This document shows positions 1-64,000 of a stretch of DNA of 64,000 bases, piece after piece. A program made the translations under genes and the position numbers. Origin of the DNA: Enterobacter sp. RHBSTW-00994 (GTDB lineage Bacteria > Pseudomonadota > Gammaproteobacteria > Enterobacterales > Enterobacteriaceae); NCBI RefSeq assembly GCF_013782625.1, contig NZ_CP056199.1, positions 576,588 to 640,587 of the forward strand, written 5' to 3'. The first letter of the stretch is position 1. Every line of letters begins with the position of its first letter. The notes under the pieces were generated by a model. The model was not told the DNA's origin. It saw only the letters and a program-made list of their open reading frames with translations, and ran no database searches.

Positions 1-671
1 TTCAGACTGTCGGCTGAAATTTCGCCCTGCGCGGTATGTGACAACCCCATGAAAATAAAGAATACGATACTGATGATGGTTGACGGAATCGTCGTCCACA
101 GCAGGTATTTAATCAGATCGTAGAGCCGGGTTTTGGTCACGGCAGAAGTCAGGTTAGTGGTGTCGCTCAGCGGTGAGAGCTTATCGCCAAAATAAGCCCC
201 GGTGACAATCGCCGCCGCCAGTACCGGCAGGTCGGCCTGCAGGCCTGTACCAATACCCATCAGCGCCACGCCGATGGAAGCCACCGATCCCCACGATGCC
301 CCGGAAACATACGACAGCACGGCGTTAAGGATGAAGGCGATAACAAACAGCCAGCTCGGATCGACAAGTTTCATGCCGTAATACACCAGCATCGGCAGCG
401 TGCCGGCGTAGCTCCAGGTGGCGACCATAAAGCCAACAAAAATCACAATCAGCACCGGCGCCATCACCGCGGCGATTTTCTCAATCACGAAAGCCTGAAT
501 TTCCTCGTAGGTATATTTTAAACGGGTGATGGCGATGATGGCGGAAAACGCCGCTGACAGCAGCAGGCAAACGCTGGCAGGCCAGCCCATCACCCCAATT
601 CCCAGCACCAGCACCACGACCATAAAGACGATCGGGGTCAGCGCGACATAAAAACTCGGTTGCTCTCTCAT
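1..671 (-). CDS. NhaC-family Na+/H+ antiporter-type membrane transporter (3' part beyond window)
   Basis: Reading from the ATG at 671 on the minus strand gives an uninterrupted frame to base 1, so about 223 residues of the N-terminal part are present and the C-terminus lies outside the window. The frame is rich in hydrophobic helices. It contains a TGAYFGDKLSPLSDTTN stretch, the conserved transport-site motif of the NhaC/ion-transporter superfamily (established for the family). The start follows the FAD oxidoreductase stop by 11 bases, with a purine-rich GGCGAT just upstream, so the two are probably one minus-strand operon, suggesting transport of an organic acid or amino acid that the oxidoreductase acts on. 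The substrate is not readable from the sequence. Confidence 0.8.
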   Translation of the reverse strand, partial: MREQPSFYVALTPIVFMVVVLVLGIGVMGWPASVCLLLSAAFSAIIAITRLKYTYEEIQAFVIEKIAAVMAPVLIVIFVGFMVATWSYAGTLPMLVYYGMKLVDPSWLFVIAFILNAVLSYVSGASWGSVASIGVALMGIGTGLQADLPVLAAAIVTGAYFGDKLSPLSDTTNLTSAVTKTRLYDLIKYLLWTTIPSTIISIVFFIFMGLSHTAQGEISADSL

Positions 672-682
672 ATCGCCTCCGC

Positions 683-2053
683 TTAAAAAACTTTCACGCC
701 GCTGGCTTCAAGGCGAGCCTGCACGTCGTGAATATTGACCTGAGAAACTCCCGTTGCGGACTGGAGCGCCACGGCAGCCGCCACGCCCGCACCTTCGCCG
801 GTGACAATGCAGCAGCCCATATTGCGGATGGTGGCATAGGCGAAATCATCAGCGTCAATGGCACGCCCACAGACCAGCAGGTTTTCGACGTTCTGTGGCA
901 CCAGCGAGCCGTATGGGATCTGGAAATAGTGCGGTTTCAGCGGTAGCTGTAAGCGGCCATTACCGTCGATAAACTCCGGGAAAACGCCAATCGAATCGGC
1001 GTGACGGCCCTGATGACAGATGTCGTCGCCAGTGATGCGGCAGCGGCCGATAATGTGGCGTGATTCCCTCGTTCCCACGGTCATACCGAAGTTTTTGAGT
1101 TCAGCATTTTCAAAGCCGGGCAGGTATTTTTTCAGCACCTCGATGGCCTGCATCGCCTGTTTACGACCGTCAATTTCGGCGCGCGTCAGGTCGAGCACGT
1201 CCGTGCAGTCAACGGCTGGAATGCTCACCACGTTCAGGTAATTCGCATCGCCATAGTCGGTGACGGTGCTCCATGAGCCACCAAGCGTGACGTTCGCCGG
1301 GATCATCCCCGCCGATTTACCTTTGGCAAACACTTTGCCCAGATAAGGGCTGAACATGGCTTTGCAGGAATCATGAATGTCGTAGGACCAGTTTTTATTT
1401 TCTTCGTCAGCCCCCCAGTCGCCGTATTTCGGTTGGGTCTCCTTGATATGTGTCATAAATCTATTTTTATTGACATTCGAACAGCTAAATACTGTGGTGA
1501 CGCACATTAAATCTTCTTTGGAACGCTTATGAAATGGCGCTCCGGCAAATGCCGCAATATCGGCGTCACCTGTACAGTCGATAATGACCTGCGCCAGTAT
1601 CGCCTGACGTCCTGATTTACTTTCAGTGATGACCCCGGTGATTTTATTTTGCTCTTTAATTACGTCCACGGCGGTAATATGCAACACTCTTTGCACACCC
1701 GCCTGTTCCAGCATGACATCGGCAACCAGTTTAAATTTCTCGGCGTTAATCGCCTGGCTTAAAGACTGAGGCTCAGGTGCAGTCGCCCCCATTTTTCTGG
1801 CGGTTTCTTCAATTTCACGAGCTAGGCCGTTGGCTTCGACGGTGCTTTCATGGCGCCACCAGGCAATGGATTCAACGCCAGCAGTGGTCATCATGCCGCC
1901 GTAGCAGCCATAACGCTCAATCAACGTCGTGGGGATCCCCTGGCGTGCCGCAGCGATAGCCGCTGCAATTCCGGACGGACCACCACCCACAACCAGCACC
2001 TCGGTCTGTAACATCACTGGTATTTGACGGGCAGGCTCAACATAGTAATTCAT
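683..2053 (-). CDS. FAD-dependent oxidoreductase (FAD_oxidored family)
   Basis: A 456-residue flavoprotein. The N-terminal Rossmann motif VVGGGPSGIAAA (residues 21-32) binds FAD, followed by an acidic-ended strand (TLIERYG) typical of the dinucleotide-binding fold. The C-terminal part has a second FAD-contacting stretch (LLVCGRAIDADDFA) and a GEGAGVAAA helix. This is the architecture of the family that includes fumarate-reductase-like and xanthan-degradation-associated oxidoreductases; the substrate is unknown. It lies 11 bases upstream of the NhaC-type transporter. The next upstream element is a truncated sigma-54-type activator stub, so the inducing regulator of this operon appears to have been lost. 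No signal peptide is seen, so the enzyme should be cytoplasmic. Confidence 0.8.
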   Translation of the reverse strand: MNYYVEPARQIPVMLQTEVLVVGGGPSGIAAAIAAARQGIPTTLIERYGCYGGMMTTAGVESIAWWRHESTVEANGLAREIEETARKMGATAPEPQSLSQAINAEKFKLVADVMLEQAGVQRVLHITAVDVIKEQNKITGVITESKSGRQAILAQVIIDCTGDADIAAFAGAPFHKRSKEDLMCVTTVFSCSNVNKNRFMTHIKETQPKYGDWGADEENKNWSYDIHDSCKAMFSPYLGKVFAKGKSAGMIPANVTLGGSWSTVTDYGDANYLNVVSIPAVDCTDVLDLTRAEIDGRKQAMQAIEVLKKYLPGFENAELKNFGMTVGTRESRHIIGRCRITGDDICHQGRHADSIGVFPEFIDGNGRLQLPLKPHYFQIPYGSLVPQNVENLLVCGRAIDADDFAYATIRNMGCCIVTGEGAGVAAAVALQSATGVSQVNIHDVQARLEASGVKVF

Positions 2054-2350
2054 GCCATCTCTCCGTAATCAGATAATCGTTGTGATATTCATGAGAAATA
2101 TTCCCGATGAATGTTTACGTTATTTGTTAAAATTGCAAAAACCATGCTAAGCATAAAAATAAACTGGAAAAAGCATTCTTCCGGCTTTTTTATTAATTTC
2201 TGAAGGCTGGCGCATTCTTTCTTTTTATGAAAAATAAGTGGTATCGAAGTTATGACATAATCACAAATCAACGAGCCACCTGACAGACCATTTCAAATTA
2301 AAACATTTTTTCGTGGATGCTATTTTCATAATGAAACAGTGGCTATCTTT

Positions 2351-2545
2351 TTATTCCACCACGCCAGATTTAGGTTCAAGGTTATAGGCTTTCAGTTTAC
2401 GCCACAGCGTAGTACGGCCAATTTTGAGGATCCCCGCGACTTTACTCAGGTTCCAGTCGCAGGCGCGGCAGGCATTTTCGATGGCCTGAATCTCAACCTC
2501 TTCCAGTGACGCCAGATGCACGACGCTTTCCTCTAACTTAATCAA
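2351..2545 (-). pseudogene. 3' remnant of a sigma-54-dependent, Fis-type activator
   Basis: Only 64 codons survive. They hold a C-terminal Fis/HTH_8 domain: LASLEEVEIQAIENACRACD then NLSKVAGILKIGRTTLWRKL, the DNA-recognition helix found at the very end of sigma-54 enhancer-binding proteins of the AcoR/DhaR kind. The GAF/PAS sensor and the AAA+ GAFTGA module, normally more than 450 residues upstream, are missing. Immediately 5' of the remnant (beyond 2545) the sequence turns very AT-rich and leads into a restriction-modification pair. I infer that the regulator was cut when that DNA arrived. The remaining domain has an in-frame ATG, but a free HTH without the AAA+ domain cannot activate sigma-54. 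Confidence 0.75.
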
Positions 2546-2762
2546 TAAAAATATTTACGAGGTGTAGTCTTTAATAGAGAAGTCATTCTAAGCAGTATTT
2601 GTTTAAATAATTTAATAAGTGTTAAATATAATGCTTGAATAAATACTAGATGGCAGATAAAATGTCTAATAAGAAATATTCTGGTAGATATGAATAAATT
2701 ATTGTGTTATTGATATCTAATCATGAAAAATATTAAGATAATATTTGAATTAAGGATTTATC

Positions 2763-3773
2763 ATGGAATTTGCAGAACTTTCAAAATCAGCTTGTCTTTA
2801 TTGGCCTAAAGAACTGGCGGAAGAGGCACTTTCAGTAAGCTTGATTAGCCCTTTAATTGAAACACAAGAAGAGTTTTTATCAATTTTAAAGATCTCTAGC
2901 CATACGCCGACATCGTGGGTTGATGCGATTAAGCTTTGTGATGCTATTTCTCCAAATTTATTCTTAAAGCATTTAATGGTACTTTCAGATGTAGGAGGGG
3001 AGAGGTTACAGCGTTACTCAAAAGATATTAAAAGAATATTCCCAGATGGGAAAATGGTCTTTGAAACGAATGGTAAAGAGCATTCATACGAATTTAAAAG
3101 TAAAAGATCCTGGAATACAAAGAATCTGAACGTTGAAAAAAGTCTTTTGCTTAAAAATATTGATGATTTCAGTGATGAGATGATGGACGTTTGTATGCTG
3201 ATTCTTTGGGCTGCAAATACGATAAATAATACTGCCTTGCCTAAAGAAATGATTGATAATTGTATTATTGGGAACATGATTGGTAATAAAGAGGAGATTA
3301 CCAAGTTTGTCAGAGAGCGGTATATTATGGTGAGTCGTCAAACTGGTGGCTCAACTGCGAATGATTTGGGACATATTTGCGAAAAGTATATTAAAGAGAA
3401 ATTAGAAGAAAAGGTTCATAGCTATATCTCTTTAGATGGTCATACCATCGAAGGTATTACACATAATGATAAAGATCTGACAACATTCGATCTGGTTGCA
3501 AAAAATACAAAAACAAAAAAAAGCATTGGTATTGAAGTTAGTTTTCAGGTGACAACAAATTCGACAATTGAGCGTAAGGCTGGATTAGCAAAAAGCAGGA
3601 AAGATTTGTTAAATTCAGCAGGCCATAAAGTTGCATATGTTATTGATGGTTCAGGGAATTTTCAAAGGGCTAATGCGATTAGAAGCATTATTTCGCATAG
3701 TGACATGACTGTGAATTTCTCAGATAATGGGATCAATGAATTAGCTGGATTTATATGTGAGACACTTAAATGA
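2763..3773 (+). CDS. Type II restriction endonuclease, PD-(D/E)XK-like
   Basis: A 336-residue protein encoded directly before, and overlapping by 4 bases (ATGA), a C5-cytosine DNA methyltransferase, the usual layout of a type II restriction-modification pair. The likely catalytic core is D243 in TTFDLVAKN, followed after a beta turn by E258 in IGIEVSFQ, which fits a PD-(D/E)XK nuclease variant with Gln/Ser in place of the Lys. A preceding helix GHICEKYIKEKL could supply another acidic residue. The start ATG follows AAGGATTTATC, a good ribosome binding site. The DNA is much more AT-rich than the chromosome around it, suggesting recent transfer. The recognition sequence cannot be read from the protein. 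It should cut unmodified foreign DNA. Confidence 0.75.
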   Translation: MEFAELSKSACLYWPKELAEEALSVSLISPLIETQEEFLSILKISSHTPTSWVDAIKLCDAISPNLFLKHLMVLSDVGGERLQRYSKDIKRIFPDGKMVFETNGKEHSYEFKSKRSWNTKNLNVEKSLLLKNIDDFSDEMMDVCMLILWAANTINNTALPKEMIDNCIIGNMIGNKEEITKFVRERYIMVSRQTGGSTANDLGHICEKYIKEKLEEKVHSYISLDGHTIEGITHNDKDLTTFDLVAKNTKTKKSIGIEVSFQVTTNSTIERKAGLAKSRKDLLNSAGHKVAYVIDGSGNFQRANAIRSIISHSDMTVNFSDNGINELAGFICETLK

Positions 3774-5020
3774 TTAAATTTGTTGACCTTTTCTCTGGAA
3801 CTGGGGGGATACGTCTGGGTTTTGAACAGGCTATGAAAGAGAAAGGGTTTGAAACTCACTGTATAAAGAGTGCTGAGATTGATAAAAATGCTTGTGAGAC
3901 ATACAAGTTAAATTTTGAAGAAGATTCTTATCATGACATTCATGATATTGATATAAAAGAAGATTTTGATGTTCTCCTGGCTGGTTTTCCATGCCAGGCT
4001 TTTTCGTATGCAGGTAAACAATTAGGGTTTGCAGATACTCGGGGCACACTCTTTTTTGAGGTCGAAAGAATAATAAAAAAGAATCGCCCAAAATTATGTT
4101 TACTTGAAAATGTTCGTGGGCTGACAAGTCATGATAAAGGCAGGACGTTTGCGACCATCATAGGCAAATTACATCAGTTGGGCTACAGTGTTGAGTATAG
4201 ATTGCTCAACTCAAGTAATTTCGGCATCCCTCAAAATCGGGTGCGTATTTACATTGTTGCATCCCTGAATGAAGAATTAAATGTGACGATCCCGAACGAT
4301 CTGGGTGCTAAAGACTCTCATAACTATGCACCTGGGATTTTATCGCACCATACTTATAAAGCATCTAAAGTTGAAGATATTTTAGAAGAAGATCCCGATC
4401 CCAAATACGATTGTAGTGATTGGTTCAGAGGACGCCTTGAAAGTATATTCGAGGGGGACCTCAATAAGGTTCATGGCATTCGACTTATTGATACCAGAAA
4501 CGGGAATTCGATTCACTCCTGGGATTTGGGTCTAAAGGGGGATTGTACTGAAAACGAAGTTATGTTTATGAATTTGCTGATTGCAAACAGAAGAAAACAT
4601 ATTTTTGGTACTCACCAGGATGGTAAGGCACTTTCCATTGAGCAGATCAAGACGTTTTATGAATTTAATGATCTTGATGAGGTGATAGGAGCTCTGTTGT
4701 CCAAAGGATACTTGAAAAATATCGACGGAAAATATAATCCAGTATGCGGAAATATGTCTTTTGAAGTTTTCAAGTTTCTTGATCCGAAAAAAATATCCAT
4801 CACTTTAACGGCTTCTGATACAAACCGACTTGGTGTTTTTTATAATAACCGGTTGAGAAAGTTAACACCAAGAGAGGCCGCTCGATTACAAGGCTATCCA
4901 GATGATTATATATTGCACCCAAAAGATGTATTGGCTTACAAACAACTGGGTAACGCCGTAAGTGTGCCTGTGATTCGCAATATATTTCTGGACTTACTGA
5001 ACCATAATAATATTTTTTAA
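3770..5020 (+). CDS. DNA (cytosine-5-)-methyltransferase, cognate of the restriction enzyme
   Basis: A 416-residue C5-cytosine methyltransferase with all key motifs: motif I FVDLFSGTGG (S-adenosylmethionine binding), motif IV GFPCQAFS with the catalytic Cys at residue 75, motif VI LENVRGL, motif VIII QNRVRIYIV, motif IX RKLTPREAARLQGYP and motif X LGNAVSVPV. Between VIII and IX lies a target-recognition region of about 180 residues with a helical insert (around residues 255-330). It is cotranslated with the endonuclease through an ATGA overlap, and its role is to protect host DNA at the shared site. The low GC content matches the endonuclease, not the neighbours. A strong hairpin terminator follows directly. 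Confidence 0.93.
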   Translation: MIKFVDLFSGTGGIRLGFEQAMKEKGFETHCIKSAEIDKNACETYKLNFEEDSYHDIHDIDIKEDFDVLLAGFPCQAFSYAGKQLGFADTRGTLFFEVERIIKKNRPKLCLLENVRGLTSHDKGRTFATIIGKLHQLGYSVEYRLLNSSNFGIPQNRVRIYIVASLNEELNVTIPNDLGAKDSHNYAPGILSHHTYKASKVEDILEEDPDPKYDCSDWFRGRLESIFEGDLNKVHGIRLIDTRNGNSIHSWDLGLKGDCTENEVMFMNLLIANRRKHIFGTHQDGKALSIEQIKTFYEFNDLDEVIGALLSKGYLKNIDGKYNPVCGNMSFEVFKFLDPKKISITLTASDTNRLGVFYNNRLRKLTPREAARLQGYPDDYILHPKDVLAYKQLGNAVSVPVIRNIFLDLLNHNNIF

Positions 5021-5023
5021 AGT

Positions 5024-5059
5024 AAAAATAAGGCTGATGAAATCAGCCTTATTTTTTTT
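5024..5059 (+). terminator. Rho-independent terminator of the restriction-modification operon
   Basis: A perfect 15-base-pair inverted repeat (arms 5024-5038 and 5042-5056, core AAGGCTGAT / ATCAGCCTT) with a GAA loop runs into a T8 tract. It sits 3 bases after the methyltransferase stop codon. Confidence 0.92.
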
Positions 5060-5129
5060 GATCATGTATTGTTTAAAGTTTAAAATAACCGGGTTATATC
5101 TTTTCATAAGAAAATAAATACCTATATTT

Positions 5130-5996
5130 TCATAAAAATACTTCTCGCCGATGCCATTCTAAAAAGGTCTCATTGGGGTAATTCCCCTTCATCATCGGCA
5201 GTGAAATTTGCTTCCCGGCAAAGTCCCGGAACAGCCTCGCGACAATCCCACCTCCATTTACTGCCTCAGAAATAAGCACCCGCATATTCTCATCCAGCCC
5301 AATCGAGCCTCTATCGAACGCCTTATGATGAATTGCGCACAGTGCCAGCCCGTTCGGAATTTCACATGGCCCACCATACTGTTTCCATTTGATATGGGCC
5401 GCTTCCAGGGCTACTGGGGAATGATCGTGCCGCATGTTGAATCCGCAGATCGCACATTCATAGTTATACGCACGCAGTACCTGCTGGCGGAAAAGCGGAT
5501 CGCGCACCTTGCGGATCTGCTGGATATCAAAACCCATCTCATCCGCGATCTCTTCTTGGATGCTTTCAGGGAAGTGCGTTTCAAGGATCTGTTGCGCGAG
5601 TGAGCCAATCAGTTTTGAGCTTTTAATCAGCAATGCATAGTTTTCTTCATCAAACCCACCTGCAACGCGCTGTTTAACAAGTTCTCCCGCAGGCGGCTGT
5701 CGGTTTCCTGATGTCGAACAGAACTCGTCATTTTCCAGTTCCCAGAACCCATCGCCTTTGAGGCGCCAGAACGGCATGTCAGGGCGATACTGGGCACGTT
5801 GCGGGCCAAACCGTTCCAGCAGGCTATGCAGCTGATCGCGCACTTCCGTACTATAGTCGAACAGGCGAGCATGCCCCTGCTGGTAATTTGCCAACACATA
5901 CAGAAGCAAAAGAGGCTTATGTGGCGCACGCTGTTCACCTTTGCGCCAGATGGTGATATCGGCAATTGCCTGTTCGAGAATGTTGCTGGAAGCCAT
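5130..5996 (-). CDS. SBD-HNH restriction endonuclease, phosphorothioated-DNA-binding type
   Basis: About 288 residues from the ATG at 5996. The N-terminal half has WRKGEQRAPHKPLLLLYVL and YRPDMPFWRLKGDGFWEL, which I recognise as the sulfur-binding domain (SBD) of modification-dependent nucleases such as ScoMcrA. The C-terminal half is an HNH nuclease: Cys pair in CAICGF, then LEAAHIKW, then NGLALCAIHHKAFDRG. Known members cut DNA carrying Dnd-type phosphorothioate, so this would be a type IV-like barrier. No dnd modification genes are in the window, as expected for a type IV enzyme. A TTG start at 6050 preceded by a G-rich ribosome-site-like stretch would add 18 residues; I prefer the ATG because the family homology begins just after it. 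Confidence 0.75.
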   Translation of the reverse strand: MASSNILEQAIADITIWRKGEQRAPHKPLLLLYVLANYQQGHARLFDYSTEVRDQLHSLLERFGPQRAQYRPDMPFWRLKGDGFWELENDEFCSTSGNRQPPAGELVKQRVAGGFDEENYALLIKSSKLIGSLAQQILETHFPESIQEEIADEMGFDIQQIRKVRDPLFRQQVLRAYNYECAICGFNMRHDHSPVALEAAHIKWKQYGGPCEIPNGLALCAIHHKAFDRGSIGLDENMRVLISEAVNGGGIVARLFRDFAGKQISLPMMKGNYPNETFLEWHRREVFL

Positions 5997-6050
5997 CGCT
6001 TTACGGAAGAAGATAAATAATTGCGATGATGCTCGCAAAACGTAGGCCAA

Positions 6051-6381
6051 TCAACCCACCCCCTGAAAAAACGTCACCTTACACATCCAGCATTATTTCC
6101 TGAATCCGCCTCGCAAATTTCAATTTAATATCACCGTAAACCACTGTGCTTATATTTGGTACAGTGTAGTGGGCGTTAGAGATAATGCTATTTGGCAAAG
6201 AGGTATATCAAGGGATATATTTACGAAGAAACGCGATATGAAGGTGCGACAACACCCTCATACCGCTGACCACAAAAAATAAGAGGAGTTGAAAATAGCT
6301 TTGACGAATTTTAAGGCAGAGTTTTTTCTTTTCAAACAGAATCAGATGCTTTTATGGTGGTGATTGAAAATCGCGATCTGA
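6051..6381. other. Intergenic stretch between the SBD-HNH gene and the SymE remnant
   Basis: No convincing gene. The minus strand has a 40-codon open stretch ending at 6079 (peptide end KLKFARRIQEIMLDV) that may be the tail of a lost gene, but I cannot assign it. The rest is AT-rich, with no strong hairpin and no clear promoter. Confidence 0.4.
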
Positions 6382-6669
6382 TATGCAAAAAAAGTATTCA
6401 CCGCCTTTACGGCAACCCGACGAATATCGCGCCGGCTCATCCTCGAGTGGGAACAGCGCAAGAGCGTTCGGCTGTATTCCAGAGTAGACCATAAATATCT
6501 TCCTCTGGCGGACGACTGGTTAACCCTGGTGGGTTTTATCAACGGTATTCCTGTAAAAAAACGGGTAATGAAAGACTGCATTGTTATTACGCCGCAACAT
6601 ACAAGAGAATTATGGGGATGCCTGGAAAACATGGGCGTTGTGAATATAAATAAACAGAACGTCGCGTAG
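6382..6669 (+). pseudogene. Degraded SymE-family toxin gene remnant
   Basis: One plus-strand frame is open from after a TGA at 6379 to TAG at 6667 but has no usable ATG until near its end. From about 6481 it reads YLPLADDWLTLVGFINGIPV then KKRVMKDCIVITP, which matches the SymE pattern of a Trp-Leu-x-x-x-Gly-Phe segment followed by a V-M-x-D-C-I-V-(L/I)-T strand (AbrB-like fold). The N-terminal basic segment is poorly preserved and its start seems lost or frameshifted. SymE is an SOS-regulated type I toxin of the E. coli immigration control region, and the position next to restriction genes agrees. Identification rests on the C-terminal half only. Confidence 0.5.
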
Positions 6670-6787
6670 TGGTTAAAAACATTTCCGGGATCGTTGAATG
6701 ATACTGGCGATATCCCGGTGATTAAACGTAATGTCTGAGAAATATCCCGACCCTGCGCCGGGATTAATATTTACAACATGCACGCCT

Positions 6788-7792
6788 TTACATCACAGGT
6801 ATCCCCAACCCCGCCTTAACCTCCCGCAGCGTCCCCTGCGTCACCCCCTGTGCCCGTTCCGTTCCGCGTTTCAGCATCGCCATCAGCTCCCCCTTATCCT
6901 GCATATACATCGCTCTTCGTTCCCGCATCGGCGCAATAAGTTCCTGTAAGCACGCTTCCAGCACGTTTTTGCATGCCCGGTCCCCAAGCCCGCCAGCCTG
7001 ATAGTGCGCCTTCATCGCCGCCACTTTGGTTTTGTCCGGATGAAACGCATCCAGGTAGGTAAACACGACGTTGCCCGTTATCTGCCCTGGGTCGCTCACT
7101 TTCAGATGAGTTGGGTCCGTGTACATGGCGCTGACGGCCTGGTGAATGGCCTCTTCACTGGCAGAAAGGTGCAGCGTGTTGCCGAGTGATTTCGACATTT
7201 TTGCGCTGCCATCAATGCCGGGCAGGCGGCTGGTGTCGCTCAGCATCGCTTTGCAGTGGCGCAGTACGGGGGCGGGCAGCAGGCTATTCATCTTATGAAC
7301 GATCTCGTTGGTCTGCTCAATCATCGGCAACTGGTCGTCACCAACGGGTACGCACTCGGCCCTGAATGCGGTGATGTCCGCCGCCTGGCTGATGGGGTAG
7401 GCCATAAACCCGACCGGCAGCGAGCGGGCAAACCCTTTCTGTGCAATCTCATTTTTCACCGTCGGGTTACGCTCCACGCGGGCGACGGTGACGATGTTCA
7501 TGTACAGCATTGTCAGTTCGGCAAGGGCGGGCAGGGCAGATTGCAGGCAGATCGTGGTCAGGTTCGGGTCGATACCGGCGGCGAGATAGTCGGCCAGCAC
7601 TTCGGGGATATTATCGCGGATCTTCTGCGGATTGCTGCCGTTGTCGGTCAGTCCCTGAAGATCGGCGATTAAGACAAACTGTTGGTGGCTGTGTTGCAGG
7701 GCAACGCGCTGGCGCAGCGAGCCGACATAGTGACCCAGATGCAGCGGGCCGGTTGGACGGTCACCAGTGAGAATGGTGCTTTGGGTATTCAT
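6788..7792 (-). CDS. trpS2: Tryptophanyl-tRNA synthetase, second (auxiliary) type
   Basis: A 334-residue class Ic synthetase that charges tRNA-Trp. The HIGH signature appears as [10 protein letters not shown] (residues 16-25) and the KMSKS loop as [10 protein letters not shown] (near residue 200). The sequence is clearly different from the housekeeping E. coli TrpS (which begins MTKPIVFSGAQPSG and has TIGN in place of HLGH), so this is the divergent second TrpRS class, some members of which tolerate TrpRS inhibitors such as indolmycin (established for the class, inferred here). An AAGGAG ribosome site precedes the ATG at 7792. Upstream lies a leader peptide with two Trp codons and mutually exclusive hairpins, suggesting control by tryptophan starvation. 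fosA is divergent. Confidence 0.93.
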
Positions 7793-7837
7793 AAAAACTC
7801 CTTAAGGGTGAGTGCCGAAAGGGGTTCTGGAAATGCA

Positions 7838-7859
7838 ATAGCCGCCTTTCGGCGGCTAT
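7838..7859 (-). terminator. Attenuator hairpin (3:4) in the trpS2 leader
   Basis: A perfect 9-base-pair inverted repeat (ATAGCCGCC / GGCGGCTAT with a 4-base loop), followed on the minus strand by the U-containing tail UUGCAUUU. Its upstream arm (7851-7859) can alternatively pair with the GGCGGC of leader segment 2 (7885-7892), which would prevent termination. Confidence 0.65.
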
Positions 7860-7891
7860 CTGAATGTGGGAAAAACTACTCCGTGCCGCCT

Positions 7892-7945
7892 TTAAGAAGG
7901 CAGCCACCAACGGTTTACGGTGAGTACGGCGTGGTTTATGTTCAT
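7892..7945 (-). CDS. Trp-rich leader peptide of trpS2 (attenuator)
   Basis: A 17-codon minus-strand reading frame, [17 protein letters not shown] and stop, 99 bases upstream of the trpS2 start. It has tandem UGG codons at positions 13-14. The last codons and stop overlap an RNA hairpin (1:2, arms 7897-7904 and 7885-7892, GCUGCCUU with AAGGCGGC). Segment 2 can also pair with segment 3 (7851-7856), which otherwise makes the 3:4 terminator hairpin. This is the layout of the trp operon leader: stalling at Trp codons would free segment 2 and permit read-through. The ribosome site is weak (GGTAATGGG before ATG). It is unrelated in sequence to E. coli TrpL except for the Trp pair. Confidence 0.65.
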
Positions 7946-7990
7946 CCCATTACCGTATCATGTCTGGCGCGAAAAACAAAAGGGCATCCC

Positions 7991-8413
7991 ATGCTGCAAT
8001 CTCTCAACCATCTGACGCTTGCCGTCAGCGATCTGCAAAAAAGCGTCACTTTCTGGCGCGATCTCCTGGGGCTTACGCTTCATGCGCAGTGGTATACCGG
8101 TGCATATCTCAGTTGTGGCGATCTCTGGCTTTGCCTTTCATATGATGACGCGCGACGCGTGGTTCCCCCGCAGGAGAGCGACTACACCCATTACGCATTT
8201 AGCGTTGCAGAGGACGATTTTGGCCCGTTGTCGCACAAGCTGGAACAGGCGGGTGTTAGCGTCTGGAAGCAGAACAAAAGCGAAGGGGCATCGTTTTACT
8301 TTCTGGATCCGGACGGGCACAAGCTGGAACTGCATGTCGGCAATCTCGCGGCACGGCTGGCAGCGTGTCGCGAGATGCCCTATGCAGGAATGCAGTTTTA
8401 TCCGCAGGACTAA
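7991..8413 (+). CDS. fosA: Fosfomycin resistance glutathione transferase FosA
   Basis: A 140-residue vicinal-oxygen-chelate metalloenzyme that adds glutathione to fosfomycin, opening the epoxide. The sequence [32 protein letters not shown] and [13 protein letters not shown] matches FosA along its whole length. Metal ligands His7, His67 and Glu113 are present, as are the potassium-site and fosfomycin-binding region KSEGASFYF and Arg122. AGGG precedes the ATG at 7991. A possible promoter is TTTACG (7914) and TATGTT with 17-base spacing, lying inside the divergent trpS2 leader. Its position among core genes without mobile elements indicates an intrinsic chromosomal copy. The stop overlaps the stop of the convergent GNAT gene. 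Confidence 0.95.
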
Positions 8414-9219
8414 CGCTGCACCATCTCATACTGTGTGATCGCCAGCGGCTGGTATCCGGCGGCGGCGCACAGCGGGGCGAAATGTTCCGGTACTGCCACG
8501 GGTGTGCTGATTCCGGGGTAACGGGCGTTGAGATGTTGCAGCATCTGACGTGCATGCCCCTGGCCGCGCGACGTAGGTTCGACAAATAAAAAGCGCAACT
8601 GCGGTATTGGAGCGTTTGTCGTGATAGCAGCCCAGGCGCCAGAGTCTTCTCTGAAGACCTGGCAAGGCAGCAACGGCAGAGAGAGCGGATCGAGCTGCCA
8701 GGGTATGTGCTCCGCAGGAGCAGACCAGACCGCCCTGAGCAGTTCATCAGTGGTTGCGGCGTTCAGTTCTCCATTGATATGGACCCCGCGAACATCCCCT
8801 TTAAATCCCCACAGCCCCTGTGTGAGGTGAAAGCCCAGGGATCTATACAACGCGATGGCGGCGCTGTTTTCGCGAAGCACTTCCAGATAAAAGTGGGTGA
8901 TGCCCTGCGCTTTGATCGACTCACACAAGGGGGACAGCAGGCCACGTGCCAGCCCTTTGCCGCGATAAGCTGGAATGATAGCAAATGCGCCCAGTCTGGC
9001 GGTGTTGGCTCGTCGGTTGATAAGGGCGATAGCCACCGGTTCATCGCCTCTGAGCCAGACGCGGGAAGCCTCCAGGCTGACGCCCTCGGAACTGAATCGT
9101 AAGGCAAAGGCTTCAGGCGTGAGCGAGAACGGGACGAAATAATCCTGAAAGCAGCGTTCCAGAATACCGGTAAGTTCGGCAACGCTGAAGTGAAGGGCAC
9201 TTACGGCAGTCAGTTCCAT
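8410..9219 (-). CDS. Tandem-domain GNAT acetyltransferase
   Basis: A 269-residue protein with two GNAT folds. The first has the acetyl-CoA motif [20 protein letters not shown] (about residues 80-98) followed by [19 protein letters not shown]. The second, weaker one has [19 protein letters not shown] (about residues 213-231). GNAT enzymes move acetyl groups from acetyl-CoA to amines; the acceptor is unknown. The gene is convergent with fosA and shares the stop region (4-base overlap). The next gene downstream of its start, a VOC protein, is in the same direction 42 bases away, so the two may be cotranscribed. Confidence 0.8.
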
Positions 9220-9261
9220 CGCAATTATCCATGTGGGCTAATGGAGAGTGAGTGTAGCGGA

Positions 9262-9648
9262 TTATGCCCCAACCAGTTCAATCCTGTTTCCGTCTGGATC
9301 GGCAATCACGGCTTCATAAAACCCATCTCCCGTCATTCGCGGCGGGCTAAGCAGTGTGTCGTTTAACTTTGCCTGCTCTGCCATTTTGTCCACGTTACCT
9401 TTACTGCCGACATTGATGGCGATATGTGCCCAACCGACAAATTCAGCATAAGCGGGGGCATCGGGCAGTTGAGGAACGGTCATGAGCTCAATGGTCGGCC
9501 CGTCGTTCAGCGTCATAAAGTGCGATGCAAATCCGGCGCGGTTGTTACTGAGGTAGCGTTCGTTACAGTGCCCGCCAAAAACGGTTTCCCAGAACTGAAC
9601 CTGTGCGTCAAGGTTGCGGGTCCAGAGTGCGACATGTGCAATATTCAT
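9262..9648 (-). CDS. VOC (glyoxalase/bleomycin-resistance fold) protein
   Basis: A 128-residue vicinal-oxygen-chelate protein with the paired beta-alpha-beta-beta-beta modules of glyoxalase I relatives: IAHVALWTRNLDAQVQFWETVFGG, then WAHIAINVGS, then AVIADPDGNRIELVG. Candidate metal ligands are His5, the His of WAHIA and the Glu of RIELVG. The reaction is unknown; such single proteins act as lyases, isomerases or thiol transferases. Its ATG overlaps the stop of a small upstream open reading frame (ATGA), suggesting translational coupling. Confidence 0.8.
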   Translation of the reverse strand: MNIAHVALWTRNLDAQVQFWETVFGGHCNERYLSNNRAGFASHFMTLNDGPTIELMTVPQLPDAPAYAEFVGWAHIAINVGSKGNVDKMAEQAKLNDTLLSPPRMTGDGFYEAVIADPDGNRIELVGA

Positions 9649-9827
9649 ATTAACCCTCGTTGTTTGTTCGGTGTGGTGTTGATGATCCCCGGAAAACTGG
9701 CCGGTAGCTCTTCATGCAGTACCTTTTGCCGGCATCTCTCGGTGTGGATGACAGGCTCAACGCAAAAGCCGTCATAGGGTTTACTGGGGACGACTTGATC
9801 CTGGTGTCGATCGTTGCTCTTCATCAT
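9645..9827 (-). CDS. Small hypothetical protein coupled to the VOC gene
   Basis: A 60-codon frame starting MMKSNDRHQDQVVPSKPYDG, with a good AGAGGAA ribosome site 6-7 bases before the ATG at 9827. It ends in the ATGA that opens the VOC gene. The ribosome site and the 4-base overlap are the evidence that it is real. No motif, signal peptide or membrane segment is visible, and I do not recognise the family; it has two Cys residues. It could be a leader that merely sets translation of the VOC gene. Confidence 0.45.
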   Translation of the reverse strand: MMKSNDRHQDQVVPSKPYDGFCVEPVIHTERCRQKVLHEELPASFPGIINTTPNKQRGLI

Positions 9828-9920
9828 GATGCTTCCTCTGACCACATCGATTGACAGAATGAGCCGCTATGCAACATTATGCGCATTGATGCTCGATTCA
9901 CGTTTTCAAAAGGATTTATT

Positions 9921-10691
9921 ATGCTCGATTATGCTGCTTTTCCTGAACAACGACAAGACCTGATCCGCCAAATCCTTCAGGAGAACGGAAGAGTGGTGTG
10001 CGCCGAACTAGCCACGCAGATGAAGGTGTCTGAGCATACAATTCGCCGTGATTTACATGAGCTTAGCAAAGAAGGTTTCTGTAAAAAGGTCTACGGTGGG
10101 GCAGTCCTTCAGCTTCCGGATGCGGGAAATTTTTTCAGCCGTGAGCAAAAAGATAGTGCAAAAAAAGACACAATCGCGCAGAAAGCAGCAACCCTGATCA
10201 AAGCCAGCGGCTGCATTTTTATCGATACCGGAACCACCAACCTGGCGCTGGCGAAAGCACTCCCGGCAGATCTCAGCATCACGGTGGTGACGAACTCCCC
10301 GGCGATTGCGGCCGAGCTGCTGCGGCATCCTCTTTGTGAAGTGATCATGACAGGTGGGCAGATCCAGCGGGCGTCCGGTGGCGCGGTTGGGGCGACGGCA
10401 GCCGGCCAGATCCAGGGCATTATTTTCGATCAGGCATTTATTGGTGGCTGCGCGATGGACCCGGATATGGGGCTGACCGGTTTTGATTTTGCCGACTGTG
10501 AATTCAAAAAAGCGGTGATCGCACAAAGCAATCAGACCATTGTGGCCCTGATGACGGACAAGCTTCCCGGCGTGGCGCGCTTTGTGGTGGCAAAGAGCCG
10601 CGATATCGATGTGCTGGTGGTCGAAAAGCCGATGGAGAAAGAGGTTTCCGCCGCGTTTGCCGCACAGGATGTTCGCATTGTGTGCGCTTGA
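9921..10691 (+). CDS. DeoR-family transcriptional regulator
   Basis: A 256-residue sugar-metabolism-type repressor. The N-terminal winged helix reads EQRQDLIRQILQENGRVVCAELATQM followed by VSEHTIRRDLHELS, the DeoR HTH. The C-terminal DeoRC effector domain has the phospho-sugar-binding pattern FIDTGTTNLALAKAL, TNSPAIAAEL, MTGGQI and the closing AFIGG. I chose the ATG at 9921, which has AAAGGA upstream and puts the HTH at the normal distance from the N-terminus. The effector and targets are unknown. The ClpP-like gene follows 64 bases later on the same strand and may be its target or simply a neighbour. Confidence 0.85.
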   Translation: MLDYAAFPEQRQDLIRQILQENGRVVCAELATQMKVSEHTIRRDLHELSKEGFCKKVYGGAVLQLPDAGNFFSREQKDSAKKDTIAQKAATLIKASGCIFIDTGTTNLALAKALPADLSITVVTNSPAIAAELLRHPLCEVIMTGGQIQRASGGAVGATAAGQIQGIIFDQAFIGGCAMDPDMGLTGFDFADCEFKKAVIAQSNQTIVALMTDKLPGVARFVVAKSRDIDVLVVEKPMEKEVSAAFAAQDVRIVCA

Positions 10692-10755
10692 GGACTTTGA
10701 CAGGCAAAACAGGCTACACTCTGGTTTTGAGCGCTAAAAGCCGAGGATAAGAACA

Positions 10756-11361
10756 ATGCACTACACACAGAAAGATCGCGACAACACTGAGAAAGCAGAG
10801 GGGAAAAACGGCGCGGGCGCTCTGCAGCAAAAACTGCTTGAGTCACGCTCGATTATTATCTCGGGTGAAATCGACCAGGCGCTGGCCGAGAAAGTGATTG
10901 CTCAGTTGATCCTGCTGCAAAGCGTGAGTAACGATCCGATCAAGCTGTACATCAACAGCCAGGGCGGTCACGTGGAAGCGGGCGATACCATCCACGATTT
11001 TATTAAGTTCATTCGCCCGGATGTGCATGTGATCGGGACAGGCTGGGTGGCAAGCGCCGGGATCACTATCTTCCTGGCGGCGAAAAAAGAGCACCGCTAT
11101 GCGCTGCCAAATACCCGTTTTATGATCCATCAGCCGCTGGGTGGCGTGCGGGGTCAGGCGACGGATATCGAAATCGAAGCACGCGAAATCATTCGCATGC
11201 TGGATCGCGTGAATAAGTTGATTGCCGACGCAACGGGTCAGCCGCTGGAAAAAGTGAAAAAAGACACCGACCGTAATTTCTGGATGTCGCCTGCAGAAGC
11301 ACTGGACTACGGCATTGTGGGGAAAATTATTACCCATTATGACGAGCTGAAGCTGGACTGA
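10756..11361 (+). CDS. ClpP-like serine protease subunit with Ser-His-Asn triad
   Basis: A 201-residue ClpP fold (peptidase S14) with an unusual N-terminus in place of a ClpP propeptide. The handle and substrate strand LYINSQGGHVEAGDTI, the nucleophile in GTGWVASAGI (Ser100) and the base in MIHQPLGG (His125) are intact. The third triad position, Asp in E. coli ClpP (within DTERDRF), is Asn174 here (DTDRNFW). A Ser-His-Asn triad is known in Listeria ClpP1, which is active only with a partner ClpP. No ClpX, ClpA or ClpC is encoded nearby, so it would have to borrow the host unfoldase or ClpP ring. A hairpin follows the stop. Confidence 0.88.
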   Translation: MHYTQKDRDNTEKAEGKNGAGALQQKLLESRSIIISGEIDQALAEKVIAQLILLQSVSNDPIKLYINSQGGHVEAGDTIHDFIKFIRPDVHVIGTGWVASAGITIFLAAKKEHRYALPNTRFMIHQPLGGVRGQATDIEIEAREIIRMLDRVNKLIADATGQPLEKVKKDTDRNFWMSPAEALDYGIVGKIITHYDELKLD

Positions 11362-11372
11362 TTCAGGTCAAA

Positions 11373-11392
11373 AGCGCCCGGAAACGGGCGCT
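11373..11392. terminator. Hairpin between ClpP-like gene and convergent SH3-like gene
   Basis: An 8-base-pair GC-rich inverted repeat AGCGCCCG / CGGGCGCT with a GAAA tetraloop, between two convergent genes; its end overlaps the minus-strand stop codon. There is no long T run, so it may act weakly in both directions. Confidence 0.6.
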
Positions 11393-11699
11393 AACGCACA
11401 TCAAATACCACCGCCATCCAGTTTATTCGGGTGCTTTCCGGGAATGCCGGATACGGATCAGGCCGCGTACAGGCTCCCGCCCAGATAAACGTCTCGTCAT
11501 CAATACGATACCAGTGCGCGTTACCTTCTACCGCATCCCCCACCACGGCGGCCTGAACCCTGACATCACTTCCGGCGGGTAATGCATGGGCGACAGGTGA
11601 AAACACGGACGGATTATCTTTGCGCGTATAGACCCCAATGGTGGTCCTCACGTTGCCCGTAATCGGGAGTTCGGGGAAATCGCTCATCTCAGGCCTCAT
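11391..11699 (-). CDS. Hypothetical protein with bacterial SH3-like segment
   Basis: About 102 residues from the ATG at 11699, preceded by AAGAGAGAG. The segment GVYTRKDNPSVFSPVAHAL, then AGSDVRVQAAVVGDAVEGNAHW and YRIDDETFIWAGACTRP resembles a bacterial SH3 repeat, a beta-barrel often used for binding peptides or cell-wall glycans. There is no signal peptide. It stands alone, convergent to the ClpP-like gene and divergent from the RoxA-like gene. Function is unknown. Confidence 0.65.
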   Translation of the reverse strand: MRPEMSDFPELPITGNVRTTIGVYTRKDNPSVFSPVAHALPAGSDVRVQAAVVGDAVEGNAHWYRIDDETFIWAGACTRPDPYPAFPESTRINWMAVVFDVR

Positions 11700-11894
11700 G
11701 ACAACACTCTCTCTTAACGTAACGATATAAGCTGCTGTAAATCTGGCGATCACGATAAAGCGTTAAACTGTCACGCTGTGTCATACGAACGGCTGACGGG
11801 CAAGGCTTTTTATCCCCGTTTGACCCACGACAAGGCAGCCTGCCTGTGCCTCTTTCATAATCGCACCTGTCTCCCCTCCTTACTGGTGCAACTT

Positions 11895-13016
11895 ATGGCG
11901 TATCAACTGAACCTGAACTGGCCGGAATTTCTTGAAAAATACTGGCAAAAACAACCTGTTGTGCTGAAAAATGCCTTTCCCGATTTTATCGATCCGATTA
12001 CCCCGGATGAACTGGCCGGGCTGGCAATGGAGCCGGAAGTCGATAGCCGCCTGGTGAGCCATTTCAACGGCAAGTGGCAGGCGAGCAACGGTCCATTTGA
12101 GGACTTCGAGGGCTTAGGTGAAACCGGCTGGTCGCTGCTGGCCCAGGCTGTTAACCACTGGCATATGCCGTCTGCTGAACTGGTTCGCCCGTTCCGTGTT
12201 CTGCCGGACTGGCGTCTTGATGATCTGATGATCTCCTTCTCTGTGCCTGGCGGCGGCGTCGGTCCTCATATCGATCAATACGATGTGTTTATCATTCAGG
12301 GAATGGGGAGCCGCCGCTGGCGTGTAGGCGACAAGCTGCCAATGCGTCAGTTCTGTCCGCATCCTGCATTGCTGCACGTTGATCCGTTTGAGCCGATCAT
12401 CGATGAAGATCTGGAACCGGGCGATATCCTCTACATTCCACCTGGATTCCCGCACGACGGCTTCACCCATGAAACCGCGCTGAACTACTCCGTGGGTTTC
12501 CGTGGGCCAAATGGCCGTGACCTGATCAGCAGCTTTGCCGATTACGCACTGGAAAACGATCTGGGGGGTGAACACTACAGCGATCCGGATCTGACCTGCC
12601 GCGAACACCCTGGGCGCGTGGAACAGTACGAGCTTGATCGCATTCGTCAGATGATGATCGACATGATCAGCAAACCGGATGACTTCACGAAATGGTTTGG
12701 CAGCTTTGTCTCTACGCCGCGCCACGAGCTGGATATTGCGACAGCGGAACCGGCCTATGAGCCGGAAGAGGTGCTGGATGCGCTTCAGGGCGGTGAAACG
12801 CTCACTCGCCTGAGTGGTTTGCGCGTACTGAACATCGGTGGGCGCTTCTTTATCAACAGCGAACTGCTGGAAACGGTGGATGCGAAAGCCGCAGATGTGC
12901 TGTGTCGTTATACGGAATTCGGTCAGGCTGAACTGGGCGAGGCCCTGAATAACCCGGTGTTTGTTGAAGAGTTAACCGGGCTGATTAACCAGGGTTACTG
13001 GTTCTTCGAAGAGTAA
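11895..13016 (+). CDS. RoxA/YcfD-type ribosomal oxygenase (JmjC fold)
   Basis: A 373-residue 2-oxoglutarate- and Fe(II)-dependent oxygenase. It aligns along its length with E. coli RoxA (YcfD), which hydroxylates an arginine of ribosomal protein L16. The iron ligands fall at identical positions: His125 and Asp127 in GPHIDQYDVF and His187 in GFPHDGF. The C-terminal dimerisation and winged-helix parts are also present, ending GYWFFEE. The ATG at 11895 gives the family N-terminus. In E. coli roxA sits by phoPQ and pepT; here it is elsewhere, so this may be a second, diverged copy rather than the orthologue. The neighbouring genes give no further clue. Confidence 0.85.
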   Translation: MAYQLNLNWPEFLEKYWQKQPVVLKNAFPDFIDPITPDELAGLAMEPEVDSRLVSHFNGKWQASNGPFEDFEGLGETGWSLLAQAVNHWHMPSAELVRPFRVLPDWRLDDLMISFSVPGGGVGPHIDQYDVFIIQGMGSRRWRVGDKLPMRQFCPHPALLHVDPFEPIIDEDLEPGDILYIPPGFPHDGFTHETALNYSVGFRGPNGRDLISSFADYALENDLGGEHYSDPDLTCREHPGRVEQYELDRIRQMMIDMISKPDDFTKWFGSFVSTPRHELDIATAEPAYEPEEVLDALQGGETLTRLSGLRVLNIGGRFFINSELLETVDAKAADVLCRYTEFGQAELGEALNNPVFVEELTGLINQGYWFFEE

Positions 13017-13024
13017 TATCTGCT

Positions 13025-13055
13025 ATCAGCGGCGGGCGCAGTGCCCGCTGCTGAT
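13025..13055. terminator. Convergent hairpin after the RoxA-like gene
   Basis: An inverted repeat of 13 pairs including one G-U (arms 13025-13037 and 13043-13055, core GCGGGC / GCCCGC, loop GCAGT) between the RoxA-like gene and the convergent acidic-protein gene. It has no T tract. Confidence 0.55.
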
Positions 13056-13068
13056 GATACCGCGAGGA

Positions 13069-13815
13069 TTAATTATCGTAACCCCAGCGGGCTCGTAGGG
13101 TGCGGATGAATGCATCGGCGCGCAAAGGTCGTCCGTCCGGGCCTTGCAGTACGACAGACCCCTCCGGCAGGCCGAAGAGTGTTTCAATCTTCGTTTTAAT
13201 TTTCCCTACACGCGCATCGTTACGTGCAGCGCGTTGACGGCCTTTTGGTTTCGCGCGGGTGACGGTTGTTGTTTCGTTTTCCTCTTCCTCTTCCTCTTCC
13301 TCTTCCTCTTCCTCTTCCTCTTCATCGTTCCAGTCGTCGTCTTCTTCGTCGCCGGGGTCTTCTTCTGTAAGCTCCTCTTCGTCGTATTCCGTCACGTCGT
13401 CATAGGCATCCAGTCGTTTCCATTCACCGTCTTCATGAGTCCACAATTCGCCATCCTGAAGATGATAAAGCGGCGTGCCAGCGAGAGGCGGAATGCTATC
13501 GCTGATGCGTGATTCGCTCTCTTTTCGATAACCAATGCCATCGGCAAGTCCGGTTAAAAATCGTTCGCTACCGTCAATGATGAGAAAGACCGACCAGCAG
13601 TTGTGCATAAAATTAACGCTTTGCGTCATGAACTGATAAATCGTGCAGCTCTGATCGGGCGCACGACGCGCAAGGGCGGCTAGCGTCGGGCAGACGAATT
13701 CATCAAGAGCGATCTCCGCGTTGTCCAGCTTGTCGATATTGATTTCAACGGTGGGCATTGGCCCCTTGCTGGCATGTAACTTCAGTGATGCTGTCGGATG
13801 AGTCACAGTGTGCAT
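13069..13815 (-). CDS. Acidic protein with poly-Glu tract, third gene of the DUF262 operon
   Basis: A 248-residue protein I do not recognise. It has three parts: an N-terminal folded-looking region (residues 1-130, with VNFMHNCWSVFLIIDGSERFL), a highly acidic linker containing 15 consecutive Glu encoded by a hexanucleotide repeat, and a basic C-terminus (RAKPKGRQRAARNDARVGK) ending in a compact FGLPEGSVVLQGPDGRPLRAD segment. An AAAGGAA ribosome site precedes the ATG. It follows the DUF262-DUF1524 gene by 20 bases on the same strand, so it is probably cotranscribed. A regulatory, DNA-mimic or adaptor role is possible, but nothing in the sequence proves it. Confidence 0.7.
   Translation of the reverse strand: MHTVTHPTASLKLHASKGPMPTVEINIDKLDNAEIALDEFVCPTLAALARRAPDQSCTIYQFMTQSVNFMHNCWSVFLIIDGSERFLTGLADGIGYRKESESRISDSIPPLAGTPLYHLQDGELWTHEDGEWKRLDAYDDVTEYDEEELTEEDPGDEEDDDWNDEEEEEEEEEEEEEEENETTTVTRAKPKGRQRAARNDARVGKIKTKIETLFGLPEGSVVLQGPDGRPLRADAFIRTLRARWGYDN
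13279..13323 (-). repeat. Hexanucleotide microsatellite encoding poly-Glu
   Basis: Seven tandem copies of CCTCTT on the plus strand (13281-13322; GAGGAA in the coding direction) give 15 consecutive Glu codons with flanking bases. Unit gain or loss would change the tract by two residues without frameshift. Confidence 0.95.
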
Positions 13816-13835
13816 TTCCTTTTGTCGTTGTGCGG

Positions 13836-15788
13836 TTAATATCGGTACAGCAGAACATTGATCATCATATTTTTATGATGAAGGATATTCGCCACTGAAG
13901 AATGGTCCCAGTTGCCGTAGCTCATCATAAATACCTGCTTCAGGCTTTCTGCATGGGTCGATTTCTCGTAATGCTCTTTCTTCGCCACCGGAGAGTAATT
14001 GCTCAGTTTTGAATTATTGCCAGGGCTTATCAGACAAAGATTGCCAAAATTATCGACGCCATTTTTTAAACCTTGAGTTTCTTCAAGTGGTAATTCGTTG
14101 TTCATCGGATGTTGTGGCGAGTAATGCTCAACCGAGGTACGGAAGGTGAAGGTAAAATTCTTCACCCGATTCTCAATATATTGCATGTCGACACCCGCAA
14201 ACTGGCGTTTATTTTTCAGGTTTAGCCACAGCAGGTAATCAAGGCGGTTAAAGATATAGTTTTGCACACCCGTACCTTTATGCAGCGGTGCTTCGTCGAG
14301 TTCAACAGGGAAGATGACCGGTGCTTTCTCCATCACGTCAAAATCATAGGGCTGCTCGCTACCGGCGTCTGTTAAACGTTCGAGTAAAAAGTGATTGGCC
14401 ATATTTTCGAGGTAATTGAGATAATCCCGACCATTAATACTCATCTGGCCGGGTTCTGCGTATTTATTCAGCCAGTACAATGCACCGTTCAGCCAGTATT
14501 TGTAGATTTGCGCCGGGAACGATACATGGAACATGGACAGCAACATGATCGCATTCTCGTTGAGCGGAATATTACGCTCCCTGTGTGAGAGCTTTTCCGG
14601 GACCGCGAACGTATTGGTATAACTGAAACTTTTCTCGTAACGCGTCAGCGCTTGCAGGCTCCAGTCATCGTCATTTTCACGTTTGATGATGTAGCGATCG
14701 AAGAGCATCCGGCATTTCAGTAATTGCATGATGAACTGCCGTGGCTCCGGGTTGCTGGTGGTGAAGGTATCCAGCAAGCGTTTGTCGTCCAGCGGTGTAT
14801 TGCGCTCCGTCAGGCGGAGTACCTGCAACAGAAAATTCGGGAAGGTAATCACCGAACCAAACGTGCCGGGATGGGCTTCGTCAGGCTCACGGGAGATTAC
14901 CGGCTCCGGAATATCTCCTCTTGGGCTGAAGATAATATCGCGAAGAGTGCGGTTTTCTGCATGTTCATCACGTTTCAGATGGGGGTGTAAAAGGGTGTCA
15001 AAATCATCCGGGATGGTATTCCAGTTGCGGTTAAACCACAGATCCCGCAGGGAGTGATGGACGCTCAGTTGCACATAACGCTGCATATTGGCGCAGGCAT
15101 CCCAGATCGTGGAAAACGCGATGCGTTCAATATCGCTGGCGTTTTCCCCTAACTTATCCATCAGGCGGGCCTTCAGAATTTCGTGTTTTTCCAGCTGTTC
15201 ACCACGGTTATTCATAATCTCAAAATAGTGATTCAAATCGGTATCAGCAGGAACCGTGACACGTAAAACAACGACATTTTCCAGTAAAAAACGCAGGAAA
15301 ATAGCGTGGTCGATTTTCATTTTTTGAATGAAGTTCACCATGATGCGCCAGGCGTGATAGATCCCCTGTTCAATATCATTTTCGTTGTCGGGAATATCGC
15401 CTTTTTCAAACAACGCACTCAGCGTAATGTCTGATTCGCCGCGGCAGTCAAAGTGAAGATTAATTTCGCCAATGTTGGGCAGTGGCAGAGAGAAGGCGTG
15501 TTTCATCACGGCGAGTAAAATGCTGAGTGTCGTATGCCGTTGCTGTCCGTCGATGGTTTCAAAACGGCCAGGGCCTCTTTCCGCAACCACCAGACTCCCG
15601 ATGAAATAGTGGTTATCGCCCCGGTTTAGCAGGGCGACATCCCATATATCCTGGATTAACTGCTCAATCTCTTCCTGTCCCCAGGCATAATTACGCTGAT
15701 AAATCGGGATCGTATAATGGCCTGTCTGGAAAAGCTGGCTGACCGTTAGCGCGGCGACGTCCTTCTGGACAGGGGAGTTATTTGACAT
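13836..15788 (-). CDS. DUF262-DUF1524 (GmrSD-like) predicted NTP-dependent nuclease
   Basis: A 650-residue protein. The N-terminal DUF262 domain has IPIYQRNYAW (residues 27-36) and IDGQQRHTTL (79-88), the ParB-like nucleotide-binding signature of GmrS-type proteins. The C-terminus has a DUF1524 HNH-type nuclease: VEHYSPQHP (His555) and FGNLCLISPGNNSKLSN (about residues 582-597). Proteins of this design (GmrSD, SspE, BrxU) are modification-dependent or modification-tolerant restriction factors that use NTPs (established for those). It overlaps the upstream DUF262 gene by 11 bases, so translation is coupled. The target of this protein is unknown. Confidence 0.85.
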   Translation of the reverse strand: MSNNSPVQKDVAALTVSQLFQTGHYTIPIYQRNYAWGQEEIEQLIQDIWDVALLNRGDNHYFIGSLVVAERGPGRFETIDGQQRHTTLSILLAVMKHAFSLPLPNIGEINLHFDCRGESDITLSALFEKGDIPDNENDIEQGIYHAWRIMVNFIQKMKIDHAIFLRFLLENVVVLRVTVPADTDLNHYFEIMNNRGEQLEKHEILKARLMDKLGENASDIERIAFSTIWDACANMQRYVQLSVHHSLRDLWFNRNWNTIPDDFDTLLHPHLKRDEHAENRTLRDIIFSPRGDIPEPVISREPDEAHPGTFGSVITFPNFLLQVLRLTERNTPLDDKRLLDTFTTSNPEPRQFIMQLLKCRMLFDRYIIKRENDDDWSLQALTRYEKSFSYTNTFAVPEKLSHRERNIPLNENAIMLLSMFHVSFPAQIYKYWLNGALYWLNKYAEPGQMSINGRDYLNYLENMANHFLLERLTDAGSEQPYDFDVMEKAPVIFPVELDEAPLHKGTGVQNYIFNRLDYLLWLNLKNKRQFAGVDMQYIENRVKNFTFTFRTSVEHYSPQHPMNNELPLEETQGLKNGVDNFGNLCLISPGNNSKLSNYSPVAKKEHYEKSTHAESLKQVFMMSYGNWDHSSVANILHHKNMMINVLLYRY

Positions 15789-17112
15789 AGCCTTTCTCTT
15801 TTAATGCCTCGGTAAGCAGATCAATTTTTGTCCCTTTGATATCGTTGGTATGGATCACAGGAACCAGATAATTCAGAACATCGCCGGGCCGGTGAGCCAG
15901 CTTAATTTTACGCAGCAGTCCCTGTGGACTGACGGCGGCATTTTCAATGGTCTCGACGGTTATGCGGTGATAACTGAGGCGAAGCCTGTAGCTCCACGCA
16001 AAACAAATTTCAGCCGCTTTTTCGAGCCCTTCATGGCCAAATCTGTCGTGATAATAGAGCAGCGCGCAGTTGAAGAGATTACGCACGTAGCGATCGCCAA
16101 TACGCGTGTTCCCTTCATATTGGGTGAGAATGTTTAGCAGCGGCTTAACCGGAGAGACATCAGGATGGAACAAGGATTCGTACAGTGAGCCGTAATGATC
16201 AATATATTCAAAAAAGCGTTTCCCGTTGATCAGATGCTGATCGATCTGAAACGGGAAAACCATCGTTTGCTTATCATCCTGCCGCTGAGGATCACGGTTA
16301 AATTGATCCACCAGATCATCCAGAGCCACCAGATTCGCAGCGTAGTTCCAGGTGTTTTTATTCGCCGAAACCCCTTTAAAAATCGAGATTTGGCTTTTGG
16401 TCAGGGAATGACCGGATTCACCATTTGTCCAACAGCGCAGGGGGAAGAGGATTTTACTCATCAACAGATCAAGCCCTGGGCGAGCAGGCCGATCTTTCTT
16501 CGGTGTGACGTTGCTTTCCCAGTTTCTGACGCAGCGCTGCCGTTCTTCCGGGGTATTCTCATCCATTTCACGCAGATGGAATGCTTTTAACAGATCGTAG
16601 GCTTCGAGTGGTTTTCCACGGGCGTTTTGCGAATCAAAGAACTGAAATGCTTCGCTGAGATTATCCAGCGTCACACAGATCAGCTCGCAGTTGTGCAGCA
16701 GGTACTGATAAATATTTTGCTGGTCTTCAGGTGTTAACTGATTCAGGCGACGACGGATCAGTTCGGCATTTTTTTCGACATTGTGCTGGGTGATGTTGTT
16801 ACTGAATGTGTGCTGGAGAAGGGAGGGAGAACAGTGTATCTGCTTTTCATCAAGCAGGGCGCACAGAAGGCTCAGGGTGAGTAGCCGTTGCTGCCCGTCT
16901 ACAACCTCTTCTGTCGGGCTGTCGTGTCTGGCTTTATACGACACGATGGTTCCCAGACGATACCGTGATTGATGCCGGTGCTGAATAATATCGTCAATGA
17001 GCTGGTTGACGTGAAATTCGCGCCATTTATAGGGACGCTGGTAATCGGGGATAGAAAGTGATTTTTCCAGAGCCGCTTTTACCGTGACTATATTTTTACT
17101 GAGAATGGTCAT
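15778..17112 (-). CDS. DUF262 protein without DUF1524 (first gene of the operon)
   Basis: A 444-residue protein with a clear DUF262 N-terminus: SIPDYQRPYKW (residues 20-30) and VDGQQRLLTLSLL (71-83). Unlike the downstream gene it has no recognisable HNH/DUF1524 pair at its C-terminus, which instead ends in a helical region (LRKIKLAHRPGDVLNYLVPV). It therefore resembles a GmrS-like sensor or NTPase half paired with a full GmrSD-like partner. Its stop lies 11 bases inside the partner gene. No strong ribosome site precedes the ATG at 17112, which could mean weak basal expression. Defence against phage or plasmid DNA is the likely role by analogy. Confidence 0.8.
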   Translation of the reverse strand: MTILSKNIVTVKAALEKSLSIPDYQRPYKWREFHVNQLIDDIIQHRHQSRYRLGTIVSYKARHDSPTEEVVDGQQRLLTLSLLCALLDEKQIHCSPSLLQHTFSNNITQHNVEKNAELIRRRLNQLTPEDQQNIYQYLLHNCELICVTLDNLSEAFQFFDSQNARGKPLEAYDLLKAFHLREMDENTPEERQRCVRNWESNVTPKKDRPARPGLDLLMSKILFPLRCWTNGESGHSLTKSQISIFKGVSANKNTWNYAANLVALDDLVDQFNRDPQRQDDKQTMVFPFQIDQHLINGKRFFEYIDHYGSLYESLFHPDVSPVKPLLNILTQYEGNTRIGDRYVRNLFNCALLYYHDRFGHEGLEKAAEICFAWSYRLRLSYHRITVETIENAAVSPQGLLRKIKLAHRPGDVLNYLVPVIHTNDIKGTKIDLLTEALKEKGYVK

Positions 17113-17357
17113 ATCAAAGACTGTGAGAAAAGGGTGAAGTGATAACGTGTTTTGGCAGTCTAATGGATATCAATAACAATGGGAATCGTCTGATTGCTAT
17201 GGTTTTTTGGGGTATTACATGGTTCCCGTTTTATGATTTTTTTTGCCACCGGCATCCCTGCTTTTACATTATTTTTTTCCTTCGGTTATACGGATAATTG
17301 TTGCCGTACTGCGGCAATGTTAAGGTTGAGCCGCTTATTCACCGTCCGGGTTTATTT

Positions 17358-18317
17358 ATGAACAATGCCGCTAATCTGCAACTCTGCGCTAAACGCCTCT
17401 TCTGTGTGGAAGATTTTATCGGCTTCGGCGAGCGTTACGGCATTGATTACCGTTTCCCGCAGCTGACAGACGCCGATGCGATCACCAGCCCCGTTTTGCA
17501 CGGGGATGTTGAAGAGATGACGCTCTCTTCGGGCATTTCGCTGACGCATTCAGATGTGCGCGTTTTACAGCCGTATGAAACCACCTCCCGTCACAGTAGC
17601 CCCTTATATATGCTGGTGGTGCTGGAAGGGAGCGTGACCCTGGCACTCAACGGTGAAGAGTACGTAGTGCGATCTGGCATGGCGTTCAGCTCTCGTCTGA
17701 GCACGCAGCAGGTAATGCGCGCGCGTCACGATGCTGGCGGTATGCTGAAAACGCTCTCGTTCGGTGTTTATCCTGATGATGCAACACGTGAAAGTTTGCT
17801 GGAATCACTGCTTCAGGAGTGGCAAACCCTGCATGTCCCCACTTTTATCTGGCAGGTTCCGGGCTTTGTGCTCTCGGGGATCCAGCATGCGCAGCAGCAA
17901 GGGATCAGCGCGTTATCACGCAAGCTGTTACTGGAAGGGCTGATGTATCAGTTGCTGGGGCATGGTCTGAATCAGCGCCAGCACACTCTCCCTTGTCGGC
18001 CGGAGCACGCCAGACTTGAGCGTATACGCGCCATGCTTGAGCAGTCGCCGGAACAGGAATATACCCTCGGTCAACTGGCAACACTCGCTGCAATGAGCCA
18101 AAGCAGCCTGCGCAGTAAGTTCCGTCAGCGCTACGGCTGTACCTTGTTTGATTACCTGCGGGACTGTCGTCTTGAGCTGGCACGGCGGTTTCTTCTGGAA
18201 GGGCACAGCGTGCAACAGGCGGCGTGGATGTCCGGCTATCAACATGCCACGAATTTCTCGACCGCGTTTCGCCGCCGCTACGGTATCTCTCCGGGTGAGT
18301 TGCGTAAGCCCCGCTAA
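17358..18317 (+). CDS. AraC-family regulator of PchR type
   Basis: A 319-residue regulator from the ATG at 17358. Residues 1-200 form the effector half; the C-terminal double HTH reads YTLGQLATLAAMSQSSLRSKF and then SVQQAAWMSGYQHATNFSTAFRRRYGISP. The arrangement directly before a TonB-dependent siderophore receptor is that of PchR/YbtA-like activators, which sense the imported ferri-siderophore and switch on its receptor (known for that group, inferred here). A small inverted repeat TTGCCG-N5-CGGCAA lies at 17301-17317 upstream and could be an operator. The 245-base gap to the divergent DUF262 operon holds both promoters. Confidence 0.82.
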   Translation: MNNAANLQLCAKRLFCVEDFIGFGERYGIDYRFPQLTDADAITSPVLHGDVEEMTLSSGISLTHSDVRVLQPYETTSRHSSPLYMLVVLEGSVTLALNGEEYVVRSGMAFSSRLSTQQVMRARHDAGGMLKTLSFGVYPDDATRESLLESLLQEWQTLHVPTFIWQVPGFVLSGIQHAQQQGISALSRKLLLEGLMYQLLGHGLNQRQHTLPCRPEHARLERIRAMLEQSPEQEYTLGQLATLAAMSQSSLRSKFRQRYGCTLFDYLRDCRLELARRFLLEGHSVQQAAWMSGYQHATNFSTAFRRRYGISPGELRKPR

Positions 18318-18411
18318 CCTACTTTCTCCTGTCGTGCGAACCGCATCTGCGCGGTTTGTCATTCCGCATACGTAACCTGGCGGTGCGCATAGCTGTTTGC
18401 GAACTCAAAAA

Positions 18412-18430
18412 GGTAATAATTCTTATTAAC
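18412..18430 (+). promoter_or_regulatory. Fur-box-like operator before the TonB receptor
   Basis: GGTAATAATTCTTATTAAC contains perfect arms TAATAA / TTATTA and matches the 19-base Fur consensus at 13 positions by my count. It lies 27 bases before the receptor start, so iron repression of the receptor is expected. Confidence 0.55.
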
Positions 18431-18456
18431 AATTAGAAATGCCTTTGGAGATGTTC

Positions 18457-20547
18457 ATGTTCGCTAAATCGCGTCTGGCACTGCTGGTAGGATGGGTTAC
18501 CGGTAGCGTCGCTTTTCCTTTGCTGGCGCAGGATGCCCAAAAAACCGAAACCGTGGTGGTCACCTCGCAAATGCAGAGCGGCGCGACCAAGCTTGAAACG
18601 CCGGATATTGAAACCCCGCAGGCGGTCTCTATCGTCACCCGCGAGCAGTTTGAAGAGCAGGGGGCAACCAGTGTGCGCCAGGCGGTGAGTTACACGCCGG
18701 GGGTGTACAGCAACCAGATAGGTGCTTCAAACCGCTTTGACTACATGGTGTTGCGTGGCTTCTCCGATGGCAGCCTGGATAACGTCTACCTCGACGGCCT
18801 GAAAATGATGGGGGATACCAACTCCCACAGTTCGCTGGTGGTTGACCCGTGGTTCCTGGAAAATATTGAAGTGGTTCGTGGCCCTGCCTCGGTGCTGTAT
18901 GGCCGTTCTTCGCCGGGCGGTATTGTGGCCCTGACATCGCGTAAACCGTCGTTCGATCCTGGCGGGGAGATCAAGCTGTTCGCCGGGAATAACGATCAGC
19001 GCGGGGCGATGTTTGATGTTACCGGTGCGCTGGACGATAACGATCGTGTGGCGGCGCGCCTGAGCGGTATGACCCGCTACGCCGATTCCCAGTTTGATCC
19101 GCTGAAAGAGGAACGTTATGCCCTGATGCCCAGCCTGACCTGGCGCATCACCGACAACACGCGTCTCGATCTGATGGCCTACCTGCACCGCGATCCGGAA
19201 GGCGGTAGCCACTCCGGCTTGCCGTATGACGGCACTGTTGATCCGCATGACGGGAAGAAGATCTCCAATACCTTCTTTGAGGGTGAGGATGATTACGACA
19301 AATACGATCGTCGCGAGAATATGGTCGGTTATAACATTGAGCATATGTTCGATAGCGGCTGGTCTGTACGGCAGAAGCTGCGTTATCTGCATACCAAAGT
19401 GGAGCTAAATCAGGTCTATGCGGCGGGCTGGCTGAACGAAACAGAGCTAAATCGTGGTTATTCCGGCTCTGACGAGAAGATGAACGCGGTGACGCTGGAT
19501 AACCAGGTCGACGGCAGCTTTGACACCTGGGCAGTTAACCACCGTGTGCTGATCGGTATGGATTATCAGGATCGTAGTAACAACACAACGGGTTACTACG
19601 GTGGATTCCCGGCGATCGATGCTTTCCATCCGGTGTACGGTGCGAAGCCTGACTACATCACCATGTACAGCCAGGAAAAACACAAGCTACGCCAGACGGG
19701 TTACTACCTGCAGGATCAGATGTCACTGGATAAATGGCGTCTGACGCTCGGTGGGCGTTACGATCAGGTGAGCGTGTCGAATATCGATAAACTCAACAAC
19801 ACCCGCGGCGATCTGGATAAGAACAACTTCAGCAGCCGCGCGGCGTTGCTCTACCTCTTTGATAACGGTATTGCACCTTACATCAGCTATTCCACAGCTT
19901 TCACACCGACCAGCTTTGCTGATGAGAACGGCAATATTCTCGACCCGATGAAGGGAAAGCAGTGGGAAGCGGGTGTTAAGTACGAGCCAGAAGGGATGAA
20001 CAGCCAGTTCAGCGCATCTGTCTTCCGCATCAACCAGAAAAACATTGCCACCAAAGAGGAGCCGACTGATCCATATCGTTCCATCGGTGAAATTGAGTCT
20101 GAAGGGGTGGAGCTGGAAGCGATTGGGCAACTGACTGACAGTCTGCGTATGCAGGCGGCTTATACCTATACCGATATTCGCTACAAGAAAAGCAGCCCGG
20201 AAGAAGAGGGTAAACGTGCCGTTTACGCCCCTCGTAACATGGCCAGTGCCTGGCTGAGTTATGACGTTAAAACCGGTCCACTGGATGGCCTGACCGTCGG
20301 CTCTGGTGTGCGTTACGTCAATGGCGTGACCAGCGATCGCCAGAATACCCATACCCTGCCATCGTATACGCTGGTGGATATGGTCGTCGGGTATGACTTG
20401 TCAAAAGTGGGGCTGACCGGGGTGAGTGCGCAGCTTAACGTCAATAACCTGACGGACAAGAGTTATGTGGCTGCCTGTAACTCGCTCTCTTACTGTTACT
20501 TCGGGGCAGAACGCAGCATTGTAGGCAGCGTGTCCTGGAAGTTCTGA
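18457..20547 (+). CDS. TonB-dependent ferric siderophore receptor, FoxA/FhuA-like
   Basis: About 696 residues from the ATG at 18457, chosen because GGAG lies six bases before it; two upstream in-frame ATGs exist. A signal peptide (LALLVGWVTGSVAFPLLAQ) is followed by the TonB box ETVVVTSQ, a plug domain (ETPQAVSIVTREQFEEQGA, NIEVVRGPASVLYGRSSPGG) and a 22-strand barrel ending in the aromatic VSWKF. The extracellular-turn cysteine pair near the end (AACNSLSYCYFGAERS) matches hydroxamate receptors of the FhuA/FoxA group, so ferrioxamine or a similar hydroxamate is the probable ligand. The upstream AraC gene and Fur-like site support iron control. A terminator follows. Confidence 0.88.
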   Translation: MFAKSRLALLVGWVTGSVAFPLLAQDAQKTETVVVTSQMQSGATKLETPDIETPQAVSIVTREQFEEQGATSVRQAVSYTPGVYSNQIGASNRFDYMVLRGFSDGSLDNVYLDGLKMMGDTNSHSSLVVDPWFLENIEVVRGPASVLYGRSSPGGIVALTSRKPSFDPGGEIKLFAGNNDQRGAMFDVTGALDDNDRVAARLSGMTRYADSQFDPLKEERYALMPSLTWRITDNTRLDLMAYLHRDPEGGSHSGLPYDGTVDPHDGKKISNTFFEGEDDYDKYDRRENMVGYNIEHMFDSGWSVRQKLRYLHTKVELNQVYAAGWLNETELNRGYSGSDEKMNAVTLDNQVDGSFDTWAVNHRVLIGMDYQDRSNNTTGYYGGFPAIDAFHPVYGAKPDYITMYSQEKHKLRQTGYYLQDQMSLDKWRLTLGGRYDQVSVSNIDKLNNTRGDLDKNNFSSRAALLYLFDNGIAPYISYSTAFTPTSFADENGNILDPMKGKQWEAGVKYEPEGMNSQFSASVFRINQKNIATKEEPTDPYRSIGEIESEGVELEAIGQLTDSLRMQAAYTYTDIRYKKSSPEEEGKRAVYAPRNMASAWLSYDVKTGPLDGLTVGSGVRYVNGVTSDRQNTHTLPSYTLVDMVVGYDLSKVGLTGVSAQLNVNNLTDKSYVAACNSLSYCYFGAERSIVGSVSWKF

Positions 20548-20565
20548 ATCCGGGATGAGAGCACA

Positions 20566-20590
20566 ACGGCAACCACGGTTGCCGTTTTTA
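20566..20590 (+). terminator. Rho-independent terminator after the TonB receptor
   Basis: Stem CGGCAAC / GTTGCCG (20567-20573 and 20578-20584) with a four-base loop, followed by TTTTTA. Confidence 0.85.
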
Positions 20591-20631
20591 GTTTTTTCTT
20601 CCTCTCAACGCGGAGAGGGCATCGGGTCGCA

Positions 20632-22047
20632 CTACTCTTCCATCGCGATGACAATCGCCTCGCCCATCTTCTTCAGCGCATCCCGGTTTTTGTCCGTCGG
20701 TGGCAATGCTACATTGATCCGCAGGCAGTTGCGGTATTTCCCTGAAGCCGAAAACAGAGAACCTGCCGCTGCCTGAATCTTCAGACGGCACAGTTGTTTA
20801 CTCACGCAAACCATATCCACCTTTTCCGGTAGCTCTACCCACAGTAAAAAACTGCCCTGCGGACGTGTCACGCAGATTTCAGCGGGAAAATACTGCCGCA
20901 CCCAGCAGGTGTAGGTTTCCATATTTTGCTGATAAATCTGGCGCATGCGGCGAACGTGACGATGGTAATGGCCGTCGCGGATAAAGGCGGCTACCGCCAT
21001 TTGCGTTGCCGGGACATTAAACCCACCGGCGGCGTACTTCATGTGCATCACCCGGTCGTAATAACGCCCCGGCACAATCCAGCCGACGCGCAGTCCGGGC
21101 GCCACGGTTTTGGTAAATGAACTGCACAACAGCACGCGGCCATCAATATCAAAAGAGTGAATAGTGCGCGGCCGAGGGTATTCTGCCGCCAGCTCGCCAT
21201 AAATATCATCTTCAACAATGACGATGTCGTGACGCTGCGCAAGCGCCAGCACCTGCCGCTTGCGCGCTTCAGGCATGATAAAACCGAGTGGGTTATTGCA
21301 GTTGGGAACCAGGATCACAGCCTTTATCGGCCACTGTTCCAGTGCCAACTCCAGGGCTTCAATGCTGATCCCCGTTTCCGGATCGGTAGGGATCTCAATC
21401 GCTTTAATATCAAATCCGCGCAGCATTTGCATCGTACCGTGAAACGACGGGGATTCGACCGCAACAATATCCCCAGGCTTACACACGGAAAGCAGGGCAA
21501 TCGACAATGCCCCGTGACAACCGTTAGTGATCACAATTTCATTCGGGGCGACAGTTGACCCACCGTCCAGCATCAAACGTGCGATTTGCTCGCGCAGCTC
21601 AAGGCGTCCGTCAAGCACGTCATAACTCAGCATTTCACACGGATTATGTTGCGCAATTCGGCTCATTTCACGCCAGAGCGGCTTCAGACCAGGCTGGGTG
21701 AGATCGGGAGAGCCGCCGCCAAAGGAGATCATCTCCCGGTCACCGCGCGCATCCAGCAGCATCATCACTTCGTCCCACTGGGTCACATCCACCGGGCGCT
21801 GGACAGGGCGCGTCATCGCCGGAACAGGCGGCTGAGCTTTGCGCGGTGACACAAAATAGCCAGAGCGTGGCTGCGGGGTGATCAACTGAAGGTTTTCAAG
21901 GATCTGATAGGCCTGCTGAATGGTACTGATACTGACGCCATGTTCCTGGCTCAGGGTACGCACAGAGGGTAAGCGTTCACCACTGCGATACAGCCCTTGT
22001 TTAATGCGTTCTGCCAGGAGATTGGCCAGATGTTGGTAGCGCGTCAT
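20632..22047 (-). CDS. yjiR: MocR-type PLP-dependent regulator YjiR
   Basis: A 471-residue fusion of an N-terminal GntR winged helix (YQHLANLLAERIKQGLYRSGE, LSQEHGVSISTIQQAYQIL) and a class I aminotransferase-like domain. The PLP lysine lies in CSSFTKTVAPGLRVGW, and NCNNPLGFIM supplies the substrate-side Asn. It matches E. coli YjiR in length and sequence, and the neighbouring yjiS confirms the location. MocR regulators sense amino acids or vitamin B6 compounds; the YjiR effector is not known to me. The gene is divergent from yjiS, with 176 bases between the two starts. Confidence 0.9.
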   Translation of the reverse strand: MTRYQHLANLLAERIKQGLYRSGERLPSVRTLSQEHGVSISTIQQAYQILENLQLITPQPRSGYFVSPRKAQPPVPAMTRPVQRPVDVTQWDEVMMLLDARGDREMISFGGGSPDLTQPGLKPLWREMSRIAQHNPCEMLSYDVLDGRLELREQIARLMLDGGSTVAPNEIVITNGCHGALSIALLSVCKPGDIVAVESPSFHGTMQMLRGFDIKAIEIPTDPETGISIEALELALEQWPIKAVILVPNCNNPLGFIMPEARKRQVLALAQRHDIVIVEDDIYGELAAEYPRPRTIHSFDIDGRVLLCSSFTKTVAPGLRVGWIVPGRYYDRVMHMKYAAGGFNVPATQMAVAAFIRDGHYHRHVRRMRQIYQQNMETYTCWVRQYFPAEICVTRPQGSFLLWVELPEKVDMVCVSKQLCRLKIQAAAGSLFSASGKYRNCLRINVALPPTDKNRDALKKMGEAIVIAMEE

Positions 22048-22223
22048 GCTGTATCCTTTGTTTTCACCATACAGATTACAAGACCAGTACAGATTGTGCG
22101 TAAAAATAGCATTCAGATACTGTTTTAGCGGATCTGTATGTTAAACAAAAGTTGTTTTTGAATCTGTATTGAAGGCGGGCATTTCCACGATGATAAAGCC
22201 TCTGGCAAAGTGAGGAGAGCATC

Positions 22224-22385
22224 ATGGAATTCTTTGAAAATCGTTCAAAACGTCCGTTTATTGCATTTATCTGGATCGGGAAAACGATCAAACACTGGTA
22301 TCGTGTCAACCGTACACGCCGCATTTTAAGCCGCATGAGCGATGAGCAACTGAAAGATGTCGGACTGTCGCGATATGATGTCTGA
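22224..22385 (+). CDS. yjiS: DUF1127 small protein YjiS
   Basis: A 53-residue protein beginning MEFFENRSKRPFIAFIW and ending in the DUF1127 signature RRILSRMSDEQLKDVGLSRYDV, matching E. coli YjiS. GAGGAGAGC precedes the ATG. DUF1127 proteins are small, basic and in some bacteria bind RNA or affect phosphate and carbon metabolism; the role of YjiS is unclear. It marks the left edge of the region that in E. coli K-12 is the immigration control region. A REP-like hairpin (about 22391-22424, with GCCGGGC and ACCCGGC arms) follows. Confidence 0.9.
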   Translation: MEFFENRSKRPFIAFIWIGKTIKHWYRVNRTRRILSRMSDEQLKDVGLSRYDV

Positions 22386-22390
22386 GGTCG

Positions 22391-22424
22391 TTGGCCGGGC
22401 AGGCATAGCTGCTACCCGGCAACG
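22391..22424. repeat. REP-like palindrome after yjiS
   Basis: Imperfect inverted repeat with GTTGGCCGGG and CCCGGCAAC arms around an AGCTGC-containing loop, typical of enterobacterial REP units. It may protect or terminate the yjiS transcript. Confidence 0.5.
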
Positions 22425-22432
22425 TTAAAAGA

Positions 22433-22687
22433 TTACTCGACAGATTTCACTGTCGTGTTTTCTGCAATTCGGCGCAGGTATTCATTGTTCTTGAAGGCAA
22501 CCATGATCAATTCAAACATCACGCGGCAACCGATCAGGCTGAAGATCATACCGAAAAACCCGGTGATCAGATGTTCAGTGAACATGGAATACACGCCGCC
22601 AATTAAAATAAATGCCATGGCGATCCAGTAGAAAAAGACCAGCACACGTGGCGTTAACAGGTAGTCGAATCCCAGAATTGATTTCAT
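22433..22687 (-). CDS. DUF4282 membrane protein
   Basis: An 84-residue protein from the ATG at 22687, preceded by AAGGAAAAG. It has two membrane segments (LVFFYWIAMAFILIGGVYSMF and GFFGMIFSLIGCRVMFELIMVAF) separated by a short loop, and starts MKSILGFDYLLTPRV, the DUF4282 pattern. No partner or function can be read; it lies between yjiS and a MocR regulator. Confidence 0.75.
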   Translation of the reverse strand: MKSILGFDYLLTPRVLVFFYWIAMAFILIGGVYSMFTEHLITGFFGMIFSLIGCRVMFELIMVAFKNNEYLRRIAENTTVKSVE

Positions 22688-22769
22688 TTTTCTTTTCCTT
22701 AGAAATATAAAAAATAGCGAAGGGTGTATCTCTATCACAGTCTGGTGTTGTGCGGATAGCTATCTGAAT

Positions 22770-24161
22770 TCAGAGTAGTAAATCCAGCGTCTGCTGTTTT
22801 GGTCTTCTCAGCAGATCCCGCGCTTCCTCATATGTCCGCACGTTGTTGTAGCCCATCACCAGCCCGTAGCGTTTGCCAGACCCGCGATACCATTCGGACA
22901 AGGCATTGACCTGCAACTGCTGTTGCTGCCAGCATTGCGCAATTTCGCGGTCACAACTGCCTTTGGTGAGAAATGCCACTATGTGCATTCCGCCATCGTT
23001 TTGCTCGGTGAAAAACAGGTCGCCATACACCTCCTGTAGTGCAGCAATCATCCAGTCACGGCGGGTTTGATAGAGGGTTCGCATCTTTTTCAAATGGCGG
23101 AAAAAGTGCCCTTCGCTGAGAAATGCCGTGAGGATTTTTTGCGTCAATACAGGCTGGCCGCTGGCAACAATGTCGGCACAGTCAGTAAACGCATCCACGG
23201 TGCTTACGGGCATAACGATGTAGCCCATACGCAGCGACGGCATGATTGTTTTGCTGAATGAGCCCATAAAAATCACCCGGTCATGTGAGTCGAGACTCTT
23301 CAGCGACGGCAATACTTTGCGGGTGTAGTGAAACTCGCCATCGTAATCATCTTCGATGATCCAGGCTTCATTTTGTGTGGCCCAGTCAAGTAACTGCTGT
23401 TTGCGCGGCAGAGAGAGCGTCACCGCCAGTGGGCTCTGGTGTGAGGGTGTCACAATCGCAAAACGGGCGTCATGGTGATGGCGCAGCAGGTAATCCGTAT
23501 CCATTCCTGAACGGTCTACTGGTACGGTGTGCAGGTGTGGCACGATGCGCTTAAGCAATTGCTGGCCCATAAAATAGCCCGGATCTTCAAATACGACTTT
23601 GTCGCTACGGCTGGCAAGGGTATCGAGGATCAACCGCAGGCTGCCGCTGTAGCCGCTGGTGATCAGCACCTGTTCCGCTGTGCAGGACAGACCGCGTGAG
23701 ATATTGAGATAGCTGGCGATGGCCTGGCGGAGTGGATACCAGCCCATAACCGGTGGGTTGAGCATCTCTTCCTGGCGCATAGCGCGCGAAGCCTGGCCTG
23801 CCAGCAGCAACCATTTCTTATAGGGAAAACTGTCCAGGGCGGGAATACCTGGCCGTAAAAATCCGGCCCGTTCGCGCTGGCTGATAAGCGAAGCCGGTAA
23901 GAGGCCGGTCGTCTGGTCTGTCGTGGCGGTTTGTTTAACAGGCAGGGAGAGATCCGGGTTGACCCGCGTTCCTCGTGCCCCCTGGCTGACCAGATAGCCT
24001 TCACCGGTGAGAATGGCATAGGCCGTTTCGACGGTTTTGCGTGCCACCTTCAGCTCTTCCGCCAGGACGCGAATGGCAGGTACTTTGTCTCCGGGTTTCA
24101 GCACACCCCGCGTAATGTTATCGCGGTAACGGGTATAAATGTCGTGATAACCCGGCTTCAT
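22770..24161 (-). CDS. MocR-type PLP-dependent transcriptional regulator
   Basis: A 463-residue GntR/aminotransferase fusion distinct from YjiR. The winged helix is IYTRYRDNITRGVLKPGDKVPAIRVLAEELKVARKTVETAYAILTGEGY split over residues 8-56; the PLP lysine is in FMGSFSKTIMPSLRMGY. It is divergent from an AhpD-like carboxymuconolactone decarboxylase gene with only 102 bases between the starts, a common layout in which the MocR protein controls the divergent gene. The effector is unknown; PdxR-like sensing of pyridoxal phosphate is one possibility. Confidence 0.85.
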   Translation of the reverse strand: MKPGYHDIYTRYRDNITRGVLKPGDKVPAIRVLAEELKVARKTVETAYAILTGEGYLVSQGARGTRVNPDLSLPVKQTATTDQTTGLLPASLISQRERAGFLRPGIPALDSFPYKKWLLLAGQASRAMRQEEMLNPPVMGWYPLRQAIASYLNISRGLSCTAEQVLITSGYSGSLRLILDTLASRSDKVVFEDPGYFMGQQLLKRIVPHLHTVPVDRSGMDTDYLLRHHHDARFAIVTPSHQSPLAVTLSLPRKQQLLDWATQNEAWIIEDDYDGEFHYTRKVLPSLKSLDSHDRVIFMGSFSKTIMPSLRMGYIVMPVSTVDAFTDCADIVASGQPVLTQKILTAFLSEGHFFRHLKKMRTLYQTRRDWMIAALQEVYGDLFFTEQNDGGMHIVAFLTKGSCDREIAQCWQQQQLQVNALSEWYRGSGKRYGLVMGYNNVRTYEEARDLLRRPKQQTLDLLL

Positions 24162-24263
24162 GTCCTACCTCATTTCATCATTTTTGTATCTTTTTACTAT
24201 GTCATGAGCAGCGTAAATTTGCCTCATCGCATTTCATATGCCGCACACAAAAGAGGAAAGACA

Positions 24264-24743
24264 ATGAGCACTCGCGTTAACCACCATAAAGCGACACCTG
24301 CACTCGCCAAAGCGCTGTCAGACCTGAGTATGGCGGTCGCCAGGACCTCCATCGACCCGGCGCTGAAGCACCTGATCGACATTCGTGTTTCGCAGTTGAA
24401 CGGCTGTACTTTCTGTCTGGATATGCACTCAAAAGAAGCCAAAATCGCCGGAGAACGCGAACTGCGCCTGTATCATCTGGCGGCCTGGCGTGAATCACCG
24501 TTGTTTAGCGCCCGTGAAAAAGCTGCGCTGGAATTTACCGAGGCGCTGACACAAATCAGTGCCCACGGCGTGAGCGATGCGTTGTACCGCAGCGTGGCAG
24601 AGCATTTTTCAGATGTGGAGATTTCAGAGCTGAACTTCGCGATTGTGGCGATCAACGCCTGGAACCGCCTGGGGATTACGTCCCGCATGGAGCCAGGCTC
24701 ACTGGATGTGGCTTACGGCCTGAACCGCGCTAACCTCGAATAA
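24264..24743 (+). CDS. AhpD-like carboxymuconolactone decarboxylase-family protein
   Basis: A 159-residue all-helical protein with the AhpD redox motif in RVSQLNGCTFCLDMHSKEAK: a CxxC pair followed by His four residues later. The family reduces peroxides or handles thiols rather than decarboxylating when the CxxC is present. AGAGGAAAG precedes the ATG at 24264. It is divergent from, and probably controlled by, the MocR-type regulator. A REP-like palindrome follows the stop. Confidence 0.85.
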   Translation: MSTRVNHHKATPALAKALSDLSMAVARTSIDPALKHLIDIRVSQLNGCTFCLDMHSKEAKIAGERELRLYHLAAWRESPLFSAREKAALEFTEALTQISAHGVSDALYRSVAEHFSDVEISELNFAIVAINAWNRLGITSRMEPGSLDVAYGLNRANLE

Positions 24744-24753
24744 TTCCGCGTTC

Positions 24754-24788
24754 ACCCGGCCTGCATGACGCTATATTGCAGGCCGGGT
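24754..24788. repeat. REP-like perfect palindrome between convergent genes
   Basis: Twelve-base arms ACCCGGCCTGCA (24754-24765) and TGCAGGCCGGGT (24777-24788) with an 11-base loop, resembling the ends of Enterobacter REP/BIME units. It sits between convergent genes and may stop both transcripts, although there is no T tract. Confidence 0.7.
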
Positions 24789-24808
24789 CAATATCGAGTG
24801 GACAAGCA

Positions 24809-25444
24809 CTAATTGAAATTATGTTTGAGCACAGCAAACCATAAATGCTGATCGTCTACTATGTGGCCATTTGAGTCTATTTTTAACCGTTTACACGTGA
24901 CCGAATCCATAACATTTGCACCGATGACATCAATGTAATTTTTCCCTTTATCGATGACTAAATCAGTATGGCTCTCATAAGCAGTTGTTTTATCGTAATA
25001 AGCATTTGCTTTTTCTGAAGTTAAATTTTTCCCTCTGGCATAAGCAATGAGATCACCAATGTCTGGTGCTTTGCCTTGAGTGTTAATTCGATATCCCCAA
25101 TAGGCAGAAGATTTATCGTGTTGCTGTAACGCGGTGATAAATTTTCGAATGTAAACAGAATGGCTCTGATTAAAAGGGAATTCCTGTTTATTAAACCCAC
25201 CCTGTGCCATGAAGGCACTCATTCCCACCGCCGACCATGCATATTTATCATCCTGGATTGCCCATTTCGACGGTGAACCCCCACCAATTTTACAGTAATG
25301 ATCAATGACATATTGGGCGTAATCATCTTCGTCATCCTTATGACCGATCTTTTTCGAGTGGGTGGTGAGATCCCAGGTGGACTCTCCCCAGTATATCCAC
25401 TCTTTCTTTGCGGCATTAATAATAGAGTCAACTGTTGCGGGCAT
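24809..25444 (-). CDS. DUF2272 domain protein
   Basis: A 211-residue protein. The segment KYAWSAVGMSAFMAQGG followed by FNQSHSVYIRKFI matches the DUF2272 pattern, a family I believe to be related to papain-like cell-wall amidases; the equivalents of a catalytic nucleophile are not obvious here (Ser rather than Cys after the Trp). A later HTDLVIDKGKNYIDVIGANV strand would complete such a fold. It has no signal peptide. It follows a membrane-protein gene by 20 bases in the same direction with an AGGAGAG ribosome site, so the two form a small operon. It could be an effector or lysis-like enzyme; this is inference. Confidence 0.65.
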   Translation of the reverse strand: MPATVDSIINAAKKEWIYWGESTWDLTTHSKKIGHKDDEDDYAQYVIDHYCKIGGGSPSKWAIQDDKYAWSAVGMSAFMAQGGFNKQEFPFNQSHSVYIRKFITALQQHDKSSAYWGYRINTQGKAPDIGDLIAYARGKNLTSEKANAYYDKTTAYESHTDLVIDKGKNYIDVIGANVMDSVTCKRLKIDSNGHIVDDQHLWFAVLKHNFN

Positions 25445-25464
25445 TATATCTCTCCTGTTCAGTG

Positions 25465-26619
25465 TTACTGGATTGGTGTATTCAGAATTTTATCCACGAG
25501 TGCTTTAAGAGGGGTGTTGTCATCTTTTATTTTTTCGCTAATATCTTTTACTGCATTTTGTATTTTAATTCTTTCGATAGTATCGGTCTGAATAAGTCTG
25601 ACATAGAGGGCACTGGCTGCCTGATAAGCAGTGAATCCCTGCTCACCAGCAATAATGCTTGCCAGGAAATTTATATATTCTGGTTTGAAACACATTTGCA
25701 AAATATTGACAGCGGCAAGCTTTTCTCCCGGATCCTGGCTTTTTGTGAGTGCTGGTAGCATAAATAGCGCCGCTTTACCAAACTGGCGAAGGCGGCTTGC
25801 GACGGCAGACATTCGTTGTAGTCTTTCATCACCTTTTTCCATCTCCTCACGGGTTTGCTTGTACTCACTTGCCAGTTGATTCACTGCAACACTTACCGTT
25901 TCCGGAGGGTTGTCCTGCGCGAGTTTAGCGAGTTGTTCAGCATTGCTGATTTCTGCTTTGGATGGAATGACCGGTGAACCTGCTGGCGCAACGTTTGGCG
26001 TTGGATTACTCAGTACGGCGTTAAAGATCTCAGTTAATTTTCGGTCCGAGAAAATGAATATTTGTTGGAGAAAGAGTCGGGTGCAAAAGTAGCCATTTAA
26101 GAATCCCGCCGTTAAAAACGTAATGAGAATAGCTAATGATACAGATGTATTAATGCCAGAGGGATCTTTACCTGCCACTAATGCCATCTTTTCGCTGATT
26201 TGCCAGAGCGTTGATCCAATTGTTTTTACATTGACGAGCGTTAACCCGACAATAATTTTTGTAAGCCAGTCAGAAATTTCTTCAAGGTTTGTGTTGGGGC
26301 GGGTTTGGCTTGATTGCTGTGTGCCCATTTGTGTATCTTTGTTGCCATTAGTACTGAGTCCAGTTTTAGGAACGCCAAAAAGAAATCCGAGGGCTGCACC
26401 AATGGCCAAACATGCGCACATCCATAATAACAAGGCTCCCATATAACGATAGCGCGTGTAGTCTCCCAAAATACTGATGAAAATTAGCGAAATGAACCCA
26501 ATGAATATTATCGGTCGAATCATTCTAACTGCAATTCTTAGATTTCTCAGAGAGCTGTTTTCATCCCAATCACTAAGTACCAGTTTTCTTTTTAGAAATG
26601 CAATGAATTCATTAAGCAT
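25465..26619 (-). CDS. Multi-pass membrane protein with cytoplasmic helical tail
   Basis: A 384-residue protein with four likely membrane segments in its first 190 residues: two N-terminal (PIIFIGFISLIFISIL, ALLLWMCACLAIGAALGFLFG), then IIVGLTLVNVKTIGSTLW and LAILITFLTAGFLNGYFC. A conserved-looking NTNLEEISDWLTKIIVGLTLV segment sits between them; I recall this motif from membrane proteins in predicted bacterial conflict systems. The C-terminal 190 residues are soluble, helical repeats. GGAGAGACCAG precedes the ATG. It heads a two-gene operon with the DUF2272 protein and is more AT-rich than the flanking core genes. Function is unknown. Confidence 0.7.
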   Translation of the reverse strand: MLNEFIAFLKRKLVLSDWDENSSLRNLRIAVRMIRPIIFIGFISLIFISILGDYTRYRYMGALLLWMCACLAIGAALGFLFGVPKTGLSTNGNKDTQMGTQQSSQTRPNTNLEEISDWLTKIIVGLTLVNVKTIGSTLWQISEKMALVAGKDPSGINTSVSLAILITFLTAGFLNGYFCTRLFLQQIFIFSDRKLTEIFNAVLSNPTPNVAPAGSPVIPSKAEISNAEQLAKLAQDNPPETVSVAVNQLASEYKQTREEMEKGDERLQRMSAVASRLRQFGKAALFMLPALTKSQDPGEKLAAVNILQMCFKPEYINFLASIIAGEQGFTAYQAASALYVRLIQTDTIERIKIQNAVKDISEKIKDDNTPLKALVDKILNTPIQ

Positions 26620-27007
26620 CTGGTCTCTCCATTCTCATCTTTCAGCAGGGTGTAGCCTGAATTATTGATGTGGTGAATGTTAGTAATGATAAAGTCTTAT
26701 TTCATTCTTACGCATTTTATGCTGTGGCTATATGGCTAATCAAAAAAGTGAAAGAGATATGACTGGCGTCAGATATTATTATTAGTTGAGTGTGACGGAT
26801 ATGTTTCCATTCCATGGAAAAAACAATATTTCATTGATTTTTATTTTAAAGACTTTCTGTTTTTATTGTTTATATGAATATATCCAGCATTAAATATTGA
26901 TAGCGAGTTAAGCTATGGTGATAAGACAAAAACATTTCGCTCCTCACCGAAGCATCGCATCTTACCTTCCTTCATGCTCTCCTGAACCTCACAACGGAGA
27001 GACAACC
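26620..27007. other. AT-rich intergenic stretch
   Basis: This 388-base gap holds the promoters of the divergent membrane-protein operon and the ABM operon. I see no gene. A small dyad TTCCATTCCATGGAA occurs near 26806-26820, but there is no strong hairpin or repeat. Confidence 0.4.
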
Positions 27008-27331
27008 ATGATCGCAGTCCTTTTCGAAGCTAAAGCCGAACCTGAACACCAGGCGCGTTACCTGCAACTCGCTGCCGGGCTAAAACCGCTGCTGGCGGAT
27101 ATTGACGGTTTTATTGATATTGAGCGTTTTCAGAGCCTGACGACCGACGGCAAAATCCTCTCGCTCTCCTGGTGGCGAGATGAAGACGCCATCCGCAACT
27201 GGAAGCAGAATGTGTTCCATAAAGCGGCTCAGGCCGAAGGACGAGAATCGATTTTTGCGTTTTACCACATTCGGGTGGCGAAGGTGGTGCGGGAGTATTG
27301 CTCCGAAAACGGAGGCCATGCCCATGTATGA
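27008..27331 (+). CDS. Antibiotic biosynthesis monooxygenase (ABM) domain protein
   Basis: A 107-residue ferredoxin-like-fold protein: MIAVLFEAKAEPEHQARYLQ, FIDIERFQSLTTDGKILSLSWW and IRNWKQNVFHKAAQAEGR are the ABM/YgiN signature. Such proteins act as cofactor-free monooxygenases or small stress proteins. A CGGAGAGACAACC ribosome site precedes the ATG. The stop overlaps the start of the next gene by 8 bases, so this is the first gene of a tightly coupled three-gene operon (ABM, ACT, ArsR). Confidence 0.82.
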   Translation: MIAVLFEAKAEPEHQARYLQLAAGLKPLLADIDGFIDIERFQSLTTDGKILSLSWWRDEDAIRNWKQNVFHKAAQAEGRESIFAFYHIRVAKVVREYCSENGGHAHV

Positions 27332-27725
27332 CATTCATGTAATTTTCAGGGAGACGCCCGGTGAGCTGGCCCGGTTTGGTCAACTGCTCGGGCGTCATGG
27401 CGTAGGGCTGGAGGGCGGCGGTGTGTTTGGTGTTAACGCACACTTCCTGGTTGCAGAAGGCGACAAGGCCATGCGCGTATTGGGCGAAGCCGGTTTTAAC
27501 GTGCAATCTGTCAGTAAGCCACTGATCCGCAAGCTGAAGCAGGAGCGTCCCGGTGAGTTGGGGGAAATAGCCGCTGCGCTGGCCTCACAGGGGGTGTCTA
27601 TCCTTGCGCAATACAGCGATCACGCGAACCATCTCATTCTGCTGACAGATAATGATACTCTGGCGGCTGAGATCACCCGACAGTGGATCACCGATGCTGA
27701 AAACGCGCCAACTCACAGCGGATAA
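27324..27725 (+). CDS. ACT-domain protein
   Basis: A 133-residue protein with two ACT-like repeats: YDIHVIFRETPGELARFGQLLGRHGVG at the N-terminus and QERPGELGEIAAALASQGVS near residue 75, each matching the PGEL-x-x-(F/I) ligand-binding loop. ACT domains bind amino acids. GGAGG lies eight bases before the ATG at 27324. It overlaps both the ABM gene upstream and the ArsR regulator downstream, which suggests that it senses a small ligand for the same pathway or modulates the regulator. Confidence 0.75.
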   Translation: MYDIHVIFRETPGELARFGQLLGRHGVGLEGGGVFGVNAHFLVAEGDKAMRVLGEAGFNVQSVSKPLIRKLKQERPGELGEIAAALASQGVSILAQYSDHANHLILLTDNDTLAAEITRQWITDAENAPTHSG

Positions 27726-28389
27726 CACCGCGCTGGAACAGGCAGTCGCGGCGGTTGCCGCCGCAATGTCCGACCCGTCGCGCGTCAAAATGCTCTGCGC
27801 CTTAATGGACGGGCGGGCGTGGACGGCCACAGAACTAAGCGCCGCCGCGGATGTAGCGCCCTCGACCGCCAGCGGTCACCTTACCCGGCTGGTGGACGGT
27901 AAATTGATCACCTGCCTTTCCCAGGGACGCCATCGTTACTATCGCCTGGCGGGGCATGACGTGGCGGAACTCGTGGAGCAAATGATGGGGTTGTCGTGGA
28001 GCCGAATCACTCCACCAGAAACCACAGCACCAAAAACGATGCGCGAAGCCCGCACCTGTTACGATCATCTGGCAGGTTCGGTTGCTGTAGAAATCTACGA
28101 GTTTATGCAGGCGGATGGCTGGCTGGAACCGGATGGCTCCTCGTTAACTCCGCGTGGGCGCGAGGCGTTCCTGCGCGCGGGGATCTCTCTCAGCGACAAA
28201 CCCCGCCGTAAGGCCTGCTGCGCCTGTCTGGACTGGAGTGAACGGCGGTTTCATCTGGGGGGGGAAGCAGGGGCGGCGCTTTTCATTCATCTCGAAAGCA
28301 AAGGATGGATCCAGCGCGTGGCGGGTTTTCGGGAGGTGGTGGTGACGGCTTCCGGAAGAGTCGCTATCGTCAGGCACTTTACGGGCTGA
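27694..28389 (+). CDS. ArsR-family regulator with Cys-containing C-terminal domain
   Basis: A 231-residue regulator. The winged helix MSDPSRVKMLCALMDGRAW, ATELSAAADVAPSTASGHL, LSQGRHRYYRLA is ArsR-type. The extra C-terminal domain of about 110 residues has a cysteine cluster RRKACCACLDWSERRFHLGG that could bind metal or sense thiol oxidation. It starts within the end of the ACT gene (32-base overlap), so it is cotranslated and likely autoregulates the ABM-ACT-ArsR operon. The inducer is unknown. Confidence 0.83.
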   Translation: MLKTRQLTADNTALEQAVAAVAAAMSDPSRVKMLCALMDGRAWTATELSAAADVAPSTASGHLTRLVDGKLITCLSQGRHRYYRLAGHDVAELVEQMMGLSWSRITPPETTAPKTMREARTCYDHLAGSVAVEIYEFMQADGWLEPDGSSLTPRGREAFLRAGISLSDKPRRKACCACLDWSERRFHLGGEAGAALFIHLESKGWIQRVAGFREVVVTASGRVAIVRHFTG

Positions 28390-28503
28390 AACATGCCCGG
28401 TGACACCGTTGTCCCTTTCACAATTCCTGCTCTTTCCTTTCTCGTTTCTTGATACTTACCCTGATAACTATTATCTTGGCCGCGTGATACGAGAGGATTT
28501 CCC

Positions 28504-28974
28504 ATGAGTGAAAACGATCTGTTTAGCCGCCGGCCAATGGGCATGCGGATGGCGATGATCGTGCGTCAGTGGCGTGCGGTGATTGACGATGCCATTCTCG
28601 ATACCGGGTTAACCCAGTCGAGCTGGACGGTGATGATGCAGCTTCAGCAACTGGGCGATAATGTTTCGGTAAGCGAACTGGCGGAAGTGCAGGGCATTGA
28701 ACTGCCGCCGCTGATGCGTACGCTCACCCAACTGGAAAAGCAGGGATATTTACTGCGTACCACATCGCCTTATGACAAGCGCATCCGGCTGCTGGCGTTG
28801 ACACCCAAAGGGAACGCCATACTCAAGACGCTCACCCAGGTGATAGAAACCTTTCAGGCGCGCGTGTCACAGAATATCGCGCCTGAGCATCTTGAGATTT
28901 TCAGTGCCACATTGAATCAATTCGCCTGCAATTTGCGGACAATCCGCGAAGAAGACAACAAGACCGAAAAATAA
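28504..28974 (+). CDS. MarR/SlyA-family regulator of an efflux operon
   Basis: A 156-residue MarR-type winged helix: VSVSELAEVQGIELPPLMRTLTQLEKQGYLLR is the HTH, followed by the wing SPYDKRIRLLALTPKGNA. GAGAGGATTTCCC precedes the ATG. Its stop (TAATG) overlaps the HlyD start, so it is the first gene of a three-gene operon with an HlyD adaptor and a DUF2955 transporter, resembling the slyA-linked ydhIJK arrangement of E. coli. It likely represses this operon until it binds an aromatic ligand (inferred). Confidence 0.87.
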   Translation: MSENDLFSRRPMGMRMAMIVRQWRAVIDDAILDTGLTQSSWTVMMQLQQLGDNVSVSELAEVQGIELPPLMRTLTQLEKQGYLLRTTSPYDKRIRLLALTPKGNAILKTLTQVIETFQARVSQNIAPEHLEIFSATLNQFACNLRTIREEDNKTEK

Positions 28975-30038
28975 TGACTCCTGAACAAAAGTTTGCCCGC
29001 TGGGTAAGGGTGAGTATTGCCTCTTTCCTGCTGATGTTTGTCTATTTTATCGTCGCGGATATCTGGATCCCGCTGACCCCGGATTCCACCGTGATGCGCG
29101 TCGTGACACCGGTCTCTGCACGCGTGGCGGGCTATGTCGCTGCGGTACACGTACAGAACAACAGTCAGGTGAAGAAAGGCGATCTGCTGTTTGAACTTGA
29201 TGACACGCCGTTTCGCAACAAAGTTGAAGCCGCGCAAATCGCCCTTGAGCAGGCTCGTCTTTCTAACGACCAGCTTGACGCTCAAATTACCGCTGCGCAG
29301 GCCAGCCTGAAAACGGCGCAATTAACCGCCCGTAACGACAAGGTGACTTTTGACCGTTACCAGAAGCTCAGTACTCTGCAAAATGTCTCACAGGCGGATC
29401 TGGATAAAGTCCGCACCACCTGGCAGAGCAGCGAGCAGTCTGTGAGTTCGCTGAAGGCGAACATTCACAACCTGCGTATTCAGCGCGGAGAGCGCGAGGA
29501 GCACCGCAACGTAACGCTGCAAAAATACCGTAATGCTCTGGATGATGCCCAACTGAACCTCAGCTGGACGAAAGTCTACGCGGAAGCTGACGGGACGGTC
29601 AGTAACCTGCAGTTAAGCCCCGGTTTTTACGCCTCGTCGGGCTCTGCCGCGCTGGCACTGGTGAATAATCAGACCGATATCGTGGCCGATTTCCGTGAGA
29701 AAAGCCTGCGTCATACTCATCAGGGAACTGATGCCGCCGTGGTATTTGACGCCTTCCCAGGGCAGGTTTTCCGCGCGCATGTTACCAGCAGCGATGCAGG
29801 TATCCTGGCCGGTCAGGAAGCGGTGAATGGCGAACTCTCTGAACCTGAGACGTCTAACCGTTGGGTGCGCGACGCTCAGCGTATGCGGATCCATGTGGCA
29901 CTGGATGAGGCACTGCCGAAGCATTTGCCTGGCGGAGCACGTGCGACGGTGCAGCTCTACAACAGTGAAGGGCCGTTTGCGCGTTTCTTTTCCAGGCTGC
30001 AAATCCATCTCGTCAGCCTGCTGCACTATGTCTATTGA
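28974..30038 (+). CDS. HlyD-family periplasmic adaptor (EmrA-like)
   Basis: A 354-residue membrane-fusion protein. A single N-terminal membrane anchor (VSIASFLLMFVYFIVADIW) is followed by the lipoyl half VVTPVSARVAGYVAAVHVQNNSQVKKGDLLFELDD, a coiled-coil hairpin of about 110 residues, then the second lipoyl half (VYAEADGTVSNLQL) and a beta-barrel. It would link the DUF2955 inner-membrane protein to an outer-membrane channel. No TolC-like gene is adjacent, so TolC itself is the probable partner. Confidence 0.9.
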   Translation: MTPEQKFARWVRVSIASFLLMFVYFIVADIWIPLTPDSTVMRVVTPVSARVAGYVAAVHVQNNSQVKKGDLLFELDDTPFRNKVEAAQIALEQARLSNDQLDAQITAAQASLKTAQLTARNDKVTFDRYQKLSTLQNVSQADLDKVRTTWQSSEQSVSSLKANIHNLRIQRGEREEHRNVTLQKYRNALDDAQLNLSWTKVYAEADGTVSNLQLSPGFYASSGSAALALVNNQTDIVADFREKSLRHTHQGTDAAVVFDAFPGQVFRAHVTSSDAGILAGQEAVNGELSEPETSNRWVRDAQRMRIHVALDEALPKHLPGGARATVQLYNSEGPFARFFSRLQIHLVSLLHYVY

Positions 30039-30040
30039 TC

Positions 30041-31117
30041 ATGTCTATTAATACTCTGGCGCGGGTGTTTACCCCGCACGGCAACATCGTTTATACGGCA
30101 AATGACTTTCGCCAGACGCTGCGCATTGTCTTTGCCGGGATGATTGCGCTTAGCGTATCGAGCTTTTACAACACCAGCTACGGCGTCTTTTATGTGGTGT
30201 ACCCCATCATGCTGTTGTCGCTGGTTCCGGTATTCAACCGCCATGTGGCAAAGCAGTTCGTGTTCAGTGCATCACTAAATTGCGTCGAAATGGTGATTAT
30301 TATCGGCTATTTGTCGCAATGGCCGTTGATCATGACGCTGGTGGTGTTTGCCCTGTACGTGATGCGTTTTCGCTTTATGAGCCAGGGACCGTTGTTTCTG
30401 TTTGGTTCGATGGGCGTGGTGTGTCAGAGCGTGATGCTCAACTTTATGAGCTACCCCACCACGAACTGGCATACGCTGCTGTTTTCCAATATCGAAGCCA
30501 GCGTTATGGCCGTCTGTTTAAGTGCGTTGATGAACTACCTGCTGCCGGACGTTGAGCCGCGTAACCCCCCACCACTGATTGAGAAAGACGCGGCCCGGGT
30601 GCGCCATGAGTCGCTGCTCTCTGGTACAGTCGCAACGCTCATCTTCGTGGTTTTTCAGCTCAGTGATTTAAGTGATTCGCTGTCAGCGCTGATGGCCGGA
30701 ATTTTGATTTTGTTTCCGATGCATTACCGCGGTTCGGTGATGAGCTCAATCTGGCGTGTGGTCGGTGTGGTGCTGGGTTGCCTGTACATTCTGGTGGTGC
30801 AACTGGTGTTGTACGATCACAGCAGTCATATGCTGCTGATGATGCCGCTGATTGGGCTGGGGCTGGCGTTTGGCGCGCGTCTGCATGTCATGGAGAAAGT
30901 CGGCGCGGGCGTTGGGTTTGCGAGTATTACCACCATCGGCATTATGTTCGGGCAAAACATGCACCCGGATAGCGACCTGGTGTTCAGCGATCTGTACCGG
31001 ATCACCTCCGTGACGTTTGCGCTGGTGGCGACGCTGACCCTGGTCTTTTTAGTGCATTTGATCCTCAACGGCTTTGAGGCGACGCGTTACGTCATTGCGC
31101 CGCCAACAGAGGATTAA
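30041..31117 (+). CDS. DUF2955 (FUSC-like) inner-membrane transporter
   Basis: A 358-residue membrane protein with about ten hydrophobic segments in two similar halves (for example [25 protein letters not shown] split over residues 27-51 and [19 protein letters not shown] near residue 290). This is the DUF2955/aromatic acid exporter group that pairs with HlyD adaptors. It starts two bases after the HlyD stop. The likely role is proton-driven efflux of organic or aromatic compounds under control of the MarR gene. The stop overlaps that of the convergent yjiN by four bases. Confidence 0.85.
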
Positions 31118-32385
31118 ATGTGCAGTACGGCGGGCAGCTGTGAGAGTAAAAACAGGATCAAACCGATCGTCCCGCCGACCAGCGTACCGTTAACGCGGAT
31201 GAACTGCAGGTCTTTACCGATGTTCAGCTCAATCTGGCGCGACATATCGTTCGCATCCCAGCCTTTCACCGTGTCACTGATGTGGCGGGTAAGAAATGCG
31301 GCAAAGTCCGGTGCGACGCGGTGTGCAGCTTGCTCCAGATGCTCGTTCAGCGACGTCCGCAGGCTGGCATCGTTCGTCAGCGTTTCACCAAACCACAATC
31401 CGGCCCGGGCGATGCGCTGCTTCACGCGTGAATCGTCGTTCTGCATATCCGCTTTCAGCCACTGGCGCAGGTCGGTCCACATCTCCCCCAGATAGCGGTT
31501 AAACGCTTCGTCATTCTTCAGATAGTGTTTGATGTTCTCAGCTTTCGCCGCCATGTCAGGGTCGTTCTTCAGGCTGTCGATAAGCTTCAGCGTGGCGTTG
31601 TCGAACGCCTTGCGGATCTGGTGAGTACGGTCGTGGCTGATGTCATCCAGCAGAGTATTCACCGCCTTCGCGACCATCTCCGCACTCTGATCGCCCAGCC
31701 ATTCCGTCGGCAGCACCATCGCCTTGCGCGGGTGTTCCGTCTCAAGCCAGTGAACAATCTGTGTGGCGATGAAATCTCGCGTACTTTCTCGCTGAATAAG
31801 CGTAATCAAACGGTTGATGATGGCGTCCAGCAGTACCTGATGACGGTTATTTTTGGTCATGCTTTCCAGCATCACCGCGCTGGTTTCGGTGAAGTCGACC
31901 TTATCGATAGCCTGATGCACCGCGCGTTTTAGCAAACGCTGAATACGCCCGTCATCGGTCAGCTCCAGAAAACCGCTCATCACCTGAATCAGGTGCTGCC
32001 CAACGCGCTGAGCGTTTTCAGGCTGGCTGAACCAGTGGCCCATCATCTTTGCCGGTTCATAACGACGAATGAGTGCCACCAGTGACTGAGTATCGAGAAA
32101 CTTCTCCTGCACGAACTGGCCGAGATTGTCACCGATCCGATCTTTATTACGCGGGATAATCGCCGTATGGCGTGAAATGAACGGGATCGGAACCCGGCGA
32201 AACAAGGCCACCACGGCAAACCAGTCCGCCAGGGCGCCGACCATCGCCGCCTCGGCAATGGCCTTGACGCCGCGCACCCAGAAGGTCTGCGGCAGAAAGA
32301 GAGTGGTGATAAACGCTGCGGCGGCAATCAGCAGCAGCGACAGTGCCAGCAACTTGGCGCGTTTGAGTTCAGCTATTTTGTCCAT
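31114..32385 (-). CDS. yjiN: DUF445 inner-membrane protein YjiN
   Basis: A 423-residue protein matching E. coli YjiN over its whole length, starting [19 protein letters not shown] at 32385. It has an N-terminal membrane segment, the signature [23 protein letters not shown], a long charged helical middle and a C-terminal membrane segment ([19 protein letters not shown]). DUF445 proteins are inner-membrane proteins of unknown function, sometimes linked to DNA damage or envelope stress. In E. coli yjiN lies near yjiR-yjiS, so this is a core-gene anchor here too. Confidence 0.92.
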
Positions 32386-32498
32386 GAGGTTAAGGATAGA
32401 GGCCGCGCTGGATAAAATGCAAAAGGTTGTAGAGGAATACAGAGTGTTCACGAAATGAATATGTTTACGGGATATCTCAAATACGCCAATCAGAGCCG

Positions 32499-33146
32499 TC
32501 AACTGATGGTGTATAAAACCCGCCACAAAACCCAGCCGCCGAATACCATCAGCACACTGCCTGCTGTGCGTTCAATCCGCCACACGGCGTGGCTCAGTTT
32601 GTGTTGCACTGCGGGCAAGCCAATAAGTGACACCACGGCGAGATCCCACACCAGCACCGCCATCACCATCCAGATGCCGCTGACGGATTTCTGAAGGAGT
32701 GTCACATCTGGCCCTAATAACGACGTCATCAGCGCCAGATAGAACAACGCATTTTTGGGGTTCAGCAGAGCGGAGCCCAGTCCGAGCAGTATCTGTTTGG
32801 ACACCGAAGGGCAGCACCGATGGGTTTCATTGAGCGCCAGAGCTTGTGGGGGGCTGCGTACCAGATGCGCGCCAATCCAGAGCAGATACAGTGCCCCTAA
32901 TAGTTCGATCAGGGTAAATACCCCGGTGAACTGGCGCAGCACCTGCCAGCCGATAACCACCAGCAAAATATACAATCCGTTGCCCACCGCAATGCCAAAA
33001 CAGAGCCCCATACTGCCACGCAGTCGGTAACGTACGGCATATCCTGTCAGCAGGAAAAAGTCGGGCCCCGGACTTAACAGGGCAACAAAATGCGCCAGCG
33101 CGAGAGCAAGAAACGTGGAAGGGAAAAGCGTCGATAACAGTTCCAT
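32499..33146 (-). CDS. LysE/RhtB-family amino acid exporter
   Basis: A 215-residue inner-membrane exporter starting at the ATG at 33146, which has GAGGT at good spacing; an upstream GTG is less likely. Six hydrophobic segments and the signature [22 protein letters not shown] (split near residues 23-44) mark the LysE/RhtB family. These proteins export amino acids or homoserine lactones by proton antiport. An AraC-type regulator lies directly upstream on the same strand, 38 bases away, and probably controls it. Confidence 0.88.
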
Positions 33147-33184
33147 AGTCACCTCAGAAGAATATCTGCGGTCACACTACGGTA

Positions 33185-33937
33185 TTACGAGGGGTATTTA
33201 TTGTCAGATATTGATCGACCCGTAGCGTACTGACGAGGCGTTGCCGCCGTATAGCGTACAAAGGTTTTATGGAAATGACTCTGATCGGCAAAACCGCTCT
33301 GATAGCCGACATCGGCAATATCATCTCCGGCTCGCAGACGTGCTTTGGCGTACTCCACACGCGACATATTAAGAAAACTTCCGGGTGTCAGGCCAGTGTC
33401 TTGCCTGAAGGTGCGTATCAGGGTCTCTTTGCGTAACGAAAATCGCCGGGCAAACTCATCCAGCGTCGGCGGGGTGAGGAGGTTGGAAAGTATCGTCTGT
33501 TGCAGTTGCTGGCTGGTTGGACGCAATATGTCCTCCTCTTGCTCTCGATGGGGAAAAGCGGCCAGCAGCGCGTTGAGCGATGAGGGAGTCATTGTGTCCA
33601 CGACGTTGAGATAGAGTCTGAAAATCGCCTCACTGCGAATGACCTGCCGGGCGAGCGGGAGAGTGGTTTCGATATAAAGCATGTGATAGCTGCGGGGGTG
33701 TCCGTTATGCGGGTTGCAGCTGTGCGGGACATGGGCGGGTATCACGATGATATCACCAGGCGAAAGAAGGTACTCCTGGCCGTTACAGACGCAGTGTGTT
33801 TTTCCTTCCACAATGGCGCCGATCGACAACTGGGCATGGCTATGGCATTTGTAGGCCTGACGGCTTTGCCTGGTACTACGCAGCTCTAAACCGGATTGTC
33901 GGGTGAAGGTCTGATTAATATCACGCGGTGTTGTCAT
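33185..33937 (-). CDS. AraC-family regulator with cupin sensor domain
   Basis: A 250-residue protein from the ATG at 33937 (GGACGGG upstream). The N-terminal cupin reads CHSHAQLSIGAIVEGKTHCV and LSPGDIIVIPAHVPHSCNPH. The C-terminal HTH pair is TLDEFARRFSLRKETLIRTFRQDTG then DIADVGYQSGFADQSHFHKTFVRY. AraC-cupin regulators next to LysE exporters usually sense the exported amino acid and switch on the exporter. The 113-base gap to the YfaZ-like gene contains the terminator of that gene. Confidence 0.87.
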   Translation of the reverse strand: MTTPRDINQTFTRQSGLELRSTRQSRQAYKCHSHAQLSIGAIVEGKTHCVCNGQEYLLSPGDIIVIPAHVPHSCNPHNGHPRSYHMLYIETTLPLARQVIRSEAIFRLYLNVVDTMTPSSLNALLAAFPHREQEEDILRPTSQQLQQTILSNLLTPPTLDEFARRFSLRKETLIRTFRQDTGLTPGSFLNMSRVEYAKARLRAGDDIADVGYQSGFADQSHFHKTFVRYTAATPRQYATGRSISDNKYPS

Positions 33938-34001
33938 CGGCCCGTCCAGACGTTTTTTGATTTTTATATCACAATCGTGTTGTTGCGCATTCTGAAAGCA
34001 A

Positions 34002-34029
34002 TAAAAAAACCTGCCAGAGGGCAGGTTTT
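34002..34029 (-). terminator. Terminator of the YfaZ-like gene
   Basis: Minus-strand stem AACCTGCC / GGCAGGTT (34008-34015 and 34020-34027) followed on the minus strand by a run of T. It lies 20 bases after the stop codon. Confidence 0.88.
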
Positions 34030-34049
34030 GTGGATTACGTGGGGCAGGA

Positions 34050-34595
34050 TTAGAAAGAGACGCCGCCGCCAACATAAGCGCCATCGATCAGAGTGTGGTT
34101 TGGACGACCATCTTTGCCATCAACGCTGACATGGCGATAACCCACTTTCAGGGTGACTGGTGTAATTGGCGTCCAGCTTACGCCACCATTGGCTTCAACG
34201 TAGTTTTTCACGCTGTTATTCAGCCCTTCTGGTGCGGCATAGCCTTCACCGAATACATGGATGCTGTCGGTCAGTGCCACGTTAACACCGCCGCCGATAG
34301 GGAACGCCACACCGTTATCGCCTTTTTTTGGACCGATATAGATGGCTTTCGCACCGGCATTCAGCATCACCGGGCCCACTTCAAGGTTATAACCCGCACC
34401 TACGCCACCTGTTTGCGTCCCGTCCTGGGTGTTTTTTAGCCAGTTGCTTTCTGCATAGACGCCAGATGAGGATTTACCCATTTCCAGATTGAGGTTGGTG
34501 AAGTTTTTACCTTGCTCAATGCTACCGCCCATCGCGAGGGCAGAGCCCGATACGGCAGTCAAAACGGAAAGGAGAAGGATATTAAGCTTTTTCAT
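34050..34595 (-). CDS. YfaZ-family outer-membrane protein
   Basis: A 181-residue secreted protein: a signal peptide MKKLNILLLSVLTAVSGSALA is followed by alternating beta strands of a small barrel (GGVGAGYNLEVGPVMLNAGAKA, VTLKVGYRHVSV) and a C-terminal Phe (YVGGGVSF) required for outer-membrane insertion. The family is named after E. coli YfaZ, a putative porin of unknown substrate. It is a single-gene unit with its own terminator. Confidence 0.85.
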   Translation of the reverse strand: MKKLNILLLSVLTAVSGSALAMGGSIEQGKNFTNLNLEMGKSSSGVYAESNWLKNTQDGTQTGGVGAGYNLEVGPVMLNAGAKAIYIGPKKGDNGVAFPIGGGVNVALTDSIHVFGEGYAAPEGLNNSVKNYVEANGGVSWTPITPVTLKVGYRHVSVDGKDGRPNHTLIDGAYVGGGVSF

Positions 34596-35020
34596 GGTGT
34601 ACGCCTTGTCATCAAATTAATCTGAGGACACCTTAGCAAGCGATGTTTACGACTGCAAATGTGATTGTAGTCACTGTTTTATGCTGTTTTTGTTATTTTT
34701 ATGCTTTGATAGTGTTGTGGTGACGTTGTTTCATTGCGACGTCAACAGGTAACATTTTAGCGTTTAGGCGAAGTTTAATTTTCAGGCTAAACCTAAACTG
34801 AACGGGGCAGGAATAATGATTGGAAGTGAATTAATTAAGGTTCTAATAGTTTCCAAAAATGTTTCTATTGTCACAGATAATAACGTAAATTTACATTTTA
34901 AAGATTAAAATATACTCAATTATTCCTGGTGCATGGGTATTGATGGCACTAATGCTTGCTGCCTCTTTGTTTTATATTGCCATGGGAAAGGAAAATTTCT
35001 GTGTAAGGCGATTGTGATTT
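34596..35020. other. AT-rich gap between the YfaZ-like gene and the decayed hcp locus
   Basis: This contains the upstream region of the YfaZ-like gene and sequence that is probably the eroded 5' part of the following pseudogene. No intact gene, hairpin terminator or repeat is visible. Confidence 0.4.
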
Positions 35021-35834
35021 TTGCGTTGCTTGAACCGATCTTTTATCTACGCAAATTCTGATCCTTCTCTCAAAGAGAACGCTGAATCTCCATTTACTCA
35101 ACACCAGAGCATGCATACACTTTTTCCCGGATGTAATGAATGGCAAGGCGTGACCATGTATTACAGGGATGACATTATCCGTTATTTGCAGTCCAATAAC
35201 ATTCTCGCATTGAAGCTTGACCAGGCAGTAACAGGTGTACATAAGGCGGTATCAAACCAGATTGAGATAATAGGTGCTGGCGCAAAGCGAGTACGGTATT
35301 ACACGTCATGCTTGCCGATGAATACCAGGATGTTTGTCAGAGACAAAAGACAGAAGATGTCCGGTTTACATAAGGTGTGATGCATCTTTTGCAACAGGGT
35401 GATGTTGTTTATGAAATGCTCAAAATATATTTTGAGGAAAGATTTAAAGACAAAACGTCTGCGCAGTTAGAACACATCAAACAAATGTTAATGGCGGTGA
35501 ATGTTCACATAGCTTCCAGTTCGCTGACAAACGCCGGATTCGCTTTAGCAGCAGCATCGACCGTAGCCGTTGGTATGAATTCGGCACACTGGTTGGCGGT
35601 TGGACACTGAGAGGAATCGCGGCAGCGGGTATATATGGCGTTGTTCAGAATGCAGCAGATAGTTCACATCGTCTTCAAATTATTTACCCTGAATACTACG
35701 CAGCGCTATATGCGTAAGAGCTGGAAATGATGTACTTCCTGATCGAACCATTGTTTGAGCGAGCCAATGCGCTTAAATCACAGTGGATATCGGATCGTGG
35801 TATTGCCTATATTATTGCTAAAATGGTTCGATAA
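35021..35834 (+). pseudogene. Broken gene of an hcp-linked family (possible type VI effector)
   Basis: Three frames of one protein can be joined. The first (to 35380) has YYRDDIIRYLQSNNILALKLD and AKRVRYYTSCLPMNTRMFV. The second (35377-35610) has YEMLKIYFEERFKDKTSAQL and AGFALAAASTVAVGMN. The third has GGWTLRGIAAAGIYGVVQNAAD and, after an in-frame TAA at 35715, ELEMMYFLIEPLFERANALK. So there are at least two frameshifts and one nonsense codon. I recall intact homologues of this kind beside orphan hcp genes, and an hcp gene follows here, so it may be a dead type VI cargo or associated protein. Function is uncertain. Confidence 0.6.
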
Positions 35835-35837
35835 TTT

Positions 35838-36026
35838 ATGATGAATCTTATTAGGTGTTTTTTTTAAGAGATTATTCAAATCATTATTTTCAATGTATGG
35901 TCCCTTCCTACTAACAATTTTGTTCGCAGTCATTTTCGCTCGTTTTTTTCAGATGCTCCTATTTGGTTAGTGCCTTTGTTCTTCGTATTCATGATTTTTA
36001 TATTTTCTCGTTATGTAAAATGGTGA
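35838..36026 (+). pseudogene. Small membrane protein gene with nonsense codon in the hcp locus
   Basis: A 63-codon frame beginning MMNLIRCFF is interrupted by TAA at codon 10 (35865-35867) and continues in the same frame as LPTNNFVRSHFRSFFSDAPI, then WLVPLFFVFMIFIFSRYVKW and TGA. The C-terminal half is one hydrophobic segment flanked by basic residues. It starts 3 bases after the preceding pseudogene and 44 bases before hcp, and could be a former immunity or accessory protein. Confidence 0.5.
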
Positions 36027-36070
36027 AAATTCAACGGTAATGTTTTTTAAAACATTAATAAGGATATTGT

Positions 36071-36551
36071 ATGTCTACTCCAGCACACTTATGGCTCGAT
36101 GATGAAAATGGTTCTCCTATTCCAGGCGGCTGTATAATGCCTCGGCGTTTAGGCTCTATCGAATTAAAATCCTTCTCTCATGGCGTAACCATCCCTGTTG
36201 ACCCGAACCTGGGAAAACTCACCGGAACACGCGCCCATCGTCCGATTGTGATAGTTAAAGAGTTCGATCAAACGACCCCCTCTCCTGTATCGCGCTGTCT
36301 GTGAAGGCCGTACCCTGAAGAAAGCCACAATCAAGATGTACCGAATCATGGAGTCCGGTGCTGAGGCAGAGTATTTCAATATCATTCTTGAGAACGTAAA
36401 ACTCACAACAGTTTCACCATACCTTTCGTCTAATGGACTGAGCAGTACGCATCTTGAAACGCTCGAATTACGTTATGAGTCGATAACCTGGAAGTATACG
36501 GAAGGGAATATTATCTATTGTGATACCTGGAATGATCGATGCACTGTATGA
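36071..36551 (+). pseudogene. Type VI secretion tube protein Hcp, frameshifted
   Basis: The first 70 codons read MSTPAHLWLDDENGSPIPGG, IELKSFSHGVTIPVD and HRPIVIVKEFDQTTP, classic Hcp1. After a run of five C at 36276-36280 the frame is lost; removing one base restores LLYRAVCEGRTLKKATIKMY, EAEYFNIILENVKLT and THLETLELRYESITWKYTEG to the stop at 36549. Corrected length is 159 residues, normal for Hcp, which stacks into the tube of the type VI machine. No other type VI structural genes are in the window, so this is an orphan hcp. The neighbouring pseudogenes suggest real decay, though a single-base sequencing error is possible. Confidence 0.85.
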
Positions 36552-36554
36552 AGC

Positions 36555-36588
36555 CATCACCCTGGCCCTCTCCCACAGGGAGAGGGAA
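36555..36588. repeat. Extragenic CCCTCTCCC palindrome, copy 1
   Basis: Perfect nine-base arms CCCTCTCCC (36566-36574) and GGGAGAGGG (36578-36586) preceded by a CATCACCCTGG flank. Related copies occur near 37823, 43551 and 43595. Confidence 0.75.
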
Positions 36589-36601
36589 ACAGTATATTCG
36601 A

Positions 36602-37555
36602 CTATTTTCGTAACCCGGCAAACCCCGCCCGAATCTCTTCTTCCGGCAGTTGGATCCCAATAAACACCATTGTGCTGTGCGGTTTTTCATCGCCCCACGC
36701 TCTGTCCCAGTCGGCGCTATACAAGCGCTGTACGCCCTGGAACAGCAGACGGTTCGGCTCACCGTCGATCCACAGCATCCCTTTGTAGCGCAGTAGCTTG
36801 TCGGCAAACGACAGCAGCAGGTTTTCCATCACGCGGGAAACGTCGCTGATATCCACCGGATAATCCAGCTCGACCACAATCGACGACACGTCGTTTTGCT
36901 TGTCGGCCATAAAGTGAAAACGCGGCGTTGAGGTGACGTTTTCTTCCAGCATAAAACCGTTGGTGTTGAACAGCTGAGAAAGGTCGATATCCCCGTGCGT
37001 CACGGTGTAGATCGGCGCGCGAGCATTGATGCGGGTCAGGCGTTCTCGCAGTTGTTCACTCTCGCCTGCGACATCGGTTTTGGTCAGCAGGATGCGGTCG
37101 GCATAGCCCACTTGAGACTGGGCGATGGTGAACTGGCTCATCTGTTCGTCGGCGTGAACGGCATCGACCAGCGCGATGACGCCGTCCAGCAGATAGCGTT
37201 GGCAGAGGATGTCGTGCGAGAAAAAGGTCTGGATAATCGGGCCTGGGTCGGCCATGCCGGTGCACTCAATCACCAGTCGGTCGAAATCAATATCGCCGCG
37301 ATCGCGACTGTCGAGCAGATCGAGCAGGGCATCCTCTAATTCGTTAGAGCGGGTGCAGCAGATGCAGCCGTTGGTCAGGGTTTTGATCTGCGTTGCGCGG
37401 TCGCCAATCAGCTGGTCATCAACGGAGACTTCACCGAACTCATTTTCGATGACGGCGATTTTGAAGCCGTGTTTTTCGTTGAGAATATGGCGCAGCAGGG
37501 TCGTTTTGCCCGCACCGAGAAAGCCGGTGAGTAAGGTAACTGCAATCGGTGTCAT
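36602..37555 (-). CDS. yjiA: G3E-family P-loop GTPase YjiA
   Basis: A 317-residue COG0523 GTPase matching E. coli YjiA. It has the Walker A loop GFLGAGKTTLLRHI, the metal-binding CxCC motif in NGCICCTRSNELED, and the CobW C-terminal domain. AAAGGAGAGACC precedes the ATG at 37555, 11 bases before the stop of yjiX. These proteins are thought to be metal chaperones or insertases; E. coli YjiA binds zinc and cobalt. It is the third gene of the btsT-yjiX-yjiA series, and a palindromic repeat follows its stop. Confidence 0.94.
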   Translation of the reverse strand: MTPIAVTLLTGFLGAGKTTLLRHILNEKHGFKIAVIENEFGEVSVDDQLIGDRATQIKTLTNGCICCTRSNELEDALLDLLDSRDRGDIDFDRLVIECTGMADPGPIIQTFFSHDILCQRYLLDGVIALVDAVHADEQMSQFTIAQSQVGYADRILLTKTDVAGESEQLRERLTRINARAPIYTVTHGDIDLSQLFNTNGFMLEENVTSTPRFHFMADKQNDVSSIVVELDYPVDISDVSRVMENLLLSFADKLLRYKGMLWIDGEPNRLLFQGVQRLYSADWDRAWGDEKPHSTMVFIGIQLPEEEIRAGFAGLRK

Positions 37556-37565
37556 GGTCTCTCCT

Positions 37566-37769
37566 TTAACAGCAGCGTACGCCGCCTTCTCCACTTCCGC
37601 CGTAGCGCGCTTCCTGACGCTCGCGGAAAAATTCGCTGTAGGTCATGCAGGGCTTATCCGGATGATTGGTCTTCATATGCTCAACGTAGTTGTCATAGTC
37701 CGGAATGCCAATCAGCATTTTTGCCGCCTGACCGAGGTATTTTTTTGCTTCGCCTAAGTTACCAAACAT
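37566..37769 (-). CDS. yjiX: YbdD/YjiX-family small protein
   Basis: A 67-residue protein with the family signature [21 protein letters not shown] and [23 protein letters not shown], ending in a Cys pair. It always accompanies CstA-type pyruvate or peptide transporters (YbdD with CstA, YjiX with BtsT) and is probably needed for their function. It follows btsT by 99 bases that contain a terminator-like hairpin and a palindromic repeat, and precedes yjiA. Confidence 0.93.
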
Positions 37770-37784
37770 AACGCATCCTGATAA

Positions 37785-37815
37785 GAAAAAGCCCGGCGAG
37801 GGGGAGTCGCCGGGC
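37785..37815 (-). terminator. Hairpin terminator between btsT and yjiX
   Basis: On the minus strand, stem GCCCGGCGA / TCGCCGGGC (37791-37799 and 37807-37815) with a seven-base loop is followed by TTTTTCTT. It would reduce read-through from the strongly induced btsT into yjiX-yjiA. Confidence 0.75.
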
Positions 37816-37822
37816 GTTGTTT

Positions 37823-37862
37823 CCCCTCACCTCAACCCTCTCTCAACAGGGAGGGTGAGGTT
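37823..37862. repeat. Extragenic CCTCACC palindrome, copy 2
   Basis: Arms CCCTCACC...AACCCTCTC and GGGAGGGTGAGG form an imperfect palindrome between btsT and its terminator hairpin, of the same family as the copies at 36555 and 43551. Confidence 0.65.
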
Positions 37863-37868
37863 TGTGGA

Positions 37869-40022
37869 TTAGTGGTGTGACGAGGTCTTCACGCCGCCTT
37901 CCGGAACAGGCACGTATGGTGTCTCTTTATCCGTACGACCTTGTGCGTTACGCACATTAATCCAGGTTTTGATGCCGTAGAAAATGATGCTGTACACCAC
38001 GACCAGGAACAGAATACTCAAACCTGCGTTGGTGTAGTTGTTCACCACGATATGGTTCATGTTCGCAATCTGCTGTGCCGTCAGGTCACCGCCGCCAGCG
38101 GCAATCTTCTCTTTGTACTGGTTAGCCATGAAGAAGAAGCCTTCCAGTTGCGGGTTGGCGCTGAACAGTTTCAGACCCAGTGCCCAGGTGGTGCAGAGCA
38201 GCAGCCACAGAGCCGGAACAACCGTGACCCAGATGTATTTGGTGCGTTTCATTTTCACCAGTACAACCGTGCCGAGTACCAGTGCAACCGCTGCCAGCAT
38301 CTGGTTAGAGATACCGAACAGAGGCCACAGGCTCTTCACGCCGCCCAGTGGATCAACTACGCCCTGATACAGCAGGTAACCCCACAGGCCTACACAGCCC
38401 GCAGTGCCCAGCACGCCAGCCACCAGAGAGTCAGTTTTCTTCAGGAACGGTACGAAGTTACCCAGCAGATCCTGCAGCATGAAGCGGCCAGCACGCGTAC
38501 CGGCATCCAGCGCAGTCAGGATGAACAGTGCTTCAAACAGAATACCGAAGTGATACCAGAAGCCCATATCGGCCCACGGCAGCACTTTGTGGAACACGTG
38601 TGCAATACCGACAGCCAGCGTTGGTGCGCCACCTGCACGGTTCAGAACCGACGGCTCACCAATGTCTTTTGCGGTCTGCATGATCTGTTCAGGCGAGATC
38701 ACAAAGCCCCAGGAGCTGACGGTTGCGGCCGCATGGGCGCTCGCATCTTTCAGCTGTGCCATGATCATCGCGGCGTTTTCACCTCCCATCTCATGCAGGT
38801 TCGGCATGGTAATGCCTAAGCCGGCTGGTGGGGTGTTCATCGCAAAGTACAGACCCGGTTCGATAATGGAGGCGGCAACCAGCGCCATGATTGCGACGAA
38901 GGATTCCATCAGCATTGCGCCGTAACCGATCAGGCGAGCGTCTTTTTCGTTCGCCAGCAGTTTTGGTGTTGTACCGGAAGCAATCAGAGCGTGGAAACCA
39001 GATACCGCACCACAGGCAATGGTAATAAACAGGAACGGGAAGAGCGCGCCTTTCCACAGTGGACCTGTGCCATCAATGTACTGGGTGACCGCTGGCATTT
39101 TCAGATCCGGGTTGAGGATCACAATGCCGAGCGCCAGACCGACGATAACGCCGATTTTCAGGAAGGTCGCCAGGTAGTCACGCGGAGCCAGGATCAGCCA
39201 TACAGGCAGCAGGGCAGAGATAAACGCGTAGCCAATCAGTGCGAAGGTAATGGTGGTGTCTTTAAAGGTCAGCGCCGGGCCCCAGTATGGGTCGTGCGCG
39301 ATGATGCCGCCAAAGTAAATAGAAGCAACCAGCAGAACGATACCAATCACCGAGACTTCGCCTACGCGGCCTGGGCGGATAAAGCGCATGTAGATACCCA
39401 TGAACAGGGCAATCGGCACAGTTGAGCAGACGGTGAAGACGCCCCACGGGCTTTCGGCCAGCGCTTTCACCACGATCAAGGCCAGCACCGCCAGGATGAT
39501 GATCATAATCAGGAAGCAACCGAACAGGGCGATCGTACCTGGTACGCGACCCATCTCTTCTTTGATCATCTCACCCAGAGATGCACCGTTACGGCGAGAA
39601 GAGATAAACAGCACCATGAAGTCCTGTACCGCGCCCGCCAGTACGACACCGGCCAGCAGCCACAGCGTACCCGGCAGGTAACCCATCTGCGCGGCAAGTA
39701 CCGGCCCAACCAGCGGCCCCGCACCTGCAATCGCGGCAAAGTGGTGACCAAACAGCACATAGCGGTTGGTGGGAACATAGTTCAGGCCATCGTTGTTAAT
39801 GACCGCCGGAGTGGCGCGCGTTTCGTCAAGTTTCATGACCTTTTGCGCGATGTACAAGCTGTAATAGCGGTACGCCACCAGATAGACGGAGACAGACGCG
39901 ACCACGATCCACAGGGCGCTTACGTGTTCGCCCCGGCGTAATGCGACAACCGCCAGACAGAAAGCGCCGAGGATCCCGAGTAATGCCCAGGGCACGTGCT
40001 TAAGTAGTTTTTTCGTATCCAT
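37869..40022 (-). CDS. btsT: Pyruvate/H+ symporter BtsT (YjiY)
   Basis: A 717-residue inner-membrane protein of the CstA family, matching E. coli BtsT (716 residues). It has about 16-18 hydrophobic segments, the family stretch HHFAAIAGAGPLVGPVLAAQ (around residues 93-112) and the C-terminal tail ending KTSSHH. It takes up pyruvate during nutrient limitation. In E. coli it is controlled by the BtsSR two-component system and CRP; matching sites are visible upstream (40136-40184 and 40213-40228). yjiX and yjiA follow on the same strand. Confidence 0.95.
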   Translation of the reverse strand: MDTKKLLKHVPWALLGILGAFCLAVVALRRGEHVSALWIVVASVSVYLVAYRYYSLYIAQKVMKLDETRATPAVINNDGLNYVPTNRYVLFGHHFAAIAGAGPLVGPVLAAQMGYLPGTLWLLAGVVLAGAVQDFMVLFISSRRNGASLGEMIKEEMGRVPGTIALFGCFLIMIIILAVLALIVVKALAESPWGVFTVCSTVPIALFMGIYMRFIRPGRVGEVSVIGIVLLVASIYFGGIIAHDPYWGPALTFKDTTITFALIGYAFISALLPVWLILAPRDYLATFLKIGVIVGLALGIVILNPDLKMPAVTQYIDGTGPLWKGALFPFLFITIACGAVSGFHALIASGTTPKLLANEKDARLIGYGAMLMESFVAIMALVAASIIEPGLYFAMNTPPAGLGITMPNLHEMGGENAAMIMAQLKDASAHAAATVSSWGFVISPEQIMQTAKDIGEPSVLNRAGGAPTLAVGIAHVFHKVLPWADMGFWYHFGILFEALFILTALDAGTRAGRFMLQDLLGNFVPFLKKTDSLVAGVLGTAGCVGLWGYLLYQGVVDPLGGVKSLWPLFGISNQMLAAVALVLGTVVLVKMKRTKYIWVTVVPALWLLLCTTWALGLKLFSANPQLEGFFFMANQYKEKIAAGGGDLTAQQIANMNHIVVNNYTNAGLSILFLVVVYSIIFYGIKTWINVRNAQGRTDKETPYVPVPEGGVKTSSHH

Positions 40023-40135
40023 AATTAGACCTGGTTTTAAGATGAAAAATGGGTCAGGGTTCGTTGTGAGGAAGTATTGAGTAATGCTGAGGCGATCTTG
40101 CCAGACACGCGTGTGTGTAAAGGAAGGTAAATCGG

Positions 40136-40184
40136 TGAGTGGTTGTAAGTCGTGGGTAAGCGGTCAAAGATGCGGACGAGTGGT
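40136..40184 (-). promoter_or_regulatory. BtsR-type direct repeats upstream of btsT
   Basis: On the minus strand there are three direct repeats of the E. coli BtsR motif ACC(G/A)CT(C/T)A: ACCACTCG (40177-40184), ACCGCTTA (40157-40164) and ACCACTCA (40136-40143). The gaps are 12 and 13 bases, so starts are 20 and 21 bases apart, about two helix turns. The last two match exactly and have the E. coli 13-base spacing. Confidence 0.8.
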
Positions 40185-40212
40185 TCAGGCTCGCCGCAAT
40201 CGGGCGTCATTA

Positions 40213-40228
40213 TGTGATTAAGATCACT
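40213..40228 (-). promoter_or_regulatory. CRP-cAMP site upstream of btsT
   Basis: TGTGA-TTAAGA-TCACT matches the CRP consensus TGTGA-N6-TCACA at 9 of 10 conserved bases. It lies upstream of the BtsR repeats and overlaps the end of the WYL regulator gene, consistent with known CRP activation of E. coli btsT. Confidence 0.75.
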
Positions 40229-41126
40229 AAGATTGTTCTTCAGGAACTTGTGTCAGATAGCCTTCCAGAGTCTCAAGGAGTTTATCCTTGAGCCACTCCG
40301 GTTCTAAAATCTGGATATTGGGCAGCCAGTAGAAAATCAGCGGCAGGATCTGATTCTCATGTGCGGCCTGGCAACGTAGCGTTATGCCCCCGCTCTGTTC
40401 GGCGATTAACGCCTGCTCCGGCAGCAGATTACGTCGTCTGAAGTAGTGTGAAATATTATCGTTAATGAATATTTTCACTTCGAAATTATCTGTTGATACC
40501 CAGGGATCGAGGCTTTTCTCCAGTAATTCAACCGCATTATTGTCAGGGGTAAATGTGGTGCTTTGAATATCAAACCAGCTTATCTGACTCAGCGAGAAGG
40601 ATTTTAGTCGGCTACTCTCGGTCGCTTGTAAATACCATATATTTTTTTTGTTAATGAGTTTGTAGGGATTAATGAGGCGCGTCTTGCCTTTATAAACGAT
40701 CTGGCAAACATTACGATTCTTAATCGATTTCTCAATATTGGGTAAATGGCGACGAATATCCGTTTGCACAGTATGTTCTGCATCATTGCTCAGAATAAGA
40801 ATATGGTTATCGTCGACGCGTGACTCGAGTTTTTGCCAAAACTCCGCGCTCCGGTCAGGGAAAAAGCTATCAGCATTCAGGAAGTTAGCAATGGTGTGAT
40901 GCAGGCCTTGTCCGGCGGATATTTGAGCAGAATGAATCAGGCGATATTGCCCGCTTCCGGTGTGTTCAACAATGGGAGAAAGCGCATTCAAATCCCGGTA
41001 TACGGTGCGCTCAGTAATTTTAAATTTTTCCATCAGTGCACTGCGGTTGACCACACCGTTTAAATGTAGCTCCATCAGAATATCGACCAGACGTTCAGCC
41101 GAGCGGCTCCGCGTCGAATTAGCCAT
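40227..41126 (-). CDS. WYL-domain transcriptional regulator
   Basis: A 299-residue protein. The N-terminal HTH (RSRSAERLVDILMELHLNGV then RSALMEKFKITERTVYRDLN) is of DeoR/HTH_11 type and is followed by a WYL ligand-binding domain (INPYKLINKKNIWYLQATES) and a WCX-like C-terminal part. WYL regulators sense nucleic acids or small ligands and often control defence or DNA-repair genes. The codon use is AT-rich compared with btsT and hpa, suggesting acquisition. It lies upstream of btsT on the same strand, and the btsT CRP site overlaps its stop. Confidence 0.8.
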   Translation of the reverse strand: MANSTRSRSAERLVDILMELHLNGVVNRSALMEKFKITERTVYRDLNALSPIVEHTGSGQYRLIHSAQISAGQGLHHTIANFLNADSFFPDRSAEFWQKLESRVDDNHILILSNDAEHTVQTDIRRHLPNIEKSIKNRNVCQIVYKGKTRLINPYKLINKKNIWYLQATESSRLKSFSLSQISWFDIQSTTFTPDNNAVELLEKSLDPWVSTDNFEVKIFINDNISHYFRRRNLLPEQALIAEQSGGITLRCQAAHENQILPLIFYWLPNIQILEPEWLKDKLLETLEGYLTQVPEEQS

Positions 41127-41271
41127 AAGGTATTCCTGTCTATTTTATGATGATGCGCTGAATTATGCAGATGGCACTGACAGGGAATGTCAGTATTCAG
41201 ACACAAAAAATTTATCTTATGGTTATATAACGGCGTGATTTAGCGGAAACATTAATATTATTTGCGGGGGG

Positions 41272-41300
41272 ATGCGCTGGCCTGAGAATAGCCAGCGCAT
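41272..41300. terminator. Hairpin after hpaC
   Basis: Perfect ten-base arms ATGCGCTGGC (41272-41281) and GCCAGCGCAT (41291-41300) just downstream of the hpaC stop (minus strand). There is no T tract, so it may stabilise the transcript end as much as terminate. Confidence 0.6.
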
Positions 41301-41306
41301 TGGGGA

Positions 41307-41819
41307 TCATACGACGGCGTCAAGCTCCCCGATTACCGGGTGGAACTGGCGTTTAAAATAGATCAGACCGTGGCCCTCTTCACTCAGGATGATGTTTTTA
41401 ATTTCAACCAGATAGACAAGATGCGTGCCGATGGTTTGCACCTGGCTTATCACCCCTTCAAGGCTTGCCAGCGCGCCTGTCAGTACCGGTTGCGCGAGCG
41501 GGCCTTTTTGCCAGCAGGAGAGGGTAAAACGATCCTCCATCGCCATTCCGGTCATCCCGGCGAAGTGGCGGGCCATGATCTCCTGCTCGTGATTCAGTAC
41601 GTTGACGCACAGTTTTCCATTTCCCTGAAAAACCGGGTTCATGGCGCTGTTGGCGTTGATGCACACCATCAGTGAGGGAGGCGTGTCTGTGACGGAGCAA
41701 ACGGCGGTGGCGGTAATGCCACAGCGGCCGGCTTCCCCTTCAGTGGTCACAATATTGACCGCTGCCGACAGGCTGGCCATTGCATCGCGAAAACGCAGGC
41801 GTTGTTCATTGGGTTGCAT
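41307..41819 (-). CDS. hpaC: 4-Hydroxyphenylacetate 3-monooxygenase, reductase component
   Basis: A 170-residue flavin reductase-like protein that uses NADH to supply reduced FAD to HpaB. The split-barrel motifs are RFRDAMASLSAAVNIVTTEGE, GITATAVCSVTDTPPSLMVC and HPVIGELDAVV, matching HpaC. It lies 17 bases after hpaB on the minus strand and is its obligate partner; a hairpin follows. Confidence 0.95.
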   Translation of the reverse strand: MQPNEQRLRFRDAMASLSAAVNIVTTEGEAGRCGITATAVCSVTDTPPSLMVCINANSAMNPVFQGNGKLCVNVLNHEQEIMARHFAGMTGMAMEDRFTLSCWQKGPLAQPVLTGALASLEGVISQVQTIGTHLVYLVEIKNIILSEEGHGLIYFKRQFHPVIGELDAVV

Positions 41820-41836
41820 TGAAACCTCCCGCTGCG

Positions 41837-43399
41837 TTATTTCAGCAGCTTATCCAGCATGTTGATATCGCTGTTGTTGTGCAGGTGTGGCACAGTCCAG
41901 CCGTGTTGGTCGTACTCGGACATACAGCGGTCGACCATCGCCATCATCTTGTCCATGTTACCGGAGGTCTGCGCCTGACGCAGGCACTGCAGGCGGATCT
42001 CATCCTGGCTACCGGAGTAGTTAATTTCATACAGCTCATGGCGGCCGCCAAACTCGCTGCCAATGGCATCCCACATCAGTTTCAGGATCTTGATGCGTTC
42101 GACATGATCCATGCCGTTGGAGCCGCGAACGTATTTCGCCAGATACTGATCGATTTGTGGGTTATTCAGATCACGGGCACTGGACGGCAGATAGATCAGG
42201 CCGCTGGTGACGTTACGTTCGATAATGTTTTTGATCTTGGCGTAGGCCATCGGGGCCATTACGCGGTACGTCTGGAGCGCGGCATGATCCGGCAGATATG
42301 CGCCGTTGACCCATGGGGTGGCTTCAGAGCACATGGAGTCGCTCAACGCCCAGAACATATTGCGCCAGGCCACCACTTCACCGAGATCGGCCTGTACACC
42401 GCGGAACTCCAGCGTGCCGGTACATTCCAGCGACTTTTTCAGCAGGGCGGTGATGAAGTCGAGTTTTACCGCCAGGCGCACACAGGCCTGAAGCGGGTAC
42501 ATACGGGCAAAACCGCCTTCCATTGTCCAGCGACGGCAGCGATCAAAATCGCGGTAGATCAGCACGTTTTCCCACGGAATCAGCACATGATCCATCACCA
42601 GAATCGCATCATTTTCGTCAAAGCGGCTGGAGAGCGGGTAATCGAATGGGGAGCCGGTCGCACCTGCCACCATCTCGTAGGAGGCGCGAGAAATCAGTTT
42701 TACCCCTTCTGCGTCCATTGGCGCGACGAACATCAGGGCGAAGTCCGGGTTGTCGCCCATCACTTGCGCTGATCCAAAGCCGATCATGTTGTAGTGAGTG
42801 AGCGCTGAGTTGGTTGCCACCACTTTTGCCCCGCTGACGATGATCCCGGCATCCGTCTCTTTCTCCAGCTTGATGTAGACATCTTTCACTTCATCAGCGG
42901 GTTTATGGCGGTCAATAGGCGGGTTCACAATCGCGTGATTAAAATACAGGCCCGTTTCCTGGATGCGGGTGTACCAGTTACGGGCGTTCTGCTCGAACTG
43001 GCCGTAAAACGCCGGGTTGGCCCCCAGGGCGCAACCAAAGGCGGCTTTGTAGTCGGGTGTACGTCCCATCCAGCCGTAGCTCAGGCGTGACCACTCCGCA
43101 ATGGCATCGCGCTGCTGGCGGAGATCGTCTGCACTTTTCGCCACGCGGAAGAACTTATGGGTATAACCGCCGCTGCCCGTATCGGTTCCCCAGCACAGCG
43201 CGTCCTGCATCTCTGGCTTGTGCAGTGCATCGTACATTTGTGCAACGGATGCTGCCGCATTGCGAAATGCAGGATGGGTCGTGACGTCTTTAACGCGTTC
43301 GCCATAGATGTAAATCTCACGCCCATCCTGCAGGCTCTTCAGATACTCTTCGCCGGTTAAGGGACGTGTGGCGCTTGCGCGGAAATCTTCAGGTTTCAT
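41837..43399 (-). CDS. hpaB: 4-Hydroxyphenylacetate 3-monooxygenase, oxygenase component
   Basis: A 520-residue FADH2-dependent monooxygenase that ortho-hydroxylates 4-hydroxyphenylacetate to 3,4-dihydroxyphenylacetate. It matches E. coli W HpaB (same length), beginning MKPEDFRASATRPLTGEEYL, with the acyl-CoA dehydrogenase-like middle (ALTHYNMIGFGSAQVMGDNP) and HELYEINYSGSQDEIRLQ near the C-terminus. The hpaBC unit has its own promoter region (43400-43591), expected to be activated by HpaA with substrate. Confidence 0.96.
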   Translation of the reverse strand: MKPEDFRASATRPLTGEEYLKSLQDGREIYIYGERVKDVTTHPAFRNAAASVAQMYDALHKPEMQDALCWGTDTGSGGYTHKFFRVAKSADDLRQQRDAIAEWSRLSYGWMGRTPDYKAAFGCALGANPAFYGQFEQNARNWYTRIQETGLYFNHAIVNPPIDRHKPADEVKDVYIKLEKETDAGIIVSGAKVVATNSALTHYNMIGFGSAQVMGDNPDFALMFVAPMDAEGVKLISRASYEMVAGATGSPFDYPLSSRFDENDAILVMDHVLIPWENVLIYRDFDRCRRWTMEGGFARMYPLQACVRLAVKLDFITALLKKSLECTGTLEFRGVQADLGEVVAWRNMFWALSDSMCSEATPWVNGAYLPDHAALQTYRVMAPMAYAKIKNIIERNVTSGLIYLPSSARDLNNPQIDQYLAKYVRGSNGMDHVERIKILKLMWDAIGSEFGGRHELYEINYSGSQDEIRLQCLRQAQTSGNMDKMMAMVDRCMSEYDQHGWTVPHLHNNSDINMLDKLLK

Positions 43400-43550
43400 A
43401 GGGACCTCTTCAGTATTAATCGGAATATTATTGTTAAATTTATGTTTTGTTTTTGTTGTTTAATTGAAGCGCGAGAGGCGCGTGGCGTGAAGGGACGATT
43501 GGGACAACGGCGGGTACTTTTCGGGCGGGTGCGGGTTTTGTGATCGCGGT

Positions 43551-43620
43551 CCCCTCACCCTAACCCACTCCCCAGAAGGGAGAGGGAACAATTACCCTCT
43601 TTCCCCTTTAGGGAGAGGGG
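43551..43620. repeat. Extragenic CCCTCACCC palindromes, copies 3 and 4
   Basis: Two adjacent units: 43551-43586 (CCCCTCACCCTAACCCACTC followed by an AGGGAGAGGG arm) and 43595-43620 (CCCTCTTTCCCC, then a GGGAGAGGGG arm). The second unit overlaps the 3' end of hpaA and encodes its last residues. Confidence 0.7.
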
Positions 43621-44506
43621 TAACCGGTACTTTCTGCGCCCGGTACGCGCTGGGTGAGCACCCGACCAAGCGATTAAAAAAACGTGCGAAATAGGCCGGA
43701 TCTTTAAACCCAAGCTGCCAGGCAATTTCGCTTACGGCCCTATCGGAGAACAGCAGTAGACGCCTGGCTTCACGCAGTTGTCGGTCAAAGATCAGCCGCT
43801 TGGGCGGGCGGTTGGCAAAGCGCCGACAGATATCAGTCAGGCGCGATTCGGTCAGATGCAGCTCGCAGGCGTAGTCCGGAACCGTCCAGTGCTGGTGGAA
43901 ATGCGTGTCGATCATCTGGTTAAAGCGCTGGAACAGCTTCAGTTCGCCACGCATCCCACTTGCCGCATGATCGTCGAGCCTCGCATTACGCAGCAGGAGG
44001 GTAAACACCGCCTGAGCGAGGAGTACCAGCGTATGCTCGCGCCCTGGCAACTGCTCGGTAGACTCTCGCTCAATCAGCTGCCAGTAATGCGTGAGGGCGG
44101 CCAGCTCATCCGGCTTATCGGCCAGTGACAGGCACATACCCGGCAGACCGAACGTTTCCCGCGTGCCAGGGTAGAGCACTTCCAGCAGGGGCCAGATCAG
44201 ATCTTCTCGCACCGTCAGCACATGCCCGTCGCTGTCTGATTCCGTGATAAAGGCATGCGGAACGGACGGCGGCGTAAGGACAAACAGCGGAGCTTGCACC
44301 GAATAGCGGTGATCGTCGAGCTGTAGCTCGATCTGCCCGGTATCGAGAAAGTGCATCTGAAAGTACTGATCATGGCGATGTGCCTGCATATCGCGGCCAA
44401 AAAAGGCCGCCATACGGGCAAATGACTGGTAGTGCACATCGTCCGTACCCAGACTTTCGTCATACTCTTTGCTGATATCAATATTGGCGATCGGGCTTTG
44501 GCACAT
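43592..44506 (-). CDS. hpaA: AraC-family activator HpaA
   Basis: A 304-residue AraC/XylS activator matching E. coli HpaA: N-terminal cupin (HRHDQYFQMHFLDTGQIELQ) and C-terminal HTHs (VPDYACELHLTESRLTDICRRF, AVSEIAWQLGFKDPAYFARFFNRL). It activates hpaBC when bound to 4-hydroxyphenylacetate. It lies between hpaX and hpaBC as in E. coli W. Its C-terminal tail LPKGERG and stop codon come from a palindromic extragenic repeat, making it about eight residues longer than the E. coli protein (296 residues). Confidence 0.93.
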   Translation of the reverse strand: MCQSPIANIDISKEYDESLGTDDVHYQSFARMAAFFGRDMQAHRHDQYFQMHFLDTGQIELQLDDHRYSVQAPLFVLTPPSVPHAFITESDSDGHVLTVREDLIWPLLEVLYPGTRETFGLPGMCLSLADKPDELAALTHYWQLIERESTEQLPGREHTLVLLAQAVFTLLLRNARLDDHAASGMRGELKLFQRFNQMIDTHFHQHWTVPDYACELHLTESRLTDICRRFANRPPKRLIFDRQLREARRLLLFSDRAVSEIAWQLGFKDPAYFARFFNRLVGCSPSAYRAQKVPVTPLPKGERG

Positions 44507-44515
44507 AACCGCTCC

Positions 44516-45892
44516 TTACGGCGTGGCGCGCGGACGCGACGCTTTCATCGGGATCGTCCAGATAATGATCGCCCCAACAACCAGCAGGGCTGCCACAAAC
44601 CACAGGCCGCTGTTGAAGCTGCCAGTTAAATCTTTCAGCCAGCCGATCACAAAAGGACTGAGCGCCGATCCGATGTTGCCGGTGGCGTTGATCACCGCAA
44701 TCCCGATGGCCCGTGCGCGGAAGCTAATGGATTGATCTGGTGTGGTCCAGAAGATCGCCATCGCGCTAAAGGAGCCGGTGGAGGCCATGATGATCCCCAG
44801 CAGTTGGATCATGCTGTGGCTGGTTGCGGAAGCCAGTAACCAGCCCACGGCAGCAAACAGATACGGCAGGGCGGTGTGGTGTTTGCGTTCCTGGTACTTA
44901 TCGGAATGTCGGCTCCAGTAAATCATGCCAAGAATGGTGCAAACTTGCGGGATGGCGGCCAGCAGGCCAATGGTGATATTGCTGCTGCCCTCGTTGAAGC
45001 TTTTGAGGATCTGCGGCGTCCAGATGCTGATGGCGCTCAGGGTGTTGGTCAGGCAAAAATAGGCCAGCGTATACATCAGCACAATCGGAGTGAACACCTC
45101 ACGCCACAGGCTGCGTTGCTGCATGGCGTGATGGCTGATTGCCCCTTCGGGCTGCACCAGCGTCAGCCTGTCGTTATCCATCATCTCCTGCAGGCATTTT
45201 TTGTCATCATCGGTCAGCCATTTGGCTTTGGAAGGGGAGTCATCCAGCCAGAACCACACCATGATCCCAAGGAGAACTGACGGGAAACCTTCCAGCAGGA
45301 ACAGCCACTGCCAGCCGTGCAAATTCAGTATGCCATCCAGCGCCAGGATATAGCCGGAGACGATAGATCCCAGCGCGGTGGTGACGGGCATGGCAATCAT
45401 AAAGAGGGCATTGGCGCGGGCACGGAAAAACGCCGGGAACCAGTAGGTTAAATAGACCAGAATACCCGGCAGAAAACCGGCTTCGGTAATGCCCACCAGG
45501 ATACGCAGGATGTACAGGCTGTTCGGCCCGGTGGCAAACATCGTTGCAGTAGAGGCTACGCCCCACAGCACCATGATGGTGGCGATCCAGCGTCGTGCAC
45601 CGACGATCCCCAGCATGATATTGCTGGGGATCCCGAAGATCACATAAGCGGCGTAAAACAGGGTCGTTGCCAGACCAAACATGGTGGCGCTGAGGCCGAG
45701 ATCACGGCCCATCGTGAGGCCGGCAAAGCCGATATTGATGCGATCCAAAAACGAAAAAATAAACAGGACGAACAAAAATACGATCAACCGACGAAACAGT
45801 TTGTTGATGACCGCCTGTTGCCGGGTGGTCAGTTGCTTATGCTGATTTGCCGGATCGAGCTGGTCCGGAAGTGCTGATGATGTATCGCTCAT
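44516..45892 (-). CDS. hpaX: 4-Hydroxyphenylacetate permease HpaX (MFS)
   Basis: A 458-residue major facilitator with 12 membrane segments. Segment 1 begins LIVFLFVLFIFSFLDRINIGFAG (residues 31-53), with the family D-R-x-N-(I/L)-G motif of anion:cation symporters. It matches E. coli HpaX, which imports 4-hydroxyphenylacetate. It is in the same direction as hpaI upstream (60 bases) and hpaA downstream (9 bases). Confidence 0.93.
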   Translation of the reverse strand: MSDTSSALPDQLDPANQHKQLTTRQQAVINKLFRRLIVFLFVLFIFSFLDRINIGFAGLTMGRDLGLSATMFGLATTLFYAAYVIFGIPSNIMLGIVGARRWIATIMVLWGVASTATMFATGPNSLYILRILVGITEAGFLPGILVYLTYWFPAFFRARANALFMIAMPVTTALGSIVSGYILALDGILNLHGWQWLFLLEGFPSVLLGIMVWFWLDDSPSKAKWLTDDDKKCLQEMMDNDRLTLVQPEGAISHHAMQQRSLWREVFTPIVLMYTLAYFCLTNTLSAISIWTPQILKSFNEGSSNITIGLLAAIPQVCTILGMIYWSRHSDKYQERKHHTALPYLFAAVGWLLASATSHSMIQLLGIIMASTGSFSAMAIFWTTPDQSISFRARAIGIAVINATGNIGSALSPFVIGWLKDLTGSFNSGLWFVAALLVVGAIIIWTIPMKASRPRATP

Positions 45893-45951
45893 TGTCTTTC
45901 CTCTGATGGGAATTTTTGTAGGATGCAGCGGGTGTGTTGTGGGTAGCAGCG

Positions 45952-46740
45952 TTAATACACGCCTGAATCTGGCGCTTTTTGTCCTGCGCCAAAGCGTTCC
46001 GCCAGCGCTTCTGCTGCGCGGGCCAGCAGGGTGGTATCGACCCCAACGGCGACAAACAGCGCGCCGAGTTCAAGGTAACGTTTTGCCAGCACCTCGTTCG
46101 CCATCAGGATGCCGGGCGCTTTGCCCGCCGCGCGGATCTGCGCAATGGCCTGTTCGATGGCGGCCTGAACGTAGGGGTGCTGCGGATCTCCTGCAAAGCC
46201 CATATCGGCACTGAGATCCGCAGGGCCGATAAACACGCCGTCTACCCCATCGATATCCAGGATCTGCGGCAGATTTTTCAGCGCTTCACGGGTTTCGATT
46301 TGCACCAGAACACACATGGCATCGTTGGCCTGATGCAGATAATCCGGTATGCGGTTCCAGCGTGAGGCGCGTGCCAGTGCGCTGCCCACGCCGCGAATGC
46401 CTGCGGGAGGATAACGTGTCGCGCTAACCGCCAGACGCGCTTCGTCGGCGTTTTGTACCATCGGAATCAGTAGTGTTTGTGCGCCAACGTCCAGCAGTTG
46501 TTTGATCTGCACCGGGTCGTTCCATGACGGACGCACGACCGGCTGACTGGCATACGGCGCAATGGCCTGTAACTGGGTCAACACAGTTTGCACGTTATTA
46601 GGCGCGTGTTCCCCGTCGATCAGAAGCCAGTCAAAGCCTGCACCAGCCAGCAGTTCGGCGCTGTAACTGCTGGTCAGCCCCAGCCACAAACCGATTTGCG
46701 GGCGGCCGGCTTTCAGCGCCTCTTTGAAGCTATTTTGCAT
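45952..46740 (-). CDS. hpaI: 4-Hydroxy-2-oxoheptane-1,7-dioate aldolase HpaI
   Basis: A 262-residue class II (metal-dependent) pyruvate aldolase, same length as E. coli HpaI. It splits 4-hydroxy-2-oxoheptanedioate into pyruvate and succinic semialdehyde, the last step of the pathway. Motifs are [42 protein letters not shown] (metal-binding Glu) and [14 protein letters not shown] (metal-binding Asp). AAGGAGATCCAC precedes the ATG at 46740, 10 bases after hpaH. Confidence 0.96.
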
Positions 46741-46750
46741 GTGGATCTCC

Positions 46751-47554
46751 TTACACAAAGCGGCAGCTAATCGAGCCCATGTTGCCGTAGTCGACATGGA
46801 AGGTATCGCCTTTGCTGGCGGCAACCGGTCGGGTAAATGATCCGCCAAGGATGATTTGGCCGGGTTCGAGTTGGACATCATACGGGGCCAGTTTGTTGGC
46901 CAGCCAGGCCACGCCATTGGCCGGATGATTCAATACGCCAGCCGCGACGCCAGTCTCCTCAATCACGCCATTGCGATAGAGCAGGGCGGAGATCCAGCGC
47001 AGATCCAGGGCGTCAGGTTTAATGGGACGACCGCCGAGGATCACCCCCGCGTTAGCCGCGTTGTCCGAAATGGTGTCGAACACTTTGCGTGGACGCTGGG
47101 TTTCAGGATCGATGTTGTGGCAACGGGCATCAATCAGCTCCAGTGCCGGGATCACATAATCCGTCGCGTTGTAGACATCAAACAGGGTGCAGTTCGGGCC
47201 GCGCAGCGGTTTCGCCAGCACAAACGCCAGTTCTACTTCGATGCGTGGGACGATAAAGCGCTCAGTCGGAATATCGCTGCCGTCGTGGAAAAACATGTCG
47301 TCGAGCAACGCTCCGTAATCGGGTTCACTGATCTGTGAACTGGCTTGCATCGCTTTCGACGTGAGGCCGATTTTGTGGCCTTTCAGCACGCGGCCTTCGG
47401 CGATTTTCAGGCTTACCCATTCGCGTTGTACGGCGTAAGCATCGTCGAGGGTGATCGTTGGGTAATCGAGTGAGATCTGGCGGATCTGTTCCCGGGACTG
47501 CTCAGCCTGATGCAGACGGCGGGCAATCAGGGTATGGGTATGTTTGTCGAGCAT
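46751..47554 (-). CDS. hpaH: 2-Oxo-hept-4-ene-1,7-dioate hydratase HpaH
   Basis: A 267-residue hydratase of the fumarylacetoacetate-hydrolase superfamily, matching HpaH. It adds water to 2-oxohept-4-enedioate to give the HpaI substrate. The segments [33 protein letters not shown] (metal-binding acidic residues) and [15 protein letters not shown] are characteristic. It lies between hpaF and hpaI in the long catabolic operon. Confidence 0.95.
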
Positions 47555-47562
47555 AGAAAACC

Positions 47563-47943
47563 TCAGCGAAATAACGCGTGCACATTGTTTTGTTTGTAAT
47601 TGAGCGTCGGGTGCAGCTCATCAAGCTCGAACGACAGCGCCAGATAGCGGCTTGCCATCAGTTCGGCAAAATGCGTTTTGATAAGCCCGAACAGCATTTC
47701 ACCAACGGCTTCCCGGCTCTCCAGACTGCGACCCGCACCGATTTTCAGCGTCATATGTACAAACGCGTAGTCGTGCTTGCCGTCAGCCATCTGCCAGGTA
47801 TCCAGCCAGTGTGCGCGGCTGCGAATACCTCCCAGAGGGAAAACACCGGTGGCGGCCAGCGCCTCGTTCACTTTGGCGAAAAGACCCGGTAAATCGGCCT
47901 GCTCGCGGATGTTGTCCGTACATTCAGCGATAAAATGCGGCAT
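47563..47943 (-). CDS. hpaF: 5-Carboxymethyl-2-hydroxymuconate isomerase HpaF
   Basis: A 126-residue isomerase of the tautomerase-superfamily CHMI fold, with Pro2 as the expected catalytic base ([12 protein letters not shown]) and the conserved [15 protein letters not shown] helix. It converts 5-carboxymethyl-2-hydroxymuconate to the 2-oxo-ene form. It starts 9 bases after hpaD. Confidence 0.95.
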
Positions 47944-47952
47944 GATGCGTCC

Positions 47953-48804
47953 TTAGGCAGGGAGCGGAAAAACAGCGTTAACCTGGCCTGTACCGGAGCT
48001 GGCGAACAGCTCCGTCAGGAACTCCACCTTGCCGTCGTACTTGTCCCAGCCAAGCATGCCGAGCAACATGACGGTGTCGTGCATATTGCCCTCGCCGTAG
48101 CAGTAGTCGGCGTATTCCGGCAGCATATTGCAGAACGCTTTAAACTGGCCTTCGCGCCACAGTTTCACCACGCGCTCGTCCATCTGACGATCAAACTCGC
48201 GGGTATAGCTGTTCATCCCTTCTTCCGCGCGCTGGTCGTCAATAAAGCGGTGTGACAGTGAACCACTGGCAAGTACGGCAACCGTACCGTCATATTTTTC
48301 AATCGCGCTGACGATGGCCTCACCCAGCTTGCGGCTGTCGGCAAAGTCGTGAACGGTGCAAAACGCGGAGATGGAGATCACCCTGAATGTCTTGTCACTG
48401 TTCATGTAGCGCATCGGCACGAGCGTGCCGTATTCCAGTTTCAGGCTTGGGATGTTGTGCGCTTTAGCTCGCACGCCAAGCTTCACTGCTTCGTCGGCGA
48501 TGAGTTGGCCGAGTTCCGGATTGCCGTCGTAGTCGTAGGTCATATCGCGAATAAAGTGGGGCAGCTCGTTACTGGTGTAGAGGCCGGAGAAATGGTCCGC
48601 ACAGTTGATGTGGTAGGCGCTGTTCACCAGCCAGTGGGTGTCGAACACGATGATTGTATCGACGCCGAGCTCCCGGCAGCGCTTGCTGATCTCTTTGTGC
48701 CCGTCGATAGCCGACTGACGACAGCCATGGTTTTTCCCCGGTAGCTCAGAGAGATACATTGACGGAACGTGGGTGATTTTTGCGGCTAAGGCTAATGTGC
48801 CCAT
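47953..48804 (-). CDS. hpaD: 3,4-Dihydroxyphenylacetate 2,3-dioxygenase HpaD
   Basis: A 283-residue class III extradiol ring-cleavage dioxygenase (LigB type). It opens homoprotocatechuate at the 2,3 position. Motifs are ITHVPSMYLSELPGKNHGCR, VFDTHWLVNSAYH and LASGSLSHRFIDD, holding the iron-binding His residues and the catalytic His. It sits directly after hpaE, with 1 base between the genes. Confidence 0.96.
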   Translation of the reverse strand: MGTLALAAKITHVPSMYLSELPGKNHGCRQSAIDGHKEISKRCRELGVDTIIVFDTHWLVNSAYHINCADHFSGLYTSNELPHFIRDMTYDYDGNPELGQLIADEAVKLGVRAKAHNIPSLKLEYGTLVPMRYMNSDKTFRVISISAFCTVHDFADSRKLGEAIVSAIEKYDGTVAVLASGSLSHRFIDDQRAEEGMNSYTREFDRQMDERVVKLWREGQFKAFCNMLPEYADYCYGEGNMHDTVMLLGMLGWDKYDGKVEFLTELFASSGTGQVNAVFPLPA

Positions 48805-48805
48805 T

Positions 48806-50272
48806 TCAGACTCCCCATTTTGGAATTGGATGGTCGCCCATGGAGATGCAGACGTTTTTCATCTCGGCGAAGACCTCAACGCTGTATTCCCCACCTTCAC
48901 GGCCCGTACCAGAGGCTTTCACGCCACCAAACGGCTGACGAAGATCGCGGACGTTCTGGGTGTTTACGAACACCATGCCCGCTTCGATACCCCGCGCCAG
49001 ACGCAAGACCTTGCTGATGTCCTGTGTCCAGATGTAAGACGCCAGACCGTATTCAATGTCGTTTGCCAGGCGCAGGCCTTCCGCCTCGTCTTTAAATGGC
49101 AGCAGACAGGCGACGGGGCCGAAGATCTCTTCCTGCGCCACGCGCATACGGTTATCGACATCGGCCAGTACGGTGGGGCGCAGGAAATTGCCGCTGCGAA
49201 GGTGTGCAGGCAGATCGGTCGGCTTATCCGGGCCGCCCGCCAGCAGGGTTGCTCCCTCTTCAATCCCCAGACGGATATAACCGGAGACTTTCTCCCAGTG
49301 CTGATGGCTAATCAGTGCGCCCACCTGAGTCGTCGGATCGGCTGGATCGCCCACGCGCAGACGGTTAGCACGCTCGGCGAAGCGTTTCACGAACTCCGGA
49401 TAGATACTTTTCTGAATGAAAATGCGGGAACCGGCGGTGCATCGCTCGCCGTTGATGGAGAAGATGGTGAACAGGGCAGCGTCCAGCGCGCGTTCGATGT
49501 CCGCATCTTCAAAAATCAGCACCGGAGATTTCCCCCCAAGCTCCATTGAGTACTTTTTCAGGCCGGCGTTCTTCATGATGTTGCGACCAGTTGCCGTACC
49601 GCCGGTAAAGGAGACCGCCCGGACATCGTGATGGCGTACCAGCGCGTCACCTGCGGTTGCACCGTAACCCTGCACGACGTTCAGTACACCCGCCGGGATC
49701 CCGGCTTCCAGCGCCAGCTCGCCCAGACGGTCGGCCGTCAGCGGCGACAGTTCAGACATTTTCAGTACTGCAGTATTTCCGAGCGCCAGACACGGCGCGA
49801 CTTTCCAGGTCGCAGTCATGAACGGAACGTTCCACGGAGACACTAACGCACAAACGCCGACGGGCTGCACCAGCGTGTAGTTCAGCATTTTGTCGTCAAC
49901 CGGGTAGGTCTTGCCGTTCATCTGCTGGCATACCTCGGCGAAGAATTCGAAGTTGTGTGAGGCACGCGGGATCAGAACGTTTTTGGTCTGGTGGATCGGC
50001 AGACCGGTGTCGGCGGTTTCCATTGCCGCGATGTCTGGCACGTTTTCGTCGATCAACTCGCCCAGGCGACGCATCAGGCGAGCGCGCTCTTTCATTGGCA
50101 GGTTGGCCCATTTCGGGAAGGCCTCTTTTGCCGCGGCAACGGCCTGGTTCACATCGCTTTCGCTGCCGGAGGCCACTTCCGCTAATACGTCGCCAGTTGC
50201 GGGATTCGTGGTCGGGAAGTAGTCGCTTCCCGCGATGTTTTTACCGTTGATCCAATGGTTTATCTTTTTCAT
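48806..50272 (-). CDS. hpaE: 5-Carboxymethyl-2-hydroxymuconate semialdehyde dehydrogenase HpaE
   Basis: A 488-residue NAD+-dependent aldehyde dehydrogenase. Signature elements: SFTGGTATGRNIM (NAD binding), MELGGKSPVLIFEDAD (general-base Glu) and FSINGERCTAGSRIFI (catalytic Cys). It oxidises the ring-cleavage semialdehyde to the acid. Its start overlaps the hpaG stop by four bases (ATGA). Confidence 0.96.
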   Translation of the reverse strand: MKKINHWINGKNIAGSDYFPTTNPATGDVLAEVASGSESDVNQAVAAAKEAFPKWANLPMKERARLMRRLGELIDENVPDIAAMETADTGLPIHQTKNVLIPRASHNFEFFAEVCQQMNGKTYPVDDKMLNYTLVQPVGVCALVSPWNVPFMTATWKVAPCLALGNTAVLKMSELSPLTADRLGELALEAGIPAGVLNVVQGYGATAGDALVRHHDVRAVSFTGGTATGRNIMKNAGLKKYSMELGGKSPVLIFEDADIERALDAALFTIFSINGERCTAGSRIFIQKSIYPEFVKRFAERANRLRVGDPADPTTQVGALISHQHWEKVSGYIRLGIEEGATLLAGGPDKPTDLPAHLRSGNFLRPTVLADVDNRMRVAQEEIFGPVACLLPFKDEAEGLRLANDIEYGLASYIWTQDISKVLRLARGIEAGMVFVNTQNVRDLRQPFGGVKASGTGREGGEYSVEVFAEMKNVCISMGDHPIPKWGV

Positions 50273-51546
50273 TTCACGCTTTCCTCACTGACAATTCGAT
50301 TGACCAGACGTCCCACACCTTCCACTTCCACGATCACTTCATCGCCAGGCTTGACGTCAGAAAGGCCTTTTGGCGTGCCGGTGGCAATCATGTCGCCTGG
50401 TTGCAGGGTCATAAATTCGCTCAGGTAAGCAATCAGGAACGGGATGCTGAAGATCAAATCTGCGGTGGTTCCTTCCTGGCGCAGTTCACCGTTAACCCAG
50501 GTGCGCAGGGCTAAATTGTGTGGATCGGGGATGGTCTCTTTCGCCACAACGTTTGGGCTGATGGGGGTTAACCCGTCACGGCTTTTTACCCGCAGGTTTG
50601 GGCGGTAGTAGTTTTCCAGATAGTCGCGGATGGCGTAGTCGTTACACACCGTGTAACCCGCGACATAATCCATTGCTTCAGCTTCACTGACCTTGCGCGC
50701 CGTTTTGCCGATGACCACCACCAGTTCCGCCTCGTAGTGCATGTATTCCACATTGTGCGGGCGTACTGACGCCTGGTTGTCGCCGTTAAAGGTGTTCGGC
50801 GCTTTGATAAATACCAGCGGTTCGGTAGGCGGCTTAAAGTCCAGCTCGCTGGCGTGATCGGCGTAGTTCAGTCCGAGGGCAAACAGCGTGGCGTGGGGAT
50901 GTGGGCCTTGCGCAGTAGAGACCTCACGCTCGTCAACCACCGGGTTTTCAAGCGTTGGGAAGCCTTTTGCCAGAATACGCACGCGATCGCCGGGGCGAAG
51001 CGCTACGCGGGTATGCGGTGTACCAATCAGGATCGCATCGCCGGGGTTTAGCGTGGCGAACTCACTCAGCGCGCTTAACAGCTCTGCGGCACTGCGCTGT
51101 AAATCACGGGTGTTCCAGTGATCCGCTTCGCGGCCGTTGATTTCGGTGATGATGGTCAGGGCATCGATGTTATCGACGGTGGAGAGTGCTCCCAGTGGGC
51201 AAAATCCGTCGCGGCATTTGGCTTTAATCGCCGGGCGATAAAAGCTCTCTTCCGGCAGGCTCACTTCGTTGGCGAGCGCATATCCGGCAATGTATTCCGC
51301 CGCCTCATCCACGCGGACTTTGCTGGCTGTTTTACCCACGACCAGCGCAACCGTTGCGCCGCTTAGCACCGTTTCCCCCTGGGGGAGCGGGATCGGTTCA
51401 CCTGCGCAGATCACGGTATTGTGCGGTTTGATAAACCATACCGCTGTTTTCGGTGGTGTGTTGTAGGGGGCTTTTTTAAACGCCTCACTCCAGGCTTCAC
51501 GCTGGCTTTGATGGTTTAGCGCGACGGCAAAAACAGTACCTTTCAT
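50269..51546 (-). CDS. hpaG: Bifunctional decarboxylase/isomerase HpaG
   Basis: A 425-residue fusion of two fumarylacetoacetate-hydrolase domains (HpaG1 and HpaG2), each with the metal-binding motif, for example PLVFIKAPNTFNGDNQ and HYEAELVVVIGKTARK in the second half. It decarboxylates 5-oxopent-3-ene-1,2,5-tricarboxylate and isomerises the product. It is the first gene of hpaGEDFHI and is divergent from hpaR across a 270-base control region. Confidence 0.95.
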   Translation of the reverse strand: MKGTVFAVALNHQSQREAWSEAFKKAPYNTPPKTAVWFIKPHNTVICAGEPIPLPQGETVLSGATVALVVGKTASKVRVDEAAEYIAGYALANEVSLPEESFYRPAIKAKCRDGFCPLGALSTVDNIDALTIITEINGREADHWNTRDLQRSAAELLSALSEFATLNPGDAILIGTPHTRVALRPGDRVRILAKGFPTLENPVVDEREVSTAQGPHPHATLFALGLNYADHASELDFKPPTEPLVFIKAPNTFNGDNQASVRPHNVEYMHYEAELVVVIGKTARKVSEAEAMDYVAGYTVCNDYAIRDYLENYYRPNLRVKSRDGLTPISPNVVAKETIPDPHNLALRTWVNGELRQEGTTADLIFSIPFLIAYLSEFMTLQPGDMIATGTPKGLSDVKPGDEVIVEVEGVGRLVNRIVSEESVK

Positions 51547-51583
51547 TCACATACTCCTCAGGCCGGAAGTCCGGGCTGTGATT

Positions 51584-51601
51584 TCATTAATATGTTAATG
51601 A
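51584..51601. promoter_or_regulatory. Palindrome near the hpaG start, candidate HpaR operator 1
   Basis: TCATTAATATGTTAATGA has perfect seven-base arms (TCATTAA / TTAATGA) around TATG, 38 bases upstream of the hpaG start. MarR proteins bind such dyads, and E. coli HpaR has two operators in this region. Confidence 0.55.
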
Positions 51602-51711
51602 TCTGGTTTTATGCTTTTGCTGTTTATTTGGCAATCAGAAGTGAAAAATTTGTGATATGAATAACAATAAACTTACATTTTGTTTTTGATTATCAAATAA
51701 ATCATGTTGTT

Positions 51712-51724
51712 AATGAAATTCATT
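51712..51724. promoter_or_regulatory. Palindrome nearer hpaR, candidate HpaR operator 2
   Basis: AATGAAATTCATT is a perfect odd-centred dyad about 92 bases before the hpaR start, sharing AATGA/TCATT half-sites with the palindrome at 51584. Confidence 0.5.
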
Positions 51725-51816
51725 GGTTTCTGTTAGACTTTTTTGCTGAAAATGTGTTGTTTATAAAAACATCTTTTATGAATTGTTTACTTGTTAATGA
51801 CTATTGGGGAGAGGTT

Positions 51817-52257
51817 ATGCATGACTCATTAACCATCGCGCTGTTGCAGGCCAGGGAGGCGGCAATGTCTTACTTCCGGCCGATTGTGAAGCGGCATAAC
51901 CTGACGGAACAGCAGTGGCGCATTGTGCGTGTGCTGGCGGAAAGCCCATCGATGGATTTTCACGATCTGGCATTTCGCACCTGTATTTTGCGCCCAAGCC
52001 TGACGGGCATTCTGACGCGCATGGAGCGTGACGGGCTGGTGTTACGCTTAAAACCAGTGAATGACCAGCGCAAGCTGTATGTGTCGCTGACCCAGGAGGG
52101 CAATGCGCTGTATCAGCATGCGCAGGCGCAGGTGGAAGAGGCTTATCAACAGATTGAGGCGGAATATACGCCGGAGAAAATGAAACAGTTAACGGCGCTG
52201 CTGGAAGAGTTTATTGCGCTGGGAAACCGCCATATTGCTGAGCGGGGAGGTCAATAA
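51817..52257 (+). CDS. hpaR: MarR-family repressor HpaR
   Basis: A 146-residue MarR repressor from the ATG at 51817 (GGGGAGAGGTT upstream), matching E. coli HpaR. The winged helix is MDFHDLAFRTCILRPSLTGILTRMERDGL and the wing KPVNDQRKLYVSLTQEG. It represses the divergent hpaG operon until 4-hydroxyphenylacetate or related acids bind. Unlike the E. coli layout I know, its stop (TAATG) overlaps a dehydrogenase gene, which therefore comes under the same promoter. Confidence 0.94.
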   Translation: MHDSLTIALLQAREAAMSYFRPIVKRHNLTEQQWRIVRVLAESPSMDFHDLAFRTCILRPSLTGILTRMERDGLVLRLKPVNDQRKLYVSLTQEGNALYQHAQAQVEEAYQQIEAEYTPEKMKQLTALLEEFIALGNRHIAERGGQ

Positions 52258-53279
52258 TGGAGAGTGCAATGGAAACAGTAACGCTGTCACTGGAAGAGGC
52301 CTACGCGCTGGCGCATAAGGTGTTGTGCGAGAATGGCTTTAATGAAAAACATGCCGCTGTGATTGCACAAAACGTTACCCATGGGGAGCGTGATGGCTGC
52401 GCTTCTCATGGGCTGTGGCGGCTGCTGGGGATTGTCGAGACGTTACGCAAAGGTAAGGTTTCACCCGATGCTGAGCCGGTTATCACCGATACTGCTCCTG
52501 CCATCGTTAAGGCTGACGCGGGTGGCGCATTTTCGCTGCTGGCGTTTGAAAGAGCCTTACCGCGATTGATTGAAAAGGCGCGCGGTTGCGGGATTGCCGC
52601 ACTGGCGATTAACCGCTGCGTACACTTTTCTGCGCTGTTTGCCGACGTTGAGCCATTAACGGAGGCCGGGCTCGTGGCGCTGGCCACCACTCCCAGCCAC
52701 GCCTGGGTTGCCCCTGCAGGCGGAACACAACCCCTGTTTGGCACAAACCCGATTGCGTTTGGCTGGCCGCGTGGGGATGCGCCGCCGTTTATTTTCGATA
52801 TGGCCACCAGTGCTGCGGCGCGCGGTGAAATTCAGCTCCATCAGCGTGCAGGAAAAGCTGTGCCGGAAGGCTGGGGGATTGACGGTGACGGACAGCCCAC
52901 AACGGATGCGCAGGCGATCCTTGATGGGGCGATGTTGACGTTTGGTGGGCACAAAGGGTCAGCGCTGGCGGCAATGGTTGAATTGCTGGCCGGACCGCTG
53001 ATCGGTGACATGACCAGTGCAGAATCACTGGCCTGGGATGACGGCGCCGGGGGGCTGCCATATGGCGGAGAACTGATATTAGCCTTAGATCCATCCCGTT
53101 TCTTAGGGAATGACGCGGCGGTTCATCTGGCGCGTGCTGAGACACTTTTTTCGGGTATGCAGCAACAAGGTGCGCGGTTGCCTGGCGAGCGCCGTTATCT
53201 TTCTCGTCAGCGCAGCAGTCGCGACGGTGTAGAGATAACCCATTCACTTTTCAGGGATATATCTTCTTTGGCGAATTAA
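52257..53279 (+). CDS. Malate/L-lactate dehydrogenase-family (Ldh_2) oxidoreductase
   Basis: A 340-residue NAD(P)-dependent oxidoreductase of the MDH2/LDH2 family: VTHGERDGCASHGLWRLLGIVETL, FSALFADVEPLTEAGLVALATT and GTNPIAFGWPRGDAPPFIFDMATSA are the family signature, with FGGHKGSALAAMVELLAGPL near the C-terminus. The family reduces 2-oxoacids or imines such as delta-1-piperideine-2-carboxylate. Its ATG overlaps the hpaR stop, so it is cotranslated with the hpa repressor; a link to hpa metabolism is possible but unproven. A hairpin follows the stop. Confidence 0.85.
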   Translation: MESAMETVTLSLEEAYALAHKVLCENGFNEKHAAVIAQNVTHGERDGCASHGLWRLLGIVETLRKGKVSPDAEPVITDTAPAIVKADAGGAFSLLAFERALPRLIEKARGCGIAALAINRCVHFSALFADVEPLTEAGLVALATTPSHAWVAPAGGTQPLFGTNPIAFGWPRGDAPPFIFDMATSAAARGEIQLHQRAGKAVPEGWGIDGDGQPTTDAQAILDGAMLTFGGHKGSALAAMVELLAGPLIGDMTSAESLAWDDGAGGLPYGGELILALDPSRFLGNDAAVHLARAETLFSGMQQQGARLPGERRYLSRQRSSRDGVEITHSLFRDISSLAN

Positions 53280-53301
53280 TCATCTGTACCGTCAACATAA
53301 C

Positions 53302-53322
53302 AAGAGGGATTTTGTCCCTCTT
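53302..53322 (+). terminator. Hairpin after the Ldh-family gene
   Basis: Stem AAGAGGGA / TCCCTCTT (53302-53309 and 53315-53322) with loop TTTTG. It separates the hpaR operon from tsr; the T tract is short and offset. Confidence 0.6.
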
Positions 53323-53339
53323 GCCAGTACGTTTTTCGT

Positions 53340-53366
53340 AAAGTTTTCCTTTTCCAGGCCGAAAAT
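53340..53366 (+). promoter_or_regulatory. Sigma-28 (FliA) promoter of tsr
   Basis: TAAAGTTT, 11 bases, then GCCGAAAA: the -35 matches the flagellar sigma factor consensus exactly and the -10 differs by one base from GCCGATAA. It lies 30 bases before the tsr ATG. Confidence 0.88.
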
Positions 53367-53396
53367 TCTGTTATCTGTCTGATGGAAAGAGAAAAC

Positions 53397-55061
53397 ATGT
53401 TAAATCGAATCAAGATTGTCACCAGCTTATTGCTGGTTTTAGCTATTTTTGGTCTGTTACAACTCACCTCTGGTGGTCTTTTCTTCAATGCCCTGAAGCA
53501 TGACAAAGAGAATTTCACCGTCCTGCAAACCATTCGTCAGCAGCAATCTACGCTCAACGGTAGCTGGGTGGCGTTGCTGCAAACCCGTAACACCCTGAAC
53601 CGTGCGGGTATCCGCTACATGATGGATCAGAGCAATATTGGCAGCGGCGCAACCGTATCTGATTTGATGCAAATTGCCTCTGCTTCTCTGAAACAGGCGG
53701 AAAAAAACTGGGCTGACTACGAAGCTCTGCCGCGCGATCCGCGTCAAAGCGACGCCGCTGCGCTGGAAATTAAACGTAACTACGATATCTATCACGGCGC
53801 ACTGGCGGAACTGATCCAACTGCTGGGTGCAGGAAAGATTAATGCGTTCTTCGACCAGCCGACGCAGAGCTATCAGGATGGTTTTGAGAAGCAATATGTG
53901 AACTATTTGCAGCAGAACGACCAGCTGTACCAGACGGCAGTGAGTGACAGCAATAGCTCATATGGCCAGGCTATCTGGGTGCTGATAAGCGTGCTCATTG
54001 CGGTGCTAGTAGTGATTGTCGTTGTCTGGCTGGGCATCAAGCAGACACTGATTTCCCCACTCAATCGACTGATCGACAGTATTCGCCATATCGCCAGCGG
54101 CGACCTGGTGAAGCGTATCGATGTGGAAGGTTCTAACGAGATGGGCGAACTGGCCGATTCTCTGCGTCATATGCAGGGTGAGCTGGTGCGTACCGTGGGT
54201 GACGTGCGTAACGGAGCGAACGCCATTTACAGCGGCGCGAGCGAAATCTCCATGGGTAACAACGATCTCTCCTCCCGTACTGAGCAGCAGGCTGCCTCGC
54301 TTGAAGAGACCGCGGCTAGCATGGAAGAACTGACGGCTACGGTTAAGCAGAACGCCGAAAACGCCCGTCAGGCGAGCAACCTGGCGTTGAGCGCATCTGA
54401 AACCGCACAGAAAGGGGGGAAAGTGGTGGATAACGTGGTGCAAACCATGCGTGACATCGCGGGCAGTTCGCAGAAAATTGCCGACATTATCAGCGTGATC
54501 GATGGTATTGCCTTCCAGACCAACATCCTCGCACTGAACGCTGCCGTCGAAGCCGCACGTGCGGGTGAGCAGGGCCGCGGGTTTGCGGTGGTGGCCGGTG
54601 AAGTGCGTAACCTGGCACAGCGTAGCGCCCAGGCGGCACGCGAAATCAAGAGCCTGATTGAAGACTCTGTCGGTCGGGTTGAGATTGGCTCAACGCTGGT
54701 CGAAAGTGCCGGTGAAACCATGGGTGAAATCGTGAATGCGGTAACCCGTGTGACTGATATTATGGGCGAAATTGCGTCTGCTTCCGACGAACAAAGCCGT
54801 GGTATCGACCAGGTTGGTCTGGCAGTCGCTGAGATGGATCGTGTGACTCAGCAAAACGCCTCGCTGGTGGAAGAATCCGCTGCCGCTGCGGCTGCCCTGG
54901 AAGAGCAGGCGAGCCGTCTGACTCAGGCTGTTGCGGTGTTCCGTATTCAGCAGGAACAGGCCCGTGCGCGCGAATTTACCTCAGTGAAAACGGCTTCAGC
55001 GCCGGTTATGGCGCGTAAATCGGCCTCTACCGATGCCGGTGATAACTGGGAAACTTTCTGA
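53397..55061 (+). CDS. tsr: Methyl-accepting chemotaxis serine receptor Tsr
   Basis: A 554-residue chemoreceptor, close to E. coli Tsr (551). Two membrane segments ([23 protein letters not shown] cut at residues 8-30, and near residue 190) bracket the periplasmic serine-sensing domain ([16 protein letters not shown]). They are followed by a HAMP domain, methylation helices and the signalling hairpin tip ([21 protein letters not shown] spanning about residues 375-395). The C-terminal pentapeptide NWETF tethers CheR/CheB. Transcription should be by sigma-28 from the promoter at 53340. Confidence 0.96.
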
Positions 55062-55068
55062 TGTAAAA

Positions 55069-55090
55069 ACGCCCTGTTCAGGCAGGGCGT
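55069..55090. terminator. Terminator hairpin between tsr and convergent GNAT gene
   Basis: Arms ACGCCCTG (55069-55076) and CAGGGCGT (55083-55090) with a six-base loop; on the minus strand it is followed by TTTTTAC. It overlaps the end of the GNAT coding region. Confidence 0.75.
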
Positions 55091-55605
55091 GACGTTAACA
55101 TCAGGCGCATGGCACAGCGTGATCCATACGTGAGACCGTGCGCTGTTTCTTCCTCTCTTTTCTGGCGTAACTCTGCCGGTAGTTCTTCATCTGACACCAT
55201 CGCAAACCCCAGACGCATATAAAATGGCGCATTCCACGGCACATCCCGGAAAGTGGTCAGCGTGAGGGATGCGCGTTTCTGCATGCGCGCCTTTTCAGCA
55301 ACACAGGCCAGTAGCTGGCGACCAATGCCTTTTCCTTGCCATTCCAGATGAACCGATAACTCCACAATAAACAGCGACAAGGCATGAGCGTCGGCCAGAA
55401 CAAAGCCTACGGGTTGCCCATCGGCAAGCGCCACCCAGCTCATTTCCTGTTCGGCGAAGAGTTGATGCTGCTCAACAGAAATGCCGGGACTGTCAGCAAG
55501 CCAGGCGAGTGCAGGGAGATCGCGAAAACGTTGGCCCGCAGAGTGTTCAATGGCGGGCAGGGAGGTGATGTCAGCCTGCGTGGCAGGACGGTAGGTGATT
55601 TTCAT
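55078..55605 (-). CDS. GNAT-family N-acetyltransferase
   Basis: A 175-residue GNAT protein from the ATG at 55605. The acetyl-CoA loop is VHLEWQGKGIGRQLLACVAEKA (about residues 85-106), followed by LTLTTFRDVPWNAPFYMRLGF, typical of amine or aminoglycoside acetyltransferase relatives. The acceptor is unknown. It is convergent with tsr, and its coding end overlaps the tsr terminator hairpin. Confidence 0.82.
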   Translation of the reverse strand: MKITYRPATQADITSLPAIEHSAGQRFRDLPALAWLADSPGISVEQHQLFAEQEMSWVALADGQPVGFVLADAHALSLFIVELSVHLEWQGKGIGRQLLACVAEKARMQKRASLTLTTFRDVPWNAPFYMRLGFAMVSDEELPAELRQKREEETAHGLTYGSRCAMRLMLTSRPA

Positions 55606-55672
55606 GGCCTGAAGTATAGCGCGGTGTGTAGCAGCCCCGACAATATAACGTTTGCCGGGGCGGTCGTGAGGC

Positions 55673-57034
55673 TTAGTCTTTTCGTGGGTCGCTGATCGGT
55701 TGACGCACAAGGAAGATATAGGCCAGCGCGCCGATTGCGGTGACGCAGCCGCAGATAATCAGCGCCAGGCGGAAAGAGTGTGTGGTATCCACAATGAACC
55801 CGGTGATGATCGGGGCGAACGAGGCGCAGATAAAGCTCGCAAAGTTCTGGATACTACCGACAGAGGCTGTCATGCGCGATGCCACGGCAACGTGGATCAG
55901 CCCCCAACAGGATGTTCCGGCAAAATGGATACAGAACAGCGCCATACCGATCAGCAGGACAGCACTCATCGAGGTGGTGGCATTTGGGACGATGAAAGTG
56001 AACGCCGCCGAGCAGAACATGCCGGCAATAATACAGATTTTACGGCTTTTGATGGGGGCCATTCCTCCTTTGACCAGCCAGTCAGTGACATAGCCGTTGA
56101 CTAACATACCGGCTGCGCCAAACAGGAAGGGGATCGCGGCCATCAGGCCAGTGCTTTTTAAATCCAGGTTATAGGAGGTTTGCAGATAACCCGGTAGCCA
56201 GGCCAGATAGAGCCATGCTGTGTAGTTGATACCGCTGAAACCCAGCATCATTCCCCACATGGTGCGGTTGCGGAACAGGCTACGCCATTCGGCAAAGCTC
56301 AGTGGATCGCGACGCACATTGATACTGCCTGCATTGAGGTAGGCCTGTTCGACGGGTGTCAGTTCAAGCTGTTCGCGGTTGCGGTAAAGCATGTACCAGC
56401 CAATGGCGAGAAAAACACCCAAAATCCCGATGGTAATGAACATGCCACGCCAGCCCATCACCAGCATCATGGCGGCCAGAATCGGCGGACTGATTGCGAC
56501 CCCAATGGTGGATGCGGCGTTGAAGAAGCCCATCGGGCGACCGCGCTCTTTAATGTTGAACCAGTCGTTGATCACCTTCACACCGCACGGGTTCATTGGC
56601 GCTTCACCAATCCCCATGCCGATACGCACCAGAACGAATTGCGTGAAGCTGTGCACCATGCCGGAAAGCGCCTGGAAGAGTGACCAGAAGAACATGCCCA
56701 GCCCGAGCATAATACGTGGACCTTTACGATCTAACAGCGGTCCGCAGGGAAGTTGTGCAATACCGTAAGCCAGAGAGAACACGGACAGCAGTGCGCCAAT
56801 TTGCGTTGCGCTGAGTCCCAGTTCTTCACGAATGGTTAAATTCGCAACGGACAAAGAACTGCGATCAAGATAATTGATTACCGCAGCAAAGAATAAAAGA
56901 ATCATGGCTGTTGTCTGAATTCGTTTTATTCTGCTACTGCGTTGAATCATTCCCTCAGGCGGCACTGAAATATCCGCAGGTGAGGGAGCGTCGAATGAAG
57001 AACGCGGATCCAGGGTAATATTGTTTTTTTCCAC
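55673..57034 (-). CDS. lgoT: L-galactonate transporter LgoT (MFS)
   Basis: A 453-residue anion:cation symporter of the major facilitator superfamily, same length as and very similar to E. coli LgoT (YjjL). It has 12 segments and the signature INYLDRSSLSVANLTIREEL. It imports L-galactonate. The upstream gap carries a dyad (57132-57170) that resembles the one before lgoD, a candidate LgoR operator. Confidence 0.95.
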   Translation of the reverse strand: MEKNNITLDPRSSFDAPSPADISVPPEGMIQRSSRIKRIQTTAMILLFFAAVINYLDRSSLSVANLTIREELGLSATQIGALLSVFSLAYGIAQLPCGPLLDRKGPRIMLGLGMFFWSLFQALSGMVHSFTQFVLVRIGMGIGEAPMNPCGVKVINDWFNIKERGRPMGFFNAASTIGVAISPPILAAMMLVMGWRGMFITIGILGVFLAIGWYMLYRNREQLELTPVEQAYLNAGSINVRRDPLSFAEWRSLFRNRTMWGMMLGFSGINYTAWLYLAWLPGYLQTSYNLDLKSTGLMAAIPFLFGAAGMLVNGYVTDWLVKGGMAPIKSRKICIIAGMFCSAAFTFIVPNATTSMSAVLLIGMALFCIHFAGTSCWGLIHVAVASRMTASVGSIQNFASFICASFAPIITGFIVDTTHSFRLALIICGCVTAIGALAYIFLVRQPISDPRKD

Positions 57035-57131
57035 GCCGGACTCCTGAATGTTATAGTTTTATTGTCTGGGCAAGCTGTTGTTGCACAGAGTGGATTTTTA
57101 AAATCAGCAGTGAAATAAATTAATCACCACC

Positions 57132-57170
57132 GCTCACAAATCTTTTTAATGCAGTCGACTGTTTGTGAGC
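57132..57170. promoter_or_regulatory. Candidate LgoR operator upstream of lgoT
   Basis: Perfect nine-base arms GCTCACAAA (57132-57140) and TTTGTGAGC (57162-57170) separated by 21 bases (centre-to-centre three helix turns). The same TTTGTGA core recurs before lgoD. Confidence 0.55.
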
Positions 57171-57251
57171 ATAGGTAAGGGATATTTTTCCGGCGTTTTA
57201 ATTTTGATGAAACCGTGCACTTGATAGAAATTTGCTGTTTTTAATCCGTTC

Positions 57252-58166
57252 TTAATGAGAACCCTCACTACTCTGATTGATCGACCGAATCATCGATTGT
57301 TTGGCTGAATTCAAATGGTTACAGAGTGCCAGAGTGGCATCCAGGTCACTGCGGCAAATCAGTGCGCTGAGAATAGTCATGTGCTCGTCAATGGCGATGA
57401 TGTTGCGCTGCTTGAGATCGCTCTCATCCCATTGGTAGTGAAAGTGGAATATCACAGAAATGATTTCAAGTGACTGATTAAAAAAGATGTTTCCTGCTGC
57501 GGAAAGCAGTAGCGCATGGAAATCACGGTCGAGCTGGGAAAACATACGAAAGCTGCTGCCGATGCTGTCGCGCAGCATTCGATGACGTTCAAGAAGCGTT
57601 TTTGCCTGAAGCCAGCGAGGGTCATCATCGGGTAAGTTGAGGAAGTGCTGTAGAGCGTGCGTCTCCAGCATTTCCCGTAGCTCAAACAGTTGCTCTGCAT
57701 AAGCCTGATCAAACTGCTTCATGCTCCATTGACCGCGTTTTTCACTTTGGATGAGGTTGTAACGCCCGAATTTTAAAAGATATTCGCGTACAACAACCGG
57801 GCTGACACCCGCTGACCGTGCCAGCTGCAGTTCAGAGAATGTCTCCCCAGGTCGAAGCTGACGCTGGTTAATCATGGTGAAAAAAGCCTGTTCAAAAAGG
57901 CGGTTTTGTTCGGCCATGGAGGCGCTGGTACAGGCAAATCCGTCATCATTATCGGGTCTGCGAACGATGACATAATCGCTGCCGACCTGCGTCAGTACGC
58001 CGCATTCGCTCAGGTGGCCCAGGATATGGCGCACCGTTGTACGGCTGATGTTGTACATTTCCGCCAGGGCGCTTTGCGACGGTAAGGGGGACGGAATATG
58101 ACCGCGTGCCATATCGTCGATGACCTGGTTAATCACATTGTGGCGTAAGTTTTGCGAACGACTCAT
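57252..58166 (-). CDS. lgoR: GntR/FadR-type regulator LgoR
   Basis: A 304-residue regulator, same length as E. coli LgoR (YjjM), with two HTH-like parts: ALAEMYNISRTTVRHILGHLSECG near the N-terminus and SELQLARSAGVSPVVVREYLLKFGR, followed by the all-helical FCD ligand domain. In E. coli it is needed for growth on L-galactonate. It lies between its two expected targets, lgoT downstream and the divergent lgoD. Confidence 0.94.
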   Translation of the reverse strand: MSRSQNLRHNVINQVIDDMARGHIPSPLPSQSALAEMYNISRTTVRHILGHLSECGVLTQVGSDYVIVRRPDNDDGFACTSASMAEQNRLFEQAFFTMINQRQLRPGETFSELQLARSAGVSPVVVREYLLKFGRYNLIQSEKRGQWSMKQFDQAYAEQLFELREMLETHALQHFLNLPDDDPRWLQAKTLLERHRMLRDSIGSSFRMFSQLDRDFHALLLSAAGNIFFNQSLEIISVIFHFHYQWDESDLKQRNIIAIDEHMTILSALICRSDLDATLALCNHLNSAKQSMIRSINQSSEGSH

Positions 58167-58209
58167 GGTTCCCTCCGTTTTTGTTCATTAAAACCCGATT
58201 TAAAACATT

Positions 58210-58231
58210 TTTGTGAGTAGCTATTCACAAA
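58210..58231. promoter_or_regulatory. Candidate LgoR operator between lgoR and lgoD
   Basis: Arms TTTGTGA (58210-58216) and TCACAAA (58225-58231) with an eight-base spacer, in the divergent lgoR-lgoD promoter region. The spacer is two bases too long for a standard CRP site, and the core repeats that found before lgoT. Confidence 0.6.
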
Positions 58232-58305
58232 TTATGTTTCTGGTTTCTCTGCCCGTTTATTTTTCATCGATATCTGAGGCAACAAAAAAACGGGAGGGCT
58301 GAATG

Positions 58306-59328
58306 ATGTCAACAATGAATACGCTGATTTGCGAGGAACCTAAAAAACTGATCTGGAAAATGCGTGAAATACCGGTTCCAGGCGATCGTGACGTGTTGAT
58401 AAAAATAAAAGCAGTAGGGATTTGTGGGACGGATATTCATGCCTGGGGCGGCAATCAACCTTTTTTCAGTTATCCACGAGTATTAGGGCATGAAATATGT
58501 GGGGAGATTATTGCGCTGGGTAAAAATATACCCAATATGAAAACAGGTCAGCAGGTTGCCGTTATTCCTTACGTTGCCTGTCAGCAGTGTCCGGCGTGCA
58601 AAAGTGGGCGGACCAACTGTTGTGAGAAGATCTCGGTGATTGGTGTCCATCAGGACGGCGGATTCAGTGAATATTTGTCGGTCCCTGTTGATAATGTGTT
58701 ACTTGCTGAAGGCATTGATCCCCATGCCGCGGCGTTGATTGAGCCGTATGCCATTAGCGCACATGCGGTGCGCCGGGCCGCAATCATTCCTGGCGAGCAG
58801 GTTCTGGTGGTGGGGGCGGGGCCGATTGGCCTTGGCGCGGCGGCGATTGCAAAAGCGGATGGGGCGCAGGTGGTGGTGGCTGATACCAGTCCGGCGCGTC
58901 GGGAGCATGTCACTGCCCAGTTGGGCGTGCCCGTAGTGGATCCTTCTGCTGACGATTTCGACACCCAGGTGCGCGCGCAGTTTGGTGGTTCACTGGCGCA
59001 AAAAGTCATTGATGCTACGGGTAACCCACGTGCGATGAACAACACTGTAAATCTGATTCGTCACGGTGGCAGCATTGTTTTCGTGGGGTTGTTTAAGGGC
59101 GATTTGCAGTTCTCTGACCCGGAATTTCACAAGAAAGAGACCACCATGATGGGCAGCCGCAATGCGACACCTGAGGATTTCGCCAAAGTCGGTCGCCTGA
59201 TGGCCGAGGGGAAATTGACCGCCGATATGATGCTTACACATCGCTACCCTTTCACTACGCTGGCGGAGTGTTACGAGAAAGATGTGATCAACAATCGCGA
59301 ACTGATTAAAGGTGTGATTACGTTCTAG
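58306..59328 (+). CDS. lgoD: L-galactonate 5-dehydrogenase LgoD
   Basis: A 340-residue zinc alcohol dehydrogenase (MDR family) that oxidises L-galactonate to D-tagaturonate. Catalytic zinc ligands lie in AVGICGTDIHAWGG and RVLGHEICGE; the structural zinc site is ACQQCPACKSGRTNCC; the NAD fold is VLVVGAGPIGLGAAAIA. It matches E. coli LgoD. I place the start at 58306 (MSTMNT); an ATG three bases earlier is also possible behind GGGAGGG. A strong terminator follows. Confidence 0.94.
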   Translation: MSTMNTLICEEPKKLIWKMREIPVPGDRDVLIKIKAVGICGTDIHAWGGNQPFFSYPRVLGHEICGEIIALGKNIPNMKTGQQVAVIPYVACQQCPACKSGRTNCCEKISVIGVHQDGGFSEYLSVPVDNVLLAEGIDPHAAALIEPYAISAHAVRRAAIIPGEQVLVVGAGPIGLGAAAIAKADGAQVVVADTSPARREHVTAQLGVPVVDPSADDFDTQVRAQFGGSLAQKVIDATGNPRAMNNTVNLIRHGGSIVFVGLFKGDLQFSDPEFHKKETTMMGSRNATPEDFAKVGRLMAEGKLTADMMLTHRYPFTTLAECYEKDVINNRELIKGVITF

Positions 59329-59336
59329 TTGCCATG

Positions 59337-59370
59337 CAGCGCCCGGAGTGATGTTGGGCGCTGTTTTTTT
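59337..59370 (+). terminator. Rho-independent terminator of lgoD
   Basis: Stem CAGCGCCC / GGGCGCTG (59337-59344 and 59356-59363) followed by T7. Confidence 0.92.
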
Positions 59371-59843
59371 TATTCTGCACAGACCAGCAAAGGTGAAAAG
59401 GCGTTACTGATGACCGTAGCCTCATCGGGTGTGCGTTCAACCGTCACTAACCGTTTTTGACCGAGGGTTAAGCCTTCAATGTATTTTTCAAATATGCCGT
59501 CAGGAAGCTGGTCGTGCCCAAAACGTTCGATCTTCAGGATCGTGATTTCGTAGAGTGAGTCATGCATGTGTTGCCATGAAAACATCTCCTGGCGTGACAC
59601 TTGCCATCGCTGTTGCTTACGGGTGACGTCCCCGTTGAGGGTGAGATATCCGGTTCCGTCGTCATGAAAGCGAAGAAAAATGCCTCCCTCGACGTTGAAT
59701 GTTGGAGCTGTACGTTGATCCGTAAAGGTGAGATTGCCCTGACAGGAGAGGGAGAGTGGCGGCGTGCGGAAATACCAGAACAGTGCCAGGACGATCAGAA
59801 CCCCATTGAAGGCGATAACCCGCCTGACTTTTTTGCGTGTCAT
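59370..59843 (-). CDS. FidL-like membrane protein
   Basis: About 157 residues from the ATG at 59843. One N-terminal membrane segment (VIAFNGVLIVLALFWYF) is followed by a periplasmic domain (LSLSCQGNLTF, FLRFHDDGTGYLTLNGDVTRK). The layout next to a membrane-anchored winged-helix regulator is that of Salmonella fidL with marT, so it is probably the regulator's partner, as small membrane proteins are for ToxR-like activators. It starts 2 bases after the regulator's stop codon. Confidence 0.75.
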   Translation of the reverse strand: MTRKKVRRVIAFNGVLIVLALFWYFRTPPLSLSCQGNLTFTDQRTAPTFNVEGGIFLRFHDDGTGYLTLNGDVTRKQQRWQVSRQEMFSWQHMHDSLYEITILKIERFGHDQLPDGIFEKYIEGLTLGQKRLVTVERTPDEATVISNAFSPLLVCAE

Positions 59844-59845
59844 TT

Positions 59846-60586
59846 TTACCACTTGTAGTAGTAGAGCGTGCGGCAGGCGCGGGCTTTACTCTTTGTCAGA
59901 GAGCATTGTGAAAGAACCAGTCGTCCTTCGTGGTCATAGAAGAGCGTATTTTGAATGTGCAGGTAAAAAACGGAGTTGTTCAGGCAGGGCAGGTTGCCTT
60001 CGTGCTGTATCGCCTGAGTCAGTGAAATCGCCTTGCCGCGAAACACATCCGCCAGGGGGGTAAAGGTGTACACCGGGCACTTCCCGATACGGGTAAGCAG
60101 ATACAGCGGTGTACGATCCTGTTGTTGCTTTATCACCACTGACCAGAAGCATAGCGTCATCACAAGCAGCGTCATCGCGATGCACAATAGCCTTGCTGGA
60201 TACCCGTGACGCGGTTTTTCGGCGGATATAACCTCTTTTCTCTCTGCCCGAAGAGGCTGCACCGGGATATCTGCACTCAGCATGAACCCCGTTTTGGGAA
60301 TGGTGATAATAAATCGGGTGTCCGGAAACTGGCTGACCAGCATTTTCCGTAAGATACTGATGTACTGGTTTAACGAATTATTTGAACCTTGCAGGCCGCG
60401 TTCGTCCCAGACCTCGCTCAGAAATACTTCTCGTTCAACAACGTTCCCGTGATGAATCACCAGCAATTGCATGATGGCATTTGCTGTGCCAGTGAGTATC
60501 TGAAGCTCTTCATCCGGCGCATCGACACGTGAAAGAGAACCGTCTTCGTCGTTATAGACGAGGACATCAGCGAGCAGGTATTTCAT
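59846..60586 (-). CDS. ToxR/CadC-like membrane-anchored regulator (MarT-like)
   Basis: A 246-residue protein from the ATG at 60586. The N-terminal OmpR-type winged helix (NAIMQLLVIHHGNVVEREVFL, NSLNQYISILRKMLV, ITIPKTGFML) is followed by a basic linker, one membrane segment (LLCIAMTLLVMTLCFWSVV) and a periplasmic domain with several Cys. This is the MarT/CadC architecture, in which an outside signal is passed directly to DNA. It forms an operon with the FidL-like gene. Targets are unknown; fimbrial or adhesion genes are common for relatives. Confidence 0.83.
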   Translation of the reverse strand: MKYLLADVLVYNDEDGSLSRVDAPDEELQILTGTANAIMQLLVIHHGNVVEREVFLSEVWDERGLQGSNNSLNQYISILRKMLVSQFPDTRFIITIPKTGFMLSADIPVQPLRAERKEVISAEKPRHGYPARLLCIAMTLLVMTLCFWSVVIKQQQDRTPLYLLTRIGKCPVYTFTPLADVFRGKAISLTQAIQHEGNLPCLNNSVFYLHIQNTLFYDHEGRLVLSQCSLTKSKARACRTLYYYKW

Positions 60587-60740
60587 AGACAGTTGTAAAA
60601 CAGGCAGAGAGAACGAAATACAAACGGTGAGTGTTGAACACACAGTTCATCAGGTAAGGCTGCCATTCTATCTAAAATGTTACCGATAACATTGATCCAA
60701 ACTGGTTTTTGTTCAGATCAATAAGTAAACGGTAAACGGG

Positions 60741-61286
60741 TCAAAGCATGAGCGACTGCCGCTCAAGCAGGCATATTTTGCGGTGAAATTGTGCCAGGTT
60801 TTGGCAGTGGAACTTACTCATCGCATTTCGCTTGTGGGTGTAGATGGTTTTGGGAGATTTTTTTAACAGTTGTGCGATACGCGCCAGACTTAATCCTTTG
60901 CCAATCAGCATGCAGACCCGTAACTCTGAACGGGTGAGCGTGGCATCCGGCTCGGCGACATCCGTGAAGTCGGCTGTTTTTAAGCGGTTGCTGAGCTGGG
61001 CGATGGACAAATCGGCAGCAAGGACATTGACCCGCTCACTGGGCAAATATACCTGGATATCGTTGATCCGAAACGCCTCGGTAAAGACCAGCCAGCCAAG
61101 ATCCGTGGCACTTGTCATCACCTGTTCGCGGATGCGCAAAATGTTCTCAGGCCTAACCTCATTGATCCAGAAAATGTCCGGACGTGGGTTCATCATCGCT
61201 GAAACAATGGCTTTGAGGCCGAGCCACAGGAAGTAGTTGTCACTCAGGATAATGATCTGATAATCAGCATATGTGGTGCGGGGCAT
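60741..61286 (-). CDS. LuxR-type response-regulator-like protein (BglJ/YjjQ/RcsA-like)
   Basis: A 181-residue protein with a degenerate receiver half (YQIIILSDNYFLWLGLKAIV) lacking a clear phospho-acceptor Asp, and a C-terminal LuxR HTH (LTRSELRVCMLIGKGLSLARIAQLLKKSPKTIYTHKRNAM split over residues 116-155). The size and unphosphorylatable receiver recall BglJ, YjjQ and RcsA, which act as heterodimer partners of RcsB. It sits between opgB and the MarT-like gene, all on the minus strand. Confidence 0.78.
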   Translation of the reverse strand: MPRTTYADYQIIILSDNYFLWLGLKAIVSAMMNPRPDIFWINEVRPENILRIREQVMTSATDLGWLVFTEAFRINDIQVYLPSERVNVLAADLSIAQLSNRLKTADFTDVAEPDATLTRSELRVCMLIGKGLSLARIAQLLKKSPKTIYTHKRNAMSKFHCQNLAQFHRKICLLERQSLML

Positions 61287-61458
61287 AATCGTTTGTTTAT
61301 TCCACAGATAACCCTGGCCAGCTGTCGCCGTCAGTATTTAAGAGGTGCTCAGTGTAAGAGGGGGGCTCTTTTTGTGGGTATTTATAAATGAATTTGTGTT
61401 AAACAAAGAATATTATTTCTGTTTATAAGTGCTTTATAGATTTTTGATTTGAGACTGT

Positions 61459-61481
61459 GCGCCCGACAGAATGCCGGGCGC
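61459..61481. terminator. Hairpin after opgB
   Basis: Arms GCGCCCG (61459-61465) and CGGGCGC (61475-61481), 10 bases beyond the opgB stop on the minus strand; no T tract follows immediately. Confidence 0.6.
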
Positions 61482-61490
61482 GGAAGAACA

Positions 61491-63782
61491 TTAACCTTCA
61501 CTGTTCACTATTTTAATTTCGACCATCCCAATGCCCAATTTACGAGGGGAGTGACCGAGGATATTCCCTTCGTTGGTGGATTGCGGGTCTGGCGGGACAA
61601 TGACCACGGTATTGCTGCGGGAAGGGTTGTCAAAATGCAGCGTGGTGGTTGTGACATCATTTCCCAGGACCAGCTCCTGCTCGTTATTCCCGACGCGAAC
61701 AGGAATAGGATGGTTCGCGTTTGGACCAAAGGCTTTAGCGGTAATGACCAGATCAAATTTCTCTGGTAGAGGATGAGCGTATTCAATTTTCACTTCATCA
61801 CCCAGTTGCGCGTTGGACCAGCGTCCCCAGGATTCCGGGCGGGAAATGCCGCTGAACTGTTTAACCTCTTCCGGCGCGCCCGCCACGTTAAAGATGAAGC
61901 TGTCGGCTTTGTAACGAATATCGTTATCGACGATTTTCAGCATGTCGACGTTGCGCTGATAGCGGGCAGTATCGATCACGGTATCTTTAAACGCGGTTTT
62001 GCTTTTCCAGAGTTCTTTATCGACACGCTGGACGGTTTGTTCCCCGCCAAGTTGTCCCTGAGATACACACCAGTCGGTAGACAGAGAGAGTGGCTGAGAC
62101 CAGAGCTGGCCCATTTTGTAGCACTTGTCGATCCAGACAAAGTTATCCCGCGGGGCGAAATCAGCCAGCTGGAAACGTAATGGCGCAGAGTATTCACTCT
62201 CTGGGAGCGGCTCGACACGGTTATCCGATACCCGCAGCAGCAGTGGCAGGCGGAAGTGGCTGCCCGAGAATGCAATCATGCTTTTCTTCTGGTCGATCGT
62301 GAAGTCTTTCATCTCTTTCGGGAAGTTCCACAGGCGGATGATATCTGGCTTCCACGCGAGGATTTTCTCCCTCATATTGAGGAAAACTTCCGACAGAGAT
62401 TGTCCTGACAGCGTACTGCGGCCCAGGCCAATAAAGTTATCGCCTCCCAGAATATCCAGCACGGTTGCGCCGTTGTCCATCGAGTTACGCTTGGTGGCAA
62501 TAACATCCTGCTGGGGGTGATCGCCACGCAGAACAAAGAACAGGTTGCTGCGATCCTGCTTGTTCAGCGCGTCCCACGCGCTGTTTTTCATCGCCAGGTG
62601 GTCGGAAGAGACCACAATCACCGTGTCTTTGAAGTATGGCGAGGCTTTAATTTTCTCGATTAACGCCGCGATATGCTCCTGACTGCAAGTGACCGCACTG
62701 AATGATTTATTGTTTTTGCCATTGATATCGTAGCGTTTGCGTTTACAGGTACGTGACACAAACCCGTCAGGGTGATGGGTATCAACGGTCAGGGCAAAGA
62801 GGGAGAAACGCTTACCGGAACGGGACAGCGCTTCAAACTTTTTCCAGGTTTCGTCCAGGACGGTGTCGTCGTAGAAGCCCCAGTCGTTACGATAGTTAGG
62901 GTCTTCCACCGTGGTTTTTAACTCTTCCGAACCGAAGAGGTGGTCAAAACCGTGCGATCGGAGGAACACATCTTTACCGGCAAAACGCAGGTTGGCCCCT
63001 TGTACAAAGTAGTTTTCGTAACCGGAGTTTTTCAGGATATCGCCGAGGCAGATATTCTGAGGGAAGAAGCTCGACATTGACGCAGAGGCATTACCTTCAA
63101 ACGGCGCAAATAATGGGATGCCGCACTGCGAGGCCACCATACCGGCGATGGTGTAATCCGTACCGGGGAGTTGCATGGTGTGGCTGAAGTCGAGTCCTTC
63201 ATTTTTCAATGCGCCCAGTTCTGGCGTCAGATTCGGGAAGGCATCGTCATCAAAGTAGGTTCGTTCCAGACTCTCACCGTAGATGTAGACCAGATTAAGT
63301 TTTGGATGGGCAATTTGTTTCGACGGTTCTTTGTAGTAGGCGATGAAATCCGGATCGCCGTCGCGTGACTGCGATTTGACCAGCTCGGTGATCTGGTGAA
63401 ACGCCGGGCTGGCATCAACGGAGGCCAGAGCCAGAAAAAGTGCCAGCAGGCTGTAGCCAACATGATGTGGATGATGGCGACGGCGGCGCAGCACCCAGGC
63501 CAGCGTGCTAAAAATAGCCACTAACGCCAGTACGATCCCTGCACCAGGAAGGATGTACTTGCCCACACCCGCGCCGGTCAGACTGTTGGTCAGGGTATAG
63601 AGAACGGCATCATTAATACCGTCACCGGTAAAGTAATCGCTGGCATATAAGGTAATGTTTAAGACAACAAAAATACCGAGCACCACTAATGTGGCGACAA
63701 ACCACCAGGTGTTACGGCCCGCTTTCCAGGCATAAATGCCAATGGAAGCAAGGAAAAGGGTTAGGGACATCAACTCTGACAA
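61491..63782 (-). CDS. opgB: Phosphoglycerol transferase I OpgB (MdoB)
   Basis: A 763-residue inner-membrane enzyme, identical in length to E. coli OpgB. N-terminal membrane segments (residues 1-130) are followed by a periplasmic alkaline-phosphatase/sulfatase-type domain with [16 protein letters not shown] (nucleophile and metal site), [18 protein letters not shown] and [16 protein letters not shown]. It moves phosphoglycerol from phosphatidylglycerol to osmoregulated periplasmic glucans. It is the right-hand core anchor of the window. Confidence 0.96.
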
Positions 63783-64000
63783 CAGCCTATCCTCATGACG
63801 CCAGTTTCTTAGCTGGCTAACCGATCGTTTTTTGGTAATACAATGTAATTGCGATGACGCATAGCTGCAATTTTAGTGTCACTAAAATGTGCTGTTGTTA
63901 GGATTTGGTTTAGATATTTATTTTTTTGAAGGCGGTCGCACCCCGGTGGAGGGACGCTGAGGGACTGGCAGGGGGTAAAAACGCTCAACTGACGCCGCGT

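Follow-up and report, generated by a model that had tools for sequence, protein, structure and literature searches.

The window analyzed in this study, a stretch of 64,000 nucleotides, is taken from Enterobacter sp. RHBSTW-00994 (contig NZ_CP056199.1, positions 576,588–640,587). On its minus strand, trpS2 (6788..7792) encodes an auxiliary tryptophanyl-tRNA synthetase (TrpRS) of 334 residues that scores 212 bits against TIGR00233 (cut-off 176.75), and a second TrpRS, 26% identical to TrpS2, is encoded elsewhere in the 4.89-Mb single-contig genome. The gene is preceded on the same strand by a leader open reading frame of 17 codons (7892..7945), read directly from the sequence, with its ATG at 7945–7943 and its UAA stop codon at 7894–7892, 99 nt from trpS2. 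Divergent from the leader, at 7991–8413 on the plus strand, is a FosA-family fosfomycin resistance gene (280.7 bits; cut-off 275); the two start codons are 45 nt apart, and 12 of 80 trpS2 loci (the best 80 of 581) have a FosA relative upstream. The region 3770–6050, adjoining trpS2, contains a DNA cytosine methyltransferase gene on the plus strand and, on the opposite strand, a gene for a phosphorothioated-DNA restriction endonuclease family protein (430 bits).

The leader contains two tandem UGG codons (7904..7909, minus strand; UGG 7909–7907 and UGG 7906–7904), which are conserved in relatives and are followed directly by the first of four RNA segments, all on the minus strand, with mutually exclusive pairings. 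Segment 1, GCTGCCTT (7897..7904), pairs with segment 2, AAGGCGGC (7885..7892), which can instead pair through GGCGGC (7890–7885) with the complementary GCCGCC (7856–7851) of segment 3, ATAGCCGCC (7851..7859). Segment 3 is also the left arm of the 3:4 hairpin, of which segment 4, GGCGGCTAT (7838..7846), is the right arm. The leader with its tandem Trp codons and the 1:2, 2:3, and 3:4 complementarities had been proposed in a preliminary description of this DNA, and direct reading of the minus strand bears them out, with two amendments: GGCGGC had been placed at 7886–7891, and the element, which had been assigned to 7831..7945, is indeed there but extends further, to the start of trpS2 at 7790. 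An open reading frame with tandem codons for the amino acid concerned, as expected of the leader of an amino acid attenuator, is present in the window and upstream of 75 of the best 80 of 581 relatives. No Rfam family matched at gathering level anywhere in the window, and no T-box was matched in 7600–8200 at E values up to 10.

Conservation of the pairings was assessed in an alignment of 31 Enterobacterales leaders. In the 1:2 plus 3:4 structure, 93.3% of cells are paired as compared with 86.9% in shuffled alignments, and 28 cells show two-sided changes as compared with 10.5; none of 500 shuffles was as high. In the same alignment, neither the number of pairs with a two-sided change (four; 147 of 500 shuffles had as many) nor the number of additional pair types (11; 229 of 500) is unusual. 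All two-sided changes fall in helix 3:4, and none occurs in 1:2, which is a conserved helix; the compensatory changes in the stems that had been suggested as a check are found for the 3:4 part only. The leader and its pairings are real and beyond chance.

Among the best 80 of 581 confirmed relatives found in a scan of a genome collection, a selection that leans to close relatives, 75 have a short open reading frame with a Trp-Trp pair within 420 nt upstream of the trpS2 relative. The hosts comprise Enterobacterales, Vibrionaceae, an Aeromonadaceae metagenome-assembled genome, Cocleimonas, and one Bradyrhizobium. One locus (L027) retains only one of the two Trp codons, and four of these 80 (L070, L071, L077, and L080) have no leader; L105 is likewise leaderless. 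A TGGTGG at –124 of L071 was not counted since it falls inside the upstream gene. The leader set used below consists of 76 sequences, the window and 75 loci including L027, and omits L056, whose start is uncertain, together with the four leaderless loci. The Trp pair lies 2–4 residues from the stop codon in 68 of the 76 leaders and 6, 12, or 15 residues from it in the other eight, and the peptide before the pair varies. Conservation of the Trp codons and pairings in relatives, on which the earlier proposal depended, was accordingly found.

A survey of the family located trpS2 in 21 of 149 genomes (E at most 1e-80), and UGGUGG is present upstream of all 21 copies. A covariance model of the leader (R1) matched only one of 370 genomes of a class-wide sample; because that sample lies almost wholly outside Enterobacterales, the model was run on the family, where it gave 23 matches in 22 of the 149 genomes. 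Twenty of these precede trpS2, so that 20 of the 21 trpS2 leaders are recovered; the leader missed by the model, in G472, was seen by eye. The other three matches (G427, G492, and the second in G504), inspected by eye, resemble ordinary GC hairpins.

The gene also occurs on plasmids. Three plasmid records (L150, E. coli from river water; L151, Salmonella; and L152, E. coli) carry trpS2 with the Trp-Trp leader and the hairpins. In E. coli, three of 5426 genomes have a match, all plasmid-borne, one of which consists of only 78 nt at an IS1. In a plasmid collection, 89 records, some of them chromosome-sized and 23 from Staphylococcus, contain a trpS2 relative (E 1e-80). The Salmonella small RNA isrQ is placed by PMC2515195 in the STM4508–STM4509 gap, beside trpS2 and on the opposite strand.

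The released leader RNA or peptide might act in trans, with control in cis being secondary, and a precedent is reported for peTrpL of Sinorhizobium (PMC7298713). The peptide outside the Trp pair varies freely, however, and the leader remains with trpS2 on the three plasmids read, and we regard such an action as highly improbable.

The presence of the leader is linked with the auxiliary status of the enzyme in the genomes tested, as judged from gene content. TrpRS genes were counted in 26 genomes, which were chosen rather than drawn at random and for 14 of which completeness is unstated; 20 of them (11 of 14 and 9 of 12 in two groups) have at least two TrpRS over the TIGR00233 cut-off. All 20 have a Trp-Trp leader before a trpS2-type copy, whereas none of the six genomes whose only TrpRS over the cut-off is of the trpS2 type (G007, G011, G012, G096, G149, and G162) has one. 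In Pseudoalteromonas luteoviolacea both situations are found: the leaderless copy (L071) lies beside genes for a methyltransferase, a glyoxalase-fold protein, an aminotransferase, and a LuxR-type regulator, a neighborhood in agreement with the indolmycin cluster described in PMC5069768 (unk1 and its neighbors), and the second copy (L099) has a Trp-Trp leader and a 10-bp helix over its Shine-Dalgarno (SD) sequence. In Candidatus Enterovibrio escacola (L070, a 2.6-Mb genome), the sole TrpRS over the cut-off is on a record titled plasmid pMJ1. We found no supporting point for a reading of the Trp codons and hairpins as a functionless remnant in decay or a product of chance; it is already contradicted by the conservation in 75 of the best 80 of 581 relatives, by the two-sided changes in 3:4, and by the link with auxiliary status, and we attach practically no weight to it.

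Among the best 80 of 581, the nearest relatives of TrpS2 are mostly from Enterobacter, with 95% identity. The nearest solved structures, PDB 2a4m and 1yi8 (369 bits), are annotated as TrpRS II or TrpRS and are presumably TrpRS II of Deinococcus radiodurans. All 81 trpS2-type proteins have Gln (Q46 in the window) where canonical TrpS has His (6 of 6), and we take this His, assigned by motif, to be H43 of Bacillus stearothermophilus TrpRS. Replacement of H43 by Asn gave indolmycin resistance in the B. stearothermophilus enzyme (PMC4899734). The TrpRS of the P. luteoviolacea indolmycin cluster (L071) is 66% identical to TrpS2. From these comparisons, TrpS2 is probably insensitive to indolmycin-type inhibitors, and the Gln at the His position and the 66%-identical cluster relative lend indirect support to the earlier suggestion that the element lets cells respond to TrpRS inhibitors. 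The Salmonella TrpS2 shares 28% identity with TrpS, which transposon data suggest it can replace (PMC3487940), and STM4508 (trpS2) is up 2-fold together with the trp genes in biofilm (PMC2805695). Both observations fit a spare enzyme for failed tRNA-Trp charging, apart from any role of the leader.

The preliminary description interpreted the element as a complete attenuator of the trp operon type, with a U-containing tail after 3:4. Control by classical transcription attenuation alone, in which 3:4 would be a terminator and any complementarity farther downstream incidental, is suggested by several features. The Rfam Trp_leader model (RF00513) aligns with the trpS2 leader end to end, although at 21.0 bits (E 0.1) and below the gathering cut-off of 41 bits; a run of at least four U within 12 nt of the stem is found in 8 of 23 representative leaders (including L038, L026, L040, and L058); and the attenuators of Streptomyces belong to the same type (PMC1262725). 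In the window, a GC hairpin is present, but a proper U-run is not. Segment 4 is followed by UGCAUUUCC, which makes a weak tail, the stretch after the fully extended 3:4 stem, GCAUUUCCAGAA, has three U in 9 nt, and a terminator scan of 7600–8400 found none. The Vibrionaceae leaders and L042, L043, L044, L046, L048, and L049 also lack a proper U-run. Across the 23 leaders, the number of U in the 9 nt after the stem ranges from 0 to 8, the leader of Rahnella (L038), with eight of nine, having both the hairpin and the U-run of an intrinsic terminator. Because good U-runs occur in some relatives, termination may matter there, and in Rahnella (L038), Klebsiella (L026), and L040, which have a U-run after 3:4, transcription is probably terminated by the switch as well. 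For the window, termination by 3:4 looks weak. With a poor U-run in the window and many relatives, and with complementarity that runs on to the SD sequence, the view of the element as a complete attenuator ending in a terminator was not upheld. Classical attenuation alone is further opposed by a downstream segment that co-varies with both of its partners, as described below, and we consider it unlikely.

This additional segment lies 3' of the 3:4 hairpin and was spotted when the leaders were read side by side. Segment 5 (7814..7828, minus strand) is complementary both to the loop region of 3:4 and to the SD region. Its part CCUUUCGGC (7822–7814) pairs with 7853–7845 of the loop region, GCCGAAAGG (7845..7853, minus strand), which consists of the end of segment 3, the loop, and the start of segment 4. 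Its part 7828–7819 pairs with segment 6 (7794..7803, minus strand), the SD sequence AAGGAG and the UUUU before trpS2, as AGAACcCCUU (7828–7819) with AAGGaGUUUU (7803–7794), with one C-A mismatch.

The two duplexes were tested in 23 representative leaders, obtained from the 76 leaders by grouping them into 24 clusters and omitting L061, whose start is uncertain. The duplex of the loop region with segment 5 is stronger than in dinucleotide shuffles (p<0.05) in 20 of the 23 leaders (window p 0.006), and that of the SD region with segment 5 in 10 of 23. For the window considered by itself, the SD helix, at –7.0 kcal/mol, does not reach significance (p 0.23), and its energy lies at percentile 0.37 of the control genes. 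When partners were swapped among leaders, none of 5000 permutations reached the cognate sum for either duplex. Within the 14 Enterobacterales leaders, the cognate value was reached by 162 of 10000 permutations for the loop region and by none of 10000 for the SD region; within the eight from Vibrionaceae and others, the corresponding numbers were 5 and 28 of 10000. With the SD hexamer masked so that only its 3' flank was considered, 10 of 10000 permutations reached the cognate value overall, and 108 and 390 did so within the groups. Because the leaders share descent, the combined values overstate the signal. In the 31-leader Enterobacterales alignment, one A-U pair of the loop:5 helix is replaced by G-C in 11 leaders; it is the only two-sided pair, a number reached by 165 of 500 shuffles, and the register of the helix is poorly fixed, since sliding it by one or two columns gave 0.262 and 0.251 as compared with 0.276. 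The SD sequences of trpS2 leaders are less open than those of 188 control genes (median percentile 0.14). The predicted cover over the SD sequence, which would characterize a translation attenuator, gives a signal across the 23 leaders, with p 0.23 in the window and no switch at equilibrium. In L111 (G441), segments 5 and 6 are separated by a foldable insertion of ~150 nt, which falls within the SD hairpin loop, with both arms intact.

A leader followed by a hairpin that lacks a U-run would also suit leader-coupled Rho-dependent termination, in which the ribosome, on stalling, would hide or uncover a Rho site and the role of the hairpins would be secondary. Conserved complementarity through six segments is unnecessary for such control, which we judge to be very unlikely.

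Folding models were used to follow the alternative pairings. For transcripts that stop short of segment 4, 2:3 pairing averaged 0.6 bp with segment 1 available and 5.7 bp with it hidden, an increase seen in all 23 leaders, and to that extent the modeling supports the earlier proposal that stalling favors 2:3 and turns the gene on. Given 2:3, segments 4 and 5 are predicted to pair by 8.6 bp as compared with 6.0 bp in shuffles, at p<0.05 in only 5 of 23 leaders (window p 0.10). With 4:5 locked, the openness of the SD sequence rose from 0.20 to 0.38 on average and by more than 0.1 in 15 of 23 leaders; in L042 it fell. Until the SD sequence is transcribed, segment 5 prevails over 3:4 in 14 of 23 leaders, even when segments 1 and 2 are both hidden. 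At equilibrium, the SD sequence was mostly paired in every state with little change between states (openness of 0.17 for the full leader, 0.26 when segment 1 was hidden, 0.20 when segment 2 was hidden as well, and 0.21 when 2:3 was imposed), and the ON state therefore needs ordered, co-transcriptional folding; ordered folding during transcription is assumed in what follows. The genome's own trp leader, used as a yardstick, also retains 3:4 at equilibrium when folded by this method.

We favor, with some confidence, the interpretation that the trpS2 leader is a ribosome-sensing Trp codon attenuator with a predicted relay to the SD sequence that would turn on translation at a shortage of Trp-tRNA. 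The leader, the 1:2, 2:3, and 3:4 complementarities, and the complementarity of segment 5 to the loop and SD regions over the leader set are what the sequences themselves supply for it. With enough Trp-tRNA (OFF), 1:2, 3:4, and 5:6 would form and the SD sequence would be covered. With a ribosome stalled at UGG UGG over segment 1 (ON), 2:3 and 4:5 would form and leave the SD sequence free, so that the spare TrpRS would be made only when charging of tRNA-Trp fails. The output is read as largely translational, with a terminator in addition in some relatives, and the earlier attenuation interpretation is partly supported. More tentatively, and at slightly less than an even chance in our estimate, a widespread six-segment Trp codon relay ending at the SD sequence may be the common control of a probably indolmycin-insensitive spare TrpRS of Gammaproteobacteria. 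In this broader proposal the older output would perhaps be translational, with terminators added in some lineages; the switch would travel on plasmids with its gene; and the backup would sense the effect of the drug and not the drug. If true, the proposal would extend amino acid attenuation in common enterics to a second synthetase, one leader could shift between transcriptional and translational output, and continued charging of tRNA-Trp while the main TrpRS is blocked would be explained. The contrast between genomes with two TrpRS, which have the leader, and those with one, which do not, makes the idea directly testable.

Attenuation with alternative pairings controls the trp operon of E. 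coli, and a trp leader (RF00513) is present in the same Enterobacter genome (G000:C1:2592241, 70.8 bits, over the cut-off). The two leaders share tandem Trp codons near the stop codon (WWRTS in the trp leader and WWLPS in the trpS2 leader) and the logic of ribosome position with 1:2, 2:3, and 3:4. In contrast, the trp leader precedes the trp biosynthetic operon, ends in a hairpin followed by eight U, and has a TrpR operator upstream, whereas the trpS2 leader precedes trpS2, lacks both the U-run and the operator, and continues to the SD sequence. TrpR control of trpS2 was considered and rejected, there being 10 mismatches to the operator consensus, as compared with one for the trp leader and eight for a random stretch.

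Experimental work on the trpRS1 attenuator of Streptomyces coelicolor has reportedly been carried out by Vecchione and Sello. Trp codon attenuators are known in Streptomyces, and one has been predicted on the auxiliary trpS2 of S. avermitilis (PMC1262725). These resemble the present element in ribosome-mediated Trp codon control of an extra TrpRS but differ in being described as classical attenuation in Actinobacteria, whereas here the hosts are Gammaproteobacteria and one Bradyrhizobium, and one segment is able to cover the SD sequence. Among the enzymes, TrpRS II of D. radiodurans is the nearest solved relative of TrpS2, and the TrpRS of the indolmycin cluster (unk1 of P. luteoviolacea; PMC5069768) is a relative but has no Trp-Trp leader. 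Searches restricted to open-licence PMC papers listed no description of an enteric trpS2 leader; a 2010 survey by Lopatovskaya and others might list one, so an earlier prediction is possible. The novelty lies in the extension to the SD sequence and in how widely the element is distributed.

With respect to its output, the proposed relay resembles the erm translation attenuators (ermC and the multi-segment ermA), in which a stalled leader ribosome frees the SD sequence through a chain of alternative pairings. In both, a covered SD sequence would be released by ribosome stalling in the leader, but the erm leaders sense macrolides on the ribosome, whereas the trpS2 leader would sense Trp-tRNA through its Trp codons.
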